Positions 1-64,000 of a stretch of 64,000 bases of DNA are shown here, piece after piece (position 1 is the stretch's first letter; each line of letters starts with the position of its first letter). The position numbers and the translations under genes were made by a program. The DNA comes from Candidatus Tumulicola sp. (GTDB lineage Bacteria > Vulcanimicrobiota > Vulcanimicrobiia > Vulcanimicrobiales > Vulcanimicrobiaceae). The notes under the pieces are model-generated. The model was given only the letters and a program-made list of their open reading frames with translations, had not been told where the DNA came from and did no database searches. The stretch is taken from NCBI GenBank assembly GCA_036490475.1, contig DASXDT010000005.1:496001-560000 (forward strand), read 5' to 3'.

Positions 1-1
1 G

Positions 2-1045
2 AAAACTGGCAACGCGGATTTGGGCGCGCAGCTCGAACGCGCGCTTCGCAAAGAAATTCCCGCCAATTTGCCCTGGCCCTCATTCGATGCCGGCAATGGC
101 AACGTCGCGACGCGCGACGCCGGCGGAACGGTGATGAATGCAATCGCGGCAGCGTTGCCCGAACTCGTCGGCGGTTCGGGGGATCTCGACCCGTCGACCA
201 AAACGTATTTGAAAAATTGCGGCGACTTTCAGCCCAACGAATACGCCGGCCGCAATATTCATTACGGAGTGCGCGAGCACGCGATGGTCGCGATCAACAA
301 CGGCATCGCGTTACACGGCGGATTGCTGCCGTTCGGCGCCACCTTCTTCAACTTCTCGGATTATTGCAAGCCGGCCATTCGTCTGGCGTGCCTATCGAAG
401 TTGCACTGCATCCTCGTCTTCACGCACGACTCGTTCTTTTTGGGTGAAGACGGCCCGACCCATCAACCGGTCGAGCAACTGGCGATGCTTCGCGCGACGC
501 CCAACTGTTATGTCGTCCGGCCGGCAGACGCACTCGAAGTGACCGAAGCCTGGAAGCTCGCGGTCGCACGCGACGGGTCGCCGTGGATCCTGGTATTGAC
601 CCGCCAAAAGGTTCCGTTCTTGGGCGCTCGCGACGCCGCGGTTTCAAAGGGCGCGTACGTGTTGACGGATGCCGACGGCGGCAAGCCCGACCTGATCTTG
701 ATCGCGACGGGTTCCGAAGTATCGCTCGCGGTCGACGTCAAGAAACTGCTCGACGCCAAAGGTCGCAAGACCCGGGTGGTATCGATGCCGTGCTGGGAAC
801 TGTTCGACCAGCAACCCCAGTCATATAAGGATGACGTACTCCCGCCCGGTGTCGGCGCCAGAATATCGATCGAAGCGGGCGCCACGATGGGTTGGTCCAA
901 ATACGTCGGCGACCGCGGACTATCGGTCGGCATCGACCATTTCGGCGCTTCGGCCCCAGCGGCCGATCTCGCCAAGGCATTCGGTTTCACCCCCGATCGC
1001 ATCGCACAACTCGCTCTCGACGCGTACGCACCCACTCAATCGTAG
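2..1045 (+). CDS. tkt: Transketolase, C-terminal two thirds (5' end outside window)
   Basis: Transketolase moves two-carbon units between sugar phosphates in the non-oxidative pentose phosphate pathway, using thiamine diphosphate. The frame is open from base 2, so the N-terminal ThDP-binding domain lies upstream. About 347 residues are visible. They contain the pyrimidine-binding domain with GVREHAM (the conserved catalytic Glu), the HDSFFLGEDGPTHQP stretch typical of the family, and the C-terminal transketolase domain. It is followed 9 bp later by the tal-pgi fusion, so it is the upstream member of the pentose phosphate operon. The identification is secure; only the 5' limit is unknown. Confidence 0.96.
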   Translation, partial: KTGNADLGAQLERALRKEIPANLPWPSFDAGNGNVATRDAGGTVMNAIAAALPELVGGSGDLDPSTKTYLKNCGDFQPNEYAGRNIHYGVREHAMVAINNGIALHGGLLPFGATFFNFSDYCKPAIRLACLSKLHCILVFTHDSFFLGEDGPTHQPVEQLAMLRATPNCYVVRPADALEVTEAWKLAVARDGSPWILVLTRQKVPFLGARDAAVSKGAYVLTDADGGKPDLILIATGSEVSLAVDVKKLLDAKGRKTRVVSMPCWELFDQQPQSYKDDVLPPGVGARISIEAGATMGWSKYVGDRGLSVGIDHFGASAPAADLAKAFGFTPDRIAQLALDAYAPTQS

Positions 1046-1054
1046 GAGAGATTC

Positions 1055-3891
<2,837 letters not shown>

Positions 3892-3895
<4 letters not shown>

Positions 3896-5442
3896 TCGCG
3901 AACGCCCCAACCAATGGCGCCGCCGCCAATCCGCTACGAGAAGGATTGGCGACGGTCGATCGCATTGCGGATCCGTGCAGCATCGTGTTCTTCGGCGCGA
4001 GCGGAGATTTATTCAAACGTATGCTGCTGCCGGCGGTGTATTCGATGCACCTCAACGGAACGTTGCCCACCGGCTTTGCGGTGATCGGCTTTTCTCGCTC
4101 GCCGTATACCGACGAGAGTTTTCGCGACTACTGCCGCAAGCAGCTCGACGAAACGATGCCGCACGATCGAAAGCCCGAAGGGAACTTGTGGGACGATTTC
4201 GCGGCGCGCATTTCGTACATCAGTGCGGATTTCAAAGACGAAAACGATTTTAAGCTGCTCAAACAGCGGCTGGCCGACAATGACAAGCAATTCGGAACCG
4301 GCGGCAATCACCTCTTCTACCTTGCCACACCGCCGCCGGTGTTTCCGGAAGTGGTGCGGCAACTCAAGGCCTCCGGCCTCGATCCGAAAGACGACGACGC
4401 GGGCTGGACACGCATCGTCGTCGAGAAACCGTTTGGCACCGACTTAGCATCGGCGCGCGCCCTCCAGCACGAGATGGATCGCGTCTTCGTCGAGAGCGCC
4501 ATCTACCGCATCGATCACTACCTCGGCAAAGAGCCGGTCCAAGACATCATCGCGTTGCGATTTGCCAATACGATTTTCGAGCCGATTTGGAATCGCAACT
4601 ACATCGCCGACGTGCAGATTACCGCGGCCGAGTCGATCGGGGTCGAGCTACGCGGAGGGTATTACGACAACGCGGGCGCGCTGCGCGACATGATTCAGAA
4701 CCACGTAATCAATCTGTTGGCGCTGGTCGCGATGGAACCGCCGATCAGTTCGCACGCCGACGACATCCGCAATGAAAAATATAAAGTGCTGTCGGCCATC
4801 ACACCGCCGGCATACGAAGACGTCGCTTCGATGTCCGTGCGCGGCCAGTACGGTCCTGGAACGGTCGACGGTCAAAGCGTCGCCGGGTACCGGCAAGAGA
4901 AAGACGTAAAGTCCGATTCGAACACCGAGACCTATGCTGCGGTGCGCTTCTTCGTCGATAACTGGCGGTGGGCGGGCGTTCCGTTCTATTTACGTTCGGG
5001 CAAGCGCTTAGCGCGCAAAGTATCGGAGATCGTCGTGACGTTCCGGCCGATTCCGCACCGCTTCTACGGCGATTCGACCGACGACATCGAACCCAACTTG
5101 CTGGTCATCAAAATTCAGCCCGACGAGGGCATCGCAATGCGCTTCGAAGCCAAAGTACCCGGTCCCAAAGATCACGTCCGCAGTGTTTACATGGACTTCA
5201 ACTACGGAAGCGGGTTTGGCGTCGTTTCGCCACCGGCATACGAACGGCTTATCGGCGACGCGATGCGCGGCGATCAAACGCTGTTTACGCGCTGGGATGC
5301 CGTCGAACGCGCCTGGCAACTCGTCACGCCGGTCCTCGACGTCTGGACCAATAGCAAGGATTTCTCATTCCCGAACTATGCGGCGGGCACGCAAGGACCC
5401 GAAGCCGCCTTGCGCCTCTTTCCGGACTGGCGCCGTCTGTGA
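3892..5442 (+). CDS. zwf: Glucose-6-phosphate 1-dehydrogenase
   Basis: Catalyses NAD(P)-dependent oxidation of glucose-6-phosphate to 6-phosphogluconolactone, the entry step of the oxidative pentose phosphate pathway. The 516-residue protein has the nucleotide-binding GASGDLFKRMLLPAVY near residue 35 and the active-site signature RIDHYLGKEPVQ with its catalytic His. The ATG at 3892 overlaps the tal-pgi stop by 4 nt; the frame is open further upstream, but homology begins after this ATG. It lies directly upstream of opcA, whose product assembles or activates G6PDH in cyanobacteria and actinobacteria. Confidence 0.96.
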
Positions 5443-5452
5443 CCGTGCGCAC

Positions 5453-6460
5453 GTGACGATCGACGTCGGCTCGGTACTCGACGAACTCTCGCAGCGCCGG
5501 CAGGAGCGCGACAACGCGCCCGACGTCGCGCTGATGACCGTCGTCGCGTTCTTCGAGGACGAATCGATCGGCCGTTGGCTGCGCCCGCGCATCGCCGCCG
5601 TCGCCGCCAAGGAACCGTGTCGTGTTATTCTTCTCGACGCCACGCGCCCGGCCAATGCGAACTCCGTTTCGTCGACCGCCTCCGGCACGCAAGGGCAAGC
5701 GGCCGGCGATTGGATCGAGTTGGGCGTCGCGGATTGCTCGCCCGAATCGCTGGCATCGGCGACGTCGTCGTTGGCGCACCGCACCGCGCCGATCGCGTTG
5801 ATCTGGGCGTCGTTCGATATGGCCGGCGACGAGCGCTTCGCCGCACTCGCTCCGCAGGCGCGCACGATCGTCTACAACAGTTCGGCATTGGAACGCGACG
5901 AAAACGGTTTGCAAGCGCTGTGTTCGTTCGCGCAACGCGAGACCGGCGCTGCGATTATCGATCTCGCGTACCTGCGGCTTGCCCCCTGGCAGGATGCCGT
6001 GGCGTTATTCTTCGACGCGAAAAACGTGATCCACGAGTTGTTCGATCTGCGCCGCGTTCGAATCGTCAGCGGATCGCGCGCAGAAGCCTACTATCTACTC
6101 GGCTGGCTCGCCAGCCGGCTCGAATGGACCGGGTGCGGACCGCGGCAGTTTTGCAACCGCTTCGGCACCGAAGTCGACTTTGCGATCGAAACCGGCGGCG
6201 AACGGCGACGGCTGCAGCGCGTTCGGCTCGACTCGTCGCAAACGTCGTTCGACGCCGAACTGCAGCGCGGCACGCCCGAATCGATCGAGTTGTCGGTGGC
6301 GGGCGCGGTCGAGTATCCGCGGCGATTCCGGCCGGTCACCAACATCGGCACGCCGGCCTTGATCGAACGTGCGCTCGACGCGGCCGTGCAAGACCGGGTC
6401 TTCTTAGAAACGCTATTAGCCGCGGGCAACATCTTATTGCGCGAACGAGGTACCGAATGA
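5453..6460 (+). CDS. opcA: Glucose-6-phosphate dehydrogenase assembly protein OpcA
   Basis: A 335-residue protein in the slot between zwf and pgl. Visible family features are an N-terminal helical segment followed by TVVAFFED and a central DLAYLRLAPWQDAVALFFD stretch, the WxxW-like region typical of OpcA. OpcA is a non-enzymatic partner that promotes active G6PDH oligomers. The GTG at 5453 is preferred because it begins 10 bp after the zwf stop; the frame continues upstream inside zwf. The stop overlaps the pgl ATG. Identification rests on both sequence pattern and operon position. Confidence 0.88.
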   Translation: MTIDVGSVLDELSQRRQERDNAPDVALMTVVAFFEDESIGRWLRPRIAAVAAKEPCRVILLDATRPANANSVSSTASGTQGQAAGDWIELGVADCSPESLASATSSLAHRTAPIALIWASFDMAGDERFAALAPQARTIVYNSSALERDENGLQALCSFAQRETGAAIIDLAYLRLAPWQDAVALFFDAKNVIHELFDLRRVRIVSGSRAEAYYLLGWLASRLEWTGCGPRQFCNRFGTEVDFAIETGGERRRLQRVRLDSSQTSFDAELQRGTPESIELSVAGAVEYPRRFRPVTNIGTPALIERALDAAVQDRVFLETLLAAGNILLRERGTE

Positions 6461-7203
6461 ACGTCCCCGGAGTGCAGGTCTTTGATGATGCGGCGGGTGT
6501 AGCGCGCGCGTTAGCCGACACCATCGTGACGGCCGGTCAAGACGCAATCGCACGCAACGGCGCGTTTCGAATCGCCCTTTCGGGCGGAACGACGCCGCGC
6601 GCTGCATATGAGTTGTTGGCGCTCGAGCCGGATCGAGACGCGCTGTCCTGGAGCGACGTCTTCGTCTACTTCGGGGACGAGCGTTGCGTGCCACCGGACG
6701 ACGAGCAATCGAACTATCGCATGGCCCGCAATGCATTTCTCGATCGGATCTCGATTCCACCGTCAAACGTGCACCGCATGCGCGGCGAGATCGATCCGAC
6801 CCAAGCCGCAATCGAATACGCACGCACGTTGCGCGACGACATGGGAACGCCGCCGCAGTTCGATCTCATTCTTCTGGGCCTCGGTCCCGATGGCCACACG
6901 GCATCGCTCTTTCCCGGCTCGCCTCCCGACGAGGACGCACAGGCGCTGGTTCGAGCCGTGTATTCGAAGTCTCAATCGCAGTGGCGTATTACGATTACAC
7001 CCGAAGTCATCAACGCCGCCCGAAAGGTCGTCTTTGCCGCCGAAGGTACGGCCAAGGCCGCCGTGCTGAAGACGGTGCTGCAAGGCCCGCGCGATCCAGA
7101 AAAGTATCCCGCACAAATCGTCGCCCCCAATTCCGGCAAGCTGGAGTGGCTGGTCGATAAAGCCGCGCTCTCGTTCTGCGGCCCCGCGGTGAGTGAAGCG
7201 TAA
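6457..7203 (+). CDS. pgl: 6-phosphogluconolactonase
   Basis: Hydrolyses 6-phosphogluconolactone to 6-phosphogluconate. The 248-residue protein is of the DevB/SOL type, with RIALSGGTTPRAAYELL near residue 32, VYFGDERCVPPDDEQSNY near 70 and LLGLGPDGHTASLFPGS near 145, the standard motifs of this glucosamine-6-phosphate isomerase-like fold. The ATG overlaps the opcA stop (ATGA). It completes the zwf-opcA-pgl set. No gnd or edd is seen in this window, so the fate of 6-phosphogluconate must be decided elsewhere in the genome. Confidence 0.95.
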   Translation: MNVPGVQVFDDAAGVARALADTIVTAGQDAIARNGAFRIALSGGTTPRAAYELLALEPDRDALSWSDVFVYFGDERCVPPDDEQSNYRMARNAFLDRISIPPSNVHRMRGEIDPTQAAIEYARTLRDDMGTPPQFDLILLGLGPDGHTASLFPGSPPDEDAQALVRAVYSKSQSQWRITITPEVINAARKVVFAAEGTAKAAVLKTVLQGPRDPEKYPAQIVAPNSGKLEWLVDKAALSFCGPAVSEA

Positions 7204-7248
7204 GGGAATTCTCCGCTCCAGGAGCTTGATGGTCGCGGGCGCCACAGC

Positions 7249-8181
7249 GTGAGCGTGCTGGATCGGGCGATGCGATCCGTTATTTTGCGAGCCGCAAACG
7301 ATACTAGCGTTCGCAGCTTGGTGCGCCGTTACGGCATGCGCGCCGGTGCGTCACGGTTCGTGGCTGGCGAAACGGCCGACGCGTTCCTCGACGCGGCACG
7401 AAAAGCTAACCGCGACGGCTTCGCGGTCGCGTGCGGCTACCTCGGCGAGGGTGTAACGTCACCGCAAGAAGCGATGGCCGCTCGCGACACCTACTGCGGG
7501 TTGCTTAGAACGTTTTCCGATCAGCAGATCGACGCGAACGTTGCATTCAAACTCACGCACGTCGGGCTCGACATCGATCCCGAACTGGCGTATCGTCTGG
7601 CCGGAGACGTCGCGCGGACGGCGAGAGATACCGGCAACACGATTCGACTCGACATGGAGCAGTCGAGTTACGTCGATGCTACGCTTGAGGGATATCGTCG
7701 ATTGCGCGACGAGTTCGGCTGCGCCGGTTTCGTATTGCAATCGTACTTGTATCGAAGCGCGAGCGATCTGCGCGATCACCTTGCGCCCGGGCCGAACGTG
7801 CGCCTGGTCAAGGGAGCCTACCTAGAGCCGCCCGATCGCGCGTACCCGCAAAAGACCGATGTCGACGCCAACCTTATCGCGTTAGCCGAAATGGCGCTAT
7901 CGCATCCGGGGTACACTGCGATCGCGACGCACGACCCCGCAATCGTCGAGCGCGTCGAACGCCTCGCGCGCGAGAGGAGCCTGCCGAAACGCGGACGGTT
8001 CGAGTTTCAAATGTTGTATGGAATCGGGACACCGCTCGCCGAGCGATTGCGCGACGCCGGATATCGGGTGCGGATCGCGATCCCGTTCGGCGAACATTGG
8101 TTTCCGTATTTGATGCGCCGTCTGGCCGAACGTCCGGCCAACTTAGCGTTCTTTCTGAAAGGATCGATGGCTCGTGGCTGA
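7249..8181 (+). CDS. Proline dehydrogenase, monofunctional
   Basis: FAD-dependent oxidation of proline (or a related imino acid) to pyrroline-carboxylate. The 310-residue length matches stand-alone Deinococcus/Bacillus-type enzymes rather than long PutA. Diagnostic segments are RLVKGAYLEP and, near the C-terminus, EFQMLYGIG followed by RIAIPFGEHWFPYLMRRLAERPAN, which carries the paired Arg residues that bind the substrate carboxylate. The GTG at 7249 is 45 bp after pgl. Its stop overlaps the next gene's GTG, so the two are probably coupled. No P5C dehydrogenase gene is adjacent. Confidence 0.93.
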   Translation: MSVLDRAMRSVILRAANDTSVRSLVRRYGMRAGASRFVAGETADAFLDAARKANRDGFAVACGYLGEGVTSPQEAMAARDTYCGLLRTFSDQQIDANVAFKLTHVGLDIDPELAYRLAGDVARTARDTGNTIRLDMEQSSYVDATLEGYRRLRDEFGCAGFVLQSYLYRSASDLRDHLAPGPNVRLVKGAYLEPPDRAYPQKTDVDANLIALAEMALSHPGYTAIATHDPAIVERVERLARERSLPKRGRFEFQMLYGIGTPLAERLRDAGYRVRIAIPFGEHWFPYLMRRLAERPANLAFFLKGSMARG

Positions 8182-9058
8182 GCCCTGGGGCGTCTGGGCG
8201 GCGACGCTCACGCCGATCGACACGCGTCTACAGATCGACACGACGCGAGCGACCGAGTATTATGCCGAACTGCTGGAAGCCGGCTGCGACGGTGTGAATA
8301 TTCTCGGTACGACCGGCGAAGCGATGTCGTTTGGAATCGACCAGCGCATCGCGTTGATGGAAGCCGTGGCGGCGGCGCTACCGTGCGACCGCGTTATGGC
8401 CGGCACCGGCGCTGCCTCGTTGGCAGATACCATTTGCCTGACGCGCTGCGCGATCGACGCCGGCCTCCGTGCTGCGCTGATTCTGCCGCCCTTCTTCTTC
8501 CGCGATGCATCGAACGATGGAATCGTGCGTTTTTACGACGAGCTGCTCGGTGCGGTACCGCAATCGCACGGCCGCTTGCTGCTCTATAACTTTCCGAAGA
8601 TGAGCGGCATCACGTTCGAACCGGCGTCGGTGCGTCGATTGTTGACTGAATTGCCCGGCGCGTTTGCCGGTCTGAAAGACAGCTCGAACGACCGAGAGCT
8701 GCAAACCGCACTGATCGCCGAGTTTCCGGCACTGCGTGTGTTTCCCGGTTCCGAGGCGTACGTGCGCGACGCCGTCGCGGGCGGAGCAGCGGGCTGCATC
8801 TCCGGCACGGTGGCGCTATGGCCCGCCTGTGCGCGACGTGCGCTACTAAGCGATCGCGCAGCTGCTGATATGCTAGTCAAAGCGCGCGACTGCTTTACCA
8901 ATCTGCCGCTCATTCCGGCGATGCGACATGCCGTTACGATCGCGCGTCACGACGATGCGTGGTCGAACGCGATGCCGCCACTCGCGCCCTTGTCGGTGGC
9001 GGATAAAAAAACGCTCGAGCGCCGGCTATCGGCGCTCGAGTCGTTGGAGGTGGAGTAG
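8174..9058 (+). CDS. DapA/N-acetylneuraminate lyase superfamily aldolase or lyase
   Basis: A 294-residue TIM-barrel class I aldolase. It has ILGTTGE (phosphate or carboxylate loop), the catalytic Tyr in LLLYNFPKMSG and the Schiff-base Lys in FAGLKDSS. True dihydrodipicolinate synthases read YNVPSRTG at the Tyr motif, and the Arg there binds aspartate semialdehyde. This protein has Met at that position, so DapA function is doubtful. Its overlap with proline dehydrogenase suggests a shared catabolic role, for example on a 4-hydroxy-2-oxo acid from hydroxyproline; that is inference. The 3' end carries a hairpin that may terminate the opposing tolC operon. Confidence 0.85.
   Translation: MAEPWGVWAATLTPIDTRLQIDTTRATEYYAELLEAGCDGVNILGTTGEAMSFGIDQRIALMEAVAAALPCDRVMAGTGAASLADTICLTRCAIDAGLRAALILPPFFFRDASNDGIVRFYDELLGAVPQSHGRLLLYNFPKMSGITFEPASVRRLLTELPGAFAGLKDSSNDRELQTALIAEFPALRVFPGSEAYVRDAVAGGAAGCISGTVALWPACARRALLSDRAAADMLVKARDCFTNLPLIPAMRHAVTIARHDDAWSNAMPPLAPLSVADKKTLERRLSALESLEVE
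9005..9040 (-). terminator. Intrinsic terminator of the tolC operon, inside the convergent aldolase gene
   Basis: Read on the minus strand, an 11-bp perfect stem (CTCGAGCGCCG / CGGCGCTCGAG, loop of 5) is followed after CG by a run of seven T. It lies just past the tolC stop (9073) and within the last codons of the plus-strand aldolase gene. Confidence 0.75.
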
Positions 9059-9072
9059 CGCGCGGACGAGCG

Positions 9073-10977
9073 CTACGGTTTCGGGGTCGGAAGCCCCGGA
9101 ACGATTGGTGGCAATGGACCCGGGTTACCCGGCAGAGCATCCTGGCCGAGTTTCTGTACTTTCACGCCGTTATCGGTAAGGATGGTTCCCTCGACGCGCT
9201 GGATCTCGACGACCGCCTTGTTTAAATCGGTCTGCGCCTGCAGTTCGCGCCCGCGATTTTGCAGCAGCTCCACCTGACGTTGCAAGACTAAGAAGGTCGT
9301 TGAGGCACCGCTTTTATACTTGCGCCGCTCGCTAGCATAAACCAGTTCGGATGCTTCGCGTGCGACGCGTGCCGCGTGTAGGCGCGAGAGGGCCGACTGA
9401 TAGGTCTGAAGAGCGTTACGCGCGTCGTAGCCAATCCGGGCGCTGACACCCGCTGCATAGATCGCTGCCTGACGCTGCTCCTCGACTGCGGTTCCTTTCA
9501 GCCCCTTCGCGTAATCGTTGTTGAGCGGAAAGCTGATAGTCACGCCGATATTAAACGTTGGGAACTCGACGCTCCACATATTGTGGTACGCTTGCGCCAT
9601 CTTGCCCTGCGTATCCGGCGGCGGAGTCGGGCAGGCCGCAATGGCTCCCCCTACTACGGTCGTACAATTTCCCGCTATAAACCCCGGCGCAGGCTGCAGT
9701 ATGCCGGCAAAGCCGTTACTCTCGAAGGTAACCGCAGCATCGGCCTGTGGAAGAGCCTGGTTTTTCGCAAACTTGAAGTCGATGTCGGCTTGCTTGTACC
9801 GATCGAGGGACTGTTGGATTTCAGGACGATTTCGCACAGCGGTCTGCACGACGGTTTGTAAAGTGGGCGCCGCAGGAAGCTGCTCCACTTGGGATGTGGG
9901 GAGCAGGTTAGCTTCCCAGATTTTATCGCCGGCATCAGTTACGACCAGGCTTTTCAGTTGATTCTGCAGTTCAGCAACGGTTTGCAGCGCGGAATAGACA
10001 CTGTCCTGAAAGGTCGCTACCTGCGTTGCGGCCTCTGTTGCGTCGATGGGTGCGGTGGCCCCTCGTTTTGCTAACCGTACTATGCTATGCTGCTGTGTTA
10101 CTGCGTCCCTTAGCGCTTCTTCCTGAATCGCGACGTTGCGCCATGCCGACACCAGATTCCAGTAAGCGTTAGAAACCTGAGCGATCGTATCAGACGCGCT
10201 TACTAGGGCCGCCTGCGAACTACTATCGCCGTTAATAAGCGCCAGTTGCAACTGCCGCTTGCCAGCATTCATTCCCGCGTTACGCAAAAGCGGCTGCGTC
10301 ACGGAGAGGTTCAGTGAAGCGAGATAAAAGGGATTAAATTCATTGAACAGTGTGTTGTTGTAGGTTCTTGTCTGTTGAATGCCGGCAGTGTATTGCGTTC
10401 CGTTAACTGATTGACCACCCAGACCATAACTAAAGGAACTTTGATGTTGGATGACGTCTCCCGGGCCCGAAGTATATAAATATTGCGGGGGCGCTTCCTG
10501 ATTAACGTACCTTCCTACATCGCCGGGACCCGCATCGAAGAGATTGAGCGGTGGCGAAACGCTGTAGCTCGACGTCGGCTGCACTTGAAGCTTTACATCG
10601 AATGCGCCGCGCGCTTCGACAACCTGGTACGCCGAGATCCGCGCGTTCGATGCGGAGATCGCAAGATTCGGATTCTTAGCTAACGCCATACCGATTGCAT
10701 CTTGCAGCGTGATGCCGACGAACGGCTGCTGCGTGACCCCGATGATATTCGCCGTATCTTGATGCACCTCGGGAGCGAGATAGCCCGGCGCGATCGTCGG
10801 CGCGTTCGGTAACACCGGAGAAGGCACGGCGGTCGGCATCGGCGCGTGCGTCGGTAGCGTCTCGGTCACGGGATTCACCGGCACGATTTGTGCCGATGCC
10901 TGCGTGAACGGAACGCCGGCGGCGGTTAACGCCACCAACGCAACGAGTGCCCAAAGCCTCCGAGTCCGAACGGTCAT
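9073..10977 (-). CDS. tolC: TolC-family outer membrane efflux protein
   Basis: A 634-residue outer membrane channel with a signal peptide (hydrophobic stretch residues 8-26, cleavage after ASA). It has the two long helical repeats of the family: the first with GITLQDAIGMALAKNPNLAISASN, the second with NRPEIQQSLDRYKQADIDFKFAKNQALPQADAAVTF. The C-terminus is Pro-rich. It is the last gene of the STAS-LolA-TetR-EmrA-EmrB-TolC operon and supplies the exit duct for the EmrAB pump. GGAGAATAAAGGT precedes the ATG. The stop lies close to a minus-strand terminator. Confidence 0.92.
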   Translation of the reverse strand: MTVRTRRLWALVALVALTAAGVPFTQASAQIVPVNPVTETLPTHAPMPTAVPSPVLPNAPTIAPGYLAPEVHQDTANIIGVTQQPFVGITLQDAIGMALAKNPNLAISASNARISAYQVVEARGAFDVKLQVQPTSSYSVSPPLNLFDAGPGDVGRYVNQEAPPQYLYTSGPGDVIQHQSSFSYGLGGQSVNGTQYTAGIQQTRTYNNTLFNEFNPFYLASLNLSVTQPLLRNAGMNAGKRQLQLALINGDSSSQAALVSASDTIAQVSNAYWNLVSAWRNVAIQEEALRDAVTQQHSIVRLAKRGATAPIDATEAATQVATFQDSVYSALQTVAELQNQLKSLVVTDAGDKIWEANLLPTSQVEQLPAAPTLQTVVQTAVRNRPEIQQSLDRYKQADIDFKFAKNQALPQADAAVTFESNGFAGILQPAPGFIAGNCTTVVGGAIAACPTPPPDTQGKMAQAYHNMWSVEFPTFNIGVTISFPLNNDYAKGLKGTAVEEQRQAAIYAAGVSARIGYDARNALQTYQSALSRLHAARVAREASELVYASERRKYKSGASTTFLVLQRQVELLQNRGRELQAQTDLNKAVVEIQRVEGTILTDNGVKVQKLGQDALPGNPGPLPPIVPGLPTPKP

Positions 10978-10981
10978 ACCT

Positions 10982-12511
10982 TTATTCTCCTACCGGGCCG
11001 CCTAAGCGCGGCTTGTTGAGCAACAATACGAGTGGTGCGAGTGATATCGTGAGAATCGCGACCCAACGCGACGTATCGGCGTACGACTGCACGGCAGCCT
11101 GTGACGATACAATTCCGCCCAGCGCTACCAGCGCCGGCTTCGAAACCTGCTGGCCGTGGCGCTGCAGGTACTGCGCGGTCGGTGCGTGCTGCAGCGTCTG
11201 CGTTCCTGCCAATTCGCTTTGATGCACGGTGAAACCGCGCACCAGAATAGTGACTAAAATCGCCGTTGCGACGCTACCACCGATCTGCCGCGATAGATTG
11301 AAAAATGCCGACGTCGCGGGCACTTCTTTATCCGGTACGCCGCCCAAGACCGCGATCGACAACGGCACGAAGATTTGCGACAAACCGATGCCACTGATGA
11401 TCAAGGATGCGATAAACGTCGGGAACTGCGATTCGGGCGTTGTTACGCCGGCCAACATCCAGTTGGATACCGCCAGTAGCACGAACCCGATCGCGGTAGA
11501 AATGCGCACGTCGACGATACCGCGGCCGGCCAGCGCCGCCGTCAGCGGCGTGAACAGCATCACGGCTCCGGCTCGCACCAAAATCGTCAGGCCCGACAGC
11601 GTCGCGGTGAACCCTAACGAGTTCTGTAGATACTGAGGCAAGACGAGAATCGAACCATACAAACTGACGCCGAGAACCGCTCCCAAAATGCTGCCCGCGG
11701 CCACTTGTCGTAAGCGCAGAACTTGCAGATCGACGACCGGAATCTTCGAGCGCAGCGTCCACCACACGAACGCGGCCAAGCCGACGATCGACGTTACCGT
11801 GCCTAAGCGAATATTTCCATCGTCGAACCAGTCGTATTGCTGGCCTTGCTCGAGCACGTATTGCATCGATCCGAGGCCGATCGCCAGCAACAGCAAGCCG
11901 ACCCAGTCGAGCTTTTTGTATGAGGGTTCGACCGGATTTCGCAAGTAATTCCAGATCAGCGTTGCGGCCACGATTCCGACCGGCAAGTTGATGAAAAAGA
12001 TCCAATGCCAGCTAAAGTTGTCGGTGATCCAGCCACCCATCACCGGACCGAGTGCAGGCCCTACGATGACACCCATTGCGAAGATGCCCTGCGCCGTTCC
12101 CTGCTCGCGCAACGTATACGTGTCGCGCAGAATCGCCTGCGAAGTGGCGATCAAACCGCCGCCGCCCAAACCTTGGATGATGCGCCAGAACACCAACTGG
12201 CCGAAGCTGTGCGAGAAGCCGCACATCAGCGAAGCGAACGTGAACAGGATGATCGACCAGAAGAAATATTGCCGGCGTCCGAAGCGTAGCGCCAGCCACG
12301 GCGTGATCGGAATCACCACGACGTTGGCGATGATGTAGCCGGTGACGATCCACGCGCTTAGATCGATCGCGATGCCGAAATTTCCCTGAATATTCGGCAA
12401 CGCGACGTTGACGATCGTAGTGTCGATGATCTCCAGCAAGGTTGCGGCGATCACCGCAACGCTCACGATGGCCCTGCGCAGGCCGTGCTCGACGACCACG
12501 CTTTGCATCAT
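10982..12511 (-). CDS. emrB: EmrB/QacA-type MFS drug exporter (DHA2 family)
   Basis: A 509-residue major facilitator with about 14 hydrophobic segments. The N-terminal LLEIIDTTIVNVALPNIQGNFG is the hallmark of DHA2 drug:H+ antiporters, and GPALGPVMGGWITDNFSWHWIFFINLPVG is motif C. With the EmrA-like adaptor encoded just upstream and TolC just downstream it should form a tripartite pump across both membranes. The substrate is unknown. The start follows the emrA stop by 15 bp, with GGAG about 11 nt ahead. Confidence 0.94.
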   Translation of the reverse strand: MMQSVVVEHGLRRAIVSVAVIAATLLEIIDTTIVNVALPNIQGNFGIAIDLSAWIVTGYIIANVVVIPITPWLALRFGRRQYFFWSIILFTFASLMCGFSHSFGQLVFWRIIQGLGGGGLIATSQAILRDTYTLREQGTAQGIFAMGVIVGPALGPVMGGWITDNFSWHWIFFINLPVGIVAATLIWNYLRNPVEPSYKKLDWVGLLLLAIGLGSMQYVLEQGQQYDWFDDGNIRLGTVTSIVGLAAFVWWTLRSKIPVVDLQVLRLRQVAAGSILGAVLGVSLYGSILVLPQYLQNSLGFTATLSGLTILVRAGAVMLFTPLTAALAGRGIVDVRISTAIGFVLLAVSNWMLAGVTTPESQFPTFIASLIISGIGLSQIFVPLSIAVLGGVPDKEVPATSAFFNLSRQIGGSVATAILVTILVRGFTVHQSELAGTQTLQHAPTAQYLQRHGQQVSKPALVALGGIVSSQAAVQSYADTSRWVAILTISLAPLVLLLNKPRLGGPVGE

Positions 12512-12526
12512 TGTCTGAAAACTCCG

Positions 12527-13840
12527 CTACTTTGTCTTAACGAAGGTCTCGACGCTCATGCCCGGTCGAAGCGGATGGTCCGTACTTTGATCGTCGATCG
12601 AGATACGAACGGGAATGCGTTGGGTGACCTTGACGAAGTTGCCGGTGGCGTTTTGCGCCGGAACCAGCGCGTAGGTATTTTGCGATGCCGGGTTGATCGA
12701 AATGACGTGACCATGAAATGTTTGACCGCCGTACGCGTCGACCTTGATATCGACCGGCTGTCCAACTCGCATGCTGCCCATCTGCGTTTCTTTGAAGTTG
12801 GCAGTGATGTAGATGCGGTGCGGAATCAGCGTCATCAACGTCGATCCGGCCGCGACCGTCTGACCGACTTCGGCGTTCTTCTCACCGACGTAGCCGTCGA
12901 TCGCCGCGTACACACGCGTATACGTTAGATTCTGTTTGGCGAGATCGAGCTGCGCTTTGGCCGACTCCACTTGGCTCGGGTCGGCGGCTTGCGCCAGTTT
13001 GCCTTGCGCGGTCGTCACGCCGCCTTGCGCCGCCCCGATCGTCGCATTCGATGCGTTGACACGTTCTTGCGCCGCCGAAAGGTTCGCTTGCGCGACCGAG
13101 ATTTGATCGCGTGCACCGCGGAACTGCGCCGACGCTTGGGCGTACGCCGCGCGAGCCGTATCCATGTTCTGGCTCGGCTCGTCGCCGGACGCCACCAGCG
13201 ATTGCGTGCGTGCGAAATCCGCTTGCGCCTTATCGAACGCTGCTTGCGCGGCAGGCAATTGCGCATCGCTCACTTGCAACTGCGCCGATGCCTGCGAAAC
13301 GCCGGCTTGGGCCACGGGCACTTGTGCCTGATTGGTAACGAGTTCGCCCTGCGCTTGCGCGACGCCGCCGCGCCCTTGCAGCGTCGTCGTGCGTTGATTG
13401 GCGATCGCCAAATCGTACTGCGCCTGCGCCTGTTTGAGGCGCGCGATTTCATCTTTGTTGTCGAGCACGATCAGCAACTGTCCGTGCTTAACCTCTTGAT
13501 TGGTGTCGACTAGAATCTGATTGATCTTCTCGTTGATGCGGCTGGTGACGGCCACAGCATCGGCATCGACGCGCGCGTCGTCGGTTCCCTGATGGGCCAG
13601 CATATACGACAGCCACGGGATACCGAACCACAACGCAGCAACCAACACCACTACGCCGAGGACTCCGAAGATCACTCGCTTCGGCGGTCCGCCGAGTTTT
13701 TGCGTGTCGGTATCATCCGTTGTAGCCGGGGCTCTTCCGGCCGGCGTAGCCGGGCCGGCCGCGACCGGCTGTTTCGGTTCGGCGGTGCCGTTCGGCGCCT
13801 TTGGGGCGACGGTTCTTTGATCGGCTTCGCGCGTATCCAT
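12527..13840 (-). CDS. emrA: EmrA/HlyD-type membrane fusion protein
   Basis: A 437-residue periplasmic adaptor. It has a Pro/Ala-rich cytoplasmic N-terminus (about 50 residues), one transmembrane helix (VIFGVLGVVVLVAALWFGIPWL), a biotinyl-lipoyl half-motif, a long Ala/Gln-rich coiled-coil hairpin (about residues 130-290), and a C-terminal beta-barrel domain (GQPVDIKVDAYGG...FHGHVISINPAS). It links the EmrB transporter to TolC. The ATG overlaps the tetR stop (TAATG), showing coupling. Confidence 0.93.
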   Translation of the reverse strand: MDTREADQRTVAPKAPNGTAEPKQPVAAGPATPAGRAPATTDDTDTQKLGGPPKRVIFGVLGVVVLVAALWFGIPWLSYMLAHQGTDDARVDADAVAVTSRINEKINQILVDTNQEVKHGQLLIVLDNKDEIARLKQAQAQYDLAIANQRTTTLQGRGGVAQAQGELVTNQAQVPVAQAGVSQASAQLQVSDAQLPAAQAAFDKAQADFARTQSLVASGDEPSQNMDTARAAYAQASAQFRGARDQISVAQANLSAAQERVNASNATIGAAQGGVTTAQGKLAQAADPSQVESAKAQLDLAKQNLTYTRVYAAIDGYVGEKNAEVGQTVAAGSTLMTLIPHRIYITANFKETQMGSMRVGQPVDIKVDAYGGQTFHGHVISINPASQNTYALVPAQNATGNFVKVTQRIPVRISIDDQSTDHPLRPGMSVETFVKTK

Positions 13841-14460
13841 TATCTGCTTCGTACTCCATTGAGAAAGACGTTGACGTAAAATCCCACCGCGGCTTCGTCG
13901 CTGCCGCTGTATAGTTCGGACTTGGGAAACTTCTTGCGGGCCAGCCCATGCATGAACACTAACCCCATAAAAACGTGCGCCAGTTTCTTGGGATCGCCGG
14001 CAACCGCGCCGCTATCGATTCGCCGCTGCATAAACTCCTCGACGACCGCAAGGATCGCCAGTTGCGGGCGCCACGCGGTTTCTGCGAAGATCGAGGCTTC
14101 CTCGTAATCCATCTCGACCAGCGACCAGCGTATCATATCCATCTGCGACTCCATGCGTGCCAGCATGGCGCAACCAAGCGTCCGCAAATCCTCTTCGATG
14201 GCTCCATGTAGCTGCGCGACCATGCCGCGCAACACGTCTAGGCCGCAAAAATGTTGAGCGACCGCAACGATCAGCGCTTCCTTCGTGCGAAAATGGCGGA
14301 ACAGCGTGGCTTCGTTCACACCGGCAACTTCGGCGATCTCGCGCGTCGTTGCGCCGCGTTTTCCCTTGCGACCGATAACTTCGCGAGCTGCCAGCAGCAT
14401 GCGTTCGCGGGTATCTTCCGGCGATTTGGCTTCGCCCGCAGCGCGCCGAGTCTCGATCAC
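13840..14460 (-). CDS. TetR-family transcriptional regulator
   Basis: A 206-residue one-component repressor. The N-terminal helix-turn-helix is clear (RGATTREIAEVAGVNEATLFRHFRTKEALI); the C-terminal ligand domain is variable. The GTG at 14460 is chosen because it overlaps the upstream gene's stop (GTGA); the longer open frame lies inside that gene and has no homology. Its position in the efflux operon suggests it controls that operon, most likely through the TGCAAGTAC palindromes near 15433-15495. The ligand is unknown. Confidence 0.92.
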   Translation of the reverse strand: MIETRRAAGEAKSPEDTRERMLLAAREVIGRKGKRGATTREIAEVAGVNEATLFRHFRTKEALIVAVAQHFCGLDVLRGMVAQLHGAIEEDLRTLGCAMLARMESQMDMIRWSLVEMDYEEASIFAETAWRPQLAILAVVEEFMQRRIDSGAVAGDPKKLAHVFMGLVFMHGLARKKFPKSELYSGSDEAAVGFYVNVFLNGVRSR

Positions 14461-15131
14461 GGGCTCGCTTCCGGCGCTACCGCGACGTTCGTTTGATACG
14501 CATCGTACGACGCGTCGGCAACGGCATGGACGTGCGGAATCTGAATATCCGCGTGTTGCTGCGAGGGAACCCAATAACCGGCTTGACGCGCATATTGCTG
14601 CGTCATCGTGATCTTACCCCCGCTGGTGTAATACCACTCCATCCGTATCAACGCGAAGCTAGCCGAATCGACATACGCCAGCGTATGGTCGAGGATGTCG
14701 CTGTGAATCCGCTTCGTTAACCGCAACACGTAGGTATTGCGTCCGCTAACAACCGTAACTCCATCCAGCGAAATTTTTTGGTCGCGCTCCCAGGCTGCGG
14801 CATCGCCGACATCGTCGAACAACTTCTGGAAGCCTTTGGCGTAACTCGGCACGCGATCGAAGACGACCTCGTAGGTGTCGGGACGCTTGTAGTACGACGT
14901 TCCATCGAGCTTTGGAGCGAAAAACGGAAAACTGAGCATACGCACGTCGACGTGCACCCGCGCTTTATACGATTGCAAGGACGGATTGCGGTCGATCATA
15001 TGCTGCAGGACCGTACGAGCGTCGGGTGTGACGCTCGACGCAACGGTCACCGACTGTGCGTGCGCGGCCGTCGCCACGCAACTCGCGGCAAACAACGCCG
15101 CCATCGCTACCATCCGCCTGCGAAACTTCAT
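14457..15131 (-). CDS. LolA-like exported protein
   Basis: A 224-residue protein with a signal peptide (MKFRRRMVAMAALFAASCVATAAHA) and a beta-rich body with FAPKLDGTSYYKRPDTYEVVFDRVP and ALIRMEWYYTSGGKITMTQQY, the pattern of the LolA/LolB-like fold that carries lipids or lipoproteins. It sits between the STAS gene and tetR, overlapping both by 4 nt. A role in lipid or hydrophobic-substrate handling alongside the efflux pump is an inference. It is not a canonical LolA, so no symbol is given. Confidence 0.7.
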   Translation of the reverse strand: MKFRRRMVAMAALFAASCVATAAHAQSVTVASSVTPDARTVLQHMIDRNPSLQSYKARVHVDVRMLSFPFFAPKLDGTSYYKRPDTYEVVFDRVPSYAKGFQKLFDDVGDAAAWERDQKISLDGVTVVSGRNTYVLRLTKRIHSDILDHTLAYVDSASFALIRMEWYYTSGGKITMTQQYARQAGYWVPSQQHADIQIPHVHAVADASYDAYQTNVAVAPEASP

Positions 15132-15397
15132 GCCGCCTCCCGCGTAACGATCGGAAAGATTCTATCCAATGCCATGCCCTCAAGCGTCGCTCGCACCTCG
15201 GGTCGATCGATGGCCAGGGTCAGATCGACGCCCTTGGCTCGTGCCCGCCGCAGCAGCTCGATCAACGAGCGCACGCCCGCAATATCGAGTTCGGTTATGC
15301 CGTCTAAATCGAGTACCACGTGCCGAACGCCGTCGGCCGCCGCCGCTGCAATCGCGCGTTCGGTCTCCGGATATTGCCCCAAACGGTAGGGGATCAC
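15128..15397 (-). CDS. STAS-domain protein
   Basis: An 89-residue single-domain STAS protein like anti-sigma-factor antagonists or the MlaB subunit of lipid transporters. The core is GVRHVVLDLDGITELDIAGVRSLIELLRRARAKG; the Ser/Thr usually phosphorylated in SpoIIAA-type proteins (D-S/T-SG) is replaced here (LDIAG), which favours a non-switching, MlaB-like role. The GTG at 15397 is preferred because GGAGG lies 5 nt ahead; an upstream ATG at 15469 lacks a comparable site. The stop overlaps the LolA-like start (ATGA). It is the first gene of the efflux operon. Confidence 0.8.
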   Translation of the reverse strand: MIPYRLGQYPETERAIAAAAADGVRHVVLDLDGITELDIAGVRSLIELLRRARAKGVDLTLAIDRPEVRATLEGMALDRIFPIVTREAA

Positions 15398-15432
15398 GGT
15401 TTCCTCCAAGGTGCTCCAGTTGCTCCGTTCAT

Positions 15433-15495
15433 CGTGCAAGTACGTACTTGCACGCAGAGTGTACTCCATACCGAAGCCTAATGCAAGTACTTGCA
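15433..15495. promoter_or_regulatory. Promoter with two operator-like palindromes (efflux operon / hydrolase divergent region)
   Basis: The half-site GTGCAAGTAC forms a 20-bp perfect palindrome with GTACTTGCAC at 15434-15453 (22 bp counting the outer C/G pair). A second, compressed copy TGCAAGTACTTGCA lies at 15482-15495. On the minus strand, TTGCAT (15486-15481) and TACACT (15464-15459), 16 bp apart, read as -35 and -10. The second palindrome overlaps the -35 and the first covers the expected start point. This is the layout of a repressor-controlled promoter. Confidence 0.7.
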
Positions 15496-15520
15496 CGCAC
15501 TTGAGGCGAAGGCTAGAACC

Positions 15521-16321
15521 ATGACTTCCGGCAAGCGTTCGACCGGCTCGAACTGGCTGGCAGACTTGGCAAGCGACGCGGGGCTCGAACGGTCCTCGAT
15601 CGTCGTTGGCCGGCTCGATGTGCCAGAAGCGTGGCACAACCTCAACCCGAACCGTTCTACCTATCCGGCCAGCATGATCAAGACGCCGCTGGTCGCTGCT
15701 TGCCTCCTCGAGATCGCTGCGGGGCGCTTCTCCTTAAACGATCGGGTCATGATCGTCGAGACGAACATGACCGCCAACGATAGCGATTCACCCCTCGTGC
15801 CTGGCTACGAAGCGACCGTCGACGAGCTGATGCGCCTAGCCATCGACCGCTCCGATAACGTTGCCACCAACCAGCTCTTTGATCTGGTCGGACGCGAACG
15901 CGCGACCGCTCTGGCTCGCGGGTTGGGGCTCGAGCACACCCGCTTCTCGCGAAAAGTCTCGGGAAGCGAACCGCTGATCCACGATCCCGAATGGGACGGT
16001 TCGGAACGCAACGCGCACCCAGCCGGCGACGCGGCGCTCCTGTTTGCAAAAATCGATGCCGATGGGTTCGCCGGCGCCGCCGTGTTACGCGGCTATCTTT
16101 GGGCCCAAGTTTGGAACGACAAGCTCAGCCTCGGACTGTCCGCGGGTGACGGGTTCGCACATAAGACGGGCGATACCGACGAAGTGACGCACGACGGCGG
16201 CATTCTTTCTACACCTGATGGCAAGCGTTACGTCCTCGTTGCCTACGCCGAGATGCCGTCGAACGAGGGCAACAACGCCGCGTTCGGCCGGTTCATGCGC
16301 GCGTTGCGCCCGCAGTTGTAA
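15521..16321 (+). CDS. Class A beta-lactamase-like serine hydrolase, no signal peptide
   Basis: A 266-residue serine hydrolase of the penicillin-binding/beta-lactamase fold. It has SxxK in PASMIKTPLVAA (about residue 46), SDN in DRSDNVATNQLF (about 112) and KTG in FAHKTGDTDEVTHDGG (about 215). The omega-loop Glu of true class A enzymes is not evident; the region reads SEPLIHDPEWDGSE. There is no export signal at either possible start (ATG 15521, or TTG 15491 inside the palindrome). A cytosolic hydrolase, or a gene with an undetected start, is possible. Lactamase activity should not be assumed. Confidence 0.8.
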   Translation: MTSGKRSTGSNWLADLASDAGLERSSIVVGRLDVPEAWHNLNPNRSTYPASMIKTPLVAACLLEIAAGRFSLNDRVMIVETNMTANDSDSPLVPGYEATVDELMRLAIDRSDNVATNQLFDLVGRERATALARGLGLEHTRFSRKVSGSEPLIHDPEWDGSERNAHPAGDAALLFAKIDADGFAGAAVLRGYLWAQVWNDKLSLGLSAGDGFAHKTGDTDEVTHDGGILSTPDGKRYVLVAYAEMPSNEGNNAAFGRFMRALRPQL

Positions 16322-16332
16322 GGCGCAGGTAT

Positions 16333-16367
16333 AAAAAGGAGAGGCGGCGCAAACGCGCCGCCTCTCC
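16333..16367 (-). terminator. Intrinsic terminator of the S53 protease gene
   Basis: A 13-bp perfect stem (GGAGAGGCGGCGC / GCGCCGCCTCTCC, 4-nt loop) is followed on the minus strand by TTTTTAT. It lies between the convergent hydrolase and protease genes; the plus-strand side lacks a T run. Confidence 0.85.
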
Positions 16368-16386
16368 ATAGAGGTCGTCGATCGAC

Positions 16387-18096
16387 TTACTTAAGCTGAG
16401 GACCGAACGTTCCAAACAGCATCACACCGATACCGCTCATCTGGTCGTAGCCCGGCATCGCCGAGTACACACCAATCGTTCCCTGCGTGATGTCGCGGAA
16501 GTAGACCTTCTTGCCCGTTCCGTAACCGAGTTTACCCCATGCCTTGTACATCGTGGGGTTCAGATAACCGGCACGCGACTTGTTCATTTGGTTCACTGCC
16601 GTGATACCGGCGCCGAAAATCGGCGATGCCAGCGACGTTCCACCGATCGGACCTTGGAAGCGTCCGTTGTAGTACAGGGACGTTCCAGTGTTCGGGTCGG
16701 CGTCGAACGCAACGTCGGGCAGGTTGCGGCCGCCCTTGATGACGTTCGTTACGCCCTTCTGGTAGCTCGGAACTTTGAAGATGACCGAAACACCGCCGCC
16801 GGTTCCGCTCCAACCGACCTCGCTGGTCTCTTGACCGGTGGTGTGGTCGACGTCTTCGGTGGTGCCACCGATCGAAACGTTATGCGGGGTGTCCGTCGGC
16901 GTGCCGACCGACACTTCGTAACTGCAGCCGTACGTGTAAACGCCGTAATCACCCGACGACGCGTGGAACGTGATGCCCTCGGCAGCGCCCTGCTCGAAGA
17001 TCTTGTCCGCGGCCTTCGGAAAGCTCAGAACGAACGCGGTTTCGCATTCACTATAGCTGGTGTTGAGCGTTCCGACCTTGTTGTCTTGGACTGCCTGATT
17101 GTACATATCGGTGAAGTAGCGCAGATCCGGTTCGCCGGGAACGGTGTACACATACAACGCCGTGTCCGGGTCGATACCCACGATCGTCTCAACGTCCAGT
17201 TCTGTCTCGACCGAGTCTTGCGTCAGTCCCGGCGGTGCGCCGCCGTCGACCGCGACGCGAGTCGTCGGCACCTTCTGCTTCTCATCGAAGTACGCCAGAA
17301 AGCCGGTCAAGTCGCTGTCGAGGAAGTCGGCATCGCCCACCACGCCGGTCGCCTGACCCTTACCCGTCATCTTAGCGGGAAAGTTATACGAAATCCGATA
17401 GACGCCAGGGCCGTAGCCACGGTCCGGTCCGAAGAGCGGCGGCGTCTTCTTGTTCGGCGACACTTGTGCTTTGGGTAGCGCACTCTGGAGGCGGTTCGTC
17501 GGGAATCTGTATTGCGGGTGCATCGTATGCGCGCTATCGAGGCCGACGACCTGATACACGGTCCGTGCGAGTTGCGCGGGAATCGTTTCAGCCTTCGTGT
17601 TGATATAGCGCGCGGCGCCGTCCGACAGACGCACGTCATGAATTTCGGTCGAGAAATATTTCTCTGCGGTCGGCGCGGGTGCACTGGCGTCGATCACGGT
17701 ACGGTTAGCGAACTGATGCGTGACCGTAAAGCCCGCGTCTTGCAGTTGCTTAACCGTCGCCGCGTATTGATCGGGCGTCGGTCCGAATTGCTTGACGAAC
17801 TGTTGTTGTGTCAAGAAGTGATGGTACATTCCGGAGGCGGGATCGCCTTGATCCTCGACCAGCTTATCCAGCTTGGCGTCGTTGTTATATTTGAGAACGA
17901 CCGCCAGATGAACCGTGGTCTCCGACGTCGCTCGACCCGTGTCGACAAACGATTCGGTGTTGCTGGGCGAACGCAACCCGTTCGGGCTCGTACCGCCGGA
18001 TGGCGAGAATCCTGAATTCGCGCCAGAGCATGCCGACAGCATTCCGCCTATTACGACGGCGCTGAGGGCCCGGGCTGAGAGATCGTGCAAACGCAT
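16387..18096 (-). CDS. S53 family serine-carboxyl peptidase (pro-kumamolisin type), lipoprotein
   Basis: A 569-residue exported acid protease. It has a lipoprotein signal (ALSAVVIGGMLSACSG), a pro-domain (about residues 40-200), then the sedolisin catalytic domain. The catalytic Glu and Asp are in VETELDVE (about 294 and 298), the oxyanion Asp is in SSGDYGVY, and the nucleophile Ser is in GGTSLASP (about 487). A C-terminal Asp-rich site (FRDITQG...GYDQMSGIG) matches the calcium site. The ATG at 18096 is chosen over 18111 because AGGAG lies 7 nt ahead. S53 enzymes work at low pH, which suggests an acidic habitat. Confidence 0.92.
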   Translation of the reverse strand: MRLHDLSARALSAVVIGGMLSACSGANSGFSPSGGTSPNGLRSPSNTESFVDTGRATSETTVHLAVVLKYNNDAKLDKLVEDQGDPASGMYHHFLTQQQFVKQFGPTPDQYAATVKQLQDAGFTVTHQFANRTVIDASAPAPTAEKYFSTEIHDVRLSDGAARYINTKAETIPAQLARTVYQVVGLDSAHTMHPQYRFPTNRLQSALPKAQVSPNKKTPPLFGPDRGYGPGVYRISYNFPAKMTGKGQATGVVGDADFLDSDLTGFLAYFDEKQKVPTTRVAVDGGAPPGLTQDSVETELDVETIVGIDPDTALYVYTVPGEPDLRYFTDMYNQAVQDNKVGTLNTSYSECETAFVLSFPKAADKIFEQGAAEGITFHASSGDYGVYTYGCSYEVSVGTPTDTPHNVSIGGTTEDVDHTTGQETSEVGWSGTGGGVSVIFKVPSYQKGVTNVIKGGRNLPDVAFDADPNTGTSLYYNGRFQGPIGGTSLASPIFGAGITAVNQMNKSRAGYLNPTMYKAWGKLGYGTGKKVYFRDITQGTIGVYSAMPGYDQMSGIGVMLFGTFGPQLK

Positions 18097-18134
18097 TCGC
18101 GTGCTCCTCATGTCAAGTGCGACAGTGCGCCGGG

Positions 18135-18545
18135 TTAGCGGCGATAGGGAGGGCAGTCCATGTCGGCACGAGCCTTAGCCGGCACATACGTGTCGACCAC
18201 ATAGACGCTCGTGACCACCATGTCGTAACCGGTGCTATCGTCGTGAATCGTAGCGACCCCGAGTGGAAGGGTTCCGGTGAAGCTTTCACCGGTGTGGACT
18301 TGCGCGGTGGCACCGTACGGTTTGTTCGTACCGGCCCATCCTTTGAAAACGGCGACGACGTAGCGATTTGGGGTTGGTGCACTTGCGAACACGTAGGTCG
18401 TGCACCGAGTAGTCGCGGCGCCGGTAGGTTCATTGGGAATGTACCAGAGCGTCCATTTGTTTGGCCCAGCGCCGGCGCAACCGGCAAAACAAAAGGACAG
18501 GGCCAACGCAAGTAGTAGCCTTCCGGCGGGCCGGAAGTCATTCAT
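18135..18545 (-). CDS. Small lipoprotein of unknown function
   Basis: A 136-residue protein whose N-terminus (RPAGRLLLALALSFCFAGC) is a lipobox signal peptide, so it should be anchored in a membrane facing the periplasm or outside. The body is beta-rich with several Thr/Tyr/Val strands (TGYDMVVTSVYVVDTYVP) and contains no motif I recognise. The start at ATG 18545 places the signal at the N-terminus; an ATG 30 nt upstream is possible. It lies upstream of the S53 protease on the same strand, 38 bp away. Confidence 0.6.
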   Translation of the reverse strand: MNDFRPAGRLLLALALSFCFAGCAGAGPNKWTLWYIPNEPTGAATTRCTTYVFASAPTPNRYVVAVFKGWAGTNKPYGATAQVHTGESFTGTLPLGVATIHDDSTGYDMVVTSVYVVDTYVPAKARADMDCPPYRR

Positions 18546-18680
18546 CGATGCTTCTCCCTTTTTTGCTGCCGCCATCGAAGCTAGGCGGCCTAGAGCGGAC
18601 GCTGGGCAGTTTCATTGATGTAGGTCATCACACCTCCCCTCGCAGCGGCGCCCGCACGCCCGAAACATGCTAAATAAATT

Positions 18681-19439
18681 ATGAGCCTAAACAATTCGAT
18701 TCCGCCCGGGGCGCCGCCGGCGCAAGCAATCTTCCAGCGCGCTGAGCGCGCATGGGAGAGCCGCGCCGTTCCGGCATTCGTGTCCTTCGAATTGCCGTGC
18801 GCGGACACGTTTTTAGCGGATCGATGTCCGACTGGATCGCACGCACAATTCGTGGTGCGCATGTCCGATGGGAAGACCTTCGCGCGCGCCGTCCCGAGCG
18901 GAGCGATCTTAATGCGCGGTGGCTACATACTCGGGCCGGCCGGAACACCGATCGGTTTTTTTCGCAGTATCGTAGGCACCGCTGGAACAGCGTTTGCCGC
19001 CGCCGCGGCACCGCCGAATTTGGCACCCGATCCGTTTGCTCCGCCCTCGATCGCAACGGTCGTCTCGACCGGGCGCGCGTACGATGCGACGCTTCAGGGC
19101 GTCGAAATGCTCGAGGGAGGGCCCGCATACCATTTGACGCTGCGTCCGCTCGGAGATCCGCAACGGCTGCCGCTGCGGGATGTGTGGGTCGACGTGCGGT
19201 CCTTCGAAGTCGACGCGCTAACGTACGCGCGCAAAGCGAACGAAGACGCGCCGCAAGGTACCGTTCATTACGAGTTCGCTCCGGTTGGACGGCAACCGTA
19301 TTGGGCGGTCGCTCGTATTGCAGCCGAACTGCCTATCGGTCGTGATGCACCCATAGCGCGGCCCCAGGCAACGCTCGAAAACGTTACGCTTCCGGCTACG
19401 GAACCAGCGTGGATGTTCGATCCAGGGCTACAACCTTAA
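18681..19439 (+). CDS. Hypothetical protein
   Basis: A 252-residue protein without a signal peptide or clear membrane helix, apart from one Ala-rich hydrophobic stretch (IVGTAGTAFAAAAAPP, near residue 100). Pro-rich segments and alternating beta strands (AYHLTLRPLGDPQRLPLRDVWVDV, YWAVARIAAELP) recall exported LolA-like or DUF-type proteins, but I cannot assign a family. It is convergent with the small zinc-ribbon gene and overlaps its stop by 4 bp. Codon use resembles its neighbours. Confidence 0.6.
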   Translation: MSLNNSIPPGAPPAQAIFQRAERAWESRAVPAFVSFELPCADTFLADRCPTGSHAQFVVRMSDGKTFARAVPSGAILMRGGYILGPAGTPIGFFRSIVGTAGTAFAAAAAPPNLAPDPFAPPSIATVVSTGRAYDATLQGVEMLEGGPAYHLTLRPLGDPQRLPLRDVWVDVRSFEVDALTYARKANEDAPQGTVHYEFAPVGRQPYWAVARIAAELPIGRDAPIARPQATLENVTLPATEPAWMFDPGLQP

Positions 19440-19624
19440 GACGTACCCTCGGTGCGCGCGTCGGGTAGCGAGTCCGACACCATCAACGTCCACGGATGTC
19501 CCTCGTGATGGTCGGCCGGAAATTGTTCGTTCGTGCTGAGCGTACGCCGATGACCACACAGCGTACAGCCATATTCCCCAGCCACCCGAACCGATTCACC
19601 AGCAGTACCGAAGACTTCAGCCAT
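19436..19624 (-). CDS. Small zinc-ribbon-like protein
   Basis: A 62-residue protein with a CxxC knuckle (YGCTLCGHRRTL) followed by FPADHHEGHPW. The second metal half would be histidines rather than a CxxC pair. Such small ribbons (rubredoxin-like or FmdB-like shapes) often bind zinc; the partner is unknown. A strong AGGAGG lies 6 nt before the ATG, which supports real translation. It starts 32 bp after the HAD phosphatase gene and may be co-transcribed with it and lhr. Confidence 0.65.
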   Translation of the reverse strand: MAEVFGTAGESVRVAGEYGCTLCGHRRTLSTNEQFPADHHEGHPWTLMVSDSLPDARTEGTS

Positions 19625-19656
19625 GCCTACCTCCTAAAGAAAACAACGTTGAAGCC

Positions 19657-20313
19657 TTACCCAACTATTGTGCGTGCGAACGGCGAGCGATCGAATTCGC
19701 GTAACAGCGCACGCGGATCGGCGTACACGGCACGCGCGCCGCTTAACTCCGAAGCCGCCCAGCCACCGCACTCGACAGCGACGGCAACGACTCCGCCTTT
19801 CTGTGCGGCTTCCACATCGTACGGTGTATCGCCCAAAAAGACCGCGCGACCGGCAGTCGTTTTTGCTATATGCAGTGCGGCAATTACTATGTCGGCGTCG
19901 GGCTTCGAGCGATCCGCATCGTCGGATGTGGTGGCAGCGTCGATCTCGTCCTCTAGACCGGTCGCGCACAGAATCGACTGCAGTTCGCTTCGTTTCGCCG
20001 ACGTCGCGACGACGCGCCGGATACCGAGCGAACCGAATCGCTCGAGCAACTCCAACGCTCCCGCGGTCGGACGTAAGCGATCGACGCCGGCGAGGAAGAT
20101 ATGCGTCCGCCGCTCGCCAATTGCCTTGCCCGTTCCGGAGTCATCGCGAAGCGCATCGTCGACGCGTCGTAAAATCTTGTCACCGCCCATTCCAATCCAC
20201 GAGCGCAGCCGTTCTAACGGAACGTCGTAACCAAACTCGGAAAGCGCTATGCGCCACGCCGTCGCGTGCGCTCCATTGCTTTCGACCAGCGTGCCGTCGA
20301 CGTCTAACAGCAC
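19657..20313 (-). CDS. HAD-superfamily phosphatase (phosphoglycolate phosphatase-like)
   Basis: About 218 residues of a HAD subfamily I phosphatase. It has DVDGTLVESN at the N-terminus (nucleophile Asp and acid Asp), VVATSAKRSEL (motif II Ser/Thr region), KPDADIVIAAL (motif III Lys) and FLGDTPYDVEAAQ (motif IV). The substrate is unknown; the closest types are phosphoglycolate phosphatase and beta-phosphoglucomutase. No ATG, GTG or TTG lies at the natural start; the GTG at 20313 leaves only VLLDVDGT. Translation may begin slightly upstream, coupled to the lhr stop at 20337. Confidence 0.82.
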   Translation of the reverse strand: MLLDVDGTLVESNGAHATAWRIALSEFGYDVPLERLRSWIGMGGDKILRRVDDALRDDSGTGKAIGERRTHIFLAGVDRLRPTAGALELLERFGSLGIRRVVATSAKRSELQSILCATGLEDEIDAATTSDDADRSKPDADIVIAALHIAKTTAGRAVFLGDTPYDVEAAQKGGVVAVAVECGGWAASELSGARAVYADPRALLREFDRSPFARTIVG

Positions 20314-20336
20314 GACTTCGACCGAGCCGTTCGTGT

Positions 20337-23300
20337 CTACGCTCCGCGTCGTTGTTCGACGACGTTCGATGCAGCCGATTGCGGAAGCAGCGTCGCGGCG
20401 AACTGCAACGGATCGTACGCGGATACCGGATCGACATCGTCCACGACGCCGCTGCGCCGCGCCGCACGCAACGCCTCGATCGCTTCGGGCAGCGCGAACT
20501 GCTCGCCGACGACCGTTGCGACAAAACGTCCTCCGCGAATTTCGCCGCGCGCTTCCATCCGGCGCAGCGAGAGCAGCACGTCGCGCCAACGCGGCGAGAT
20601 CGATTCGCGCGCGGTAACGTCGCGAAACACGATGCCCCAGCGGTCGAGCAGTCTGCGTGCGAACGCTTCCGGGTCGATCGTTTCGGACGAAGCCTGTAAC
20701 CGTGTCCAACGGCCGCTCGACGAACGCGGCCGCGCGCGCAAACCTTTTTCACCCAAACGACGCTTGGCATCAATCAGCGAACGCAGCGCATCGAAGCCGT
20801 CGGCCGTTACCAAACCCGCAGCCACCAATTGCCACAACGCTTCCTCAACCTCGGCGGGCAGACGCCGGCACTCGCTCACGATTTCGGCAAAGAACGGCGC
20901 GCCGCGACGTTCGATGGCGACGAGCACTTGCCGCGAGCACTCGGATAAACCATCCAGCGAATACTCGCCGCGCACGATCAGCGACCCGGCCGAACTACGG
21001 ACGAACAATGATACCGGCGCGAGCTTCGTCGGCCGCACGCGGCGGCGTCGATCTTCGTCCTCATCGGCTTGCAATGCGGGGTGCGGCGAAATGCGGCCCC
21101 ACATCACGTCGCCCGAATAACAAAGACGATCTAAGAACTCCGGCTTGTAGCCGGCGATGCGACGCGGCAAAATCTGCGACTCCCACGCAGCCGCAGGTAT
21201 TTCGTATCCTTCGAGCTGTTTGATAACCGCCAACGTGCCGTCGATACCGTGCAGACGCGTCCCGGCGGCCGCATGCTGCCAGCGATACAGAAAGCGCGCG
21301 AATTCGGACGCCGTCGCCGGTTCGATCTCGCGCCGTAGGCGACCGATGGTCAAACGATGGATGCGCGCGAGTACGCGCCGGTTACACCATTCTTGATCGC
21401 CGGTGCCGCGGAAGCTGCCTCGAAGCACTTGTCCTTGCGATTCGAGCCGCAGCATCGCTGACGAAACGGCGTCGACCGGCGACGCTAGCCGTTCGCCCAT
21501 TTCCGCAACGGTCACCGGACCGCTGCACTCCAACCAACCGCGCACCACTTCGGTGAACGCGGCTGCTTCGTCGTCGGGAAGCGGCATGCCGTCGACGGCC
21601 GCCATCGGCGGAGCCGTCTCGGTAACGCCGAACGCGAGGCGTACGAGCGTCAACCGTTCGGCGCACGTCCAGAACGGTTTCCCGCCGATCGTCACGAGGG
21701 CCGCACGATGTTGTAACTGCAGTTCATCGTACCACGCTTGCCACTGCGCGACGGGCGGTAGCACGATCAATGTCGACAAAGCATCGTGCAGTTCTTCGGC
21801 GTCGCGCACAACCGGCCAGGACTCTTCGGCCACGGTAGCGATCGCTGCGCGATCCAGAATGCCGGCACCGTCGCCGTCGTCGCGCGAAAACCGTCGCAAC
21901 GTCACGGCGCGCGTACGACGCTCCTCGAGGGGTGCGTCGTCGAGATATGCGAACGGGTTCGCGTTGAGAATCTCGTGGCAGAAGGCCGATGGTTCGGCCG
22001 TATCGATCGCGACCGTTTCGATGGTTCCGGCTTCGATATCGCGCAAGATCTCGACGAGCCCGTCGATATCCATCGCTTCGTGTAAACAGTTGCCGATGGT
22101 TTCGCGCACCAACACGTGATCGGGAATGCGGATCGGTCCGGTTAAATTTTCAGGACACGCGGCCTGGTCGGGAAAGACCGAGGCCAGCAGATCGGCCGCC
22201 CGCATACGCAGCAGTTGCGGCGGGACCTTCCGGCCGCCCCTCATGCGCGCGATCGTCAATGCGCGCACGGCGTTCCAGCGCCACCGCGCTTCGAACATCG
22301 GCGCGGGCAGCAACGCCTGCGTCAATACCGTTTCGACGCTGGACGATTTGAGGAACTCGAACACCGCATCGAGCGGAAAGGCATGCTGCTCGGCCAGCGA
22401 AATCACGATGCCGTTATCGGTCGCCGCCGCTTGTAATTCAAAATTAAACCCGACGCAGAAGCGCTTCCGTAACGCCAGGCCCCATGCGCGATTCACGCGC
22501 GCGCCGAATGGAGCGTGCAGAATCAACTGCATTCCGCCGGCCTCGTCGAAAAACCGCTCCGCGACCACACGGCGACAGGTCGGGATCGCGCCGAGACCGG
22601 CTTTACCCGCGCGAATATAGGCTACGATTTGTTCTGCGCCCGGCCGGTCCGCCGCGCATTGCGTCATCAGGAGCTCGATGGCTTCGGCATCGTTCCGCGC
22701 GTCGATATCGTCGCGCAACGCGCCGACTTCGCGCGAAAGTTCGATCGTTCGACCCAGTCCTTCGCCGTTCCAAAACGGAATCGTGGGCGGCGACCCGTGC
22801 GCGTCCTCTACTCGCACCACGCCATTCTCGACGCGCCGAATCTTCCAAGAATTCGTTCCGAGTAAGAAGATATCACCGGCCATGCTTTCTATTGCGAAAT
22901 CTTCGTCGAGCGATCCAACGATTTGCCCTTCGGGCTCGGCGATCACCGTGTAGTTCGCATTATCGGGAATCGCGCCGCCGCAGGTGATCGCGAACAACCG
23001 GGCGCCGCGACGGGCTCGAAGCATACCGTTGACGCGGTCGTGGTGCAAGAACGTTCCGCTGCGACCGCGGGCGGTCGTAATGCCGTCGGCGACGAGCGAA
23101 ACCACCGCGTCGAAATCGCCCCGCGTCAAGTCGTGGTACGAATACGTCGATCGAAAGCGGTCGTACAAATCCGTTGCGCTCCATTCGTGGGACGCGCACG
23201 CGGCCACAATTTGTTGCGCCAAGATGTCCATGGCCGGCGGCGGAATTTCGAGCGCATCCATTTCGCCCGAACGAAGCGCGCGCACCAACGCCATGCATTC

Positions 23301-24443
23301 CAATAACTCGTCGCGAGTGGTCGCATACAAGATGCCGCGGGGCGTCGCTCCAACCCAGTGGCCCGAACGTCCGATGCGTTGCAGCGCCGTGGCGATCGAG
23401 CGCGGCGTGCCCAGTTGCACGACGACGTCGACCGTGCCGATATCGATGCCGAGCTCCAGCGATGCGGTGGCGACGACGGCGCGAATCGAGCCTTCTTTCA
23501 GACGGTTCTCGGCCTCGAAGCGCGCCTCGCGCGAGAGGCTCCCGTGATGCGGGAGCACGATGCCTTCACCCAATCGTTCGGTGAGCGCGAACGCGACGCG
23601 CTCGCTCATGCGACGAGTTGGAACGAAGACGAGGGTGGTTCGGTACGTGCGAACCGTTTCGGCCACGCGATCGTAAATTTCGGCCCACATCTCGCCGCTG
23701 GCGACCGCACCCAGTTCGTCGCTAGGGACGGCGATCGACAGTTCCATGTCGCGGCGGTTACCGACGTTGACGATCTTCGTTCGATCTCCGAGAAACGCTC
23801 CGATCGTCTCGATCGGTGAAACGGTCGCGGAGAGTCCGATGCGCTGTGGTCGCGGGCCGCCGGTTTGCGCAACCAACTCGTCGAGACGCGCGAGCGTCAG
23901 CATCAAATGCGCGCCACGTTTGCTGTTCGCGACGGCATGAATTTCGTCGACGATGACCGCGGTGACGCCGGTGAGCAGAGCGCGCGAACGCTCGGCCGTA
24001 AGCAGAATAAAGAGCGACTCCGGCGTCGTTACCAGCACGTGCGGCGGCTTGGTCAACATCTGCCGGCGCTGCGCGGCGGTCGTGTCGCCGGTTCGTACGG
24101 CTGTACGGATCGGCTGGAGCGCGATCCCGGCGGCCTGTGCTGCGGCCGTCAGTTCGCTCAGTGGCAGTTCGAGATTTTTGCGGACGTCGTTCGTTAGCGC
24201 TTTGAGCGGCGACACGTACACGATCAGGGTACGGTCGGGTAGCGTTCTGGCTTCTGCCTTGCGAATTAAACCGTCGAGACTGGTCAGAAACGCTGCTAAC
24301 GTTTTACCCGAGCCGGTGGGCGCGGCGAGCAGCAAATCGCCACCGGTGGCGATCGCGGGCCATGCTTGGATCTGCGGTTCGGTCGGTCGTTGGAAACGAT
24401 CGCGAAACCAGCCGTCGACCAGCGGATGAAACGACTCCGTCAT
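20337..24443 (-). CDS. lhr: Large ATP-dependent helicase Lhr
   Basis: A 1368-residue superfamily 2 helicase. Walker A is LLAAPTGSGKTLAAF (about residue 35) and motif II is VDEIHAVANSKRGAH (DEIH). Motif III-like SATVSP, motif V in TASLELGIDIGTVD and motif VI in QRIGRSGHWVG follow. After the two RecA domains come the winged-helix and Lhr-specific beta-barrel segments and a long C-terminal domain (from about residue 870). Mycobacterial Lhr is a DNA-translocating helicase induced by damage. E. coli Lhr is about 1538 residues, so this is a full long form. Confidence 0.93.
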   Translation of the reverse strand: MTESFHPLVDGWFRDRFQRPTEPQIQAWPAIATGGDLLLAAPTGSGKTLAAFLTSLDGLIRKAEARTLPDRTLIVYVSPLKALTNDVRKNLELPLSELTAAAQAAGIALQPIRTAVRTGDTTAAQRRQMLTKPPHVLVTTPESLFILLTAERSRALLTGVTAVIVDEIHAVANSKRGAHLMLTLARLDELVAQTGGPRPQRIGLSATVSPIETIGAFLGDRTKIVNVGNRRDMELSIAVPSDELGAVASGEMWAEIYDRVAETVRTYRTTLVFVPTRRMSERVAFALTERLGEGIVLPHHGSLSREARFEAENRLKEGSIRAVVATASLELGIDIGTVDVVVQLGTPRSIATALQRIGRSGHWVGATPRGILYATTRDELLECMALVRALRSGEMDALEIPPPAMDILAQQIVAACASHEWSATDLYDRFRSTYSYHDLTRGDFDAVVSLVADGITTARGRSGTFLHHDRVNGMLRARRGARLFAITCGGAIPDNANYTVIAEPEGQIVGSLDEDFAIESMAGDIFLLGTNSWKIRRVENGVVRVEDAHGSPPTIPFWNGEGLGRTIELSREVGALRDDIDARNDAEAIELLMTQCAADRPGAEQIVAYIRAGKAGLGAIPTCRRVVAERFFDEAGGMQLILHAPFGARVNRAWGLALRKRFCVGFNFELQAAATDNGIVISLAEQHAFPLDAVFEFLKSSSVETVLTQALLPAPMFEARWRWNAVRALTIARMRGGRKVPPQLLRMRAADLLASVFPDQAACPENLTGPIRIPDHVLVRETIGNCLHEAMDIDGLVEILRDIEAGTIETVAIDTAEPSAFCHEILNANPFAYLDDAPLEERRTRAVTLRRFSRDDGDGAGILDRAAIATVAEESWPVVRDAEELHDALSTLIVLPPVAQWQAWYDELQLQHRAALVTIGGKPFWTCAERLTLVRLAFGVTETAPPMAAVDGMPLPDDEAAAFTEVVRGWLECSGPVTVAEMGERLASPVDAVSSAMLRLESQGQVLRGSFRGTGDQEWCNRRVLARIHRLTIGRLRREIEPATASEFARFLYRWQHAAAGTRLHGIDGTLAVIKQLEGYEIPAAAWESQILPRRIAGYKPEFLDRLCYSGDVMWGRISPHPALQADEDEDRRRRVRPTKLAPVSLFVRSSAGSLIVRGEYSLDGLSECSRQVLVAIERRGAPFFAEIVSECRRLPAEVEEALWQLVAAGLVTADGFDALRSLIDAKRRLGEKGLRARPRSSSGRWTRLQASSETIDPEAFARRLLDRWGIVFRDVTARESISPRWRDVLLSLRRMEARGEIRGGRFVATVVGEQFALPEAIEALRAARRSGVVDDVDPVSAYDPLQFAATLLPQSAASNVVEQRRGA

Positions 24444-24485
24444 AGGCGTACTCGCTTCAACCCGTCGCCGGCCGAGGGTGTTGCG

Positions 24486-25610
24486 CTACGTTTTCGGTGA
24501 CGGTGTCGGCGCGGGCGTAGGGGTGGGTGTCGGCGTGGGTGTTGGCGTTGGCGTCGGTGTCGGTGTCGGCATCGGCGTCGGCGACGGCGTCGGCGTCGGC
24601 ACCAAGCTCACGACGGCACCGACGGGCTCATTCAAGCCGCTGCCCACGACCCTTTTGTGCGCTCCGCCGGCCGGATACGTGAAAAACGCGGCGTTGGCTT
24701 TGCACGAGTCCGCGCCGATCAGCGTCGTTCTCTTCTCGATGAAGAACTGCGCAATGTCGCAAGTACCCAGCAAATCCGTCGTGCCGATGACCGTTCCGCC
24801 CGATCCGCTGTTCTGAATCTGATAGACGGCGCCCTCAGTCGGCGCGTATTCTTGATCGCCGACGGCGATATTAGCCTCGGTCCAAATGACGCTGCCGGGC
24901 CAGTTGATTGTCGTGTTGATCGTAACCGGCGTGTACGTCCAGCTGCCTTTGTGAAGCTCGGCTAGCTCGAACGTGAAATAGCTGCCGTTGCCTAACCCAT
25001 CGACGAAAATATTGCCCTTGTCGTCGTAACTCAAAAAAAACGACTGCCAGAAGAGCGGGTTCGGATAGGTCGTTGGTTTTCCAGCGGCCTTTTTATAGAT
25101 CGAAACGCTGCCGCCGTAAAAGCTGGTATCGAACGCGTTCGAAACGGCGAGGTCGCCGGTCCGCGGATTAATCGCGCATGCAACTGGATATTCGCCCGCA
25201 TCGTTGAGCGTCGCTACCGGCGTCGTCCCGCCGTGCGGGTATTCGATGACATTCGACGCCTGCGTGTTGGTGATGAAGACGTCGCCCGCACCGTCAAGGC
25301 ACTCCCCCTGCGGTTGGTTGAACCCGGTCAACGTACCGGCTTGCACGCCCTGCGGAAACGTGTACACCTGCACGTCGTTCGTTCCAATATCCGAAATATA
25401 CATGAGCCTTTGACGCACGACGTTGGGGCGCATCCAAGCGCTTCCCCGGTCCGGGTGAACGGTCGACTTGCGGGACGGTATAAGCAGGGCGCTTCGACCA
25501 CGGATCGCGAGCGATTCGCCGTTGCCGCTCGCTACGGCCGCGTTCTGCTGCGGTGCGCCGCAGCCGGTGACAAATAATACAACGACGGCCAGGATACTGT
25601 ATCGGCTCAT
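24486..25610 (-). CDS. Lipoprotein with propeller-like body and Pro-Thr tail
   Basis: A 374-residue lipoprotein with signal SILAVVVLFVTGCGA. The middle holds repeated segments of the type seen in NHL/SMP-30-like propellers (LYISDIGTNDVQVYTFPQG, GAGDVFITNTQASNVIEYPHGG, NPRTGDLAVSN, DDKGNIFVDGLG). The last 40 residues are a PT-rich tail (PTPTPSPTPMPT and further PT units), probably a wall- or surface-spanning spacer. The ATG at 25610 is chosen because the signal peptide begins there. Relatives occur at 25769-26833, 37568-38593 and 46290-47519. The function of this surface family is unknown. Confidence 0.75.
   Translation of the reverse strand: MSRYSILAVVVLFVTGCGAPQQNAAVASGNGESLAIRGRSALLIPSRKSTVHPDRGSAWMRPNVVRQRLMYISDIGTNDVQVYTFPQGVQAGTLTGFNQPQGECLDGAGDVFITNTQASNVIEYPHGGTTPVATLNDAGEYPVACAINPRTGDLAVSNAFDTSFYGGSVSIYKKAAGKPTTYPNPLFWQSFFLSYDDKGNIFVDGLGNGSYFTFELAELHKGSWTYTPVTINTTINWPGSVIWTEANIAVGDQEYAPTEGAVYQIQNSGSGGTVIGTTDLLGTCDIAQFFIEKRTTLIGADSCKANAAFFTYPAGGAHKRVVGSGLNEPVGAVVSLVPTPTPSPTPMPTPTPTPTPTPTPTPTPTPAPTPSPKT
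24498..24600. repeat. Hexanucleotide-like low-complexity tract coding the Pro-Thr tail
   Basis: The plus strand shows about a dozen imperfect GGTGTCGGCGTGGGT-like units (GGTGTTGGCGTC and similar); the minus strand encodes the (PT)n tail. Tract length may vary between strains in 6-bp steps, which would keep the frame. Confidence 0.7.
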
Positions 25611-25683
25611 GCGACGAACCTTCGCTCGGAAAACAGAGGTCGCCGAACCATTTGAGTAGCCGGCCACAACCTCCTAGGAAACG

Positions 25684-25716
25684 AAAAAGTGGGAGGACGG
25701 CGGACCGTCCTCCCAC
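25684..25716 (-). terminator. Intrinsic terminator after the 25769-26833 lipoprotein gene
   Basis: A 12-bp perfect stem (GTGGGAGGACGG / CCGTCCTCCCAC, 4-nt loop) is followed on the minus strand by TTTTT. It separates the two neighbouring lipoprotein genes into different transcripts. Confidence 0.9.
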
Positions 25717-25768
25717 TGCTGACCTTCCCTACGATTCTACCCGCGGCAGAACGTGAGCGCGGTCGTGC

Positions 25769-26833
25769 TTATTGCTTGGAACGCGGAGCGTAGGCGGCGC
25801 CTTCGGGCTGTAAGCTCACCGAAAGACCGCTGGTGACGCTCGACGTGTAGGTCAGCGCCGTTCCGCTGTACTTGTAGAGGTCGACTGCGCCGGTGGAGAT
25901 GTTGGCCGCAGCAAACGCCTTACCGGTTTTGTTCAGATGACCGAAGACCGCTGCGCCGTGCAGCGCGAGCGGGCCGGCGACCTTCGTGCACTTCGGATTG
26001 CAACCGCTGTACACGTACATTGCCGTCGCATTGAGGTCGAGCGAAACCAGGTTACCCTTGGAATCGATGTCCAGACCACCGAACGAGCCGTTCAAGAATC
26101 CAGTGGTGGCGGCGCCGGCACCTTTGCACTTGGCGAAGTACGTCAACGTCGCTGTGCCGCCTGAATTGATCGCCGAGGCCCAGCAGTTGCCCTTGTTATC
26201 CATGGCAACGCCCGCGACTTCGTACATGTTCGCGTTGGTCAGGTTGGTCGTGCAACCTTTCTTGATCGTGCAGAGCGTGATGCTGCCCGGGTCGCCGGAT
26301 CCGCTCGGCCCAAAGATGTTGCCGACTGCGATCGTGCCGGTTGCGGCGTTTGCGCTTGAGGCGTCGGCCGGTTGCCCATCGTTATCCGCGATTGTTCCGA
26401 TCACGCTGCCGCAGTTCGGGGCGAAGACGATAACCGAGCGGCTGCCGCCGTCGGGATCGATCACGTTGCCCTTGCCGTCCGCGGCGATGCCGTTAATGTA
26501 GCTAACGCCGTCGATCGTACAGGTCGGCGAACCTTTTCCGCTGGCCTTGTAGCCGAAGACCTCGCTACCGTAGAACTCGCTCGCGTACAGACCGGCTTTT
26601 GCGCCGCCCTTCCCGAGAGGAGCGATCTTGCCGAGAACGGACCCGGGGGTCTTGATCTGCATCGATGCAGGAATCAGGCTATACACGCCATGGGCTTGAG
26701 CCTGGCGCGCCATTGACGTCGCCGAGCCGCCGCCGGCGCTTGGTGCGACCTGGGATCCGCCGCTGCAGCCCGCCAGAATCGCTGCGGCCGCAGTGACGCC
26801 TAAGGCGTACTTGACCGTGTTGGAAATCCTCAT
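25769..26833 (-). CDS. Propeller-like lipoprotein
   Basis: A 354-residue lipoprotein with signal YALGVTAAAAILAGCSG. The body repeats strands of the kind IAADGKGNVIDPDGGSRSVIVF, VAMDNKGNCWASAIN and LDIDSKGNLVSLDLN, each with a D-x-K-G-N turn, as in NHL/SMP-30-like beta-propellers. Cys pairs near CTIKKGC and CNPKC could form disulfides. The start ATG has GGGGAG 8 nt ahead. It has its own terminator downstream. Related to the neighbouring gene at 24486-25610 by architecture. The ligand and function are unknown. Confidence 0.75.
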   Translation of the reverse strand: MRISNTVKYALGVTAAAAILAGCSGGSQVAPSAGGGSATSMARQAQAHGVYSLIPASMQIKTPGSVLGKIAPLGKGGAKAGLYASEFYGSEVFGYKASGKGSPTCTIDGVSYINGIAADGKGNVIDPDGGSRSVIVFAPNCGSVIGTIADNDGQPADASSANAATGTIAVGNIFGPSGSGDPGSITLCTIKKGCTTNLTNANMYEVAGVAMDNKGNCWASAINSGGTATLTYFAKCKGAGAATTGFLNGSFGGLDIDSKGNLVSLDLNATAMYVYSGCNPKCTKVAGPLALHGAAVFGHLNKTGKAFAAANISTGAVDLYKYSGTALTYTSSVTSGLSVSLQPEGAAYAPRSKQ

Positions 26834-27125
26834 TAGTGAAACTCCCCTTTTCGTTCATGAAAGGTTGGACTTCATGGTTTTTGGGATCGAGGTCGAGAGA
26901 CTGTCGCCTCGCGTGGGCCACAAATGCTACCACGGTCATCGAATCCCTGCGCACCGTTGCGTAAATGTTTTGTAAGGACGTGTAAAGAGCCGGTATCGTG
27001 GCGGACGGTGAATAAGCGGGCGTTCTCTCGTCCTACAGGCCCGTACGGCCGGCTCGCACGGGTCGCTTCCGCAGCCGCTCCTGTCGCTGCGCGTTCGAAC
27101 GTTTTCGTTACAAACCGTCGGCGTG

Positions 27126-27479
27126 TCAGCGCGGCTTTGACTGGTGTAGCCAGACCCGGTTGCCGTCCGGGTCCGCAAAGCCTGAAATGAAGCAAACCGG
27201 CGTTTCAAACGGCTCCGACGTTTCGACATCGTGCTTGGCCAGCGCGGCGCGAGCGGAAGTCATGTCGGCAACTTCCAACGCCAGCGAACCGGCCGTTCCC
27301 GGCGTTCCGGCTTGCTCGAAATTGCCAATGCCGAACGTCGCGCCCGCTACGTCGAACTCGACCCAAAACGGCGACTCTAGCCCGGACTTCTGCAATCCGA
27401 CGACGTCGGCATAAAAGTGGACGGCGCGTTCCATATCGCCGACCGGATACATCACAAAAGCGATCGCTGTAGATTCCAT
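27126..27479 (-). CDS. VOC (glyoxalase/bleomycin-resistance) family protein
   Basis: A 117-residue protein with the paired beta-alpha-beta-beta-beta units of the vicinal oxygen chelate fold: DMERAVHFYADVVGLQ at the N-terminal half and ISGFADPDGNRVWLHQ at the C-terminus. The usual metal-binding His/Glu positions are not clearly kept, so this may be a binding protein rather than an enzyme. The ATG at 27479 is chosen because AGGTGG lies upstream at proper spacing; a GTG 9 nt earlier is inside that site. It starts 12 bp after the pfp stop and is likely the last gene of that operon. Confidence 0.82.
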   Translation of the reverse strand: MESTAIAFVMYPVGDMERAVHFYADVVGLQKSGLESPFWVEFDVAGATFGIGNFEQAGTPGTAGSLALEVADMTSARAALAKHDVETSEPFETPVCFISGFADPDGNRVWLHQSKPR

Positions 27480-27491
27480 TCTTGCCACCTT

Positions 27492-28742
27492 TCAAACCGG
27501 AGTAGTGGGCGAAACCCGAACCGCAGCCTCGAACTGCAGGCGAAAGGTTTGCGGATCCAACGTCGTTTGCGCCGCAATGCGCTCGACCTGCGGCGAATCG
27601 AGGTCTTCGGCTTCGAGCCGCACCATGTTGTCGCGCGCAACACGATAGGCTTCGGTCGTTACATCGACGAGGCGCGTCCGGATGCGGCCGGTCTGCGGAT
27701 CGATCAGCTCTTCCAGCCGCATGGGTTCGACACGTCCACCGCGCAGAGCGATGAGCGCGCCGCTGCCGCCGTCGAGTAAATAGCGCACCGCGCCATATCC
27801 GAGCGTTCGCGTGTAGTCGAGATCGAATGGAACCGGTTTGGCACAGCGCAATTCGTAGCCGACGTCTTTTGCCGTGACCGTTGTGTCGACGCCGAGCTCG
27901 GTCAAGCGTTTTCGGACGCCGTCCCGCAAAACGGGACCGATCGGAATGTCGGCCAAACGCACGTGCCCGAATGCGTCCCGCTCGACGCCGTCGAGCGAGG
28001 AGAGGCTTTCCAGCGACAACCGTTCGGCGACGCCCTCGGCGACGATCGCCACGCCGTCGAGCCGTCCCAGCGCGCGTTGCTTGACGATCGAGCCGACGAT
28101 CGTGTCGATTGCAAGCCCGACATCCGCGTTGGGTGGAAACTCCTCCGGAATGACGGCTAGGGTGGCTCCGGCGGCCTTGCACATGCCCAATGCCAACGCC
28201 CCGGATTTGCGCCCCATGCTCACGACGAGATACCAGCGGCTGGTGGTCATCGCGTCCTCGATGAGGCTCTCGACGATCTCGGTGCCGACCGAGCGTGCCG
28301 TTTCGAAACCGAACGTCGGCGCGTTGTCGGGTAGCGGTAAATCGTTGTCGATCGTTTTCGGCACCGTCGCAATTCCGAGCGTCGAGCCGGCAGCCTCAGC
28401 AATCTTGGTTGCGCCGTATGTCGTGTCGTCGCCGCCGATGCACACGAGATATCGCAGATCGAGCGCTCGTATACCGGCGATACAGCGTTCCAGCGATGCG
28501 GCGTCTTTCGCCGGATTGGTGCGTGACGTACGCAGTAACGATCCGCCGCTGTAGCGGATGCGCGCGATGTCGTCGTCGTCGATCTCACGGGTCAGCACGG
28601 GCGTACCGGCGGCGAGATCGCGATATCCATCGTAGATCCCGACGACTCGCAGTCCGCATTTTATCGCCTCGCGGGCTGCGGCTGCAATAACACCGTTGAT
28701 GCCGGGTGCGGGACCGCCGCCGACCAAGATTCCAAGGTTCAT
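27492..28742 (-). CDS. pfp: Phosphofructokinase, pyrophosphate-type signature
   Basis: A 416-residue PFK. GGGPAPGIN is at the N-terminus. Two residues separate ATP from PPi enzymes: the ATP type reads GGDGS and PGTIDND; this protein reads GGDDT (about 104-108) and PKTIDND (about 128-134), both the PPi form. It should interconvert fructose-6-phosphate and fructose-1,6-bisphosphate reversibly with PPi. The ATG overlaps the upstream HAD gene's stop (ATGA). The call of PPi dependence follows from known signatures, not assay. Confidence 0.9.
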   Translation of the reverse strand: MNLGILVGGGPAPGINGVIAAAAREAIKCGLRVVGIYDGYRDLAAGTPVLTREIDDDDIARIRYSGGSLLRTSRTNPAKDAASLERCIAGIRALDLRYLVCIGGDDTTYGATKIAEAAGSTLGIATVPKTIDNDLPLPDNAPTFGFETARSVGTEIVESLIEDAMTTSRWYLVVSMGRKSGALALGMCKAAGATLAVIPEEFPPNADVGLAIDTIVGSIVKQRALGRLDGVAIVAEGVAERLSLESLSSLDGVERDAFGHVRLADIPIGPVLRDGVRKRLTELGVDTTVTAKDVGYELRCAKPVPFDLDYTRTLGYGAVRYLLDGGSGALIALRGGRVEPMRLEELIDPQTGRIRTRLVDVTTEAYRVARDNMVRLEAEDLDSPQVERIAAQTTLDPQTFRLQFEAAVRVSPTTPV

Positions 28743-29392
28743 CGCACGATCGTCCGCACGACGCTCGCCAGCTCGTGTAAATCCGGCAACACCGCAGTCG
28801 CGAGCGCGGGATCCTCATGCGAGCGATTCCGATCGATCCAGACGCGCGGTATGCCTGCGCGATGCGCCGGAACGATATCGTGAAACCAACTGCACGCTAC
28901 ATGCATCCACGGACTATCGCCGATCGTTTCGCGAAATCGGAAAAAGTGCCCCGGCGCGGGCTTGTAGCTTCGCACGTTTTGAGCGGTCACGACCCGGTCG
29001 ATCGGAACCCCAAGTTCGCCTGCGGTCAATGCAAACAGGTCGTCGTCGCAATTCGTTAGGATCGCTAACGACCAACCGTCAGCTCGCAGTTGCTGCAGCG
29101 CTTCGACCGCATCGTCGAAGACCGGCAGTGACGCCCACGAATCGGTCAGCGCGGTCGCCGAATGGATCGTGTCGTCGGTTTCGGCGATCGCTCGCTCGAG
29201 CGCCATACGTGTCACCTCGCGATACGGACGGTAGGTCTCGGCTTCGAGGGCCGCCTCGTGCCGGTGAAATGCCTTCACGACCGCATCGGGCTTCGACGCG
29301 CCGCTCGCCGTGAGAGTCGCACGAAATCCGCGTTCCCAGTCGATCAGCGTACCGAAACAATCGAACGACGCCCAACGTTCTCGCACGAACAC
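28739..29392 (-). CDS. HAD hydrolase, haloacid dehalogenase type II-like
   Basis: A 217-residue HAD protein. SFDCFGTLIDW is the motif I form typical of type II haloacid dehalogenases; AILTNCDDDLF is motif II, SYKPAPGHF motif III, and SWFHDIVPAHRAGIPRVWI motif IV. Many members of this group act on small phosphates rather than haloacids. The GTG at 29392 gives VFVRERWASFD; upstream codons show no homology. It is the first gene of the HAD - pfp - VOC set and is divergent from the oxidase-ZIP gene. Confidence 0.82.
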   Translation of the reverse strand: MFVRERWASFDCFGTLIDWERGFRATLTASGASKPDAVVKAFHRHEAALEAETYRPYREVTRMALERAIAETDDTIHSATALTDSWASLPVFDDAVEALQQLRADGWSLAILTNCDDDLFALTAGELGVPIDRVVTAQNVRSYKPAPGHFFRFRETIGDSPWMHVACSWFHDIVPAHRAGIPRVWIDRNRSHEDPALATAVLPDLHELASVVRTIVR

Positions 29393-29472
29393 GGAGCGAC
29401 GCTTCGGGGTCGCGGCAAGTGCTCCCGCGCAGGGGCTTCGACCGCAGCGCGCCAAGTTTAGGAGAGCCTAAT

Positions 29473-31356
29473 ATGTTGTGTTGGTTTCGCCTAATCACGC
29501 GCATCACGATACTGGCGCTCGCGGTCCTCGCCGCGGGCGTTTTTCTACCGCAGCGCGCGCTGGCAGATGCCGACGAGCAACCCGGAGCGACTACGTCGGC
29601 GCTCGGCATGCAGCCCATTCAAGGGCCGGTTCCGAGAGCGACGCCGGCACCCGGAGAATCTGCTACGTTCCGGCGATCCGATGGCGCCTATCAAGCGCGA
29701 CCGGATGGATACGGGCGAACCAAAGTGTTTCACATCGTCGAACGCGCCGCGCCGTGGGAGATTTCGCCCGGTCTTACCGTTATGGCGAATACGTATAACG
29801 GCGTCGTTCCCGGTCCGGCGCTGGTGGTCGACCAAGGCGATACCGTCGTGATCGATTACCTCAACGATGACGCGACGCCGGATACCATCCATCTACACGG
29901 CATTCACGACATTCCGGTTTCGATGGACGGCGTCGGAGGTATCTCGCAACCGTTGGTACGTCCCGGACAACGATACGAATACCGATTCGTCGCCGATACA
30001 CCCGGCACGTTCATCTATCATACGCACGACGACGAAGCGATGCTGAACTCCGGATTGTACGGGGCGATTATCGTACGCCCCGCGCATCCGCTGCCGGCCG
30101 AACGCAATCTCGGACACGATTTTCTCGAGATGATCTCGTCCTGGCAAATTCAGAGTTCGGCCGAAAACGTCTTCACGCTCAACGGCAAACAATTTCCGGC
30201 GACGCAAACCCTCGACGTGCATAAAGGCGAACGCTTTCGCATTCGCTGGATCAATATCTCGGGCGAAGAGTTCCATACCATGCATACGCACGGGCATTAT
30301 CAACACCTCGTCGCGCGCGACGCGCAGCCGGTTCACGACGACGATATGGAAGATACGGTTCTGCTCGGACCGGGCCAGCGCATCGACGTCGTGGTCGACG
30401 CCAATGCCGATCCCGGAACGTGGCTGATCCATTGTCACGTTGCCGACCACATCGAAGGCGCCGACGGCATGCCGGCCGGATTGATTACCGCCATCCACTA
30501 CATCGGAACGCCGAATACGCTGACGTCGATGTATCGCGCGATGAAACCGGTCACGAAAGCGAGCGCTCCGCGCGCGTTGAGTTTTTCGTTGACGCTGTTA
30601 CTCGGCGCGATCGCCGGCTTCACGATTTTCCTCGGCTTACCGATCGCTCGTGCGCGCAAGGTGTCGCCGCAAACGGTGGCGGTACTGAACGCGCTGGCGA
30701 TCGGCATTCTTCTCTATTTAGTCGTCGAGATCGCGACCAACGCCATCGCTCCGATCAGCAGCGGCATTTCGTCGTGGAAGGCCGGAACCACGCATTTTCC
30801 GCTCGCCGCCATATCGGTCTTCATTGCCGGCCTCCTGATTGGCTTGGTCGGCTTGGGAAGCGTTGCGACTACCTTCGCGCGGCGCGCTTCCGCGCACGCC
30901 GACAATCCGATGGTGTTGTCGGCCATCATCGCCATCGGTGTCGGCGCTCACAACTTTGGTGAAGGCCTTGCCATCGGCGCATCCGCAGCATCCGGCGCCA
31001 CCGCAATCGCGGTTGCGTTGATCGTCGGGTTCGCACTGCACAACGCCACCGAAGGCTTCGGCGTTGCCGCACCCATGGTCGGCCGTTTCGTGCCGTCGTG
31101 GTCGCAAATCGCACTGGCCGGTCTGATTGCCGGCGGTCCCACGTTCTTAGGAACAGCTGTCGGATATGCATTTTACTCGCCGCTATTGAGCGTTCTCTTC
31201 TTAGCGATCGCCGTCGGAGCGCTCGTATTCGTTATCGGCGAATTATGGTCGGTGCTGCGCAAGACCGGTCTGACGCCGCTGGTGACGATCGCGGTGTCGG
31301 CCGGGTTCGTCGTCGCCATGGCAACCGAGCTATTCCTCGATTTCAATAACGGCTAA
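29473..31356 (+). CDS. Multicopper oxidase fused to ZIP-family metal transporter
   Basis: A 627-residue protein. Residues 1-33 are a signal/anchor helix. Residues about 75-350 are a two-cupredoxin multicopper oxidase with all four copper-ligand clusters: HLHG (about 140), YHTH (about 182), HTMHTH (about 267) and HCHVADH (about 320), the last with a slightly stretched axial Met. Residues about 370-627 are eight hydrophobic segments of a ZIP transporter with the metal-site motifs HNFGEG (about 492) and HNATEG (about 522). The domains are in one uninterrupted frame. The ATG at 29473 has AGGAGAG ahead. The likely design is a periplasmic metal oxidase tied to a divalent-metal permease; the metal is unknown. 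Confidence 0.92.
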   Translation: MLCWFRLITRITILALAVLAAGVFLPQRALADADEQPGATTSALGMQPIQGPVPRATPAPGESATFRRSDGAYQARPDGYGRTKVFHIVERAAPWEISPGLTVMANTYNGVVPGPALVVDQGDTVVIDYLNDDATPDTIHLHGIHDIPVSMDGVGGISQPLVRPGQRYEYRFVADTPGTFIYHTHDDEAMLNSGLYGAIIVRPAHPLPAERNLGHDFLEMISSWQIQSSAENVFTLNGKQFPATQTLDVHKGERFRIRWINISGEEFHTMHTHGHYQHLVARDAQPVHDDDMEDTVLLGPGQRIDVVVDANADPGTWLIHCHVADHIEGADGMPAGLITAIHYIGTPNTLTSMYRAMKPVTKASAPRALSFSLTLLLGAIAGFTIFLGLPIARARKVSPQTVAVLNALAIGILLYLVVEIATNAIAPISSGISSWKAGTTHFPLAAISVFIAGLLIGLVGLGSVATTFARRASAHADNPMVLSAIIAIGVGAHNFGEGLAIGASAASGATAIAVALIVGFALHNATEGFGVAAPMVGRFVPSWSQIALAGLIAGGPTFLGTAVGYAFYSPLLSVLFLAIAVGALVFVIGELWSVLRKTGLTPLVTIAVSAGFVVAMATELFLDFNNG

Positions 31357-31449
31357 ACTCGCGAGTCCGTATAACTCCATACGGCCTTCACAGTGTTTTC
31401 CCAGGTTACTTTAGCGGTCGCAATGAAATTGTAACTGCGGAGGTTTATT

Positions 31450-33804
31450 CTGGACGCTACAACCGTTGAAGGCGGCGCCGTTCGGGCGTTGCGCGCAGCA
31501 TCGTTGCACGAACGCGTGCTGGTCGTCGAAGCGGGTCCCGGCTGGGGAAAGACGACCGCCGTTCGGGCTGCGTTTCCGGATGCCCCGTACGTTGAAGTTC
31601 CCGGCGGCGGCCGCCCCGGCGCCTTTGAACTCGCGCTGCTAACGTCGCTCGGGTTGAGCGTTTCGGATGCCGGAAGCATCGTCGCTCGTCTCGATTCCGA
31701 CGCGACCTGTGTCTTACGCGCTATTATTGCTGCCCATACCGGGCAAGCCATTATCCTCGACGATATTCAACGACTCGATTCCGCCGGGGCGGGCTTGATC
31801 GAAGCGCTAGTCGAGAGTCAAACGGTGCGCCTGGTATTGGTCGGAAGATCGCTGTCCGTTCTCCCGATCGGTACGTGGCTCGCCCGCGGACACGTCGGCA
31901 TGCCATTCGGGCCAGACGTGTTAGCGTTGCGCGCCGAGCATGTCGCACAACTGTTTTCGGATGTGGAGGCCGGCGACGAACTGCAACGTGCGATCGTATC
32001 GACGTACGCCGGCTGGCCGCTCGCAGCGTCGATCGCGGCGGCGCTTTTGCGCAGCGGTTCGACACAGCGCGAAGTGCCCGCGAGATTGGCCGACGGCGTG
32101 GCGGCAATCGCCGGTTCGATCGTTGCCGAACTCGACGACGACGGACGAGCGCTGCTCATCGAATCGGCACTGCGTTCGACATACGGACTTCGCGCGACCG
32201 CGGCCGGTTTGGCACAGATACGCCGCTTAGCCCTTCCGGAATCGGAATCGGGTCTACACGAATTGTTCGTCGTCGCCACGCTCAAGGAAGTACTCCGCGA
32301 AGAGCGCGCGGGCGTCGCCGAACACATCTCTACGCCGGACGACGACCCATCGGCATTGTATGCGCTGCTCGCCGCGGAAGCTCCGCATACGTTGAACGAT
32401 CGCGTGTGGCAATTCTTGGCCGAACTGCACGATCGCTACGATCGCGCGACGCTGCAAATGATCGCATCACAACCCGACATCTCGCCGGCCGCGGCCCGCG
32501 CTGCGCGCAGTTTCATTCACATATTCGCTTCGCAATTCGACGAGGCGGCGGCCGTCGCCGAACCGGTACTCGGCGAGGTAGCACGCCATAGCCCGCATGC
32601 TGCGTTGCGGCTCGCTCGCGGACTCGTACACGCCGGACGCGGCGAGGCCTGCGTTTCGCTGTTGCAACAAATGCAAGACGGCGATCCCGCGATTGCGGTT
32701 CGCCGCGATTGCCTACTCGGATACATCACCGGCGATTCGGCGCGCATTGCGAACGCAAGCGAACGAGCGTCGGCTGCCGGCGACTTGAACCTTATCGGCT
32801 TCGCATCGATCCACGCCTCGGTTCTCGCGTTGCATGATGGCGAACTCGACGCAGCCGAAGGTTTAGCGGCGCGCGGCGAGGACGCGGCTCGCGCGGCGGG
32901 ATCGGTGCTGCTCGAAGCGCGCGCGCTGAAAATCCGCTATGGCGTCGCGATGTTGCGAGCAAGGCTCGATGTTGCCGCCGTCCACGTCGGCCGCTTGGTC
33001 GCGTTGCAAGAACTCGTCGCCGATCCCAACGAACGCGCGTCCGATCTGGTCGCCGCCTTCGAAATTGAAGTGTTGGCCGGCCGCCCGGCGCGCGCCGCCG
33101 GTTACGATCAGACGATTCGAAAAATTGGACACGGCTGGCTCGACATGGAAACGTATGTGGTGTGCCAGGCGGTGGTCGATGCATGGCAAGGATTGCCGTT
33201 CACCGGAGCCGATCGTTTGGCGGCCTTCGCCTCAGTCGCCCAGCCAGCCAGCCGGCGGCTTCCGCTTTCGCTCGGCGCCTTTCTGTCGGCCACGGGCGAT
33301 GCGGCCGAGCGGGCTGCCGATTTTCTGCGGCGCTTAGCGGCAACACCCGCGGCCGCCGAGCCGTTCGCGCAAGCCCATTACGAGATGGCGGCAGCGTTCG
33401 CTGCCGTCGCCGAATGTTTACTCGGCCGCCAAAACGCTGCCGCGGCGCGGCTCAAAGTCGAAGCACGCACCGAATTCGGCAGCGTCTTCCTGAACGCCGC
33501 GCGTCACTACGCGGCCGCATCGAACGCGGGTGCTTTTACGGACGCAATGCGCGCGGCCGGCTTTGCCGGCATCGCCATGCTCTTCGAAGGAAGCGGCCTG
33601 CGCAGCGAACGCACCCCGCTTTCGCGCACCGAACGATCGGTGCTGTCGTACCTGGCGTCCGGGATGGACGCGCCGCGGATCGCAGACCTGACCGGACGCT
33701 CGCTGCACACGATCAAGAATCAACGGCGCTCGATCATCAGCAAGCTTGGAGCCGGAAACACCGTTGAGGCGGTCGCCATCGCACGACGCCTCGGCCTGCT
33801 CTAA
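31450..33804 (+). CDS. MalT/LuxR-type ATPase transcriptional regulator
   Basis: A STAND-like regulator of about 784 residues. The P-loop VEAGPGWGKTTAV is near the N-terminus, Walker B is AIILDDIQRLD, a helical-repeat middle region (residues about 300-680) follows, and a C-terminal LuxR helix-turn-helix (PLSRTERSVLSYLASGMDAPRIADLTGR, HTIKNQRRSIISKLG). No ATG or GTG fits the N-terminus. GGAGG at 31439-31443 points to CTG 31450 (or ATT 31447); a plain TTG start at 31489 would have no ribosome site. The downstream small peptide and HD-GYP-like gene may be its targets. Confidence 0.85.
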   Translation: MDATTVEGGAVRALRAASLHERVLVVEAGPGWGKTTAVRAAFPDAPYVEVPGGGRPGAFELALLTSLGLSVSDAGSIVARLDSDATCVLRAIIAAHTGQAIILDDIQRLDSAGAGLIEALVESQTVRLVLVGRSLSVLPIGTWLARGHVGMPFGPDVLALRAEHVAQLFSDVEAGDELQRAIVSTYAGWPLAASIAAALLRSGSTQREVPARLADGVAAIAGSIVAELDDDGRALLIESALRSTYGLRATAAGLAQIRRLALPESESGLHELFVVATLKEVLREERAGVAEHISTPDDDPSALYALLAAEAPHTLNDRVWQFLAELHDRYDRATLQMIASQPDISPAAARAARSFIHIFASQFDEAAAVAEPVLGEVARHSPHAALRLARGLVHAGRGEACVSLLQQMQDGDPAIAVRRDCLLGYITGDSARIANASERASAAGDLNLIGFASIHASVLALHDGELDAAEGLAARGEDAARAAGSVLLEARALKIRYGVAMLRARLDVAAVHVGRLVALQELVADPNERASDLVAAFEIEVLAGRPARAAGYDQTIRKIGHGWLDMETYVVCQAVVDAWQGLPFTGADRLAAFASVAQPASRRLPLSLGAFLSATGDAAERAADFLRRLAATPAAAEPFAQAHYEMAAAFAAVAECLLGRQNAAAARLKVEARTEFGSVFLNAARHYAAASNAGAFTDAMRAAGFAGIAMLFEGSGLRSERTPLSRTERSVLSYLASGMDAPRIADLTGRSLHTIKNQRRSIISKLGAGNTVEAVAIARRLGLL

Positions 33805-33901
33805 CGGCACCCCCCGGGATAGCATCTTGGTGTCATGCGCCGGCTGGACCGCCCCGTATAGACTGACTGCAAAGGACCGTGCTACATAAGGAAGTTGCGA
33901 C

Positions 33902-33985
33902 ATGACCGCTATCTTGATCCTAACGCTGCTCAGCCAGATAATCGGCGAAATCGTCCCGCCGTATCTTCCGTACCCTAGCCCGTAA
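33902..33985 (+). CDS. 27-residue hydrophobic peptide
   Basis: A short frame encoding MTAILILTLLSQII then GEIVPPYLPYPSP. The first 14 residues are a compact hydrophobic helix, followed by a Pro/Tyr tail. AAGGAAG lies 7 nt before the ATG, a fair ribosome site, and the HD-GYP-like gene begins 11 bp after the stop. It could be a small membrane peptide, a signal peptide-like pheromone or a leader peptide controlling the next gene. No homologue is known to me. Confidence 0.45.
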   Translation: MTAILILTLLSQIIGEIVPPYLPYPSP

Positions 33986-33996
33986 GCGAAGCTCGC

Positions 33997-34806
33997 ATGC
34001 AAACGTATCCCGGCGAACGCCTCGCCCTCTCTGAGCTTGCCTCCATCGTACGCGACGAAGTGATCTACGCCGACCGCTGGGCCATTGTCGACTGGATTCG
34101 TCGCGAGATGCGCGCGGCCACGCCACATGAAGTGTTGACGTTGATCGACCGTGCCGGCGCACAATTGGCGCAGTCGGTTGACGACGGAGATCGCAGCGCA
34201 GTGCTGCAGCGCCTCGAGACGATGCGGTCACGTTCCCAGGAACTTGTTTGGGAGCAAACGGCAACCCGCGGAACCAGCGTCGACGACGCGATTGGAGCGC
34301 TCCACGCCGTTGTCCGCGCGACCGATCCCGAGCTGCACCAGCATCTCGAAGCCGTCGGCGCGCTAGCGGGCCGGCTCGGTCGCACGCTAGGACTCGATTC
34401 CGAGGATGTCGCAAACGTTGTCGCCGCCGGGCGCCTGTGCGACATCGGGGCCGTCGGATCGCAATCGGGCTCGCACGCCCAGCGCGGCGAGCAGATCGTA
34501 CGTGAGATTCCGGCACTGTCGCCGTATCGTGGCTGGATCCGGTCCCACCACGAACACCTCGACGGTTCCGGAACCCCCGATGGATTGGCCGAAGCCGACA
34601 TCCCGTTCGAAGTACGAATCATCACGCTGGCGGACGACTTTCACTCGATGATCGGATCGGGCGGCCGACTGGGAATGCGCCCGCTCCACGACGCGCTCGC
34701 GCATCTACGGCGGTACGCGGGGACCCGCTACGACGGCCGCCTGGTGGCGGCGCTCGAAGAGCTCGTCACCCCGCGGCGCCGCTTCGGGAATCCCACCGCG
34801 GCGTAA
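33997..34806 (+). CDS. Degenerate HD-GYP-like protein
   Basis: A 269-residue protein whose C-terminal half follows the HD-GYP c-di-GMP phosphodiesterase layout: LHQHLEAVGALAGRLGRTLGL, then AGRLCDIGAVG where active enzymes have LLHDIGK, then SHHEHLDGSGTPDGLAEADIP (GTP for GYP) and ADDFHSMI. The His of the HD pair and the following Lys are lost, so a binuclear metal site is unlikely. It may act as a sensor or binding protein. The N-terminal 110 residues are helical with no known domain. It follows a MalT/LuxR-type regulator. Confidence 0.75.
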   Translation: MQTYPGERLALSELASIVRDEVIYADRWAIVDWIRREMRAATPHEVLTLIDRAGAQLAQSVDDGDRSAVLQRLETMRSRSQELVWEQTATRGTSVDDAIGALHAVVRATDPELHQHLEAVGALAGRLGRTLGLDSEDVANVVAAGRLCDIGAVGSQSGSHAQRGEQIVREIPALSPYRGWIRSHHEHLDGSGTPDGLAEADIPFEVRIITLADDFHSMIGSGGRLGMRPLHDALAHLRRYAGTRYDGRLVAALEELVTPRRRFGNPTAA

Positions 34807-34890
34807 CAGCCCGAACCTTTTGCCGGGGTGGGCATGATGAACGGACCCTCGTACAAAGTATGGGGGTCTTTCATTTCGAAAGAGGCGACC

Positions 34891-35157
34891 ATGGACAACA
34901 GAACGATCGCTCATTCTATCGCCGACGGTCTTAACGGCATCGTCCGCGCGACCCGCGCCGTCACTCCGCCCGGCTCCGCCCCGCAACTCGACCGCTGGAA
35001 GAACGAGATGACCGAAGCGTCGCGCCATGTATTGATGGCGTTCGGCATCGATCCCAACCAGCTATCGAGTCCGTCGATCCCTTGCGGAGGAGGCTGGAGC
35101 GTCGACTGGGTCGGCGGCGATAACGGCCAGTGGGAGGCCCGTCAGCCTACGAGCTAA
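34891..35157 (+). CDS. Hypothetical protein
   Basis: An 88-residue soluble protein with a helical N-terminal half (NRTIAHSIADGLNGIVRAT) and a Gly/Trp-rich C-terminus (CGGGWSVDWVGGDNGQW). The ATG at 34891 has AAAGAGG about 5 nt ahead, better than the upstream ATG at 34834 or the GTG at 34828. The family is not recognised. Its last 11 bases overlap the end of the convergent lipoprotein gene. Confidence 0.5.
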   Translation: MDNRTIAHSIADGLNGIVRATRAVTPPGSAPQLDRWKNEMTEASRHVLMAFGIDPNQLSSPSIPCGGGWSVDWVGGDNGQWEARQPTS

Positions 35158-35629
35158 CCTTCGCTATCGTGATCATCGTCTTACCGGAAGCCGTCGAGAT
35201 CGAAACGCTCGTCACGTTCTTTCCGGAACCGATGGTGAACGCGGCACTCTCAATCGGCGTCGTGATATGCGCCTTTTCCGAGCCCGCCGGTAGGTTCTTC
35301 TGGTACCACTTGTAGACATCGTCGAACGAGTCGGTCGTCGACAACACTTTACCGGTGGCGGTTTGACCGCCGGCCGCCGATCCGGTCGTTCCAGACACTT
35401 GTACCGTCGCGCCGGGGTACGACGGCACATCGCCGTTCGCAGCGTCGGACGCCGCGGTTGCGGTCATCTCCGGCGCGGGGCTGGTGACCGCATCTCCGGC
35501 CGAAGCCGCCGCGGTCGCACTCGCATCGGTGCTTCCCGACGAGTTCTGGTCGTTAGAACTTTTGCCGGAGCAGCCGGTGGCCGCGACGATCGCCATGGCG
35601 GCGATCAAGGCGTAAGTAGGTAAGCGCAT
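35147..35629 (-). CDS. Lipoprotein of unknown function
   Basis: A 160-residue lipoprotein: signal YALIAAMAIVAATGCSG, a Ser/Ala/Thr-rich linker (about residues 22-70), then a small alpha/beta domain with VPSYPGATVQVSG and DSFDDVYKWYQKNLPAGSEKA. Proteins with a 'YPGA...YK-WYxxxL' pattern occur as small exported domains in several phyla; their function is not known. AAGGAGG lies 5 nt before the ATG and settles the start. Confidence 0.7.
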   Translation of the reverse strand: MRLPTYALIAAMAIVAATGCSGKSSNDQNSSGSTDASATAAASAGDAVTSPAPEMTATAASDAANGDVPSYPGATVQVSGTTGSAAGGQTATGKVLSTTDSFDDVYKWYQKNLPAGSEKAHITTPIESAAFTIGSGKNVTSVSISTASGKTMITIAKVSS

Positions 35630-35807
35630 GCATCCTCCTTTAGGTAAGTAGCTTCGCTTCATCCAAGAACTTAAGGCAACTTTCCCGCCTAGAACCACAA
35701 ATTTTGCCTCGAAATTGCCCCGATATGAGTGCGAGGGCAGGCGCGCTTCGCGAGTCCGCGCAAGTCAGCGCAAAAGTCGCTCCTTCCCGTTTCTCCGGAG
35801 GTTATTC

Positions 35808-37244
35808 GTGCATATTGTCCGCGCAGTCGTCGCGGCCGCATTCGTTGCGGCGCTCACGGCATGCAGTTCCGGTACCATCTCGACGCCAAACCCACCCGGG
35901 CCGGGACCAACTTCGGCTCCGTCCGGGTCGATCCAGCACGTCGTGATCCTGTTCCAAGAAAACCGCAGCTTCAATTCCATGTTCATGGGCTTCCCCGGTG
36001 CGGAAACGAGTAACGTCGGCGCCTGCAAGCGCTGGAAATCGCCGGACGGCAAAGTGTATTGTCCGGACAACGCGCCGGTCAAGCTCAAGCCGATCTACCT
36101 CGAGTCTTGTCCTGGCGGCTGCCCATCCGGCTCGGGAGCCGACATCGCTCATCAATACTCGACGTTTAACACCGAAGCCGACGCAGATCCAGCCACCGGG
36201 GTGCTGCGTATGGATGGCTTCGACGCGATCTACCGGGGAACGACCGGCGGCGGTCTGCCCGCCGGGCTGTATCCCTACGGCTTTGTCGTAAAGCGCGAAA
36301 CCAAGCCCCTTTGGGATATGGCATCGCAATACACGCTAGCCGACCATATGTTCTCGACCGAGAAGAGCGACAGTTTCCCCGCACATCAACAACTAATTGC
36401 CGGGACGACGGCGCTGAGCGATCAAGAATCGTTAGTCGATTCGCCATCCTACAACCTTTGGGGTTGCGATGCACCCTCGGGCACGACGACGCCGGTACTG
36501 TTCAAGAATGGCCGTTATCAAGTCAAGGGTCCGTTCCCGTGCTTCAATCAGTACAAGACGATCGCCGACGTGCTCGATGCTTCAAATGTATCGTGGAAGT
36601 ATTATGTCGAAGCGATGTCGGGTAAGTATGCAGATACTTCAGGCGATCTTTGGAACGCGTTCGACGCGATCAAGAGCGTTCGGTATGGCGCGGACTGGAA
36701 AAAGAACATCGTCAGTCCGAATAGCCAGGTCATGGACGACGCGGCTGCCGGAAAGCTTGCGTCCGTTTCGTACGTCATCCCGACACTATTTGATTCCGAT
36801 CATCCCGCTTCGGGTTGTGCCAACGGTCCGAACTGGGTCTCACGCGTCGTCAACGCGATCGGAAAAAGCCCGGAGTGGAAGAACACCCTCATTCTCGTCA
36901 CGTGGGACGAGTGGGGTGGCTGGTACGACGGCGTCCCGCCGCCACAACCCGACTACACGACGCTGGGCATGCGCATTCCGCTCATCATCATTTCGCCGTA
37001 TGCGAAAAAGCACTACGTTTCGAAAACGCAATACGAGTTCGGCTCCCTCCTAAAGTTCATCGAACAAAACTTCGGAACGGGATCGCTGAATTCGACCGAT
37101 GTGCGCGCCAACTCGATCGTCGATTCGTTGGACTTCACGCAGAAGCCGACGGCCTTCAAACCGATCGCAGTGCCTCCGGCTCAAAAGTGCGCCGGCCGCT
37201 CCACCGAACAACTAATCGAAGAAGAGGGCGGCGCTCCCGGATAG
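35808..37244 (+). CDS. Phosphoesterase-family lipoprotein (phospholipase C / acid phosphatase type)
   Basis: A 478-residue exported phosphoesterase of the AcpA/phospholipase C family. It has a lipobox (AAFVAALTACSS), then IQHVVILFQENRSFNSMF, which supplies the metal-binding Glu-Asn, DHMFSTEKSDSFPAHQ, and TWDEWGGWYDGVPPP with the conserved Asp-Glu. These enzymes hydrolyse phosphate monoesters or phospholipids outside the cytoplasm, probably for phosphate gain. The GTG at 35808 is chosen because GGAGG lies 6 nt ahead; the frame upstream is non-coding in character. Confidence 0.88.
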   Translation: MHIVRAVVAAAFVAALTACSSGTISTPNPPGPGPTSAPSGSIQHVVILFQENRSFNSMFMGFPGAETSNVGACKRWKSPDGKVYCPDNAPVKLKPIYLESCPGGCPSGSGADIAHQYSTFNTEADADPATGVLRMDGFDAIYRGTTGGGLPAGLYPYGFVVKRETKPLWDMASQYTLADHMFSTEKSDSFPAHQQLIAGTTALSDQESLVDSPSYNLWGCDAPSGTTTPVLFKNGRYQVKGPFPCFNQYKTIADVLDASNVSWKYYVEAMSGKYADTSGDLWNAFDAIKSVRYGADWKKNIVSPNSQVMDDAAAGKLASVSYVIPTLFDSDHPASGCANGPNWVSRVVNAIGKSPEWKNTLILVTWDEWGGWYDGVPPPQPDYTTLGMRIPLIIISPYAKKHYVSKTQYEFGSLLKFIEQNFGTGSLNSTDVRANSIVDSLDFTQKPTAFKPIAVPPAQKCAGRSTEQLIEEEGGAPG

Positions 37245-37567
37245 CCGACCGGAGCCATCTAGGGCGGCCGGCTTCTCGCAGGCCGCCACTCCTTCTGTGA
37301 GTTGTTCGAACCGCGTTACGGATCGTTCGCATGGCGCTCTCACGGTTATCTCGAAGGCGGGTATGTTGGATTCCAATACCCCGCGAGACAATCAACGTTG
37401 GGGATCGACGCCACGGGGCTTTCCCGTTTGCCCCCAGACAGAATTAGCCGCCAGCTTGACTTGGTAGATAGAGCATCCTAGTATTAGCTTCCAGGGGTCA
37501 GACCATGTGGCTCCCTCTGGAGCACCGTCTTACCGGTTCTTTCTCACAAGTTAAAGGGTGTTTAACG
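37245..37567. other. Intergenic region, no gene; weak terminator and a promoter
   Basis: I see no coding frame here. Just after the phosphoesterase stop lies a GGCGGCC/GGCCGCC hairpin (37263-37287), a weak terminator with a poor T run. A small hairpin GGGTA-TTGGA/TCCAA-TACCC sits near 37360-37382. A promoter for the next gene is at 37456-37484. Confidence 0.5.
37456..37484 (+). promoter_or_regulatory. Sigma70-like promoter of the frameshifted lipoprotein gene
   Basis: TTGACT (37456-37461) and TAGTAT (37479-37484) are separated by 17 bp and lie 84 bp ahead of the pseudogene's start codon. Confidence 0.5.
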
Positions 37568-38593
37568 ATGAATCTCAGGATTTTGGGCGTGGCATTGCCA
37601 TTCGTAGTGCTCGCTGCCTGCTCTGCGAGCGGCTCTACTACGCGAACCTAGCATCCCCTCCGCCACAACCGGCTAAACAAGTTAAGCCTAATTCGTTCAC
37701 GCAAGAACTCGTCGTCGGCGATCCCGGAAATTCGTCCGTGCTTGTCTTTGGCGTGTCCGTCAGTCCGTCGCCGGCGCCGGTCCGGACTCTACAGGTTCCT
37801 TAACGCAACTTGCAGGTGTTTTGCAAGTAAGCGTAGGATCATCGGGCGGCATCTTCGCCACGAACAAACGCACCTAGCGTCTCCTTCCCCCGTTTTGAAG
37901 TTCTCTTCTACTTCAAGCGGAAATTCCGCGCCTAGTAGCACGGTCTGCGCGACTAATTACGACTTGATGAGCGTGACGATAAATGGAGGCAACATCATCA
38001 CGGCTGGATTTGAATTCTTCTATGGCGCTGCGATTTTCTATTTTCCTAACACCGCGAGCGGCTGCTCCACGCCGACCAAGACGATCGTGGGCAACAACGT
38101 CGCCCTTAACGATCCGGTGAGCGTCGCAGCCGACAACTCTGGAACTCTTTACGTGGCAAGTTCAACCGAAGGTTCCGGCCACGGCGCTGTCAACGAATAT
38201 TCGTCCACAGCCTCGGGCAACGCATCCCCGACGACTGTTCTTCAAGGGAACAACACAAAACTGAACGAGCCGACCGAGGTTTACATCGATAACAGTACCA
38301 CCGGTGCTGGGCGGTTGTTGGTTTCAGACTCGAGCGGTCACGTGTTGGTTTTTGCCCCCGGAGCTACTGGGAATGCCACACCGGTACAGGACATCACATC
38401 GGTGTCCGCACCGACCGGCGTGGCGACCGATAGTAACGGCAAGATCTACGTATCCGCTCCGGGCAACTCAGAAATCCGCGTATTCGCCGCGACAGCCACT
38501 GGTGCAGCAACTCCCGTCAACAAAGTAAGAGGAACCGCAAGTGGCTTAAGCGCGCCCGGGCAGCTCTTCATCGCCCCAATTTCTCCCAGCTAG
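37568..38593 (+). pseudogene. Frameshifted propeller-like lipoprotein gene
   Basis: The ATG at 37568 encodes a clear lipoprotein signal (ILGVALPFVVLAACSASG) but stops at 37651. The sequence resumes in the next frame (ASPPPQPAKQVKPNSFTQEL...VLVFGVSVSPSPAP) until 37803, then in the third frame (STGSLTQLAGVLQVSVGSSGG...) until 37877, and finally returns to the first frame (SPSPVLKFSSTSSGN... to 38593) with several propeller-like repeats (ADNSGTLYVASS, DSNGKIYVSAPG). At least three frameshifts are needed. Related in plan to the lipoproteins at 24486-26833 and 46290-47519. Confidence 0.75.
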
Positions 38594-38670
38594 AACTAAA
38601 GTCGGCGGCAGCGCCAGAGTCCCATTAGCCGACGCGGAAACTGGCAGATGGGCGTCGTAATGGGGTAGCC

Positions 38671-39042
38671 ATGAACCGCTTGAAGGTTGTGGCTACCTCG
38701 GCCGTCGCTGCTGCCGGTATAATGGCCGCGCTGGGCGCGCTTCCTGTGCGTGCCGAAACGATCTATTTTCAGTTTCCCGCGTTACCGGGACCCGTCGCGA
38801 ACTGCCAGTGGTTCGACGATAACATCAACGACCGTTCCGACGACGCGCTCGTGCGACAGACCGACCTGATCTACAATCGGCTGGCCTTGACGGCGAACAC
38901 GAATGCGAGTGTGACCGGAAGCGCGCCCACGAAAGCCGGCGCTCAAGTGGTGCAGTTCGACGTCGGAAGCCGCTTGATGTGCGCCGAGTCACAGGTCATG
39001 CATCCCGAACAGGCCGAGCCTTCGCCTTCTCCGCTCGAGTAA
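38671..39042 (+). CDS. Small exported protein of unknown function
   Basis: A 123-residue protein with a signal peptide (KVVATSAVAAAGIMAALGALPVRA). The mature part has two Cys (VANCQWFDD, RLMCAES), which could form a disulfide, and a Pro/Ser-rich C-terminus. No family is recognised. A plus-strand terminator follows at 39078-39104, so it is a single-gene transcript. Its 3' end overlaps the convergent AlkB-like gene by 47 bp. Confidence 0.6.
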   Translation: MNRLKVVATSAVAAAGIMAALGALPVRAETIYFQFPALPGPVANCQWFDDNINDRSDDALVRQTDLIYNRLALTANTNASVTGSAPTKAGAQVVQFDVGSRLMCAESQVMHPEQAEPSPSPLE

Positions 39043-39619
39043 GGGTCGCCGTTCGAACCCGGAATGCCAAGCTGATGCGGCCGCCGATTGAGGCGGCCGT
39101 TTTTGGTATGCCGTGATCGTAGTGCAGCTGCGTCTCGTAACTCATCACCAGCAAGCTGCCGGGTTCGAGGTCGATGTCGAAGCTACGCCGCGGGCGGGTC
39201 TTGCTGCGAATCGTCATCAGCCGCGTGGCGCCTAACGATAGCAGCGCGATCGGAAAACCGGGCACGATCTCATCAATGTGATCGTTGTGCGGTGCGACGC
39301 TGTCGCCGCCGCCGCGATACCAGTTCAACCCGACGCTATTGAACTCGACGCTGCATGCGGCCACGACCGCCGCCCTCGCTTCGGGTAGCGGATCTGGCGG
39401 CAGCCCGTCTTCAAGCCGGAACCACGACACGAGCCTCGGAACGTCGACGTCGCGATCGTACATCCGCCGGCGCTCGCTGCGCCATTCGATGCCCTCGCGC
39501 AACGTGGCGTACCACTGCGCCGCGGTGGCGGCGTCGACCGCTCCGGGCGCGTACGTTATGCGTCCGGATGAGTCGTCGACTAAGGTGCGGGGACCGCGTC
39601 CAAACAATTCGGTTTGCAT
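38996..39619 (-). CDS. AlkB-like 2-oxoglutarate/Fe(II) dioxygenase
   Basis: A 207-residue protein of the AlkB family. The iron ligands are the HxD of GDSVAPHNDHIDE and the distal His of LHYDHGIPK; the Arg of GGRISLAFR binds 2-oxoglutarate. NSVGLNWYRGGGDSVAPH is the N-x-Y-x-x-G-x-D signature of AlkB homologues that reverse alkylation damage in nucleic acids. The short length and lack of other domains match ALKBH2-like bacterial members. Its start lies just beyond the terminator of the neighbouring minus-strand gene. Confidence 0.88.
   Translation of the reverse strand: MQTELFGRGPRTLVDDSSGRITYAPGAVDAATAAQWYATLREGIEWRSERRRMYDRDVDVPRLVSWFRLEDGLPPDPLPEARAAVVAACSVEFNSVGLNWYRGGGDSVAPHNDHIDEIVPGFPIALLSLGATRLMTIRSKTRPRRSFDIDLEPGSLLVMSYETQLHYDHGIPKTAASIGGRISLAFRVRTATLTRAEKAKARPVRDA
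39078..39104 (+). terminator. Intrinsic terminator after the 38671-39042 gene
   Basis: An 8-bp GC stem (CGGCCGCC / GGCGGCCG, 6-nt loop) followed by TTTTT on the plus strand. It lies inside the 3' part of the opposing AlkB-like gene. Confidence 0.75.
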
Positions 39620-39633
39620 TGATAACTTCGAAC

Positions 39634-39664
39634 AAAAAAACGCGCGACCGGCGGCCGCGCGTTT
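39634..39664 (-). terminator. Intrinsic terminator after the 39689-40213 gene
   Basis: A 9-bp stem (AAACGCGCG / CGCGCGTTT) with a 9-nt loop; read on the minus strand it ends in a run of seven T. It separates the exported-protein gene from the AlkB-like gene. Confidence 0.8.
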
Positions 39665-39688
39665 CGTTGACGTTAGAAACGATTGGCG

Positions 39689-40213
39689 TTACGGGTGAGC
39701 GTAGATGCCCCGTTGGAGTGCCGGGAGATGCGGACTCTTCCACTTCGTGCCGTCGGCGAACGTGATCTTTAGCGGGATACATTTCGCTAAACCGGTCTGC
39801 AGCGGAAATACGTTGCGATTCAAGCCGAACTGATGCTTGATCTCGGCGCCGGGCGAGAACGTTCCGACGTCCTGCACTTCGGCGACCAAGCGGCCGTTCG
39901 CCACGAGTCCGAACTCGATATGCGACATCACGACGTTGGTGACGTTCTTGTAATCGATGCTCAGGGTGGGGTTTCCGTTGACCGGATATTGGTAGTAGTT
40001 GTATCCGTACACGCTCGGCCAGCCCCAATACGGGCCGCCCGGATAGTATGCCGGCGAGTAACCGCCCGACATATAGACGTTGCGTTGCGGGTTGCAGTTG
40101 TTGACTTGGATCGGATGCGGCGTCGTAACGTGCGACATCGCGCCGGCCACGCCGGGCGCTACGGCCAACGCCAGCACCGCGGCACCAAAGAATAAGCGAG
40201 CCGTTTTCTTCAT
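39689..40213 (-). CDS. Exported protein of unknown function
   Basis: A 174-residue protein with a signal peptide (LFFGAAVLALAVAPGVAGAMS). The mature N-terminus is Tyr/Gly/Pro-rich (YMSGGYSPAYYPGGPYWGWPSVYGYNYYQYP), followed by an immunoglobulin-like beta domain (PTLSIDYKNVTNVVMSHIEFGLVANGRLVAEVQDVGTFSPG). The function is unknown. The ATG is preceded by GGAACC-like bases only. A good terminator lies downstream, so it is probably monocistronic. Confidence 0.65.
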   Translation of the reverse strand: MKKTARLFFGAAVLALAVAPGVAGAMSHVTTPHPIQVNNCNPQRNVYMSGGYSPAYYPGGPYWGWPSVYGYNYYQYPVNGNPTLSIDYKNVTNVVMSHIEFGLVANGRLVAEVQDVGTFSPGAEIKHQFGLNRNVFPLQTGLAKCIPLKITFADGTKWKSPHLPALQRGIYAHP

Positions 40214-40279
40214 AGGTTCCTTTACGGAGAAAAGAGCGAAGGGAGTTAGCCCTCCCTTTCTGCGCGCGCCGCATTGAAC

Positions 40280-40801
40280 CTAGGCGAGCAGGTTGCGCGC
40301 GTTCTCGGCGACGACGGTCGCCCCCGGAGCCACCGTTTGCGTTCCCGACGGGCCGTCGATCGTAACCGATCCGCTGCTGACCCGCACGATGGTCTGGCCA
40401 CCGTCGGCCACAGACACGCGGAACGTGCCGGGCTTGGCGGGTCGTACGGTCGCCGTCGGCGTGTCGATCTGGCCCTGGGATCCGGCGGGAGCGGTCACGT
40501 CGACGTTCCCCGCGGCAATCTGAATTTCGGCAGCACCGGCGTCAAGGTCGACCAATCGCACCTGGGTATGCGCCTCGAGCCGTAGGGTTTGGCCGCCGAC
40601 CCGTAGCGAGGTGTGTGAGCCATCGCCGGTCGCCACAAAGTCGCCGGCGGAGAGCGTCGCGGACGGAACCGCCGCCTCTTGCAAACCCGTATCGGCACGG
40701 ACGATCGAAACGTCGCCCGAAACGTCGGCAAGCTGCGCCGGCGCATCGGCCTTGGCAACAAGCGGCCCGGACAGTGCGGCAAAAAACGTGACCGAAAGCA
40801 T
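40280..40801 (-). CDS. FecR-domain exported protein
   Basis: A 173-residue protein with a signal peptide (MLSVTFFAALSGPLVAKADA) and one FecR-like beta domain: LADVSGDVSIVRADTG, LSAGDFVATGDGSHTSLRVGG, LRLEAHTQVRLVDLD, then beta repeats with GTFRVSVADGGQTIVRVSSGSV. Full FecR regulators carry a membrane helix and a cytosolic part, both absent here, so this is a free periplasmic domain of unknown role. The ATG at 40801 has AAGG 5 nt ahead and is preferred to the GTG at 40813. Confidence 0.75.
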   Translation of the reverse strand: MLSVTFFAALSGPLVAKADAPAQLADVSGDVSIVRADTGLQEAAVPSATLSAGDFVATGDGSHTSLRVGGQTLRLEAHTQVRLVDLDAGAAEIQIAAGNVDVTAPAGSQGQIDTPTATVRPAKPGTFRVSVADGGQTIVRVSSGSVTIDGPSGTQTVAPGATVVAENARNLLA

Positions 40802-40930
40802 CACACCCTTCACACCTCAATCATACTCCGTCATGACGAAGAGTTTACTTAGGAATGACTAAGAATTTCTTCGGCGCCTGCGACAGGTCAACGCAGCTTG
40901 CGTGCGTATGGAAAACTCCGGAGGTTCGAA

Positions 40931-41215
40931 ATGAAAAAGATTTCAGACAATCAAACGCGACGGGATTTTGTACGCAGTGCTTCGTTGCCGCTCGTCGGAG
41001 CGATGCTATTCGCAGCAAATACTTCGATCGCATCGGCGAAGGGCTCGCAAGCGCAATTTAAATATCAGAGTAAGCCGAACGGTGGCAAGAAATGTTCGGG
41101 TTGTAAATTCTTCGTCAAGGGCAAAACGGCAACCGCAAACGGTACGTGCACCCTGGTCGATGGAGCGATCAGCCCCAACGGTTGGTGCATCGCGTACCAG
41201 GCGAAGACGAGCTAG
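40931..41215 (+). CDS. High-potential iron-sulfur protein (HiPIP), Tat-exported
   Basis: A 94-residue protein with a Tat signal (TRRDFVRSASLPLVGAMLFA) and the four-cysteine pattern of HiPIPs: CSGCKFF, then GTCTLVDG, then NGWCIAYQ, holding one [4Fe-4S] cluster. HiPIPs carry electrons in the periplasm between membrane complexes, or support photosynthetic and respiratory chains. GGAGG lies about 7 nt before the ATG. The adjacent genes give no obvious partner. The short length of the mature part is normal for this family. Confidence 0.88.
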   Translation: MKKISDNQTRRDFVRSASLPLVGAMLFAANTSIASAKGSQAQFKYQSKPNGGKKCSGCKFFVKGKTATANGTCTLVDGAISPNGWCIAYQAKTS

Positions 41216-41225
41216 CGCTCCAAGA

Positions 41226-42413
41226 CTACACGATCTCGAATAGCGCCGCAGCGCCCATTCCGCCGGCAACGCACATCGTCACGACGGCGTAGCGGGCGTT
41301 GCGCCGTTTTCCCTCGATGAGCGCGTGCATCGTGCAGCGCGTTCCCGTCATGCCGTATGGATGACCGATCGCGATGGCACCACCGTCGACGTTATAGCGC
41401 TCGGGGTCGATCCCCAGCGCGTCGCGACAATAAATCGCTTGCACGGCGAACGCTTCGTTTAACTCCCACAGATCGATGTCATCGACGCGCAATCCGCATC
41501 GCGCGAGCAGTTTTGGAACGGCCAACGCCGGTCCGATGCCCATGTCGGCGGGTTCGCAGCCTGCGACCGCGTAGCCGCGCAGAATTCCGAGCGGCGTCAG
41601 ACCACGTTCGCGCGCTAGTGTGGCGTCCATGACGACGGCAACTGCCGCACCGTCGGAGAGTTGCGAACTGTTGCCGGCGGTGATCGTCGTATCCGCGATG
41701 CCCGGAACCGCGCCCTGTAGCGCAGCCAGCGCCTGCAACGTCGTCTCGGGACGGTTGCCTTCATCGCGTTGCAGCGCGACGCGTTCTTCGCGGACGCCGT
41801 TGCCGTCGCGAACCAGTTTCCAAGACGTCAACGCAACGATCTCGGCGTCGAATCGTCCGCTGGCCTGCGCGCGCGCCGTTCGCGCCTGGCTCTCGACCGA
41901 GTATTCGTCTTGGCGTTCTCGCGAGATATCGTACCGTTTCGCCAGTGCGTCGGCCGTGAACAACATCGGCATATACACGTCGGGCGCATGACGCAGCAGC
42001 CATGCATCGGTATAGTTCGTCAGGTTGACGTTCGGCTGCACCAAGCTGATCGATTCCACGCCGGCCGCGACGACGATGCGTGCGGTTCCGGTCTGAACGC
42101 GCATTGCGGCGCCGACGATCGCGTCTAAACCCGACGCGCAGTACCGCGAGATCGTTTGTCCCGGAACCGTGACCGGACAGCCGGCGCGCAACGCCGCCGT
42201 TCGCCCGATGTTATTTCCCGTCGCGCCTTCGGGCAGGCCGCAACCCACGACGACGTCCTCGACTTCTGCGGGCGATACGCCGGCGCGGTTCAACGCGTGT
42301 GCGATCGCGTGGCCCGCAAGTTCCGCTCCCGACGTGCGATTGAACGCTCCGCGGAACGCACGTCCGATCGGCGTACGTGCGACCGAGACGATCGCCGCGT
42401 CAGACACCGGCAT
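41226..42413 (-). CDS. Acetyl-CoA acyltransferase (thiolase)
   Basis: A 395-residue thiolase cleaving 3-ketoacyl-CoA. It has the active-site Cys in [12 protein letters not shown] (about residue 88), the His in [16 protein letters not shown] and the second Cys in [14 protein letters not shown]. The ATG at 42413 begins [22 protein letters not shown], the usual N-terminus; the longer open frame is inside the upstream gene. It overlaps the end of the FadB/J-type gene by 14 bp. With the two genes upstream it completes beta-oxidation. Confidence 0.94.
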
Positions 42414-44376
42414 ACCACATCGGGCCGCCGCGGTACGGCGGGAACCCATAGCCATACACGTATGCGATGTCGATGTCGCCGGCGCGTAATGCGACGCCGT
42501 CCTCGAGCAACGTCCGCCCGCGATCGATGAGTGCGCGCAGCAGCCGTTCGCGAATCTCCTCATCGGCGACCGAGCGACGAACGACGCCGGCTCGCTGCGC
42601 TTCTTCGGCGAACAACGCTTCGACCGCCGGATCGTCGATCGGCGTGCGACCGTGTCCGACGCTGGAATCGTACCGATAATAACCGGCCGACGTTTTTTGT
42701 CCTAAACGTCCGAGGTTGACGAGGTGCCCGACAATTCCCGAGCGATCGGCACCGAGGCGTCCCGTGTTGGCGATATGCCACGCGACGTCGATTCCCGACA
42801 GGTCCGACATCGCGAACGGTCCCATCGCGAAGCCGAATTCCGTCATCACGCGATCGATGTGCGCGACGCCCGCTCCTTCTTCCGCCAATGCAATCGCCTC
42901 ACGCACGTAATCGAAGATCATACGATTTCCGATGAACCCGAACGCATTACCCGAGACGACTGCCTTCTTTCGCAGCCGTTTGGCGAGCGCGAACGCGGTT
43001 GCCAGGGTCGTGGCCGACGTTCGCTCGCCGCGCACGATTTCGAGCAACGGCATGATGTTGGCCGGCACGAAGAAGTGTAGCCCGACAAATCGTTCGGGGC
43101 CTCCGACGGCCGACGCGAGTTCGTCGATGTCGAGCGTCGACGTATTGGTTGCAAGGATTGCATCGGGAGCGACGACCGCATCGAGTTTCCGAAATGCCGC
43201 AAGTTTGGCGTCGAGCTTTTCAACGATCGCTTCGATGACGAGGTCCAACGTCCGGAGCGCCTCGACATCGTCTGCGAATGCGATCGAGCGCCCCATCTCC
43301 CACGCGTCTTTCTGCGCGAGATTCCCCTTGCGCACGCGGTAGGCCAGCGTCTCCATCACGGTCCGTCGCGCACGCTCCACGGCTCCGTCATCCGGGTCGA
43401 CGACCGTTACGCTATAACCGGCTTGCGCTAATGCCAGCGCTATGCCGCTGCCCATCGTACCCGCGCCCAGAACGCCGGCGTGCTGCAGCGGACGCGCAGT
43501 TGCACCATCCAGGCCCGGAACGTCGGTCAGCCTACGCTCTGCGAAAAAGAGATGGCGCAATGCGGCCGATTCGCCCGATGCGGCGAGTTCTCCGAACAAG
43601 CGCGCTTCGTGCGCCAGCCCTTCGTCAAACGGCATCGTCACCGCGGCTGCAACGGCGTCGACGATGGCGTGCGCGGCGCGTCCGCCGCGATCTTCGGGCG
43701 GCAGCGCCTTGTGCGCCCTCGCGACAACGAACGGCAGCGCTTGGGCTGGGACGCTCGGGCCGAGCGATGCAGTGATTTCTGCCAACCGCCGTTTCTGCAC
43801 TTCTCCGTTTGCGAGCGATTTGAGCGCAACCTCGACCGGATTTTCCTCGACAACGCGGTCGAGGATACCGAGTTCCAAACATCGCCGGGCATCCTGCGTG
43901 CGGCCCCGCAACGCAAACTCCAAGGCGGCCTGCGGGCCGATCGCGCGCGGCAGACGCTGCGTGCCGCCGGCCCCGGGCAACAACCCTAATCGCACTTCCG
44001 GCAACGCGAAAGTCGAGCGCTCGGTAGCGATGCGAACATCGCATGCCAGCGCGAGTTCCAACCCGCCCCCGAGACACGCTCCGTCGATCGCCGCAATCGT
44101 CACCTGCGTACTTCGACCGATTGCCGCAACCACGTCGCGCACCGAGACCGGACGATCGACCGGCGGCGCTGCGAAATCGCCGACATCGGCGCCCGCGCTA
44201 AATGTGCCGCCGGCTCCGCACACGATCAAGGCCGAACACGCCTCGTCTCGTTCGGCGGTGGCGAGCGCTTCGACGATCTCCGCCGAATACGCAAACGACA
44301 TGGCGTTAACGGGCGGACGATCGAGCGTCAGCACCGCGACGCGCCGCGCACCTGCGTCGACGAAGCGAACGTCCAA
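42400..44376 (-). CDS. Bifunctional enoyl-CoA hydratase / 3-hydroxyacyl-CoA dehydrogenase
   Basis: A 658-residue fatty-acid oxidation enzyme of the FadB/FadJ type. The N-terminal crotonase domain (about residues 1-190) has [29 protein letters not shown]. The dehydrogenase domain begins near 300 with [20 protein letters not shown] (NAD-binding Rossmann), followed by [40 protein letters not shown] and the C-terminal domain. Its start lies 3 bp after the acyl-CoA dehydrogenase stop. Confidence 0.94.
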
Positions 44377-44379
44377 GAT

Positions 44380-46206
44380 TTACACGCCTGTTCGCTTGGA
44401 ACGGTCGGCATCGAATTGCGCGTCGCTCAGCCGGCCGACCTCAGACGATCCGCTCATCACTTGCTGCGCGAACCAGGCGGCCTGTGAAAGCACGTGCCGG
44501 GCGTAGAACGCCGCCGTCGCCAGCTTCGCCTCGTAAAATTCGCGGTCCGCGCCGGACTCCGCTAATCTCGTCGCGGCAATCGATGCAGCGCGCGCCATCT
44601 GCCAACCGCCCGCAATGACTCCCCACATCTTGAGATACGGCACGCTGCAGGCGGACGCGAGATTGAAATCGGCTAGCGCCGTCATGCCCAGCCATTGCGA
44701 CGTTTCATCGAGCAGCCGCAGCGCATTCGCTAGTGCGGTGCCGGCAACCCGAACGTCGGCGTTTGAAGAAGCCGTGCATTCCCGCGCCGTCTGCGCCATA
44801 CGTCCGCCGAAGGTTGTCGCGGTCGCGCCCATATCGCGCAAGAGTTTTCGTCCGAGCAAATCGAGCGACTGGATGCCGGTCGTTCCTTCGTAAATCGTCG
44901 TGATACGAACGTCGCGATAATATTGCGCGATGCCCGTTTCTTCGACGTATCCCATGCCTCCGAAGATCTGCAATGCATTAGAGCACAAATCGATGGCGTT
45001 CTCGGTACACCAGCCCTTCACGATCGGCGTCATAAACTCGACGAGGGCGCGATGCTCTTTGCGCACGCGCTCGTCCGGGTGCCGTAGGGCGAAATCCATC
45101 GATGCCGACGTAACATACGACAGCGCGCGCATCGCTTCGATGGTCGCTTTCTGCCACATCAGCATTCGCTGCACGTCGGGATGGCGCGCGATCGGCAGCG
45201 CGTCTTTTGACGATCCGGGTTCGAGGCTGCGGCCCTGCACGCGCTCGCGCGCGAACTCCAGCGACGCTCGATACGCGCGGTCCGCCAAGCCGATGGCTTG
45301 AACGCCGACCGAAAACCGCGCCGCGTTCATCATGACGAACATGTACTCTAAACCGCGATGCGGTTCGCCGATCAAGTATCCGAGGGACCCACGTCCGCCT
45401 TCGCCGATGCTCATGGTACACGTAGGATTACCGTTGATGCCGAGCTTGTGTTCGATGCCGGTGCACACCATCTCGTTGGGTTCGCCCAACGAACCGTCGG
45501 CGTTCACCACGAATTTGGGGACGACGAACAGCGAGATGCCTTTGGTGCCGGCCGGCGCGTCGGGTAATCGCGCCAAGACCAGATGCACGATGTTCTCGGC
45601 CATGTCGTGCTCGCCGAACGTGATGAAGATCTTCTGTCCGGTCAAGCGATAGGCGTCGCCGTCGGGAACGGCTTTGGTGCGCACCTGCGCGAGATCCGAG
45701 CCTGCCTGCGGTTCGGTCAAGCACATCGTTCCGGTCCATCGTCCCGAGACGAGATGCGGAATATACGCCTGCTTCTGTTCTTCCGAACCGGCCAGCTCGA
45801 TGGCTTCGATTGCGCCTTGATTCAATAACGGGCCGTTGGCGAATCCGATGTTGACCGCGTTCCACATCTCGAGCGTCGGACCGAGCAAAATCTGCGGCAA
45901 TCCCTGGCCGCCGTATTCGGCCGGGACCGCCAAGCCGATCCAGCCCGCTTGCGCAAACTGCTTGTACGCCTGCGGAAATCCGGGCGGCGTGCGAACCGTG
46001 CCGTTGTCGAAGGTGCAGCCTACCGTATCGCCGGCACGGTTGAGCGGCTCCAGAACGCCGGTCGCGAAGGCGGCCGCTTCATCCAGCACCGCATCGAGCA
46101 CGTCGGGCATCTCCTCGCAACCCGGCAACGCGGCGATGTCGTCGAACGGCACGAGTTCGCGTAGCACGAATTGCATGTCGCGGAGCGGGGCGCGGTATTG
46201 ATTCAT
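44380..46206 (-). CDS. Acyl-CoA dehydrogenase, long type
   Basis: A 608-residue flavoprotein doing the first step of beta-oxidation. It has GTMCLTEPQAGSDLAQVRT (substrate and FAD region), MNAARFSVGVQAIGLADRAYRAS and QIFGGMGYVEETGIAQYYRDVRITTIYEGTTGIQSLDL with the catalytic Glu-Gly region. The extra C-terminal helical domain (from about residue 470) is typical of the AidB/AcdA-like long family. First gene of a three-gene operon with the hydratase-dehydrogenase and thiolase. Confidence 0.94.
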   Translation of the reverse strand: MNQYRAPLRDMQFVLRELVPFDDIAALPGCEEMPDVLDAVLDEAAAFATGVLEPLNRAGDTVGCTFDNGTVRTPPGFPQAYKQFAQAGWIGLAVPAEYGGQGLPQILLGPTLEMWNAVNIGFANGPLLNQGAIEAIELAGSEEQKQAYIPHLVSGRWTGTMCLTEPQAGSDLAQVRTKAVPDGDAYRLTGQKIFITFGEHDMAENIVHLVLARLPDAPAGTKGISLFVVPKFVVNADGSLGEPNEMVCTGIEHKLGINGNPTCTMSIGEGGRGSLGYLIGEPHRGLEYMFVMMNAARFSVGVQAIGLADRAYRASLEFARERVQGRSLEPGSSKDALPIARHPDVQRMLMWQKATIEAMRALSYVTSASMDFALRHPDERVRKEHRALVEFMTPIVKGWCTENAIDLCSNALQIFGGMGYVEETGIAQYYRDVRITTIYEGTTGIQSLDLLGRKLLRDMGATATTFGGRMAQTARECTASSNADVRVAGTALANALRLLDETSQWLGMTALADFNLASACSVPYLKMWGVIAGGWQMARAASIAATRLAESGADREFYEAKLATAAFYARHVLSQAAWFAQQVMSGSSEVGRLSDAQFDADRSKRTGV

Positions 46207-46233
46207 GGCTGAACGTGATTCGACACAATTGAA

Positions 46234-46261
46234 GCGGCCCCGCTCAAACGAGCGAGGCCGC
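46234..46261 (-). terminator. Weak hairpin after the 46290-47519 gene
   Basis: An inverted repeat (GCGGCC-C-CGCTC / GAGCG-A-GGCCGC, 4-nt loop, one mismatch). The downstream minus-strand bases are only moderately T-rich (TTCAATTG), so termination is uncertain. Confidence 0.4.
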
Positions 46262-46289
46262 GGACATGTCCGTTCGATCCGGTGGATCG

Positions 46290-47519
46290 TTACTTGCTAA
46301 GTTCCTGAACGGTGTTGCTGTTGGAGTCGGTGAAATACAGCACCGTGTTCGCGTCGGAAGTTCCGACCGCAGTGATGCTTCGAATCGCTCCGCCGGTGCC
46401 GGTGTCGACCACCTTGGTGGCCAAAACTTTACCCGTGGATTCCACTTCGATCAGCTCGTTGGTCTTGCCATTCGCGACGATCACGTTTCCGTTCGGAAGC
46501 GCGGTCAAGGAGATCGCACCGCTAAGGGGAGCGCCCGAAAGCACCACCTTGGCGTTCTTGGCTTGGGGCCCGGTGAACGTCTTGCCGTTAGAACCGATCT
46601 TCACGGAACCGGCTCCAAAGAAGTTGTTGTATACGTTTGCGAACGAATATAAGATGTTGCTCGATCCGTCGATAACAAACAACGTACCGTCCGAAAACGC
46701 GTTCTTCTGGTAGAAGCCCAACCCCGTCGGTCCAAGCACGCTTCCGGGCTTGCCCTTATTGACCTTAAACCCCGTGATAACGGCCGTCACCGGCGGGTTC
46801 TTTTGTTGCGTCCCCAAGTCGATGCGATTGACCGATCCGGTCGTGGCATCGCCAACCCAGAAGCCGGGGCCTGGGGGATACGAAACGCCGATGTCGACGA
46901 ACGTGCCGCCATACGGCTGCGTCAGACCGCTTCCGCTGATCTTTTGAAAAATCTTCCCTTGTGGAGAAACCGACGCGACATCCTTAGCCGTAGAGCCCGG
47001 CCCATACAGATAACCGTACAGCGGCTCGGCTGCGAGCCCTGCGCATCCTTTGAGATCGGTCGACGCGATTAAGTGCACCGGCTTCGAGCCGGCCTTCGCT
47101 AGCAGCACTTCTTCGGTCGTGCCGTTACCCATCACGCCGTTCTTATCGGCATAGTTACAGACGACCAAGTCGCCCTTCTTAAATTTTCCGCCGCCGTACG
47201 GCGATTTCGAGATGTACGTAATGCCCGCCGGCGTTTGATCGCCATTCGTCGTATCGACAGTCGATCCGATTTGCGTTTGCTTTGTCAGCGTTTTCAACAC
47301 CGACGTTGCATCGACATCCGGCTGCACGCCATTCGACACCATTCCGGGACTCGAGATTTGCCCCGCGCTGTTGACGTCGGCAATTCCTGAACCCGCATTC
47401 GCCGATCCCGCATTTATAGATCCCGCGTTTGCCGATGGGACAGTTGAATTCGTTCCTGCCGCTGAGCAAGCGCTGGCTAATAGAACCAACGCCGCCGCGC
47501 TAAGTGTTTTACTCCGCAT
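46290..47519 (-). CDS. Propeller-like lipoprotein
   Basis: A 409-residue lipoprotein with signal TLSAAALVLLASACSAAG, followed by a short Asn/Ala/Gly repeat (SANAGSINAGSANAGS). The body has SMP-30/NHL-like strands, for example LFVIDGSSNILYSFANV, LTALPNGNVIVANGKTNELIEV and YFTDSNSNTVQELSK, each ending in a turn. The ATG at 47519 is chosen because the signal begins there. It is divergent from the HExxH peptidase gene. Fur-like motifs lie just upstream, so expression may follow metal supply. Confidence 0.75.
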   Translation of the reverse strand: MRSKTLSAAALVLLASACSAAGTNSTVPSANAGSINAGSANAGSGIADVNSAGQISSPGMVSNGVQPDVDATSVLKTLTKQTQIGSTVDTTNGDQTPAGITYISKSPYGGGKFKKGDLVVCNYADKNGVMGNGTTEEVLLAKAGSKPVHLIASTDLKGCAGLAAEPLYGYLYGPGSTAKDVASVSPQGKIFQKISGSGLTQPYGGTFVDIGVSYPPGPGFWVGDATTGSVNRIDLGTQQKNPPVTAVITGFKVNKGKPGSVLGPTGLGFYQKNAFSDGTLFVIDGSSNILYSFANVYNNFFGAGSVKIGSNGKTFTGPQAKNAKVVLSGAPLSGAISLTALPNGNVIVANGKTNELIEVESTGKVLATKVVDTGTGGAIRSITAVGTSDANTVLYFTDSNSNTVQELSK

Positions 47520-47570
47520 GCAGGGCGACTTCGACCGCTCGTTCGACGCCCCTCCCGCATAATGAGGCTT

Positions 47571-47620
47571 TATTATCGCATTGTTAATCAAAATCATTAT
47601 CGCAAGTCATCATTATCGAT
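47571..47620. promoter_or_regulatory. AT-rich Fur-box-like repeats in divergent region
   Basis: Three copies of ATTATCG lie at 47572, 47596 and 47612. On the minus strand, GATAATGATTTTGATTA (47601-47585) resembles the Fur consensus GATAATGATAATCATTATC, and a second GATAATGAT lies just upstream. The region is much more AT-rich than its surroundings. It sits between the lipoprotein (-) and peptidase (+) genes. Confidence 0.5.
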
Positions 47621-47672
47621 TTGCTAACCTCGCGGACACTCACGAGCAACCGTCTCAGCTCACGCTCAGCAA

Positions 47673-48284
47673 ATGGTCGACAACGTGGTTGCGCTGGCGC
47701 GCGAGCTTTTCTCGCTTGAATTCGGGCGGTCTGCCGAAGCGCCGATCGTCGAGACGCTGATTCGATACGGTGCCGGCGCCCTCCGATTCGCGATCTCGTG
47801 CGATATCTCGGTGCTGCCGCTGCGTGACGGCGAACGATATCGGGATGCATCGAAAACGCTCGCTCGTCTTGGTATCGACGTCGATCGTTGGCCCGCACCA
47901 CCGGCCGGCTTATTCGTGGTAGAAGAGCGCGCGCTCTTACTACGCTCGCGCAGCCCGATGACGGTCGCACACGAATTCGGACACGCGCTCGATTGCGCGT
48001 TGGGCGGCGGTGTGTATCGATCGGGAATCGATCCCCGCGTGCGAGCGCACTATTGCCGTGCGCGAGCGTTCGTTACGCCGTACGCCGCAACCGGCATCGA
48101 CGAATATTTTGCGGAGTCGTTACGAGCGTACGTCGGTGTGAACGATCCGTCGTCGGCGTGGCCGCGCGCGACGCGCGAACGATTACGCCGGGTCGATCCT
48201 CACATGTGCGAATATGTGGCCGCGTTGTTCGGGCGCGAATTCTCCACGCGCGCAACGTCGGCCGCACTAACCGGCGGGGCGTGA
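47673..48284 (+). CDS. HExxH metallopeptidase-like protein (ATLF-like fold)
   Basis: A 203-residue protein with a zinc-binding HEFGH (residues 100-104, in TVAHEFGHALDCAL) and a downstream DEYFAESLRAYV, where Glu near 148 would be the third ligand. This is the layout of the anthrax lethal factor-like peptidase domain. There is no signal peptide, so it acts inside the cell or is exported another way. It lies beside Fur-like boxes. Its last 85 bp overlap the end of the convergent cytochrome gene. Confidence 0.78.
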   Translation: MVDNVVALARELFSLEFGRSAEAPIVETLIRYGAGALRFAISCDISVLPLRDGERYRDASKTLARLGIDVDRWPAPPAGLFVVEERALLLRSRSPMTVAHEFGHALDCALGGGVYRSGIDPRVRAHYCRARAFVTPYAATGIDEYFAESLRAYVGVNDPSSAWPRATRERLRRVDPHMCEYVAALFGREFSTRATSAALTGGA

Positions 48285-48655
48285 TTGTGCCACGTGCGGC
48301 GAACGAACGTTACGATCGCCGCGATCTGATCGTCGTTGAGATCTGCAGCCCAGCCCGGCATCACGCCGTCGTACGTCGTCCCGCCGGTCGACGTACGGCC
48401 GCGCGTGCCGAACGCAACCGCCGCAATCACTCGCCCCGGATCACCGATGACGACGCGATCGCCGGCAAGCGGCGGGAAAACGCCGGCCATGCCGCGACCG
48501 TCCGGCTGATGACAGCTCGCACAGTGCGTCAGATACAAGGCTCCGCCGTCGCTCGACGAACCGGGCGCTTCGCTCGGCGCGCTCGACCGGTCGCTATGCG
48601 CGCAACCCGTCACTAATACGACCGCCAGCACAGCCGCGTACGTCCGTGCGATCAT
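48200..48655 (-). CDS. Lipoprotein cytochrome c
   Basis: A 151-residue class I cytochrome c with a lipobox signal (YAAVLAVVLVTGCAHS), the heme motif CASCHQ (about residue 45) and the axial Met in YDGVMPGW. It is tethered to a membrane and should carry electrons in the periplasm. The ATG at 48655 overlaps the rodA stop (ATGA), so it is translated from the tail of the FHA/PP2C/RodA operon, an unusual neighbour for a cell-wall gene. Confidence 0.9.
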   Translation of the reverse strand: MIARTYAAVLAVVLVTGCAHSDRSSAPSEAPGSSSDGGALYLTHCASCHQPDGRGMAGVFPPLAGDRVVIGDPGRVIAAVAFGTRGRTSTGGTTYDGVMPGWAADLNDDQIAAIVTFVRRTWHNHAPPVSAADVARVENSRPNNAATYSHM

Positions 48656-49848
48656 CGCCGGCGCGCGCTCATCGACCACGCGAGCGAAACGAGCAAGACG
48701 TTCGCGACCAGCGAGCTTCCACCGTACGAGACGAACGGTAACGTAATGCCGGTCAGGGGGAAAATACCGATCACGCCGCCGACGATGACGAAGACCTGAA
48801 AGCCCAACGTCGCGGCGAGTCCGACGGCCAGCAACTTTGCGTACAGATCCGGCTGCTGCAGCCCGACGGCGAAGATGCGCCGGACCAATCCTAAAAAGAG
48901 CAGCAATACGACGAACGCGCCGATCCAGCCGAACTCTTCAGAAAACGCTGCATACACATAGTCGGTGGCGACGTCCGGAATAAACGTCGGATGGCCCAAA
49001 CGGAAGCCCGTTCCGAACAATCCGCCCGAGGCCATCGCGTAGTACGCCTGCGAGGACTGGTATCCGGCGCCGAGCGGATCCGAAAACGGATTGCGCCATA
49101 CCGCGATACGCTCGTGCACGTAGTTGAAGTGCCGCGCCGCCCAAAATGCGACCGCCGCAAATACCCCGGCGCCGGCCGCAACGATATCCCAGCGCCGGGT
49201 TCCGACATACAGCAACGTCGCGAACGTAGCCAACAACAGCGTCGCCATTCCGAGGTCGCGCTGCACCACGAGAATCGCCATCGATGCGCCCCAGCCGAGT
49301 ACCAGCGGTCCGAGATACTTCGCGTTGGCTTGCAATGACCAGGGACGCGCGGCCGCGAGGACGTCGGACATCTCGGCCAAATACGCCGCCAGGAAAAACA
49401 CGACGAACAGTTTGATGAACTCGATCGGTTCGAACTGCGCCGGGCCGACGCGAATCCACAATCGGGCGCCATTGACTTCCTGGCCGAACAGCAACAATAA
49501 GCCGAAGAGTGCGAGCGACGCGACGACCCATAAGTATTTGTATGCGGCGAACCGCCGGAAGTTCGAAAAAACAGGCCCGAATGCGATCGCGAGCACCATC
49601 GCGACGCCCAGCCACACTTCCTGACGCGCCGCCAAGTCGGGGGACAACCGCGCGATCAACAAGATGCCGACCGACGACAGCACGATCGCCAAGGCAGGCA
49701 GCACGTCGTCGCGCTCGCTATCCAACGGTGCGCATGCAACCCATAGGAGCGCCAGAACGCCTAATCCGATGCTCAGTAAGGGCGGCCCTAGCGAGCGTTC
49801 CGGCGCGAACGACAGCACCAGCGCGGACACGGCGAGCGCTCCGCACAT
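48652..49848 (-). CDS. FtsW/RodA/SpoVE-family peptidoglycan glycosyltransferase
   Basis: About 398 residues with roughly ten membrane helices. It has the SEDS signature: FGQEVNGARLWIRVGPAQFEPIEFIKLFVVFFLAAYLAE, QRDLGMATLLLATF, and GVIGIFPLTGITLPFVSYGGSSLVAN near the C-terminus. SEDS proteins polymerise lipid II with a class B PBP, whose gene is not seen next to it. The start is uncertain: the frame runs back into the PP2C-like gene, and ATG 49848 has no good ribosome site. Confidence 0.9.
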   Translation of the reverse strand: MCGALAVSALVLSFAPERSLGPPLLSIGLGVLALLWVACAPLDSERDDVLPALAIVLSSVGILLIARLSPDLAARQEVWLGVAMVLAIAFGPVFSNFRRFAAYKYLWVVASLALFGLLLLFGQEVNGARLWIRVGPAQFEPIEFIKLFVVFFLAAYLAEMSDVLAAARPWSLQANAKYLGPLVLGWGASMAILVVQRDLGMATLLLATFATLLYVGTRRWDIVAAGAGVFAAVAFWAARHFNYVHERIAVWRNPFSDPLGAGYQSSQAYYAMASGGLFGTGFRLGHPTFIPDVATDYVYAAFSEEFGWIGAFVVLLLFLGLVRRIFAVGLQQPDLYAKLLAVGLAATLGFQVFVIVGGVIGIFPLTGITLPFVSYGGSSLVANVLLVSLAWSMSARRR

Positions 49849-49877
49849 CGGGAGCAACCGCCGGACGATGCGAATCG

Positions 49878-50612
49878 TCAGCGGGCTAGTACCATCGCAA
49901 TCACGAGCAAAGCTGCAATTGCGATGCGCGCGATCGTCACGGCCCCGAGCGTCGCGCGATGCGGCTCGGACGCGACGTCGGACGCGTCGTCGCGATCGAA
50001 ACGTGCCAATAGCGCCTGCTCCCACGGGCCGGCCGATTCCACGTGCTGCAACAGACGCGCTGCGTCCGGTTCGCGCTCCAGCCGTCGCCCGGTCAGCACG
50101 ATCACGTCGCCCTCACCGACCCGCACGCTCGACACGGTCATCTCCAGCGTCGATGCCGTTCCGAGCGCTCGAAGCAGCAACGGCGCCGAGCCGTCGTGCA
50201 AGGCGTCGTCGTCGGTTAGCGCGGTAACACGTCCATCGCGAATCAAGTATGCGGCGGTCGTTCCGGAATGCAGCACGTAGGCCGATCCGCGCACCGCAAA
50301 CACCGCGGTCAGCGATGCGGCAGCGGTAACGTAATCGTCGTGCGAAGCCGTGCGCGCGTGCACGTCGCCGTTCACCCGGGCGACGACGCCGAGCATCGCA
50401 GCCGCTGCGGCTTGCGGACGGTCGATCGATCGCCGGAAACGGCGGCCGCGCGACCGTCGTTCGCACTCCTGACGCAAGCGCGCGAGCAACGCGCGTTCGA
50501 TCGGTATTCCGTCGATCGATCCGAAGCCGCGAGCCACCGCCAGGAGCCAGCTCTGCCGGCCCATTCGCATCGTCAAACACGAGGCGCGATCGCCACGAAT
50601 CGCTACGTCCAC
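49878..50612 (-). CDS. PP2C-like protein, catalytically degenerate, membrane-anchored
   Basis: A 244-residue protein in the place of PstP. The fold can be followed (ATAAYLIRDGRVTALTDDDAL, RALGTASTLEMTVSSVRVGEGDVIVLTG), but the metal Asp motifs are changed: VADGMGG becomes VARGFGS, GDSR becomes SGTT and SDGL becomes TGRR. One C-terminal helix (TIARIAIAALLVIAMVLAR) anchors it. It is probably a pseudophosphatase. The GTG at 50612 overlaps the fhaB 3' end. Confidence 0.75.
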   Translation of the reverse strand: MDVAIRGDRASCLTMRMGRQSWLLAVARGFGSIDGIPIERALLARLRQECERRSRGRRFRRSIDRPQAAAAAMLGVVARVNGDVHARTASHDDYVTAAASLTAVFAVRGSAYVLHSGTTAAYLIRDGRVTALTDDDALHDGSAPLLLRALGTASTLEMTVSSVRVGEGDVIVLTGRRLEREPDAARLLQHVESAGPWEQALLARFDRDDASDVASEPHRATLGAVTIARIAIAALLVIAMVLAR

Positions 50613-51022
50613 GGTTGCACCGATCGTATCATCAAGCGCGTGGTTCCCACGTCGATCGCGTCGCCGGCTCGTACTTCGATCGGCTCGTCGACGCGCTGTC
50701 CGTTCAAAAACGTGCCGTTACGACTATGCAAGTCGATCACATAGGCAATTCCGTCGCGGCTCTCGATGCGCGCGTGATGGCGGCTGACTTCCGGGTCGCG
50801 CAACGCGACGCCGGAAGCGCCGCGTCCGATGTCCATCGGCGTCGCTCCGTCCAGCCGCCGCACGTTGCCGATCTCGACGATCTCGAGTTCGACTGCGAGC
50901 GGAACGTGCCGGCCGATCTCGGTTGCCGCGCGGACGTTGGGACGAATCGTCGTCGCCGCGACGACGAGCAGCGCCGCCGTAATTTCGAGCGTCCCGATAT
51001 GCATGCGTACGTCGAAGTTCAT
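50603..51022 (-). CDS. fhaB: FHA-domain protein, FhaB-like
   Basis: A 139-residue protein with one N-terminal hydrophobic helix (IGTLEITAALLVVAATTI) and a C-terminal FHA domain: IGRGASGVALRDPEVSRHHARIE and SRNGTFLNGQRV, with the Arg, Ser, Arg and Asn that bind phosphothreonine. In actinobacteria FhaB stands with FhaA, PstP, RodA and PknA/B and helps control wall growth. It lies between fhaA and the PP2C-like gene, overlapping both. Confidence 0.88.
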   Translation of the reverse strand: MNFDVRMHIGTLEITAALLVVAATTIRPNVRAATEIGRHVPLAVELEIVEIGNVRRLDGATPMDIGRGASGVALRDPEVSRHHARIESRDGIAYVIDLHSRNGTFLNGQRVDEPIEVRAGDAIDVGTTRLMIRSVQPWT

Positions 51023-51708
51023 CGCTCGGCGGCCGCCGCTTCGAATCGCATACGCGTGTTACCGAACGACAGTTCGTCGCCATCGTGCAACCGTTCGGCG
51101 CGAACGCGCCGCCCATTCACGGAGGTGCCGTTGGTAGAATCGAGATCGCGCACCAGCGGGCCGGCCGCGTCGGTTTCGATTTCTGCGTGCGCGCGCGAAA
51201 CGCTCGGGTCTGCCAGCACCACGTCGTTATCGTCGCCGCGGCCGATTCGCGCCGACCGGTCGAATCCGTACACGCCTTGTGCCGGGACGCCCTTTACCAT
51301 ACGCAGACGGAACGAACCGCGTGTCACCTTTGCTACGCGGGGACGGTCGTCGACCCGAACGTCCATCGCACCCACCGGCAAGCCGTCACTGGCCGTCATG
51401 ACCACTTTGGGGTCGCCATCGCGCAACGTGATGCCGACGCGCGCCGACAGCTCGCGCAGCAATTCGGCCCACTCTCGTTCCAGGTACTCGCAATGCGGCG
51501 CGAGCCGTTCGAAATCGTCGGGATTCACGATCACGGTATATCGGCTCGGCGCGACGCGTTCGCCGCGTTCGTCGACGGTGCGAGCCTCCACGGTCGCAAC
51601 CAATTTACGCGCGATTTGCTCGGGTTCCAGATCGGTCGGGAACACGCTCGCGAAGCTGCGCTCGATCAGCGCCGCACACGCCTGTTCGAGTTTCGCGAGC
51701 AGGCTCAC
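51019..51708 (-). CDS. fhaA: DUF3662-FHA protein, FhaA-like
   Basis: A 229-residue protein. Residues 1-115 match the DUF3662 domain of mycobacterial FhaA (LLAKLEQACAALIERSFASVFPTDLEPEQIARKL, RYTVIVNPDDFERL). The C-terminal FHA domain has IGRGDDNDVVLADPSVSRAHAEIE and DSTNGTSVNGRRV. FhaA binds phosphorylated MviN and other wall partners in mycobacteria. It is shorter than the actinobacterial form because the linker is short. No Ser/Thr kinase is found in this window. Confidence 0.9.
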   Translation of the reverse strand: MSLLAKLEQACAALIERSFASVFPTDLEPEQIARKLVATVEARTVDERGERVAPSRYTVIVNPDDFERLAPHCEYLEREWAELLRELSARVGITLRDGDPKVVMTASDGLPVGAMDVRVDDRPRVAKVTRGSFRLRMVKGVPAQGVYGFDRSARIGRGDDNDVVLADPSVSRAHAEIETDAAGPLVRDLDSTNGTSVNGRRVRAERLHDGDELSFGNTRMRFEAAAAER

Positions 51709-53000
51709 CGGCGTTGCAGCCGGGAAATGAAAAAACCGTCGCGGCCCTCGATGCCCGGAGCCACCATCACATCGCCATCAGGCGTGAGAAAAGACTCGTA
51801 CGCCGCCGGCACGAGTCCGCGCTCGAAATTGTGACGCGAGAGAAACCAATTCACGACCTCCGTGGTCTCGCGCGGGTCTGTCGAGCATGCCGCGTAGACC
51901 AAAACCCCGCCCTCACGCAGCGAGGTCGAAACGCGCTCGAGAATGGCCCGCTGGGTCTCCGCAAGGCGTTCGCCGTCGTCCGCACTCTTCTTCCAGCGCG
52001 ACTCGGGATGCCGGGCGGCCAAGCCGGTACCCGAACACGGCGCGTCGACCAGGATTCGGTCGAAACGAACGTTGGGATCGAAGGTGTGCTCGCGGGCGTC
52101 GGCCTCCACGATTGCGGCCACCACGCCGGCCAAATCCAGCCGCCGTCCCAAGGTCGCGATCTTGCGAGTGTCGCGCTCGAGACACACGATATTTCCATCG
52201 TTTTGGAGCCGGCCGGCGATCTGCAACGTCTTATTTCCGCGACCGCTGCACGCGTCGAGCACCTCCTCCCCCGGTTGCGGGTTGAGAATGTCTACTGCCA
52301 TCGCCGAACTCTCGGACTGCAGCCACCACGCGGCCGCCTCTCCACCCCCCGATAGACGAGCGCCGCCGCCATCCACAACCGACGACTCCGCAACGTACGC
52401 CGAGGGATGTGCGCGCACGCCGTCGCGCTCCAATGTCTCGCGAACTTCTTCGATCGTCGACCGAAGCAAACTCGCAGTTACGGCGGCCGCCGGCGGAGCG
52501 TTGACCGCAGCGCAGATCTGCGGTGTCAGGTTTCCGAACGAACCGCGCCACTGACGCACGAGCCACGTCGGCAACGAATGCACCGTTGCCAAGAATTCGT
52601 CTTCGCTCGGGAAATCGTCGGGTTGCGGCTCGGGCGGCGGCTCGCGCAAATAGCGACGCAGCACCGCGTTGGTGAGATTTGCAACGCCGGTGTGGCCGTA
52701 GCGTCGCGCCAGGTTGACCCACTCGAACACGGTTGCGTGCACGTCGGCCTGCGTGTAGGTTAACTCATACACCGCGAGTCGCAAAATTTCGCGGATCGTG
52801 GGCGGAAGCGAGTCGACGCGTTCGCCGATAAACGGCTCGAGACGCCAGTCTAGCGCGCGGCGCATCTTGATCGCGCCGTACGCCAGCTCGGTAGCGAACG
52901 CGCGGTCGCGCGGGTCGACCGTTGCATGTCGAATACGGTAATCGAGCGCTTCGGCGGCCCCGCGAGCGGGTCCGGGCCCGACGGGAAAGACGTCGCGCAC
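51705..53000 (-). CDS. rsmB: 16S rRNA (cytosine-967-C5) methyltransferase RsmB
   Basis: A SAM-dependent rRNA methyltransferase with an N-terminal NusB-like domain (ATELAYGAIKMRRALDW..., ILRLAVYELTYTQADVHATVFEWVNLARRYG) and a catalytic domain with GEEVLDACSGRGNKTLQIA, the Cys in DAPCSGTG and AACSTDPRE. About 430-450 residues. Homology starts near 53030 (LSARDIALGVV), where there is no ATG, GTG or TTG; the first GTG is 53000. It overlaps or abuts fmt and may begin at a non-standard codon. Confidence 0.9.
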   Translation of the reverse strand: MRDVFPVGPGPARGAAEALDYRIRHATVDPRDRAFATELAYGAIKMRRALDWRLEPFIGERVDSLPPTIREILRLAVYELTYTQADVHATVFEWVNLARRYGHTGVANLTNAVLRRYLREPPPEPQPDDFPSEDEFLATVHSLPTWLVRQWRGSFGNLTPQICAAVNAPPAAAVTASLLRSTIEEVRETLERDGVRAHPSAYVAESSVVDGGGARLSGGGEAAAWWLQSESSAMAVDILNPQPGEEVLDACSGRGNKTLQIAGRLQNDGNIVCLERDTRKIATLGRRLDLAGVVAAIVEADAREHTFDPNVRFDRILVDAPCSGTGLAARHPESRWKKSADDGERLAETQRAILERVSTSLREGGVLVYAACSTDPRETTEVVNWFLSRHNFERGLVPAAYESFLTPDGDVMVAPGIEGRDGFFISRLQRR

Positions 53001-53026
53001 GACTCCCAGTGCGATGTCGCGAGCGC

Positions 53027-53860
53027 TTAACGTTCGTGCGATGTCCGGCCTCGCAAATAGGCGGCACCGCTCATACGGCCGCGATTCGGTGCGATGAGTT
53101 CGTCGATCTCCACCCGGCCGTCTTCGACGTGCGCGCGCAACACCTTGACAATTTCGCCCTCGAGTTGGGCGCGAGCGCCGGGCAACGGCGAGAACGCGCG
53201 TACCGCGTCGACGATGCGTCGCGGTTCCCACGACCAATCGATCGAAAGGTCGTCTTTACCGAGCGGATGCGTGTAGGTCGGCTCGCCGGTCTGCGGATGA
53301 GTGGGAAGCCGGCCGTTCGCCGCGAGTTCCAACGCGCGGCCCAGCAGGGCGGCACCGATCGTCGCGAGACGATCGTGCAAATGTCCGTAATCTTCATCGG
53401 GATCGATCGTAACCGGCTCTTGCAGCACGACGTCCCCGGTATCCATACCCGCATCCATCAACATGACCGTAACGCCGGTCGCGCGCTCTCCGTTGCGCAA
53501 CGCCGTCTGAATTGGGGTCGCGCCTCGATAGGCCGGCAGCAGCGAGGGATGGACGTTCAAGGATCCAAGGCGCGGAAGTTCGAGCAGCCAGTCCGGTATC
53601 AGCCGTCCGTACGATGCGAGCGCGAACAGATCGAAGGCGTCGCCGGCCAGCTCGGGTTGTAACGCTCGCAACGTCGATGGCTGATAGACAGGCAGTCCGA
53701 GTTCGATCGCGGCGGCCTTCACCGGCGAGGGCGTTACACGCTGGCCGCGTCCGCTCGGGCGGTCGGGCTGCGTAACGACGCCAGCCACCGCGGTGCGTTC
53801 GGCGAGCACTCGCAGGCTCGGAACCGCGAAATCGCTGGTTCCGAAGAAAAGCGTACGAAT
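53027..53860 (-). CDS. fmt: Methionyl-tRNA formyltransferase, apparent ATT start
   Basis: A 277-residue enzyme that formylates initiator Met-tRNA. Catalytic Asn/His are in SLNVHPSLLPAYRGATP and Asp is in MDAGMDTGDV. The N-terminus conserved in all Fmt (RTLFFGTSDFAVPSLRVL) is encoded upstream of any ATG, GTG or TTG. The first codon that includes it is ATT at 53860, six bases after the def stop. Starting at GTG 53809 would delete the beta-strand binding formyl-THF. Length is slightly below E. coli Fmt (315). Confidence 0.9.
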   Translation of the reverse strand: MRTLFFGTSDFAVPSLRVLAERTAVAGVVTQPDRPSGRGQRVTPSPVKAAAIELGLPVYQPSTLRALQPELAGDAFDLFALASYGRLIPDWLLELPRLGSLNVHPSLLPAYRGATPIQTALRNGERATGVTVMLMDAGMDTGDVVLQEPVTIDPDEDYGHLHDRLATIGAALLGRALELAANGRLPTHPQTGEPTYTHPLGKDDLSIDWSWEPRRIVDAVRAFSPLPGARAQLEGEIVKVLRAHVEDGRVEIDELIAPNRGRMSGAAYLRGRTSHER

Positions 53861-53866
53861 CTGGGC

Positions 53867-54406
53867 TTATGCCTCGGCGGCCACGGCGTCGTCGTGCGCG
53901 GCGGGTTCGCCGGCGTCGTCCTCTTCGTGCGGTTTGGCAACACGCACGTCGCGAGCCGAATCGAGGTACAGCTCGCCGTTCAAATGGCCGATTTCGTGCT
54001 GCAGGCACTGCGCGAACAGGCCATCACCTTCCAGGCGGATCTTTTTCCCGTACCGGTCGAGACCGCTAACGACGACGCGGTTGAAGCGAACGATCTCGCC
54101 TACCATACCGGGAACGGAAAGGCAGCCTTCGGTCAGTTCGACTTCTTCTTCGCAGGACTCGATCTTAGGATTGATCACGACTTCGGGCGGGTGCTCGTCC
54201 TCGTGTACGTCGATCACGAACACGCGCTTCGAAACGTTCACTTGCGGCGCCGCGAGGCCGACGCCCGGCGCAGCGTACATGGTTTCGAACATGTCGTCGA
54301 GCAGTTGCTGAAATAGCGGCTCGGCGATCTCACGGGCATCCACTTTTCGCGCGACCTTGCGCAGCGTCGGATGCCCGTCTGTAATGATTTCCCGCACGTA
54401 GGCCAT
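53867..54406 (-). CDS. def: Peptide deformylase
   Basis: Removes the N-formyl group from new proteins. The 179-residue protein carries the three deformylase motifs: GVGLAAPQV (about residue 52), EGCLSVPG (about 94) and QHEIGHLNGELYLD (about 136), giving the Cys and two His that hold the metal. The C-terminus has an acidic tail (EEDDAGEPAAHDD). It precedes fmt, which reverses its chemistry at the other end of the cycle. Confidence 0.96.
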   Translation of the reverse strand: MAYVREIITDGHPTLRKVARKVDAREIAEPLFQQLLDDMFETMYAAPGVGLAAPQVNVSKRVFVIDVHEDEHPPEVVINPKIESCEEEVELTEGCLSVPGMVGEIVRFNRVVVSGLDRYGKKIRLEGDGLFAQCLQHEIGHLNGELYLDSARDVRVAKPHEEDDAGEPAAHDDAVAAEA

Positions 54407-54429
54407 ACGCGGCCCTTTATTCCAGCTGT

Positions 54430-54456
54430 AAAAGGCGCGTCGCCTGCTTGGCGCCT
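54430..54456 (-). terminator. Hairpin after the 54455-54919 lipoprotein gene
   Basis: AGGCGC / GCGCCT stem with a 12-nt loop, followed on the minus strand by TTTTAC. It could partly separate the lipoprotein gene from def. Confidence 0.45.
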
Positions 54457-54919
54457 ATCGGGTTCCGGTCGTGAACGAGCTCACGATAACGTTGGGCGTG
54501 CAGCCGGTCCCGCCGTTATTCCAGTAGAGGTTGACGCTCTGAAGCGGACCTACCGGCTGGGGTATGACGGTTTGATAAATCGTCGAACCCGGCGGCGGGC
54601 TCGTGTACGGCTTCGGGATTGGCCCCGTGTAGTGCGCGAACGTCGATGTGTATTGCTGCGCACCGCTGCTCTGCACCAGGAAGAAGTTGTATTGGTTCCC
54701 GACCGGCAACGTCGAATTGGTGGCGACGTACACGGCCTGGATGGCCGGATTGACGTGCGACGAGCCGTTAATCGGATGCAGAACCTGAAGGCCGTTGACC
54801 GGGCCTCCGCAGTTCTGTCCGAAGCCGTTGTTGTTCGTGCTGGAGTTGTTGTTGCATCCGGTCAGCAGCGTCATCGCTGCCGCCGCTGCTATGAATGCGT
54901 ACGTGAATGGTTTCGTCAT
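54455..54919 (-). CDS. Small lipoprotein of unknown function
   Basis: A 154-residue lipoprotein (signal FIAAAAAMTLLTGCNN), then an Asn/Ser-rich linker and one beta-sandwich-like domain (LQVLHPINGSSHVNPAIQAVYVATNSTLPVGNQYNFFLV), rich in Tyr, Pro and Thr. No known family. It is placed between hslU and def in an otherwise housekeeping operon and has a probable terminator. Confidence 0.65.
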   Translation of the reverse strand: MTKPFTYAFIAAAAAMTLLTGCNNNSSTNNNGFGQNCGGPVNGLQVLHPINGSSHVNPAIQAVYVATNSTLPVGNQYNFFLVQSSGAQQYTSTFAHYTGPIPKPYTSPPPGSTIYQTVIPQPVGPLQSVNLYWNNGGTGCTPNVIVSSFTTGTR

Positions 54920-54985
54920 GGTCGTAACTCCTCGCGGGACCGCTCTACGCCCTTCCCCGCAGATGGGAAACCAGTTAGGAAGTGC

Positions 54986-56422
54986 CTACAAGATGTACCC
55001 GGACAGGTCCGTATTTCCCACCACGTCGGCGAGCCGCTCTTTCACGTACGCGGCGTCGATTACCCTGGTGCCGGCCTCCTCGGGAGCCGCAAAGCTGACC
55101 TCGTCGAGCAGTCTTTCGAGGACGGTGTGCAGCCGGCGGGCACCGATATTCTCACTGGTTTCGTTGACCCGCATCGCATAGGCGGCGATCTGCTCGATGC
55201 CGTCCGGGCGAAAGTCGAGCGTCGTGCCTTCGGTCGCGAGCAGTGCTTTGTATTGCTCGACCAATGCGTTCTTGGGCTGCGTCAGGATCGTTTTGAAATC
55301 TTCGGCAGTGAGCGAGTCGAGCTCGACGCGAATCGGAAACCGGCCTTGCAGTTCCGGAATCAAGTCGGACGGCTTGCTGATGTGAAACGCACCCGCAGCG
55401 ATGAACAATACGTGATCCGTCTTGATCGTGCCGTGCTTGGTCGTCACCGTCGAACCTTCGACGATCGGAAGAATGTCGCGCTGCACGCCCTCGCGCGAAA
55501 CGTCCGGACCGCCGCGGCCACCTTGCCCCGCAACCTTATCGATCTCGTCGATGAAAATGATGCCGTCTTCGGCCGCGCGCCGCAACGCCTCGCGCTTCAC
55601 CGCATCCATGTCGATCAGCTTGGCCGACTCTTCTTGTGCGAAGATGCGACGCGCCTCGGCTACGGTAACGCGTTTTTTCGAACGGCGCTTTGGAAGTATT
55701 CCGCCAAGCATCTCGCCGAGGTCGGCCCCGCCACCGGATTGGTCGCCGCCGATCATGCCGATCGGCAGGTTCGGAGTTTCTTCGACATCGATTTCGACCA
55801 GACGCACGTCATAAAAGCCGCGCTCGATCTCGGAGCGCGTTTGCTCTCGCACGCGTTGCGCGTCGGACGAAACGGCGGGCGGCGGTTGGGCCGCCGGCGG
55901 CGGTTGAAAGTTGTTGCCGAAGATCGACCCGAGCGTCGCACCGAGCGAATTACCTTGTCCGGACGGCTGCGGCGGACGCGTCTCCGGATGCAGTACGTCG
56001 ATAATGCGTTCCACCGCCTGATGTTCGGCCGCATCGACGACATCGTGGCGGCGTTCTTCGATGACCGTGCGAATCGAGGCCTCGACCAAATCTCGAACCA
56101 TCGACTCGACGTCGCGGCCGACATACCCCACTTCGGTATATTTCGTCGCCTCGACTTTGACGAACGGCGCACCGACCAGCCCCGCCAAACGGCGCGCGAT
56201 TTCGGTCTTGCCGACGCCCGTCGGTCCGATCATCAAAATGTTTTTCGGAGTAATCTCTTCGCGCAGCTCGCCGGATACGCGCGAACGGCGATAGCGATTA
56301 CGCAACGCGACGGCCACGGCGCGTTTTGCCCCGGCCTGACCGACGATGTACTTGTCGAGTTCGGCGACGATCTGTCGCGGCGTCAGCGCTGCGGTGTCGG
56401 AACCGGAGATCGCGGCGTTCAC
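54986..56422 (-). CDS. hslU: ATP-dependent protease ATPase subunit HslU
   Basis: A 478-residue AAA+ unfoldase that feeds HslV. It has [17 protein letters not shown] at the N-terminus, Walker [19 protein letters not shown], pore motif [13 protein letters not shown], a variable intermediate domain (about residues 120-230), Walker [12 protein letters not shown] and the C-terminal sensor region ending in DLSGYIL, the tail that docks on HslV. The GTG at 56422 overlaps the hslV stop (GTGA). Longer than E. coli HslU (443) through the intermediate domain. Confidence 0.96.
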
Positions 56423-56949
56423 TCGAGCACCTCCACGGTGATGTCGTCGTTGGTGTAGATACAAATCTCGCCGGCGATTTCGAGGGCTTTGCGAGCGATC
56501 TCTTCGGCGCCGAGCGACGTGTTGCGCACTAATGCAGCGGCGGCCGCCTGTGCGTACGGGCCGCCGCTGCCGATCGCCGCGACGCCTTCGTCGGGCTCGA
56601 TCACGTCGCCGGTGCCGGACAGCAAAAACAAGTGATCGGCGTTTCCGACGAGCAGCAGCGCCTCCAGCCTCCGTAGCGCACGATCTTGCCGCCAATCTTT
56701 CGCCAACTCGACTGCCGCACGCGTTATGTCTTTATACTCGTTGAACGATTGTTCGAATTTTTCGAGCAGCGCGATGCCGTCTGCGGCCGAACCGGCAAAG
56801 CCGGCCACGACCTTGCCGCCGGAGATCTTGCGTACTTTGCGAGCCGTGTGTTTGACGATCGTCTTGTCGAGCGTTACTTGCCCGTCCCCGGCGATCGCCA
56901 GCCGGCCGTCCTTGCGAACGGCGATAATGGTAGTCGAGCGAATCCTCAT
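56419..56949 (-). CDS. hslV: ATP-dependent protease peptidase subunit HslV
   Basis: A 176-residue threonine protease. The mature N-terminus should be [21 protein letters not shown], after removal of MRIRS; Thr1 is the nucleophile. Lys and Gly residues of [18 protein letters not shown] are conserved. The ATG at 56949 is preferred. It overlaps hslU by 4 nt. The order topA - trmFO - hslV - hslU matches the Bacillus arrangement with xerC (codV) missing. Confidence 0.95.
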
Positions 56950-56984
56950 CGTAGCGTCAGTACCCCGGGTACGGCCGCCCGGTT

Positions 56985-58322
56985 TCACACCTGCAGCGAA
57001 CGAGCGAAGGCATCGAGCGCCGCCAGCGCCCGAATTGCCATCGCGCCACGCCGTTCGTTCTTCTCGCGGATCCGAACGTCGAGCGGCGGGAATTCTGCCC
57101 AGGTAACGTTGCTGGGTTGGAAATCGGGGCTGGCAGCGTTCTGCAAATGGGCCACTACCGCACCCAGTGCGGTTTCGCGAGGAACTTCGACCGGCCGCTT
57201 ACCCAGCACGCCCCGCGCGGCATGGATGCCCGCCATCGCACCGCACGCAGCCGCCTCGACGTATCCCTCGGCGCCGGTCACTTGGCCGGCCAGATACAAG
57301 CCCTCGACGCCGCGCAGCATCAATCGAGCGTCCAGCACGCGGGGCGCGTCGACGAACGTGTTGCGATGCATCACGCCGAGCCGCAACCATTCGGCTTTGG
57401 CCAAACCGGGAAGCTTGCCGAACGTCGCGCGCTGCGCGGGCCACGTCATGCGCGTCTGAAATCCGACCAAGTTGAATGCCGTGCCTTGCGCGTTCTCTTT
57501 GCGAAGTTGCACCACCGCATAGGGCGTGATCCCCGTCTGAGGATGGCGCAAACCAACCGGTTTGAGCGGACCGTACCGCAACGTCTCTTCCCCGCGGTCG
57601 GCCATCTCTTCGATCGGCAGACAGCCCTCGAAGTAGCGCGTCGAATCGCCGGCTTCGAAGTCTTTAGCCTGATGCCGCGGCGACGTCCGCAAATCGTTGA
57701 CGAGTTCTCGATAGGCGTCGCGGTCGAGCGGCAGGTTGAGATAGTCGTCGCCGTCGCCCTTCTCGTAGCGCGATTTGCGATAGCCGGCGCTTTCGTCGAT
57801 CGAGTCGGCGGCAACGATCGGCGCGGCCGCATCGAAATAGTGTAAGCGGCGCCCTTCGCCGGACGGCAGCGAACGCAGCACGGCGTCGATCGACGATAAC
57901 AGGTCGGCTCCCGGTAGCGGCCCGCACGCCACGATGGCCGGCCGCTGCGATGGAATTTCGTGCACTTCCTCGCGATGCAGATGGATGCGCGGATGATCGA
58001 CCAGCGCGCGTTCGACCGCCTGCGAGAATCGATCTCGATCCACCGCCAACGCCCCGCCGGCCGGAACGGCGGTTTCACGCGCCGACCGAACGACGATCGA
58101 ATCGAGCCGGAACAGCTCTTCTTTCAGCAAGCCGACGGCATTCTCGAGCGCGGCACCGCGCAATGAGTTGCTGCACACCAACTCGGCTAAACCGGCGGTG
58201 TGATGCGCCGGTCCGCTCGCATGTGGTCGCATCTCGTAGAGATCGACCTCGGCACCCTGTCGCGCCGCCTGCCACGCCGCTTCGCAGCCGGCTAAACCGC
58301 CTCCGACGACCGTGACGCGCAA
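56985..58322 (-). CDS. trmFO: FADH2/folate-dependent tRNA (uracil-54-C5) methyltransferase TrmFO
   Basis: A 445-residue flavoprotein forming ribothymidine 54 in tRNA with methylene-THF. The N-terminal dinucleotide motif is VTVVGGGLAGCEAAWQAARQG, followed by LYEMRPHASGPAHHT and ELVCSNSLRG (with the conserved Cys), and GQVTGAEGYVEAAACGAMAGIHAAR near the C-terminus. It starts at TTG 58322, 8 bp after the topA stop. Confidence 0.95.
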   Translation of the reverse strand: MRVTVVGGGLAGCEAAWQAARQGAEVDLYEMRPHASGPAHHTAGLAELVCSNSLRGAALENAVGLLKEELFRLDSIVVRSARETAVPAGGALAVDRDRFSQAVERALVDHPRIHLHREEVHEIPSQRPAIVACGPLPGADLLSSIDAVLRSLPSGEGRRLHYFDAAAPIVAADSIDESAGYRKSRYEKGDGDDYLNLPLDRDAYRELVNDLRTSPRHQAKDFEAGDSTRYFEGCLPIEEMADRGEETLRYGPLKPVGLRHPQTGITPYAVVQLRKENAQGTAFNLVGFQTRMTWPAQRATFGKLPGLAKAEWLRLGVMHRNTFVDAPRVLDARLMLRGVEGLYLAGQVTGAEGYVEAAACGAMAGIHAARGVLGKRPVEVPRETALGAVVAHLQNAASPDFQPSNVTWAEFPPLDVRIREKNERRGAMAIRALAALDAFARSLQV

Positions 58323-58330
58323 CGATTGCG

Positions 58331-60493
58331 TTAGGTCGACGCGAGTGCTGCTTCGTCGGACGACGCCGCGTCGTTCTGCACCTCGGCGACCTCATGCTCG
58401 CGCGAAGCCGCACATTCCAAGCGAACGTTGCCTCCACGCGACTTGGCGATGACGTACGAGCCGCACACCGGACAGCGCTGTGCAACGACCCGGTCCCACG
58501 AGACGAAATCGCAGTTTGGATAATTCGCGCAACCGTAGAACGTGCGACCCTTTTTCGAACGGCGTTCGAGAATTGCGCCGCCGTCTTTAGGACAAATGGC
58601 GCCCGTATCTTTGACGATCGGCTTGGTCGTCTTGCATTCTGGATAGCCAGAACACGAGATGAATTTGCCGAAGCGCCCGGTCTTGATGACCATCGGCTTG
58701 CCACAATTCGGACAGATCTCGTCGGTCGGCTCGTCACGCAGTTCCAAGCGGGGTAAGCGCTTCTCGGCGTTTTCCAGCTCCTCGGCGAACGGCGTGTAAA
58801 ACCCGCGCAACACGTCGACCCAGTTTTCGTTGCCCACCGCGACCTTGTCGAGATTGCCTTCCATCGACGCCGTGAAGTCGAGGTTGACGATATTGGGAAA
58901 GTGCTCGACCAGCAAGTCATTTACGGCCATACCGATCTCGGTTGGAACGAATCGACGCTCTTGTTGCGCGACGTACCCGCGCGCCGAAATCGTATCGACA
59001 ATGGTCGAGTAGGTCGAAGGCCGTCCGACGCCGTTGTCTTCGAGCGCTTTCACCAAGCTCGCCTCGGTGAAGCGCGGCGGCGGCTCGGTGAAGTGTTGCT
59101 TTGGCTCGACGCCGCGGCAATCGAGATCGTGCGCCTCGTGCAGGTCGGGAAGACGCGGACGCGCCTTCTCACCCTTGGAAGTCGCGTCGTCCATCGCGCG
59201 TTCGCCGCCCGCACTCGCATCCTCGTCGCGGCTCTCGCTGTAGACTCGCGTGAAGCCCGCGAACCGCATGATGGTGCCGGTCGCACGAAACGTGAAATGC
59301 GCGGCCGACACGTCGACAGCGGTCTGATCGAAAACAGCCGCCGACATTTGCGACGCGACGAATCGCTCCCAGATCATCGTATAGAGACGCAGCTCGTCGC
59401 GCTTGAGCGAGGCCGCGACGCGTTGCGGAGTGTGGAACACCGAGGTCGGGCGGATGGCTTCGTGAGCGTCCTGGGCGCCTTCGCGCACCTTGTGGCGCCG
59501 GCCGCCGTGGAACGCTTCGCCGTAGCTTTCGACGATGAACTCGCGGGCCGCATCGCGCGCTTGATCGCTGATGCGGGTCGAGTCGGTGCGCATGTAGGTG
59601 ATCAGTCCGACCGTGCCCTCGGAGCCGCCTAGATCGACCCCTTCATACAGACCTTGGGCGATCTGCATCGTGCGCCGCACGCGCACCTTCAGTTTCCGCG
59701 AGGCCTCTTGCTGCAGGGTAGAGGTTGTGAACGGGGGCGGAGCGTTTCGTTTGACTTCGCGCTTTCGAATAGCCGCGACGCGATACGCCGCGCCATCCAG
59801 CGCACGCATCACGGTATCGGCCTGTTCGGCCGTCGTGATATCGACTTTCTCGCCGCGTTCGGCGACGAGTTCGGCCGTGAACGGCATCTCCGGCGCTTCT
59901 GCGGTGGCGAGTTGCGCGGTCACCGTCCAATACTCGCGCGGTCGAAACGCTAAGATTTCACGTTCGCGATCGACGATCAGCTTGACCGCGACCGATTGCA
60001 CGCGGCCGGCCGACAGGCCGCCGCGAACCTTGGCCCACAGCAACGGCGATATCTTGTAGCCGACCAGCCGGTCGAGAATGCGCCGTGCCTGCTGTGCGTT
60101 GACGCGGTCCATATCGATGTGATGCGGGTTTTCGATCGCCGCGAGCGCGGCTTCTTTCGTGATCTCGTGCAGCTCGATGCGTTTCGGATCCTCGAGCTTC
60201 AATAGCTCGGCGAGATGCCACGCGATCGCTTCACCTTCGCGATCGGGGTCGGTCGCCAGATACACCGTTCCGGCCGATTTGGCAGCGCTCTTCAGCTCCT
60301 TGATGATGTCGCCCTTACCTTTAATCGTCAGGTAACGCGGCGCGAAGTCGCTGTCGACGTCCACGCCCAGCGTGCTCTTCGGCAGATCGCGGACGTGTCC
60401 GACGGACGCCTTGACCGTGAAGCGGTTCGGCAAGAATTTCTTGATCGTACGCGCTTTGGTCGGCGACTCGACGATAATCAGGGGCTTTTTCAC
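58331..60493 (-). CDS. topA: DNA topoisomerase I
   Basis: A 720-residue type IA topoisomerase relaxing negative supercoils. The Toprim domain has IVESPTKARTIKKFL and DPDREGEAIAWHL; the catalytic Tyr is in GLITYMRTDSTRIS (about residue 305). Three C-terminal zinc ribbons follow (CPNCGKPM, CPKDGGAI...CANYPNC, CPVCGSYV). The start is GTG 60493 with no ribosome site; a -10 box (TATACT) lies exactly 7 nt upstream, so the mRNA may be leaderless. Confidence 0.96.
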   Translation of the reverse strand: MKKPLIIVESPTKARTIKKFLPNRFTVKASVGHVRDLPKSTLGVDVDSDFAPRYLTIKGKGDIIKELKSAAKSAGTVYLATDPDREGEAIAWHLAELLKLEDPKRIELHEITKEAALAAIENPHHIDMDRVNAQQARRILDRLVGYKISPLLWAKVRGGLSAGRVQSVAVKLIVDREREILAFRPREYWTVTAQLATAEAPEMPFTAELVAERGEKVDITTAEQADTVMRALDGAAYRVAAIRKREVKRNAPPPFTTSTLQQEASRKLKVRVRRTMQIAQGLYEGVDLGGSEGTVGLITYMRTDSTRISDQARDAAREFIVESYGEAFHGGRRHKVREGAQDAHEAIRPTSVFHTPQRVAASLKRDELRLYTMIWERFVASQMSAAVFDQTAVDVSAAHFTFRATGTIMRFAGFTRVYSESRDEDASAGGERAMDDATSKGEKARPRLPDLHEAHDLDCRGVEPKQHFTEPPPRFTEASLVKALEDNGVGRPSTYSTIVDTISARGYVAQQERRFVPTEIGMAVNDLLVEHFPNIVNLDFTASMEGNLDKVAVGNENWVDVLRGFYTPFAEELENAEKRLPRLELRDEPTDEICPNCGKPMVIKTGRFGKFISCSGYPECKTTKPIVKDTGAICPKDGGAILERRSKKGRTFYGCANYPNCDFVSWDRVVAQRCPVCGSYVIAKSRGGNVRLECAASREHEVAEVQNDAASSDEAALAST

Positions 60494-60500
60494 GGGGCTT

Positions 60501-60530
60501 AGTATACCGCCGCGGTCAACATCCCGGCAA
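60501..60530 (-). promoter_or_regulatory. topA promoter, possibly giving a leaderless mRNA
   Basis: On the minus strand, TTGCCG (60530-60525), 18 bp, then TATACT (60506-60501), then 7 nt (AAGCCCC) to the GTG start. Spacing of the -10 to the start codon equals that of leaderless genes, and there is no Shine-Dalgarno sequence. Confidence 0.5.
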
Positions 60531-60533
60531 ATG

Positions 60534-60556
60534 GAATCGCGCGCGGCGCGCGATTC
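60534..60556. repeat. 23-bp CG-rich palindrome upstream of topA
   Basis: GAATCGCGCGC and GCGCGCGATTC flank a single central G. The arms are alternating C and G. It lies directly upstream of the topA -35 box and of the divergent histone-like gene's promoter. Confidence 0.6.
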
Positions 60557-60591
60557 GCATGCGTATCACACACGTGAACGCGCACGCGAAT

Positions 60592-60620
60592 TTGCATGAT
60601 TGCGTAAAATCCTCTATGAT
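60592..60620 (+). promoter_or_regulatory. Sigma70-like promoter of the GRKK-repeat gene
   Basis: TTGCAT (60592-60597) and TATGAT (60615-60620) are separated by 17 bp; the -10 box matches the consensus in five of six positions. The start codon is 71 bp downstream. Confidence 0.6.
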
Positions 60621-60690
60621 GCGCTCAAAGCGCCGAACTGAGCGCTGTCCAAAATAACGCTTGTCGTCCCTTGAGGGCGAGGAGGAATGA

Positions 60691-61182
60691 ATGGACTCCG
60701 ATACCATCTTGAATGGCGGAACGATCGCCGACGAACGGCCCCGCCGCAAGACGCGCCGCAAAGGCGCTGGCCGAAAAAAAGCGGCTGCGACGAACGGACG
60801 CAAGAAAACCGCCGGTCGTAAAAAAGCCGCGCCGGGACGCAAGAAAGCGACCGCCGGACGCAAGAAAGCCACCGGACGTAAGAAAACCGCCGGACGCAAA
60901 AAGGCCACCGGACGTAAAAAAACCGCCGGACGTAAGAAGGCCACCGGACGTAAGAAAACTGCCGGACGCAAAAAGACCGCCGGACGTAAAAAGACCGCTG
61001 GACGCAAGAAAGCCGGCGGACGTAAGAAGGCCACCGGACGCAAGAAAACGGCCGGACGTAAAAAGGCCACCGGACGTAAGAAAACCGCCGGACGCAAGAA
61101 AGCCACGACGGGACGTAAGAAAGCCACGGGACGTAAGAAGACCGTTGGCCGCAAAAAGGGCGGACGTAAGAAAGCCGCTTAA
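60691..61182 (+). CDS. Lys/Arg-rich GRKK-repeat histone-like protein
   Basis: A 163-residue, extremely basic protein. After about 26 residues (MDSDTILNGGTIADERPRRK...) come 22 units of GRKK spaced by two or three small residues (TA, AT, AAP, ATA), as in GRKKATGRKKTA. It contains no aromatic residue and, after the start, almost no acid. It resembles histone H1-like or HU-tail DNA-binding proteins and probably coats or condenses DNA. GGAGG lies 5 nt before the ATG. It has its own promoter and terminator and is divergent from topA. Confidence 0.85.
   Translation: MDSDTILNGGTIADERPRRKTRRKGAGRKKAAATNGRKKTAGRKKAAPGRKKATAGRKKATGRKKTAGRKKATGRKKTAGRKKATGRKKTAGRKKTAGRKKTAGRKKAGGRKKATGRKKTAGRKKATGRKKTAGRKKATTGRKKATGRKKTVGRKKGGRKKAA
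60765..61180 (+). repeat. Tandem 18-bp-type repeats coding GRKK units
   Basis: Imperfect copies of a unit like GGACGTAAGAAGGCCACC follow each other through the gene. The units differ mainly at synonymous sites (GGACGT/GGACGC, AAGAAA/AAAAAG), which suggests expansion followed by drift. Confidence 0.8.
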
Positions 61183-61209
61183 CGGTTCGCCGATTTTGGC
61201 GTAAAACAC

Positions 61210-61239
61210 GAGCGGCCGCTCTCGCGGCCGCTCATTTTA
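61210..61239 (+). terminator. Terminator of the GRKK-repeat gene
   Basis: A 9-bp stem (GAGCGGCCG / CGGCCGCTC, 6-nt loop) followed by ATTTTAATT on the plus strand, between this gene and the convergent oppF. Confidence 0.7.
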
Positions 61240-61255
61240 ATTCTCGAGGCGGCGT

Positions 61256-62281
61256 TTACACCGAAACGACGACTGGGCCACCGGCGAGATCGGGCGCGCG
61301 TCCGTCGTGTTCGGCAACCCAATGACACGCCGCAAAATGACCGGCCGAATATTCCACCAACGGCGGCTCTTCGATCGTGCATCGCTCGAACGCGACCGGG
61401 CAACGCGTATGAAACCGGCAACCCGACGGCGGGCTCACGGGCGACGGAATATCACCCGTTAAGACGATGCGTTTGCGCCGCCGCTCTGCCACCGGATCGG
61501 GAATCGGAATCGCCGACAACAAGGCCTGCGTGTACGGGTGCAGCGGGTTGACGTAGAGCGCATCGCTCGCTGCCCGCTCGACGATCTTACCGACGTACAT
61601 CACGGCGACCCGGTCCGAAATATGCCGCACCACCGAAAGGTCGTGCGCGATGAACAAATAGGTTAGGCTGAACTGCTCTTGCAGATCCTCCAGCAGGTTG
61701 ATGACCTGCGCCTGGATCGAAACGTCGAGGGCCGAAACCGGCTCGTCGCACACGATGAACTTCGGATCGACCGCCAAGGCGCGCGCGATGCCGACGCGCT
61801 GGCGCTGTCCGCCCGAAAACTCGTGCGGGTACCGGTTGACGTGATAGGGGCGCAAGCCGACGCGTTTGACCAGGTCTTGCACGCGGTCTTGCACGTCTTT
61901 TCCGCGAGCGATCCCGTGGATCCGAATCGGTTCGGCGATGATCTCGCCGATCGTCATGCGCGGATTGAGGGAAGCGAACGGATCTTGAAAGATGATCTGG
62001 ACGTCGCCCCGCAATTCCCGAAGCTGGGTCCGGTTCATTGCCACGACATCGCGGCCTTCGAACCGAATCTTGCCTTTCGTTTCGGCCAACAAGCGCAGCA
62101 ACAACCGGCCGACGGTCGTCTTGCCCGAGCCGGACTCGCCGACTAAGCCGAGCGTCTCACCGCGCTCGATCGAGAAGCTGACGCCGTCGACGGCTTTGAC
62201 GTCCGCGACGTGCCGCGACAGCAGGCCGGCGTGAATCGGAAAATATTTATACAGATCTTCGACTTCGACGAGCGCACTCAC
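61256..62281 (-). CDS. oppF: Oligopeptide/dipeptide ABC transporter ATPase, OppF-type
   Basis: A 341-residue ABC ATPase: Walker [15 protein letters not shown], signature [15 protein letters not shown], Walker [15 protein letters not shown], and the C-terminal oligopeptide-transporter segment ([36 protein letters not shown] with the cysteines typical of these subunits). It pairs with OppD to power peptide uptake. Its GTG overlaps the oppD stop by 4 nt. Confidence 0.94.
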
Positions 62282-63309
62282 GGCGTCGGCACCACCGGAG
62301 CGGTTTCAACCTCGATCGGCCGCTGCGATTCCGCACGTTTGTCGTACAGAAAGCAACGGGCGATGTGGCCTTCACCGAAATCGTACAGCGGAACCGGTTC
62401 GTCGCACATCGGCATCCGGTACTCGCAGCGGGGTGCAAAGACGCAGCCCTTTGGAAGGTTGAGCAAGTTCGGCGGCTGGCCTTTGATCGGCTCTAAACGG
62501 CGCGGATTGCTTTCGTCCAGACGCGGCAACGAAGCCAGCAGCCCTTGGGTGTACGGCATGCGCGGACGGCCGAAGATTTGCTCGGCGGAGCCGTACTCGA
62601 CCAAGTTTCCGCCGTACATCACGAGCACGTTACGGCAGACTTCGGCGACCACGCCGAGATCGTGCGTGATCATCAGAATCGCCGCGCCGGTCTCGCGCTG
62701 CAGCTCGTTCATCAGCTCGAGCACTTGGGCCTGAATGGTGACGTCGAGCGCGGTCGTCGGTTCGTCGGCGATCAGCAGCTTGGGGCTGCACGACAACGCC
62801 ATCGCGATCATCACGCGTTGGCGCATGCCGCCGGAAAACTGGTGCGGATAGTCGTTGAGCCGTTTTTCGGGCGCCGGAATGCGAACTTTCTTGAGCATCT
62901 CGACGGTGCGATCGCGGGCGTCACGCTGATTCAATCCTAAATGCAGCCGGATCGCTTCTGCGATCTGCTCGCCGATCGTCAACACTGGATTGAGCGACGT
63001 CATCGGATCCTGGAAGATCATCGCGGCTTTATGTCCGCGGATCTTCCGCATCTCGGATTCGCTTAACGAGGGCAACGACTGACCGTCGAACACGATGCGG
63101 TCGGCGGTAACGGTCGAACTCTTGGGAAGCAGCCGCATGATGGAAAGTGCGGTAACGGATTTTCCAGATCCGGACTCGCCCACGATACCGAGCGTTTCGC
63201 CGGCTTGCAGCGTAAACGACAGTCCGTTAACGGCGGTTACGGGGCCGTCTTCGGTTCGAAAAACCGTACGTAGATTGGAGACTTCGAGCAGCGGCGCCGC
63301 GTCGGGCAC
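62278..63309 (-). CDS. oppD: Oligopeptide/dipeptide ABC transporter ATPase, OppD-type
   Basis: A 343-residue ABC ATPase: Walker [15 protein letters not shown], signature [15 protein letters not shown], Walker [15 protein letters not shown], and the C-terminal motif [15 protein letters not shown] then [17 protein letters not shown]. The start is GTG 63309, 15 bp after the secG stop. Permease and binding-protein genes are not within the window and may lie elsewhere. Confidence 0.94.
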
Positions 63310-63324
63310 GCGAGCAGTGCTTCC

Positions 63325-63702
63325 TTAGATTCCGGTCAGCGCGAGGACGAACGCGGTCACGACGAACGCGACCGCGACGCCTCCGGTCAGTCGTTTGAGC
63401 TGTTCCTCGGCGCCGAGCCGTCCGCGATAGGCCGACTCAACCCGGCCGCCAATCGTTCCGCTCAAGCCCTCTTGCTTCGTCGTTTGGACGGCGAGCAATG
63501 CGACCAGTCCAACCGCTGCGACCATGAAAATCCCGGCCACTGTGTGGGTTAACCACGGCGCGTGCAACGCGATGTACGTGTGCGGGATGATCGCGGGCGG
63601 AGCAGCTTGTTGCGCCAGCTGTTGCTGCAGGGACGCGGGCAGCGTGGCCGGCGTTTTGGGAATAGGGGCGGCACCCGCCGCCGCGAGGATCAGGGAAATC
63701 AC
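63325..63702 (-). CDS. secG: Preprotein translocase subunit SecG, N-terminally extended
   Basis: The C-terminal 75 residues are SecG: one helix (VAGIFMVAAVGLVALLAVQ), the loop KQEGLSGTIGGRVESAYRGRLGAEEQLKRLT, and a second helix (GVAVAFVVTAFVLALTG). About 50 extra residues precede it: a short hydrophobic run (VISLILAAAGAAP) and a Pro/Gln/Ala-rich linker. The GTG at 63702 is a plausible start. SecG assists SecYE in protein export. It heads the secG-oppD-oppF set. Confidence 0.88.
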   Translation of the reverse strand: MISLILAAAGAAPIPKTPATLPASLQQQLAQQAAPPAIIPHTYIALHAPWLTHTVAGIFMVAAVGLVALLAVQTTKQEGLSGTIGGRVESAYRGRLGAEEQLKRLTGGVAVAFVVTAFVLALTGI

Positions 63703-63779
63703 CGGGTCGATTGTACGACCGACACCGCTTGGCGGCCTGCCGCGCAGGATTGGCGGGGCGCCGGACGTTAGTAGCAACG

Positions 63780-64000
63780 GTGCTAGAGCCAAGCGCGCCG
63801 GTCGTCGCGCTACGCGGACGCCGGGTCTGGCGCGACCTGGCGCGCATCCTATCGACGATCTTCAACCCATTCCTCACGGCGTTGGCTCTGTTCGTCATCC
63901 TCGCCGATACCAACGCGCCCGACACCTTCGAATTCTGGCGCTTGCTCTTCTTATCGACGTTCTTCACGTCGATCGGTCCGATGTTGTACGTCTTCTGGCT
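63780..64000 (+). CDS. Membrane protein, N-terminal fragment (PAP2-like?)
   Basis: The frame runs open from GTG 63780 to the end of the window (73 codons). After a short basic N-terminus (RGRRVWRDLARIL) come two membrane helices (FNPFLTALALFVILAD and LLFLSTFFTSIGPMLYVFW). This start resembles small integral membrane phosphatases of the PAP2 type, but no catalytic motif is within reach. Divergent from secG. Confidence 0.5.
   Translation, partial: MLEPSAPVVALRGRRVWRDLARILSTIFNPFLTALALFVILADTNAPDTFEFWRLLFLSTFFTSIGPMLYVFW

Follow-up and report, generated by a model that had tools for sequence, protein, structure and literature searches.

The closest described counterpart of the protein analyzed here comes from ammonia-oxidizing archaea, where the multicopper oxidase (MCO) MCO1 adjoins a ZIP permease and has been proposed to oxidize Cu(I) ahead of uptake through that permease (PMC7785015, PMC7819960). 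The Nitrososphaera viennensis pair NVIE_000600/NVIE_000590 (PMC7785015) resembles our protein in combining a two-domain MCO with a ZIP transporter under an oxidation-then-import hypothesis, but it is archaeal, encoded by separate genes and upregulated under copper limitation, a response that counts against the manganese/iron reading favored below. With respect to the oxidase part, two-domain MCOs are trimers whose trinuclear site is formed between two chains, and in those of type B the type 1 sites face a central tunnel (PMC13151041). Cellvibrio CjMCO (PMC13151041) likewise has its type 1 copper in domain 2 and His ligands distributed over two domains, but no transporter part has been described for it. 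With respect to the transporter part, BbZIP (5tsa, 8j1m) has the same eight-helix fold, an HNxxEG motif in TM4 and a Glu in TM5, but lacks an oxidase and features a TM6 Glu where the fusion has a conserved threonine, T557. Yeast Fet3/Ftr1 also couples an oxidase to a metal transporter, but as two proteins, with a three-domain MCO and an Fe(III) permease of another family.

The original prediction for this locus knew of no system with this exact fusion. Our survey of the open literature likewise found no description of the fusion or its reverse-order counterpart, nor of the operator and the Nramp exchange discussed below, while the association of MCO with ZIP as such was already on record in archaea (PMC7785015, PMC7819960) and recurs as gene pairs in several phyla. 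What appears to be new is thus the fusion itself, its reverse-order version and the link to Nramp; both protein families and the separate-gene archaeal pair were known before. Most bacterial two-domain MCOs, including the crystallized 3gdc, have no known role, and the manganese/iron-type operator and Nramp exchange presented here offer a directly testable function.

A complete oxidase and a complete transporter in a single frame

The window, a 64,000-nucleotide stretch of contig DASXDT010000005.1 from Candidatus Tumulicola sp., contains a single open frame running from an ATG at 29473 to a stop at 31356 (627 amino acids), with an AGGAG ribosome site immediately 5' of the start. It encodes, in this order, a signal peptide, a complete type B two-domain MCO, a short linker and a complete eight-helix ZIP transporter (Table 1). 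All four copper-ligand clusters and both ZIP motifs named at the outset are found in the translation (HLHG at residue 140, YHTH at 182, HTMHTHGH at 268, HCHVADH at 320, HNFGEG at 493 and HNATEG at 523), and the Pfam matches (Cu-oxidase_3, 4e-30; Cu-oxidase_2, 4e-25; Zip, 5e-7), the ligands, the structural models and the fold match to BbZIP bear out the claim that both proteins are complete and share one frame. The full-length model has a pLDDT of 88.8, and the nearest solved structures to its MCO part are 2zwn, 3g5w and 3gdc.

Table 1. Features of the fusion gene and its upstream region, in window coordinates
Feature	Position	Strand	Basis
Palindrome TTAGGAGAGCCTAA directly 5' of the start codon; predicted DtxR/MntR-family repressor operator	29458..29471	+	Upstream comparison
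Signal peptide, residues 1-30, cut likely after RALA	29473..29562	+	Sequence; model helix 2-24, low confidence 26-43
MCO cupredoxin domain 1, residues 95-205; His pairs 140/142 and 183/185; without type 1 Cys	29755..30087	+	Pfam Cu-oxidase_3 99-204; ligands 43/43
MCO cupredoxin domain 2, residues 215-345; type 1 H268, C321, H326, M333; His pairs 271/273 and 320/322 (type B)	30115..30507	+	Pfam Cu-oxidase_2; ligand table
Linker, residues 346-370, with conserved M353 and M357	30508..30582	+	M353 41/43, M357 43/43
ZIP transporter, residues 371-624, 8 TM helices, predicted N-out/C-out	30583..31344	+	Models; BbZIP fold Z up to 20.9; positive-inside loops
TM4 metal motif HNFGEG	30949..30966	+	H, N, E kept in 43/43 fusions and all solo ZIPs
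TM5 metal motif HNATEG	31039..31056	+	H, N, E 43/43; aligns with BbZIP TM5 site

Among the best 80 of 583 related stretches in the genome collection, loci L002-L045 hold the fusion in full-length, truncated or interrupted form, and almost all of them are labelled Eremiobacterota/Vulcanimicrobiota. Across 148 genomes of the phylum, most members of the window's own family have the fusion, as do related families within the class, and outside the class only MCO-type matches are found. The concern that relatives might always encode the two parts separately and that the frame might stem from an assembly join is dispelled by the 43 intact fusions, which keep nearly every ligand; together with the single open frame in most genomes of the class, they also rule out a frameshift artifact or chance. 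Conservation within the lineage, left as a prospect by the original prediction, is thereby established. The neighboring genes differ from genome to genome, and no conserved metal-gene neighborhood was found around the fusion in its own lineage.

A few individual loci deviate from this pattern. In L035:4920-6842 and L045:4860-6831 a frame change inside the MCO part breaks the fusion, through either sequencing error or a real split. The L037 contig, labelled Rhodospirillales, bears a typical Eremiobacterota-like fusion and is probably a mislabelled MAG. L085:2832-4052 encodes a ZIP-less relative with a single C-terminal helix in the ZIP's place, and its gene overlaps the end of the upstream frame.

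The oxidase part is of type B

Across an alignment of the 43 intact fusions, one of them the window's own, H140, H142, H183, H185, H268, H271, H273, C321, H322 and H326 are invariant, and H320 is replaced by Q in a single member. The axial position M333 holds M in 37 members, with H in 4 others and L in the remaining 2. Four His-X-His motifs are spread over two cupredoxin domains, and the type 1 Cys is confined to the C-terminal one (C321, 43/43), the corresponding domain 1 motif reading YHTH or YHSH, with no Cys. By the classification in PMC13151041, the placement of the type 1 Cys in domain 2 therefore makes the oxidase type B.

As to what such an enzyme might oxidize, the Cellvibrio type B enzyme acts on phenols (PMC13151041), and many fusion records stem, by their titles, from palsa and bog soils. 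The MCO could accordingly be pictured as a small laccase that destroys phenolic or siderophore-like chelators and frees manganese or iron for the adjoining ZIP; we regard this scenario as rather improbable.

The transporter part has a predicted ZIP fold with both ends outside

The Pfam Zip match scores 29.6 bits, below the cut-off of 35.1, and the ZIP identity was therefore checked by profile and fold. The subfamily profile matches BbZIP structures at E 1e-14; an AlphaFold2 model of the ZIP part alone (pLDDT 92) has eight helices and aligns with eight chains of BbZIP at Z 15-21, against 8.4 for the next, unrelated chain. This profile match and predicted fold outweigh the sub-threshold Pfam score, and the ZIP fold on which the original prediction depended is present in the model. 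The primary TM4/TM5 metal-site residues H493, E497, H523 and E527 are kept in 43 of 43 fusions, as are N494 and N524, and T557, aligned with the BbZIP TM6 Glu, is equally invariant.

Lys and Arg residues in the short loops, with the N-terminal linker excluded, number 8 on the predicted inside and 1 on the outside. Based on the signal peptide and the eight helices, we infer that the MCO and both ends of the ZIP are extracytoplasmic; as eight helices leave both ZIP ends outside, an external MCO is consistent with either domain order.

These assignments also bear on the yeast system, which the original prediction had offered as doing a related job. Ftr1 is a ferric permease and ZIPs carry divalent ions, which makes Fet3/Ftr1 a poor analogue. 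Passage of Fe(III) from a ferroxidase directly to its permease would agree with the oxidase-transporter pairing common to both systems and with iron as a possible signal for a DtxR-family regulator; by profile and fold, however, the transporter part is a ZIP, unrelated to the Ftr1 family, and we consider such channelling hardly credible.

A candidate DtxR/MntR-family operator at the gene start

Comparison of the regions upstream of the fusions revealed a palindrome, TTAGG-N4-CCTAA, at the start of the gene. It is perfect at 28 of 45 fusion loci and has at most one mismatch at 43, against a background of 0.07% of masked windows; both arms are conserved and the central four bases vary. The window's own genome holds five perfect copies in 3.3 Mb, the window's among them. 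A Shine-Dalgarno origin is unlikely: conservation of the CCTAA arm almost matches that of TTAGG, some loci have the palindrome extending across the start codon, and it is rare genome-wide.

In sequence, the half-sites are similar to those of the DtxR/IdeR/MntR type. The palindrome also lies 5' of four solo Actinomycetota ZIPs and occurs twice before a separate MCO-ZIP gene pair in Deinococcus QL22, which adjoins a DtxR/MntR-family gene. Such regulator genes stand beside three pairs (Deinococcus QL22, Arthrobacter and Sinorhizobium), of which only the Sinorhizobium one scores over the MntR cut-off. The window's genome has one DtxR-family gene (L139:1012-1815, minus strand). Its best score is as MntR, which speaks for the manganese/iron reading favored below, but that score is under the MntR cut-off, which counts against it.

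Related sites were seen elsewhere. A variant, TAAGG-N4-CCTTA, recurs 5' of solo actinobacterial ZIPs (L057, L058, L074 and L076). Another copy in the window's genome (C6:1601549; L138:1501-1514, L131:130-2796) lies 5' of a gene encoding a CxxCH protein, with a three-domain MCO next in line, and similar CxxCH genes with the palindrome occur in two other genomes, G088 and G008 (L156, L157).

The fusion and an Nramp gene exchange across genomes

A scan of 26 genomes of the family showed that, where the fusion is missing, the same palindrome lies directly 5' of an Nramp gene. The same Nramp was found in 20 further genomes, with the palindrome upstream at no more than one mismatch in 18 and the upstream region of one other cut by a contig end. 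Called at ≥67% identity in 55 genomes, this subtype is present in 20 of the 21 genomes without an intact fusion versus 8 of the 34 with one (Fisher p 1.3e-7; by genus 1.5e-5), all of them members of one family with a shared history and hence not independent samples. Given the common candidate operator and the near-exclusive distribution, the fusion and this Nramp largely replace each other across genomes. The complete genome G008 has kept an MCO on a single helix, has no ZIP of the fusion's kind, and possesses the Nramp; its remaining MCO gene is without the palindrome.

Two observations at the Nramp genes count against the manganese/iron importer reading. The palindrome is absent from the five other Nramp-family genes of the window's genome, and the palindrome-linked Nramp reads D-T-E-A where classic Nramps read D-P-G-N (L140:216-1493, L142:1523-2626, L145:212-1492 and L148:221-1492), which may reflect an unusual metal choice. 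The five Nramp-family matches and one ZnuA match in the window's genome, which also yields nine Cu-oxidase_3 matches, led us to reject the fusion as its sole metal importer. One of its Nramp-family genes (L120, C5:361535-362629) has an in-frame TAG and is possibly a pseudogene.

Oxidase and transporter have met repeatedly

The reverse order, ZIP followed by MCO, occurs in Alicyclobacillus acidiphilus, A. cellulosilyticus, a Deinococcales MAG and a Deinococcus plasmid (L052, L065, L073 and L083). It is sparsely distributed, with 1 case in 111 genomes of the Deinococcales MAG's order and 2 intact plus 1 broken among 59 genomes of the Alicyclobacillus order. This reversed fusion joins the same two families in one chain and also has its type 1 copper in domain 2, but its MCO belongs to another branch, nesting with solo MCOs of Alicyclobacillus relatives, and the TTAGG-N4-CCTAA palindrome is absent from its loci. 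Forcing both orders into one clade was rejected for the MCO part (p 0.002), and with it a common origin of that part; for the ZIP part, a single clade was not rejected (p 0.085).

Separate MCO and ZIP genes, adjacent or with a 4-base overlap, are found in Arthrobacter FB24, Chroococcidiopsis, Rhodococcus, Sinorhizobium, Deinococcus QL22 and Leptolyngbya; their MCOs are of type C, and both their MCOs and their ZIPs lie on branches distant from those of the fusion. The pair of Arthrobacter sp. FB24, whose MCO is the crystallized 3gdc (E 1e-204), also unites a two-domain MCO with a ZIP and has a DtxR/MntR-family regulator alongside, but its genes are separate, its type 1 copper sits in domain 1, its ZIP has an extra N-terminal region, and it is distant in both trees. 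As the MCOs of the fusion, the reversed fusion and the gene pairs occupy distinct branches, MCO and ZIP have, judging from the trees, been brought together at least three times and in both orders.

This recurrence argues against a loose tether, in which two independent functions would be joined only for membrane anchoring or co-expression. The MCO that G008 retains on a single helix and the many solo ZIPs of the same subfamily would agree with such a tether, which we nevertheless hold to be improbable. The repeated meetings, the overlapping genes and the two fusion orders suggest a functional partnership of oxidation with divalent-metal transport in bacteria.

The reversed fusions sit near copper P-type ATPases, DUF305, a two-component system or a four-helix copper-binding protein, and these surroundings, which like the missing palindrome count against the manganese/iron reading, speak for copper handling, whereby the MCO would oxidize Cu(I) to Cu(II) outside and the ZIP would import Cu(II) for cuproenzymes, or the protein would serve copper tolerance. 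The archaeal MCO1-ZIP hypothesis, with both genes upregulated under copper limitation (PMC7785015), and the conserved Met pair of the linker point the same way. The window's lineage, however, has a manganese/iron-type palindrome, no copper genes were found beside the fusion there, and the fusion exchanges with an Nramp importer; an importer would moreover be odd within a metal-export island. On balance we consider a copper role unlikely.

A proposed metal importer with its own oxidase

We favor, with a probability of about 0.5, a reading in which the fusion is a manganese/iron-regulated divalent-metal importer that replaces Nramp and carries its own extracytoplasmic oxidase, with Fe(II) or Cu(I) as probable substrates. 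Its predicted control switch and its uneven distribution among the soil bacteria of this little-known class point to a stand-in for a standard manganese/iron importer, and the predicted topology, the reversed fusion, the gene pairs and the putative operator fit a coupling of oxidation to divalent-metal import. When manganese (or iron) runs short, a DtxR/MntR-family repressor would leave the operator and the fusion would be made. Its MCO would be placed outside the cytoplasmic membrane, and because type B MCOs build the trinuclear site between two neighbors, three chains would assemble with an oxidase ring over the transporter. The ZIP part would import Mn(II) or Fe(II), while the oxidase would meet redox metals at the entrance and most likely convert Fe(II) to Fe(III) or Cu(I) to Cu(II), and the oxidized competing or harmful ions would thereby be excluded from a broad-range ZIP. 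The import role is supported by the predicted regulation and the Nramp exchange; the role that we infer for the oxidase is the weakest step.

A more specific version is a redox-gated importer that has replaced Nramp in many genomes: the trimeric MCO ring would form a catalytic vestibule above the membrane, and in its central tunnel, bordered by three type 1 sites, Fe(II) or Cu(I) would be oxidized and rejected and Mn(II) would pass on to the ZIP. We put this forward tentatively and find it doubtful in full. If true, the transporter would be selective by chemistry and not by binding alone, and an oxidase that sets an importer's selectivity would be a new way of choosing metals.

Additional genes around two-domain oxidases

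In several of the MCO-ZIP pairs, a gene for a Rieske-type iron-sulfur protein overlaps the end of the ZIP gene (L084:7006-7440, L086:7084-7503 and L087:7036-7455). Alicyclobacillus relatives, in turn, encode two-domain MCOs in tandem (L105:192-1454 and 1465-2625, and likewise L106, L107, L108 and L109), and the two copies have lost ligands in a complementary way. In one, just the His pairs of domain 1 survive; its partner retains just the ligands of domain 2 together with the type 1 Cys. This arrangement suggests an obligate two-gene, heteromeric MCO.
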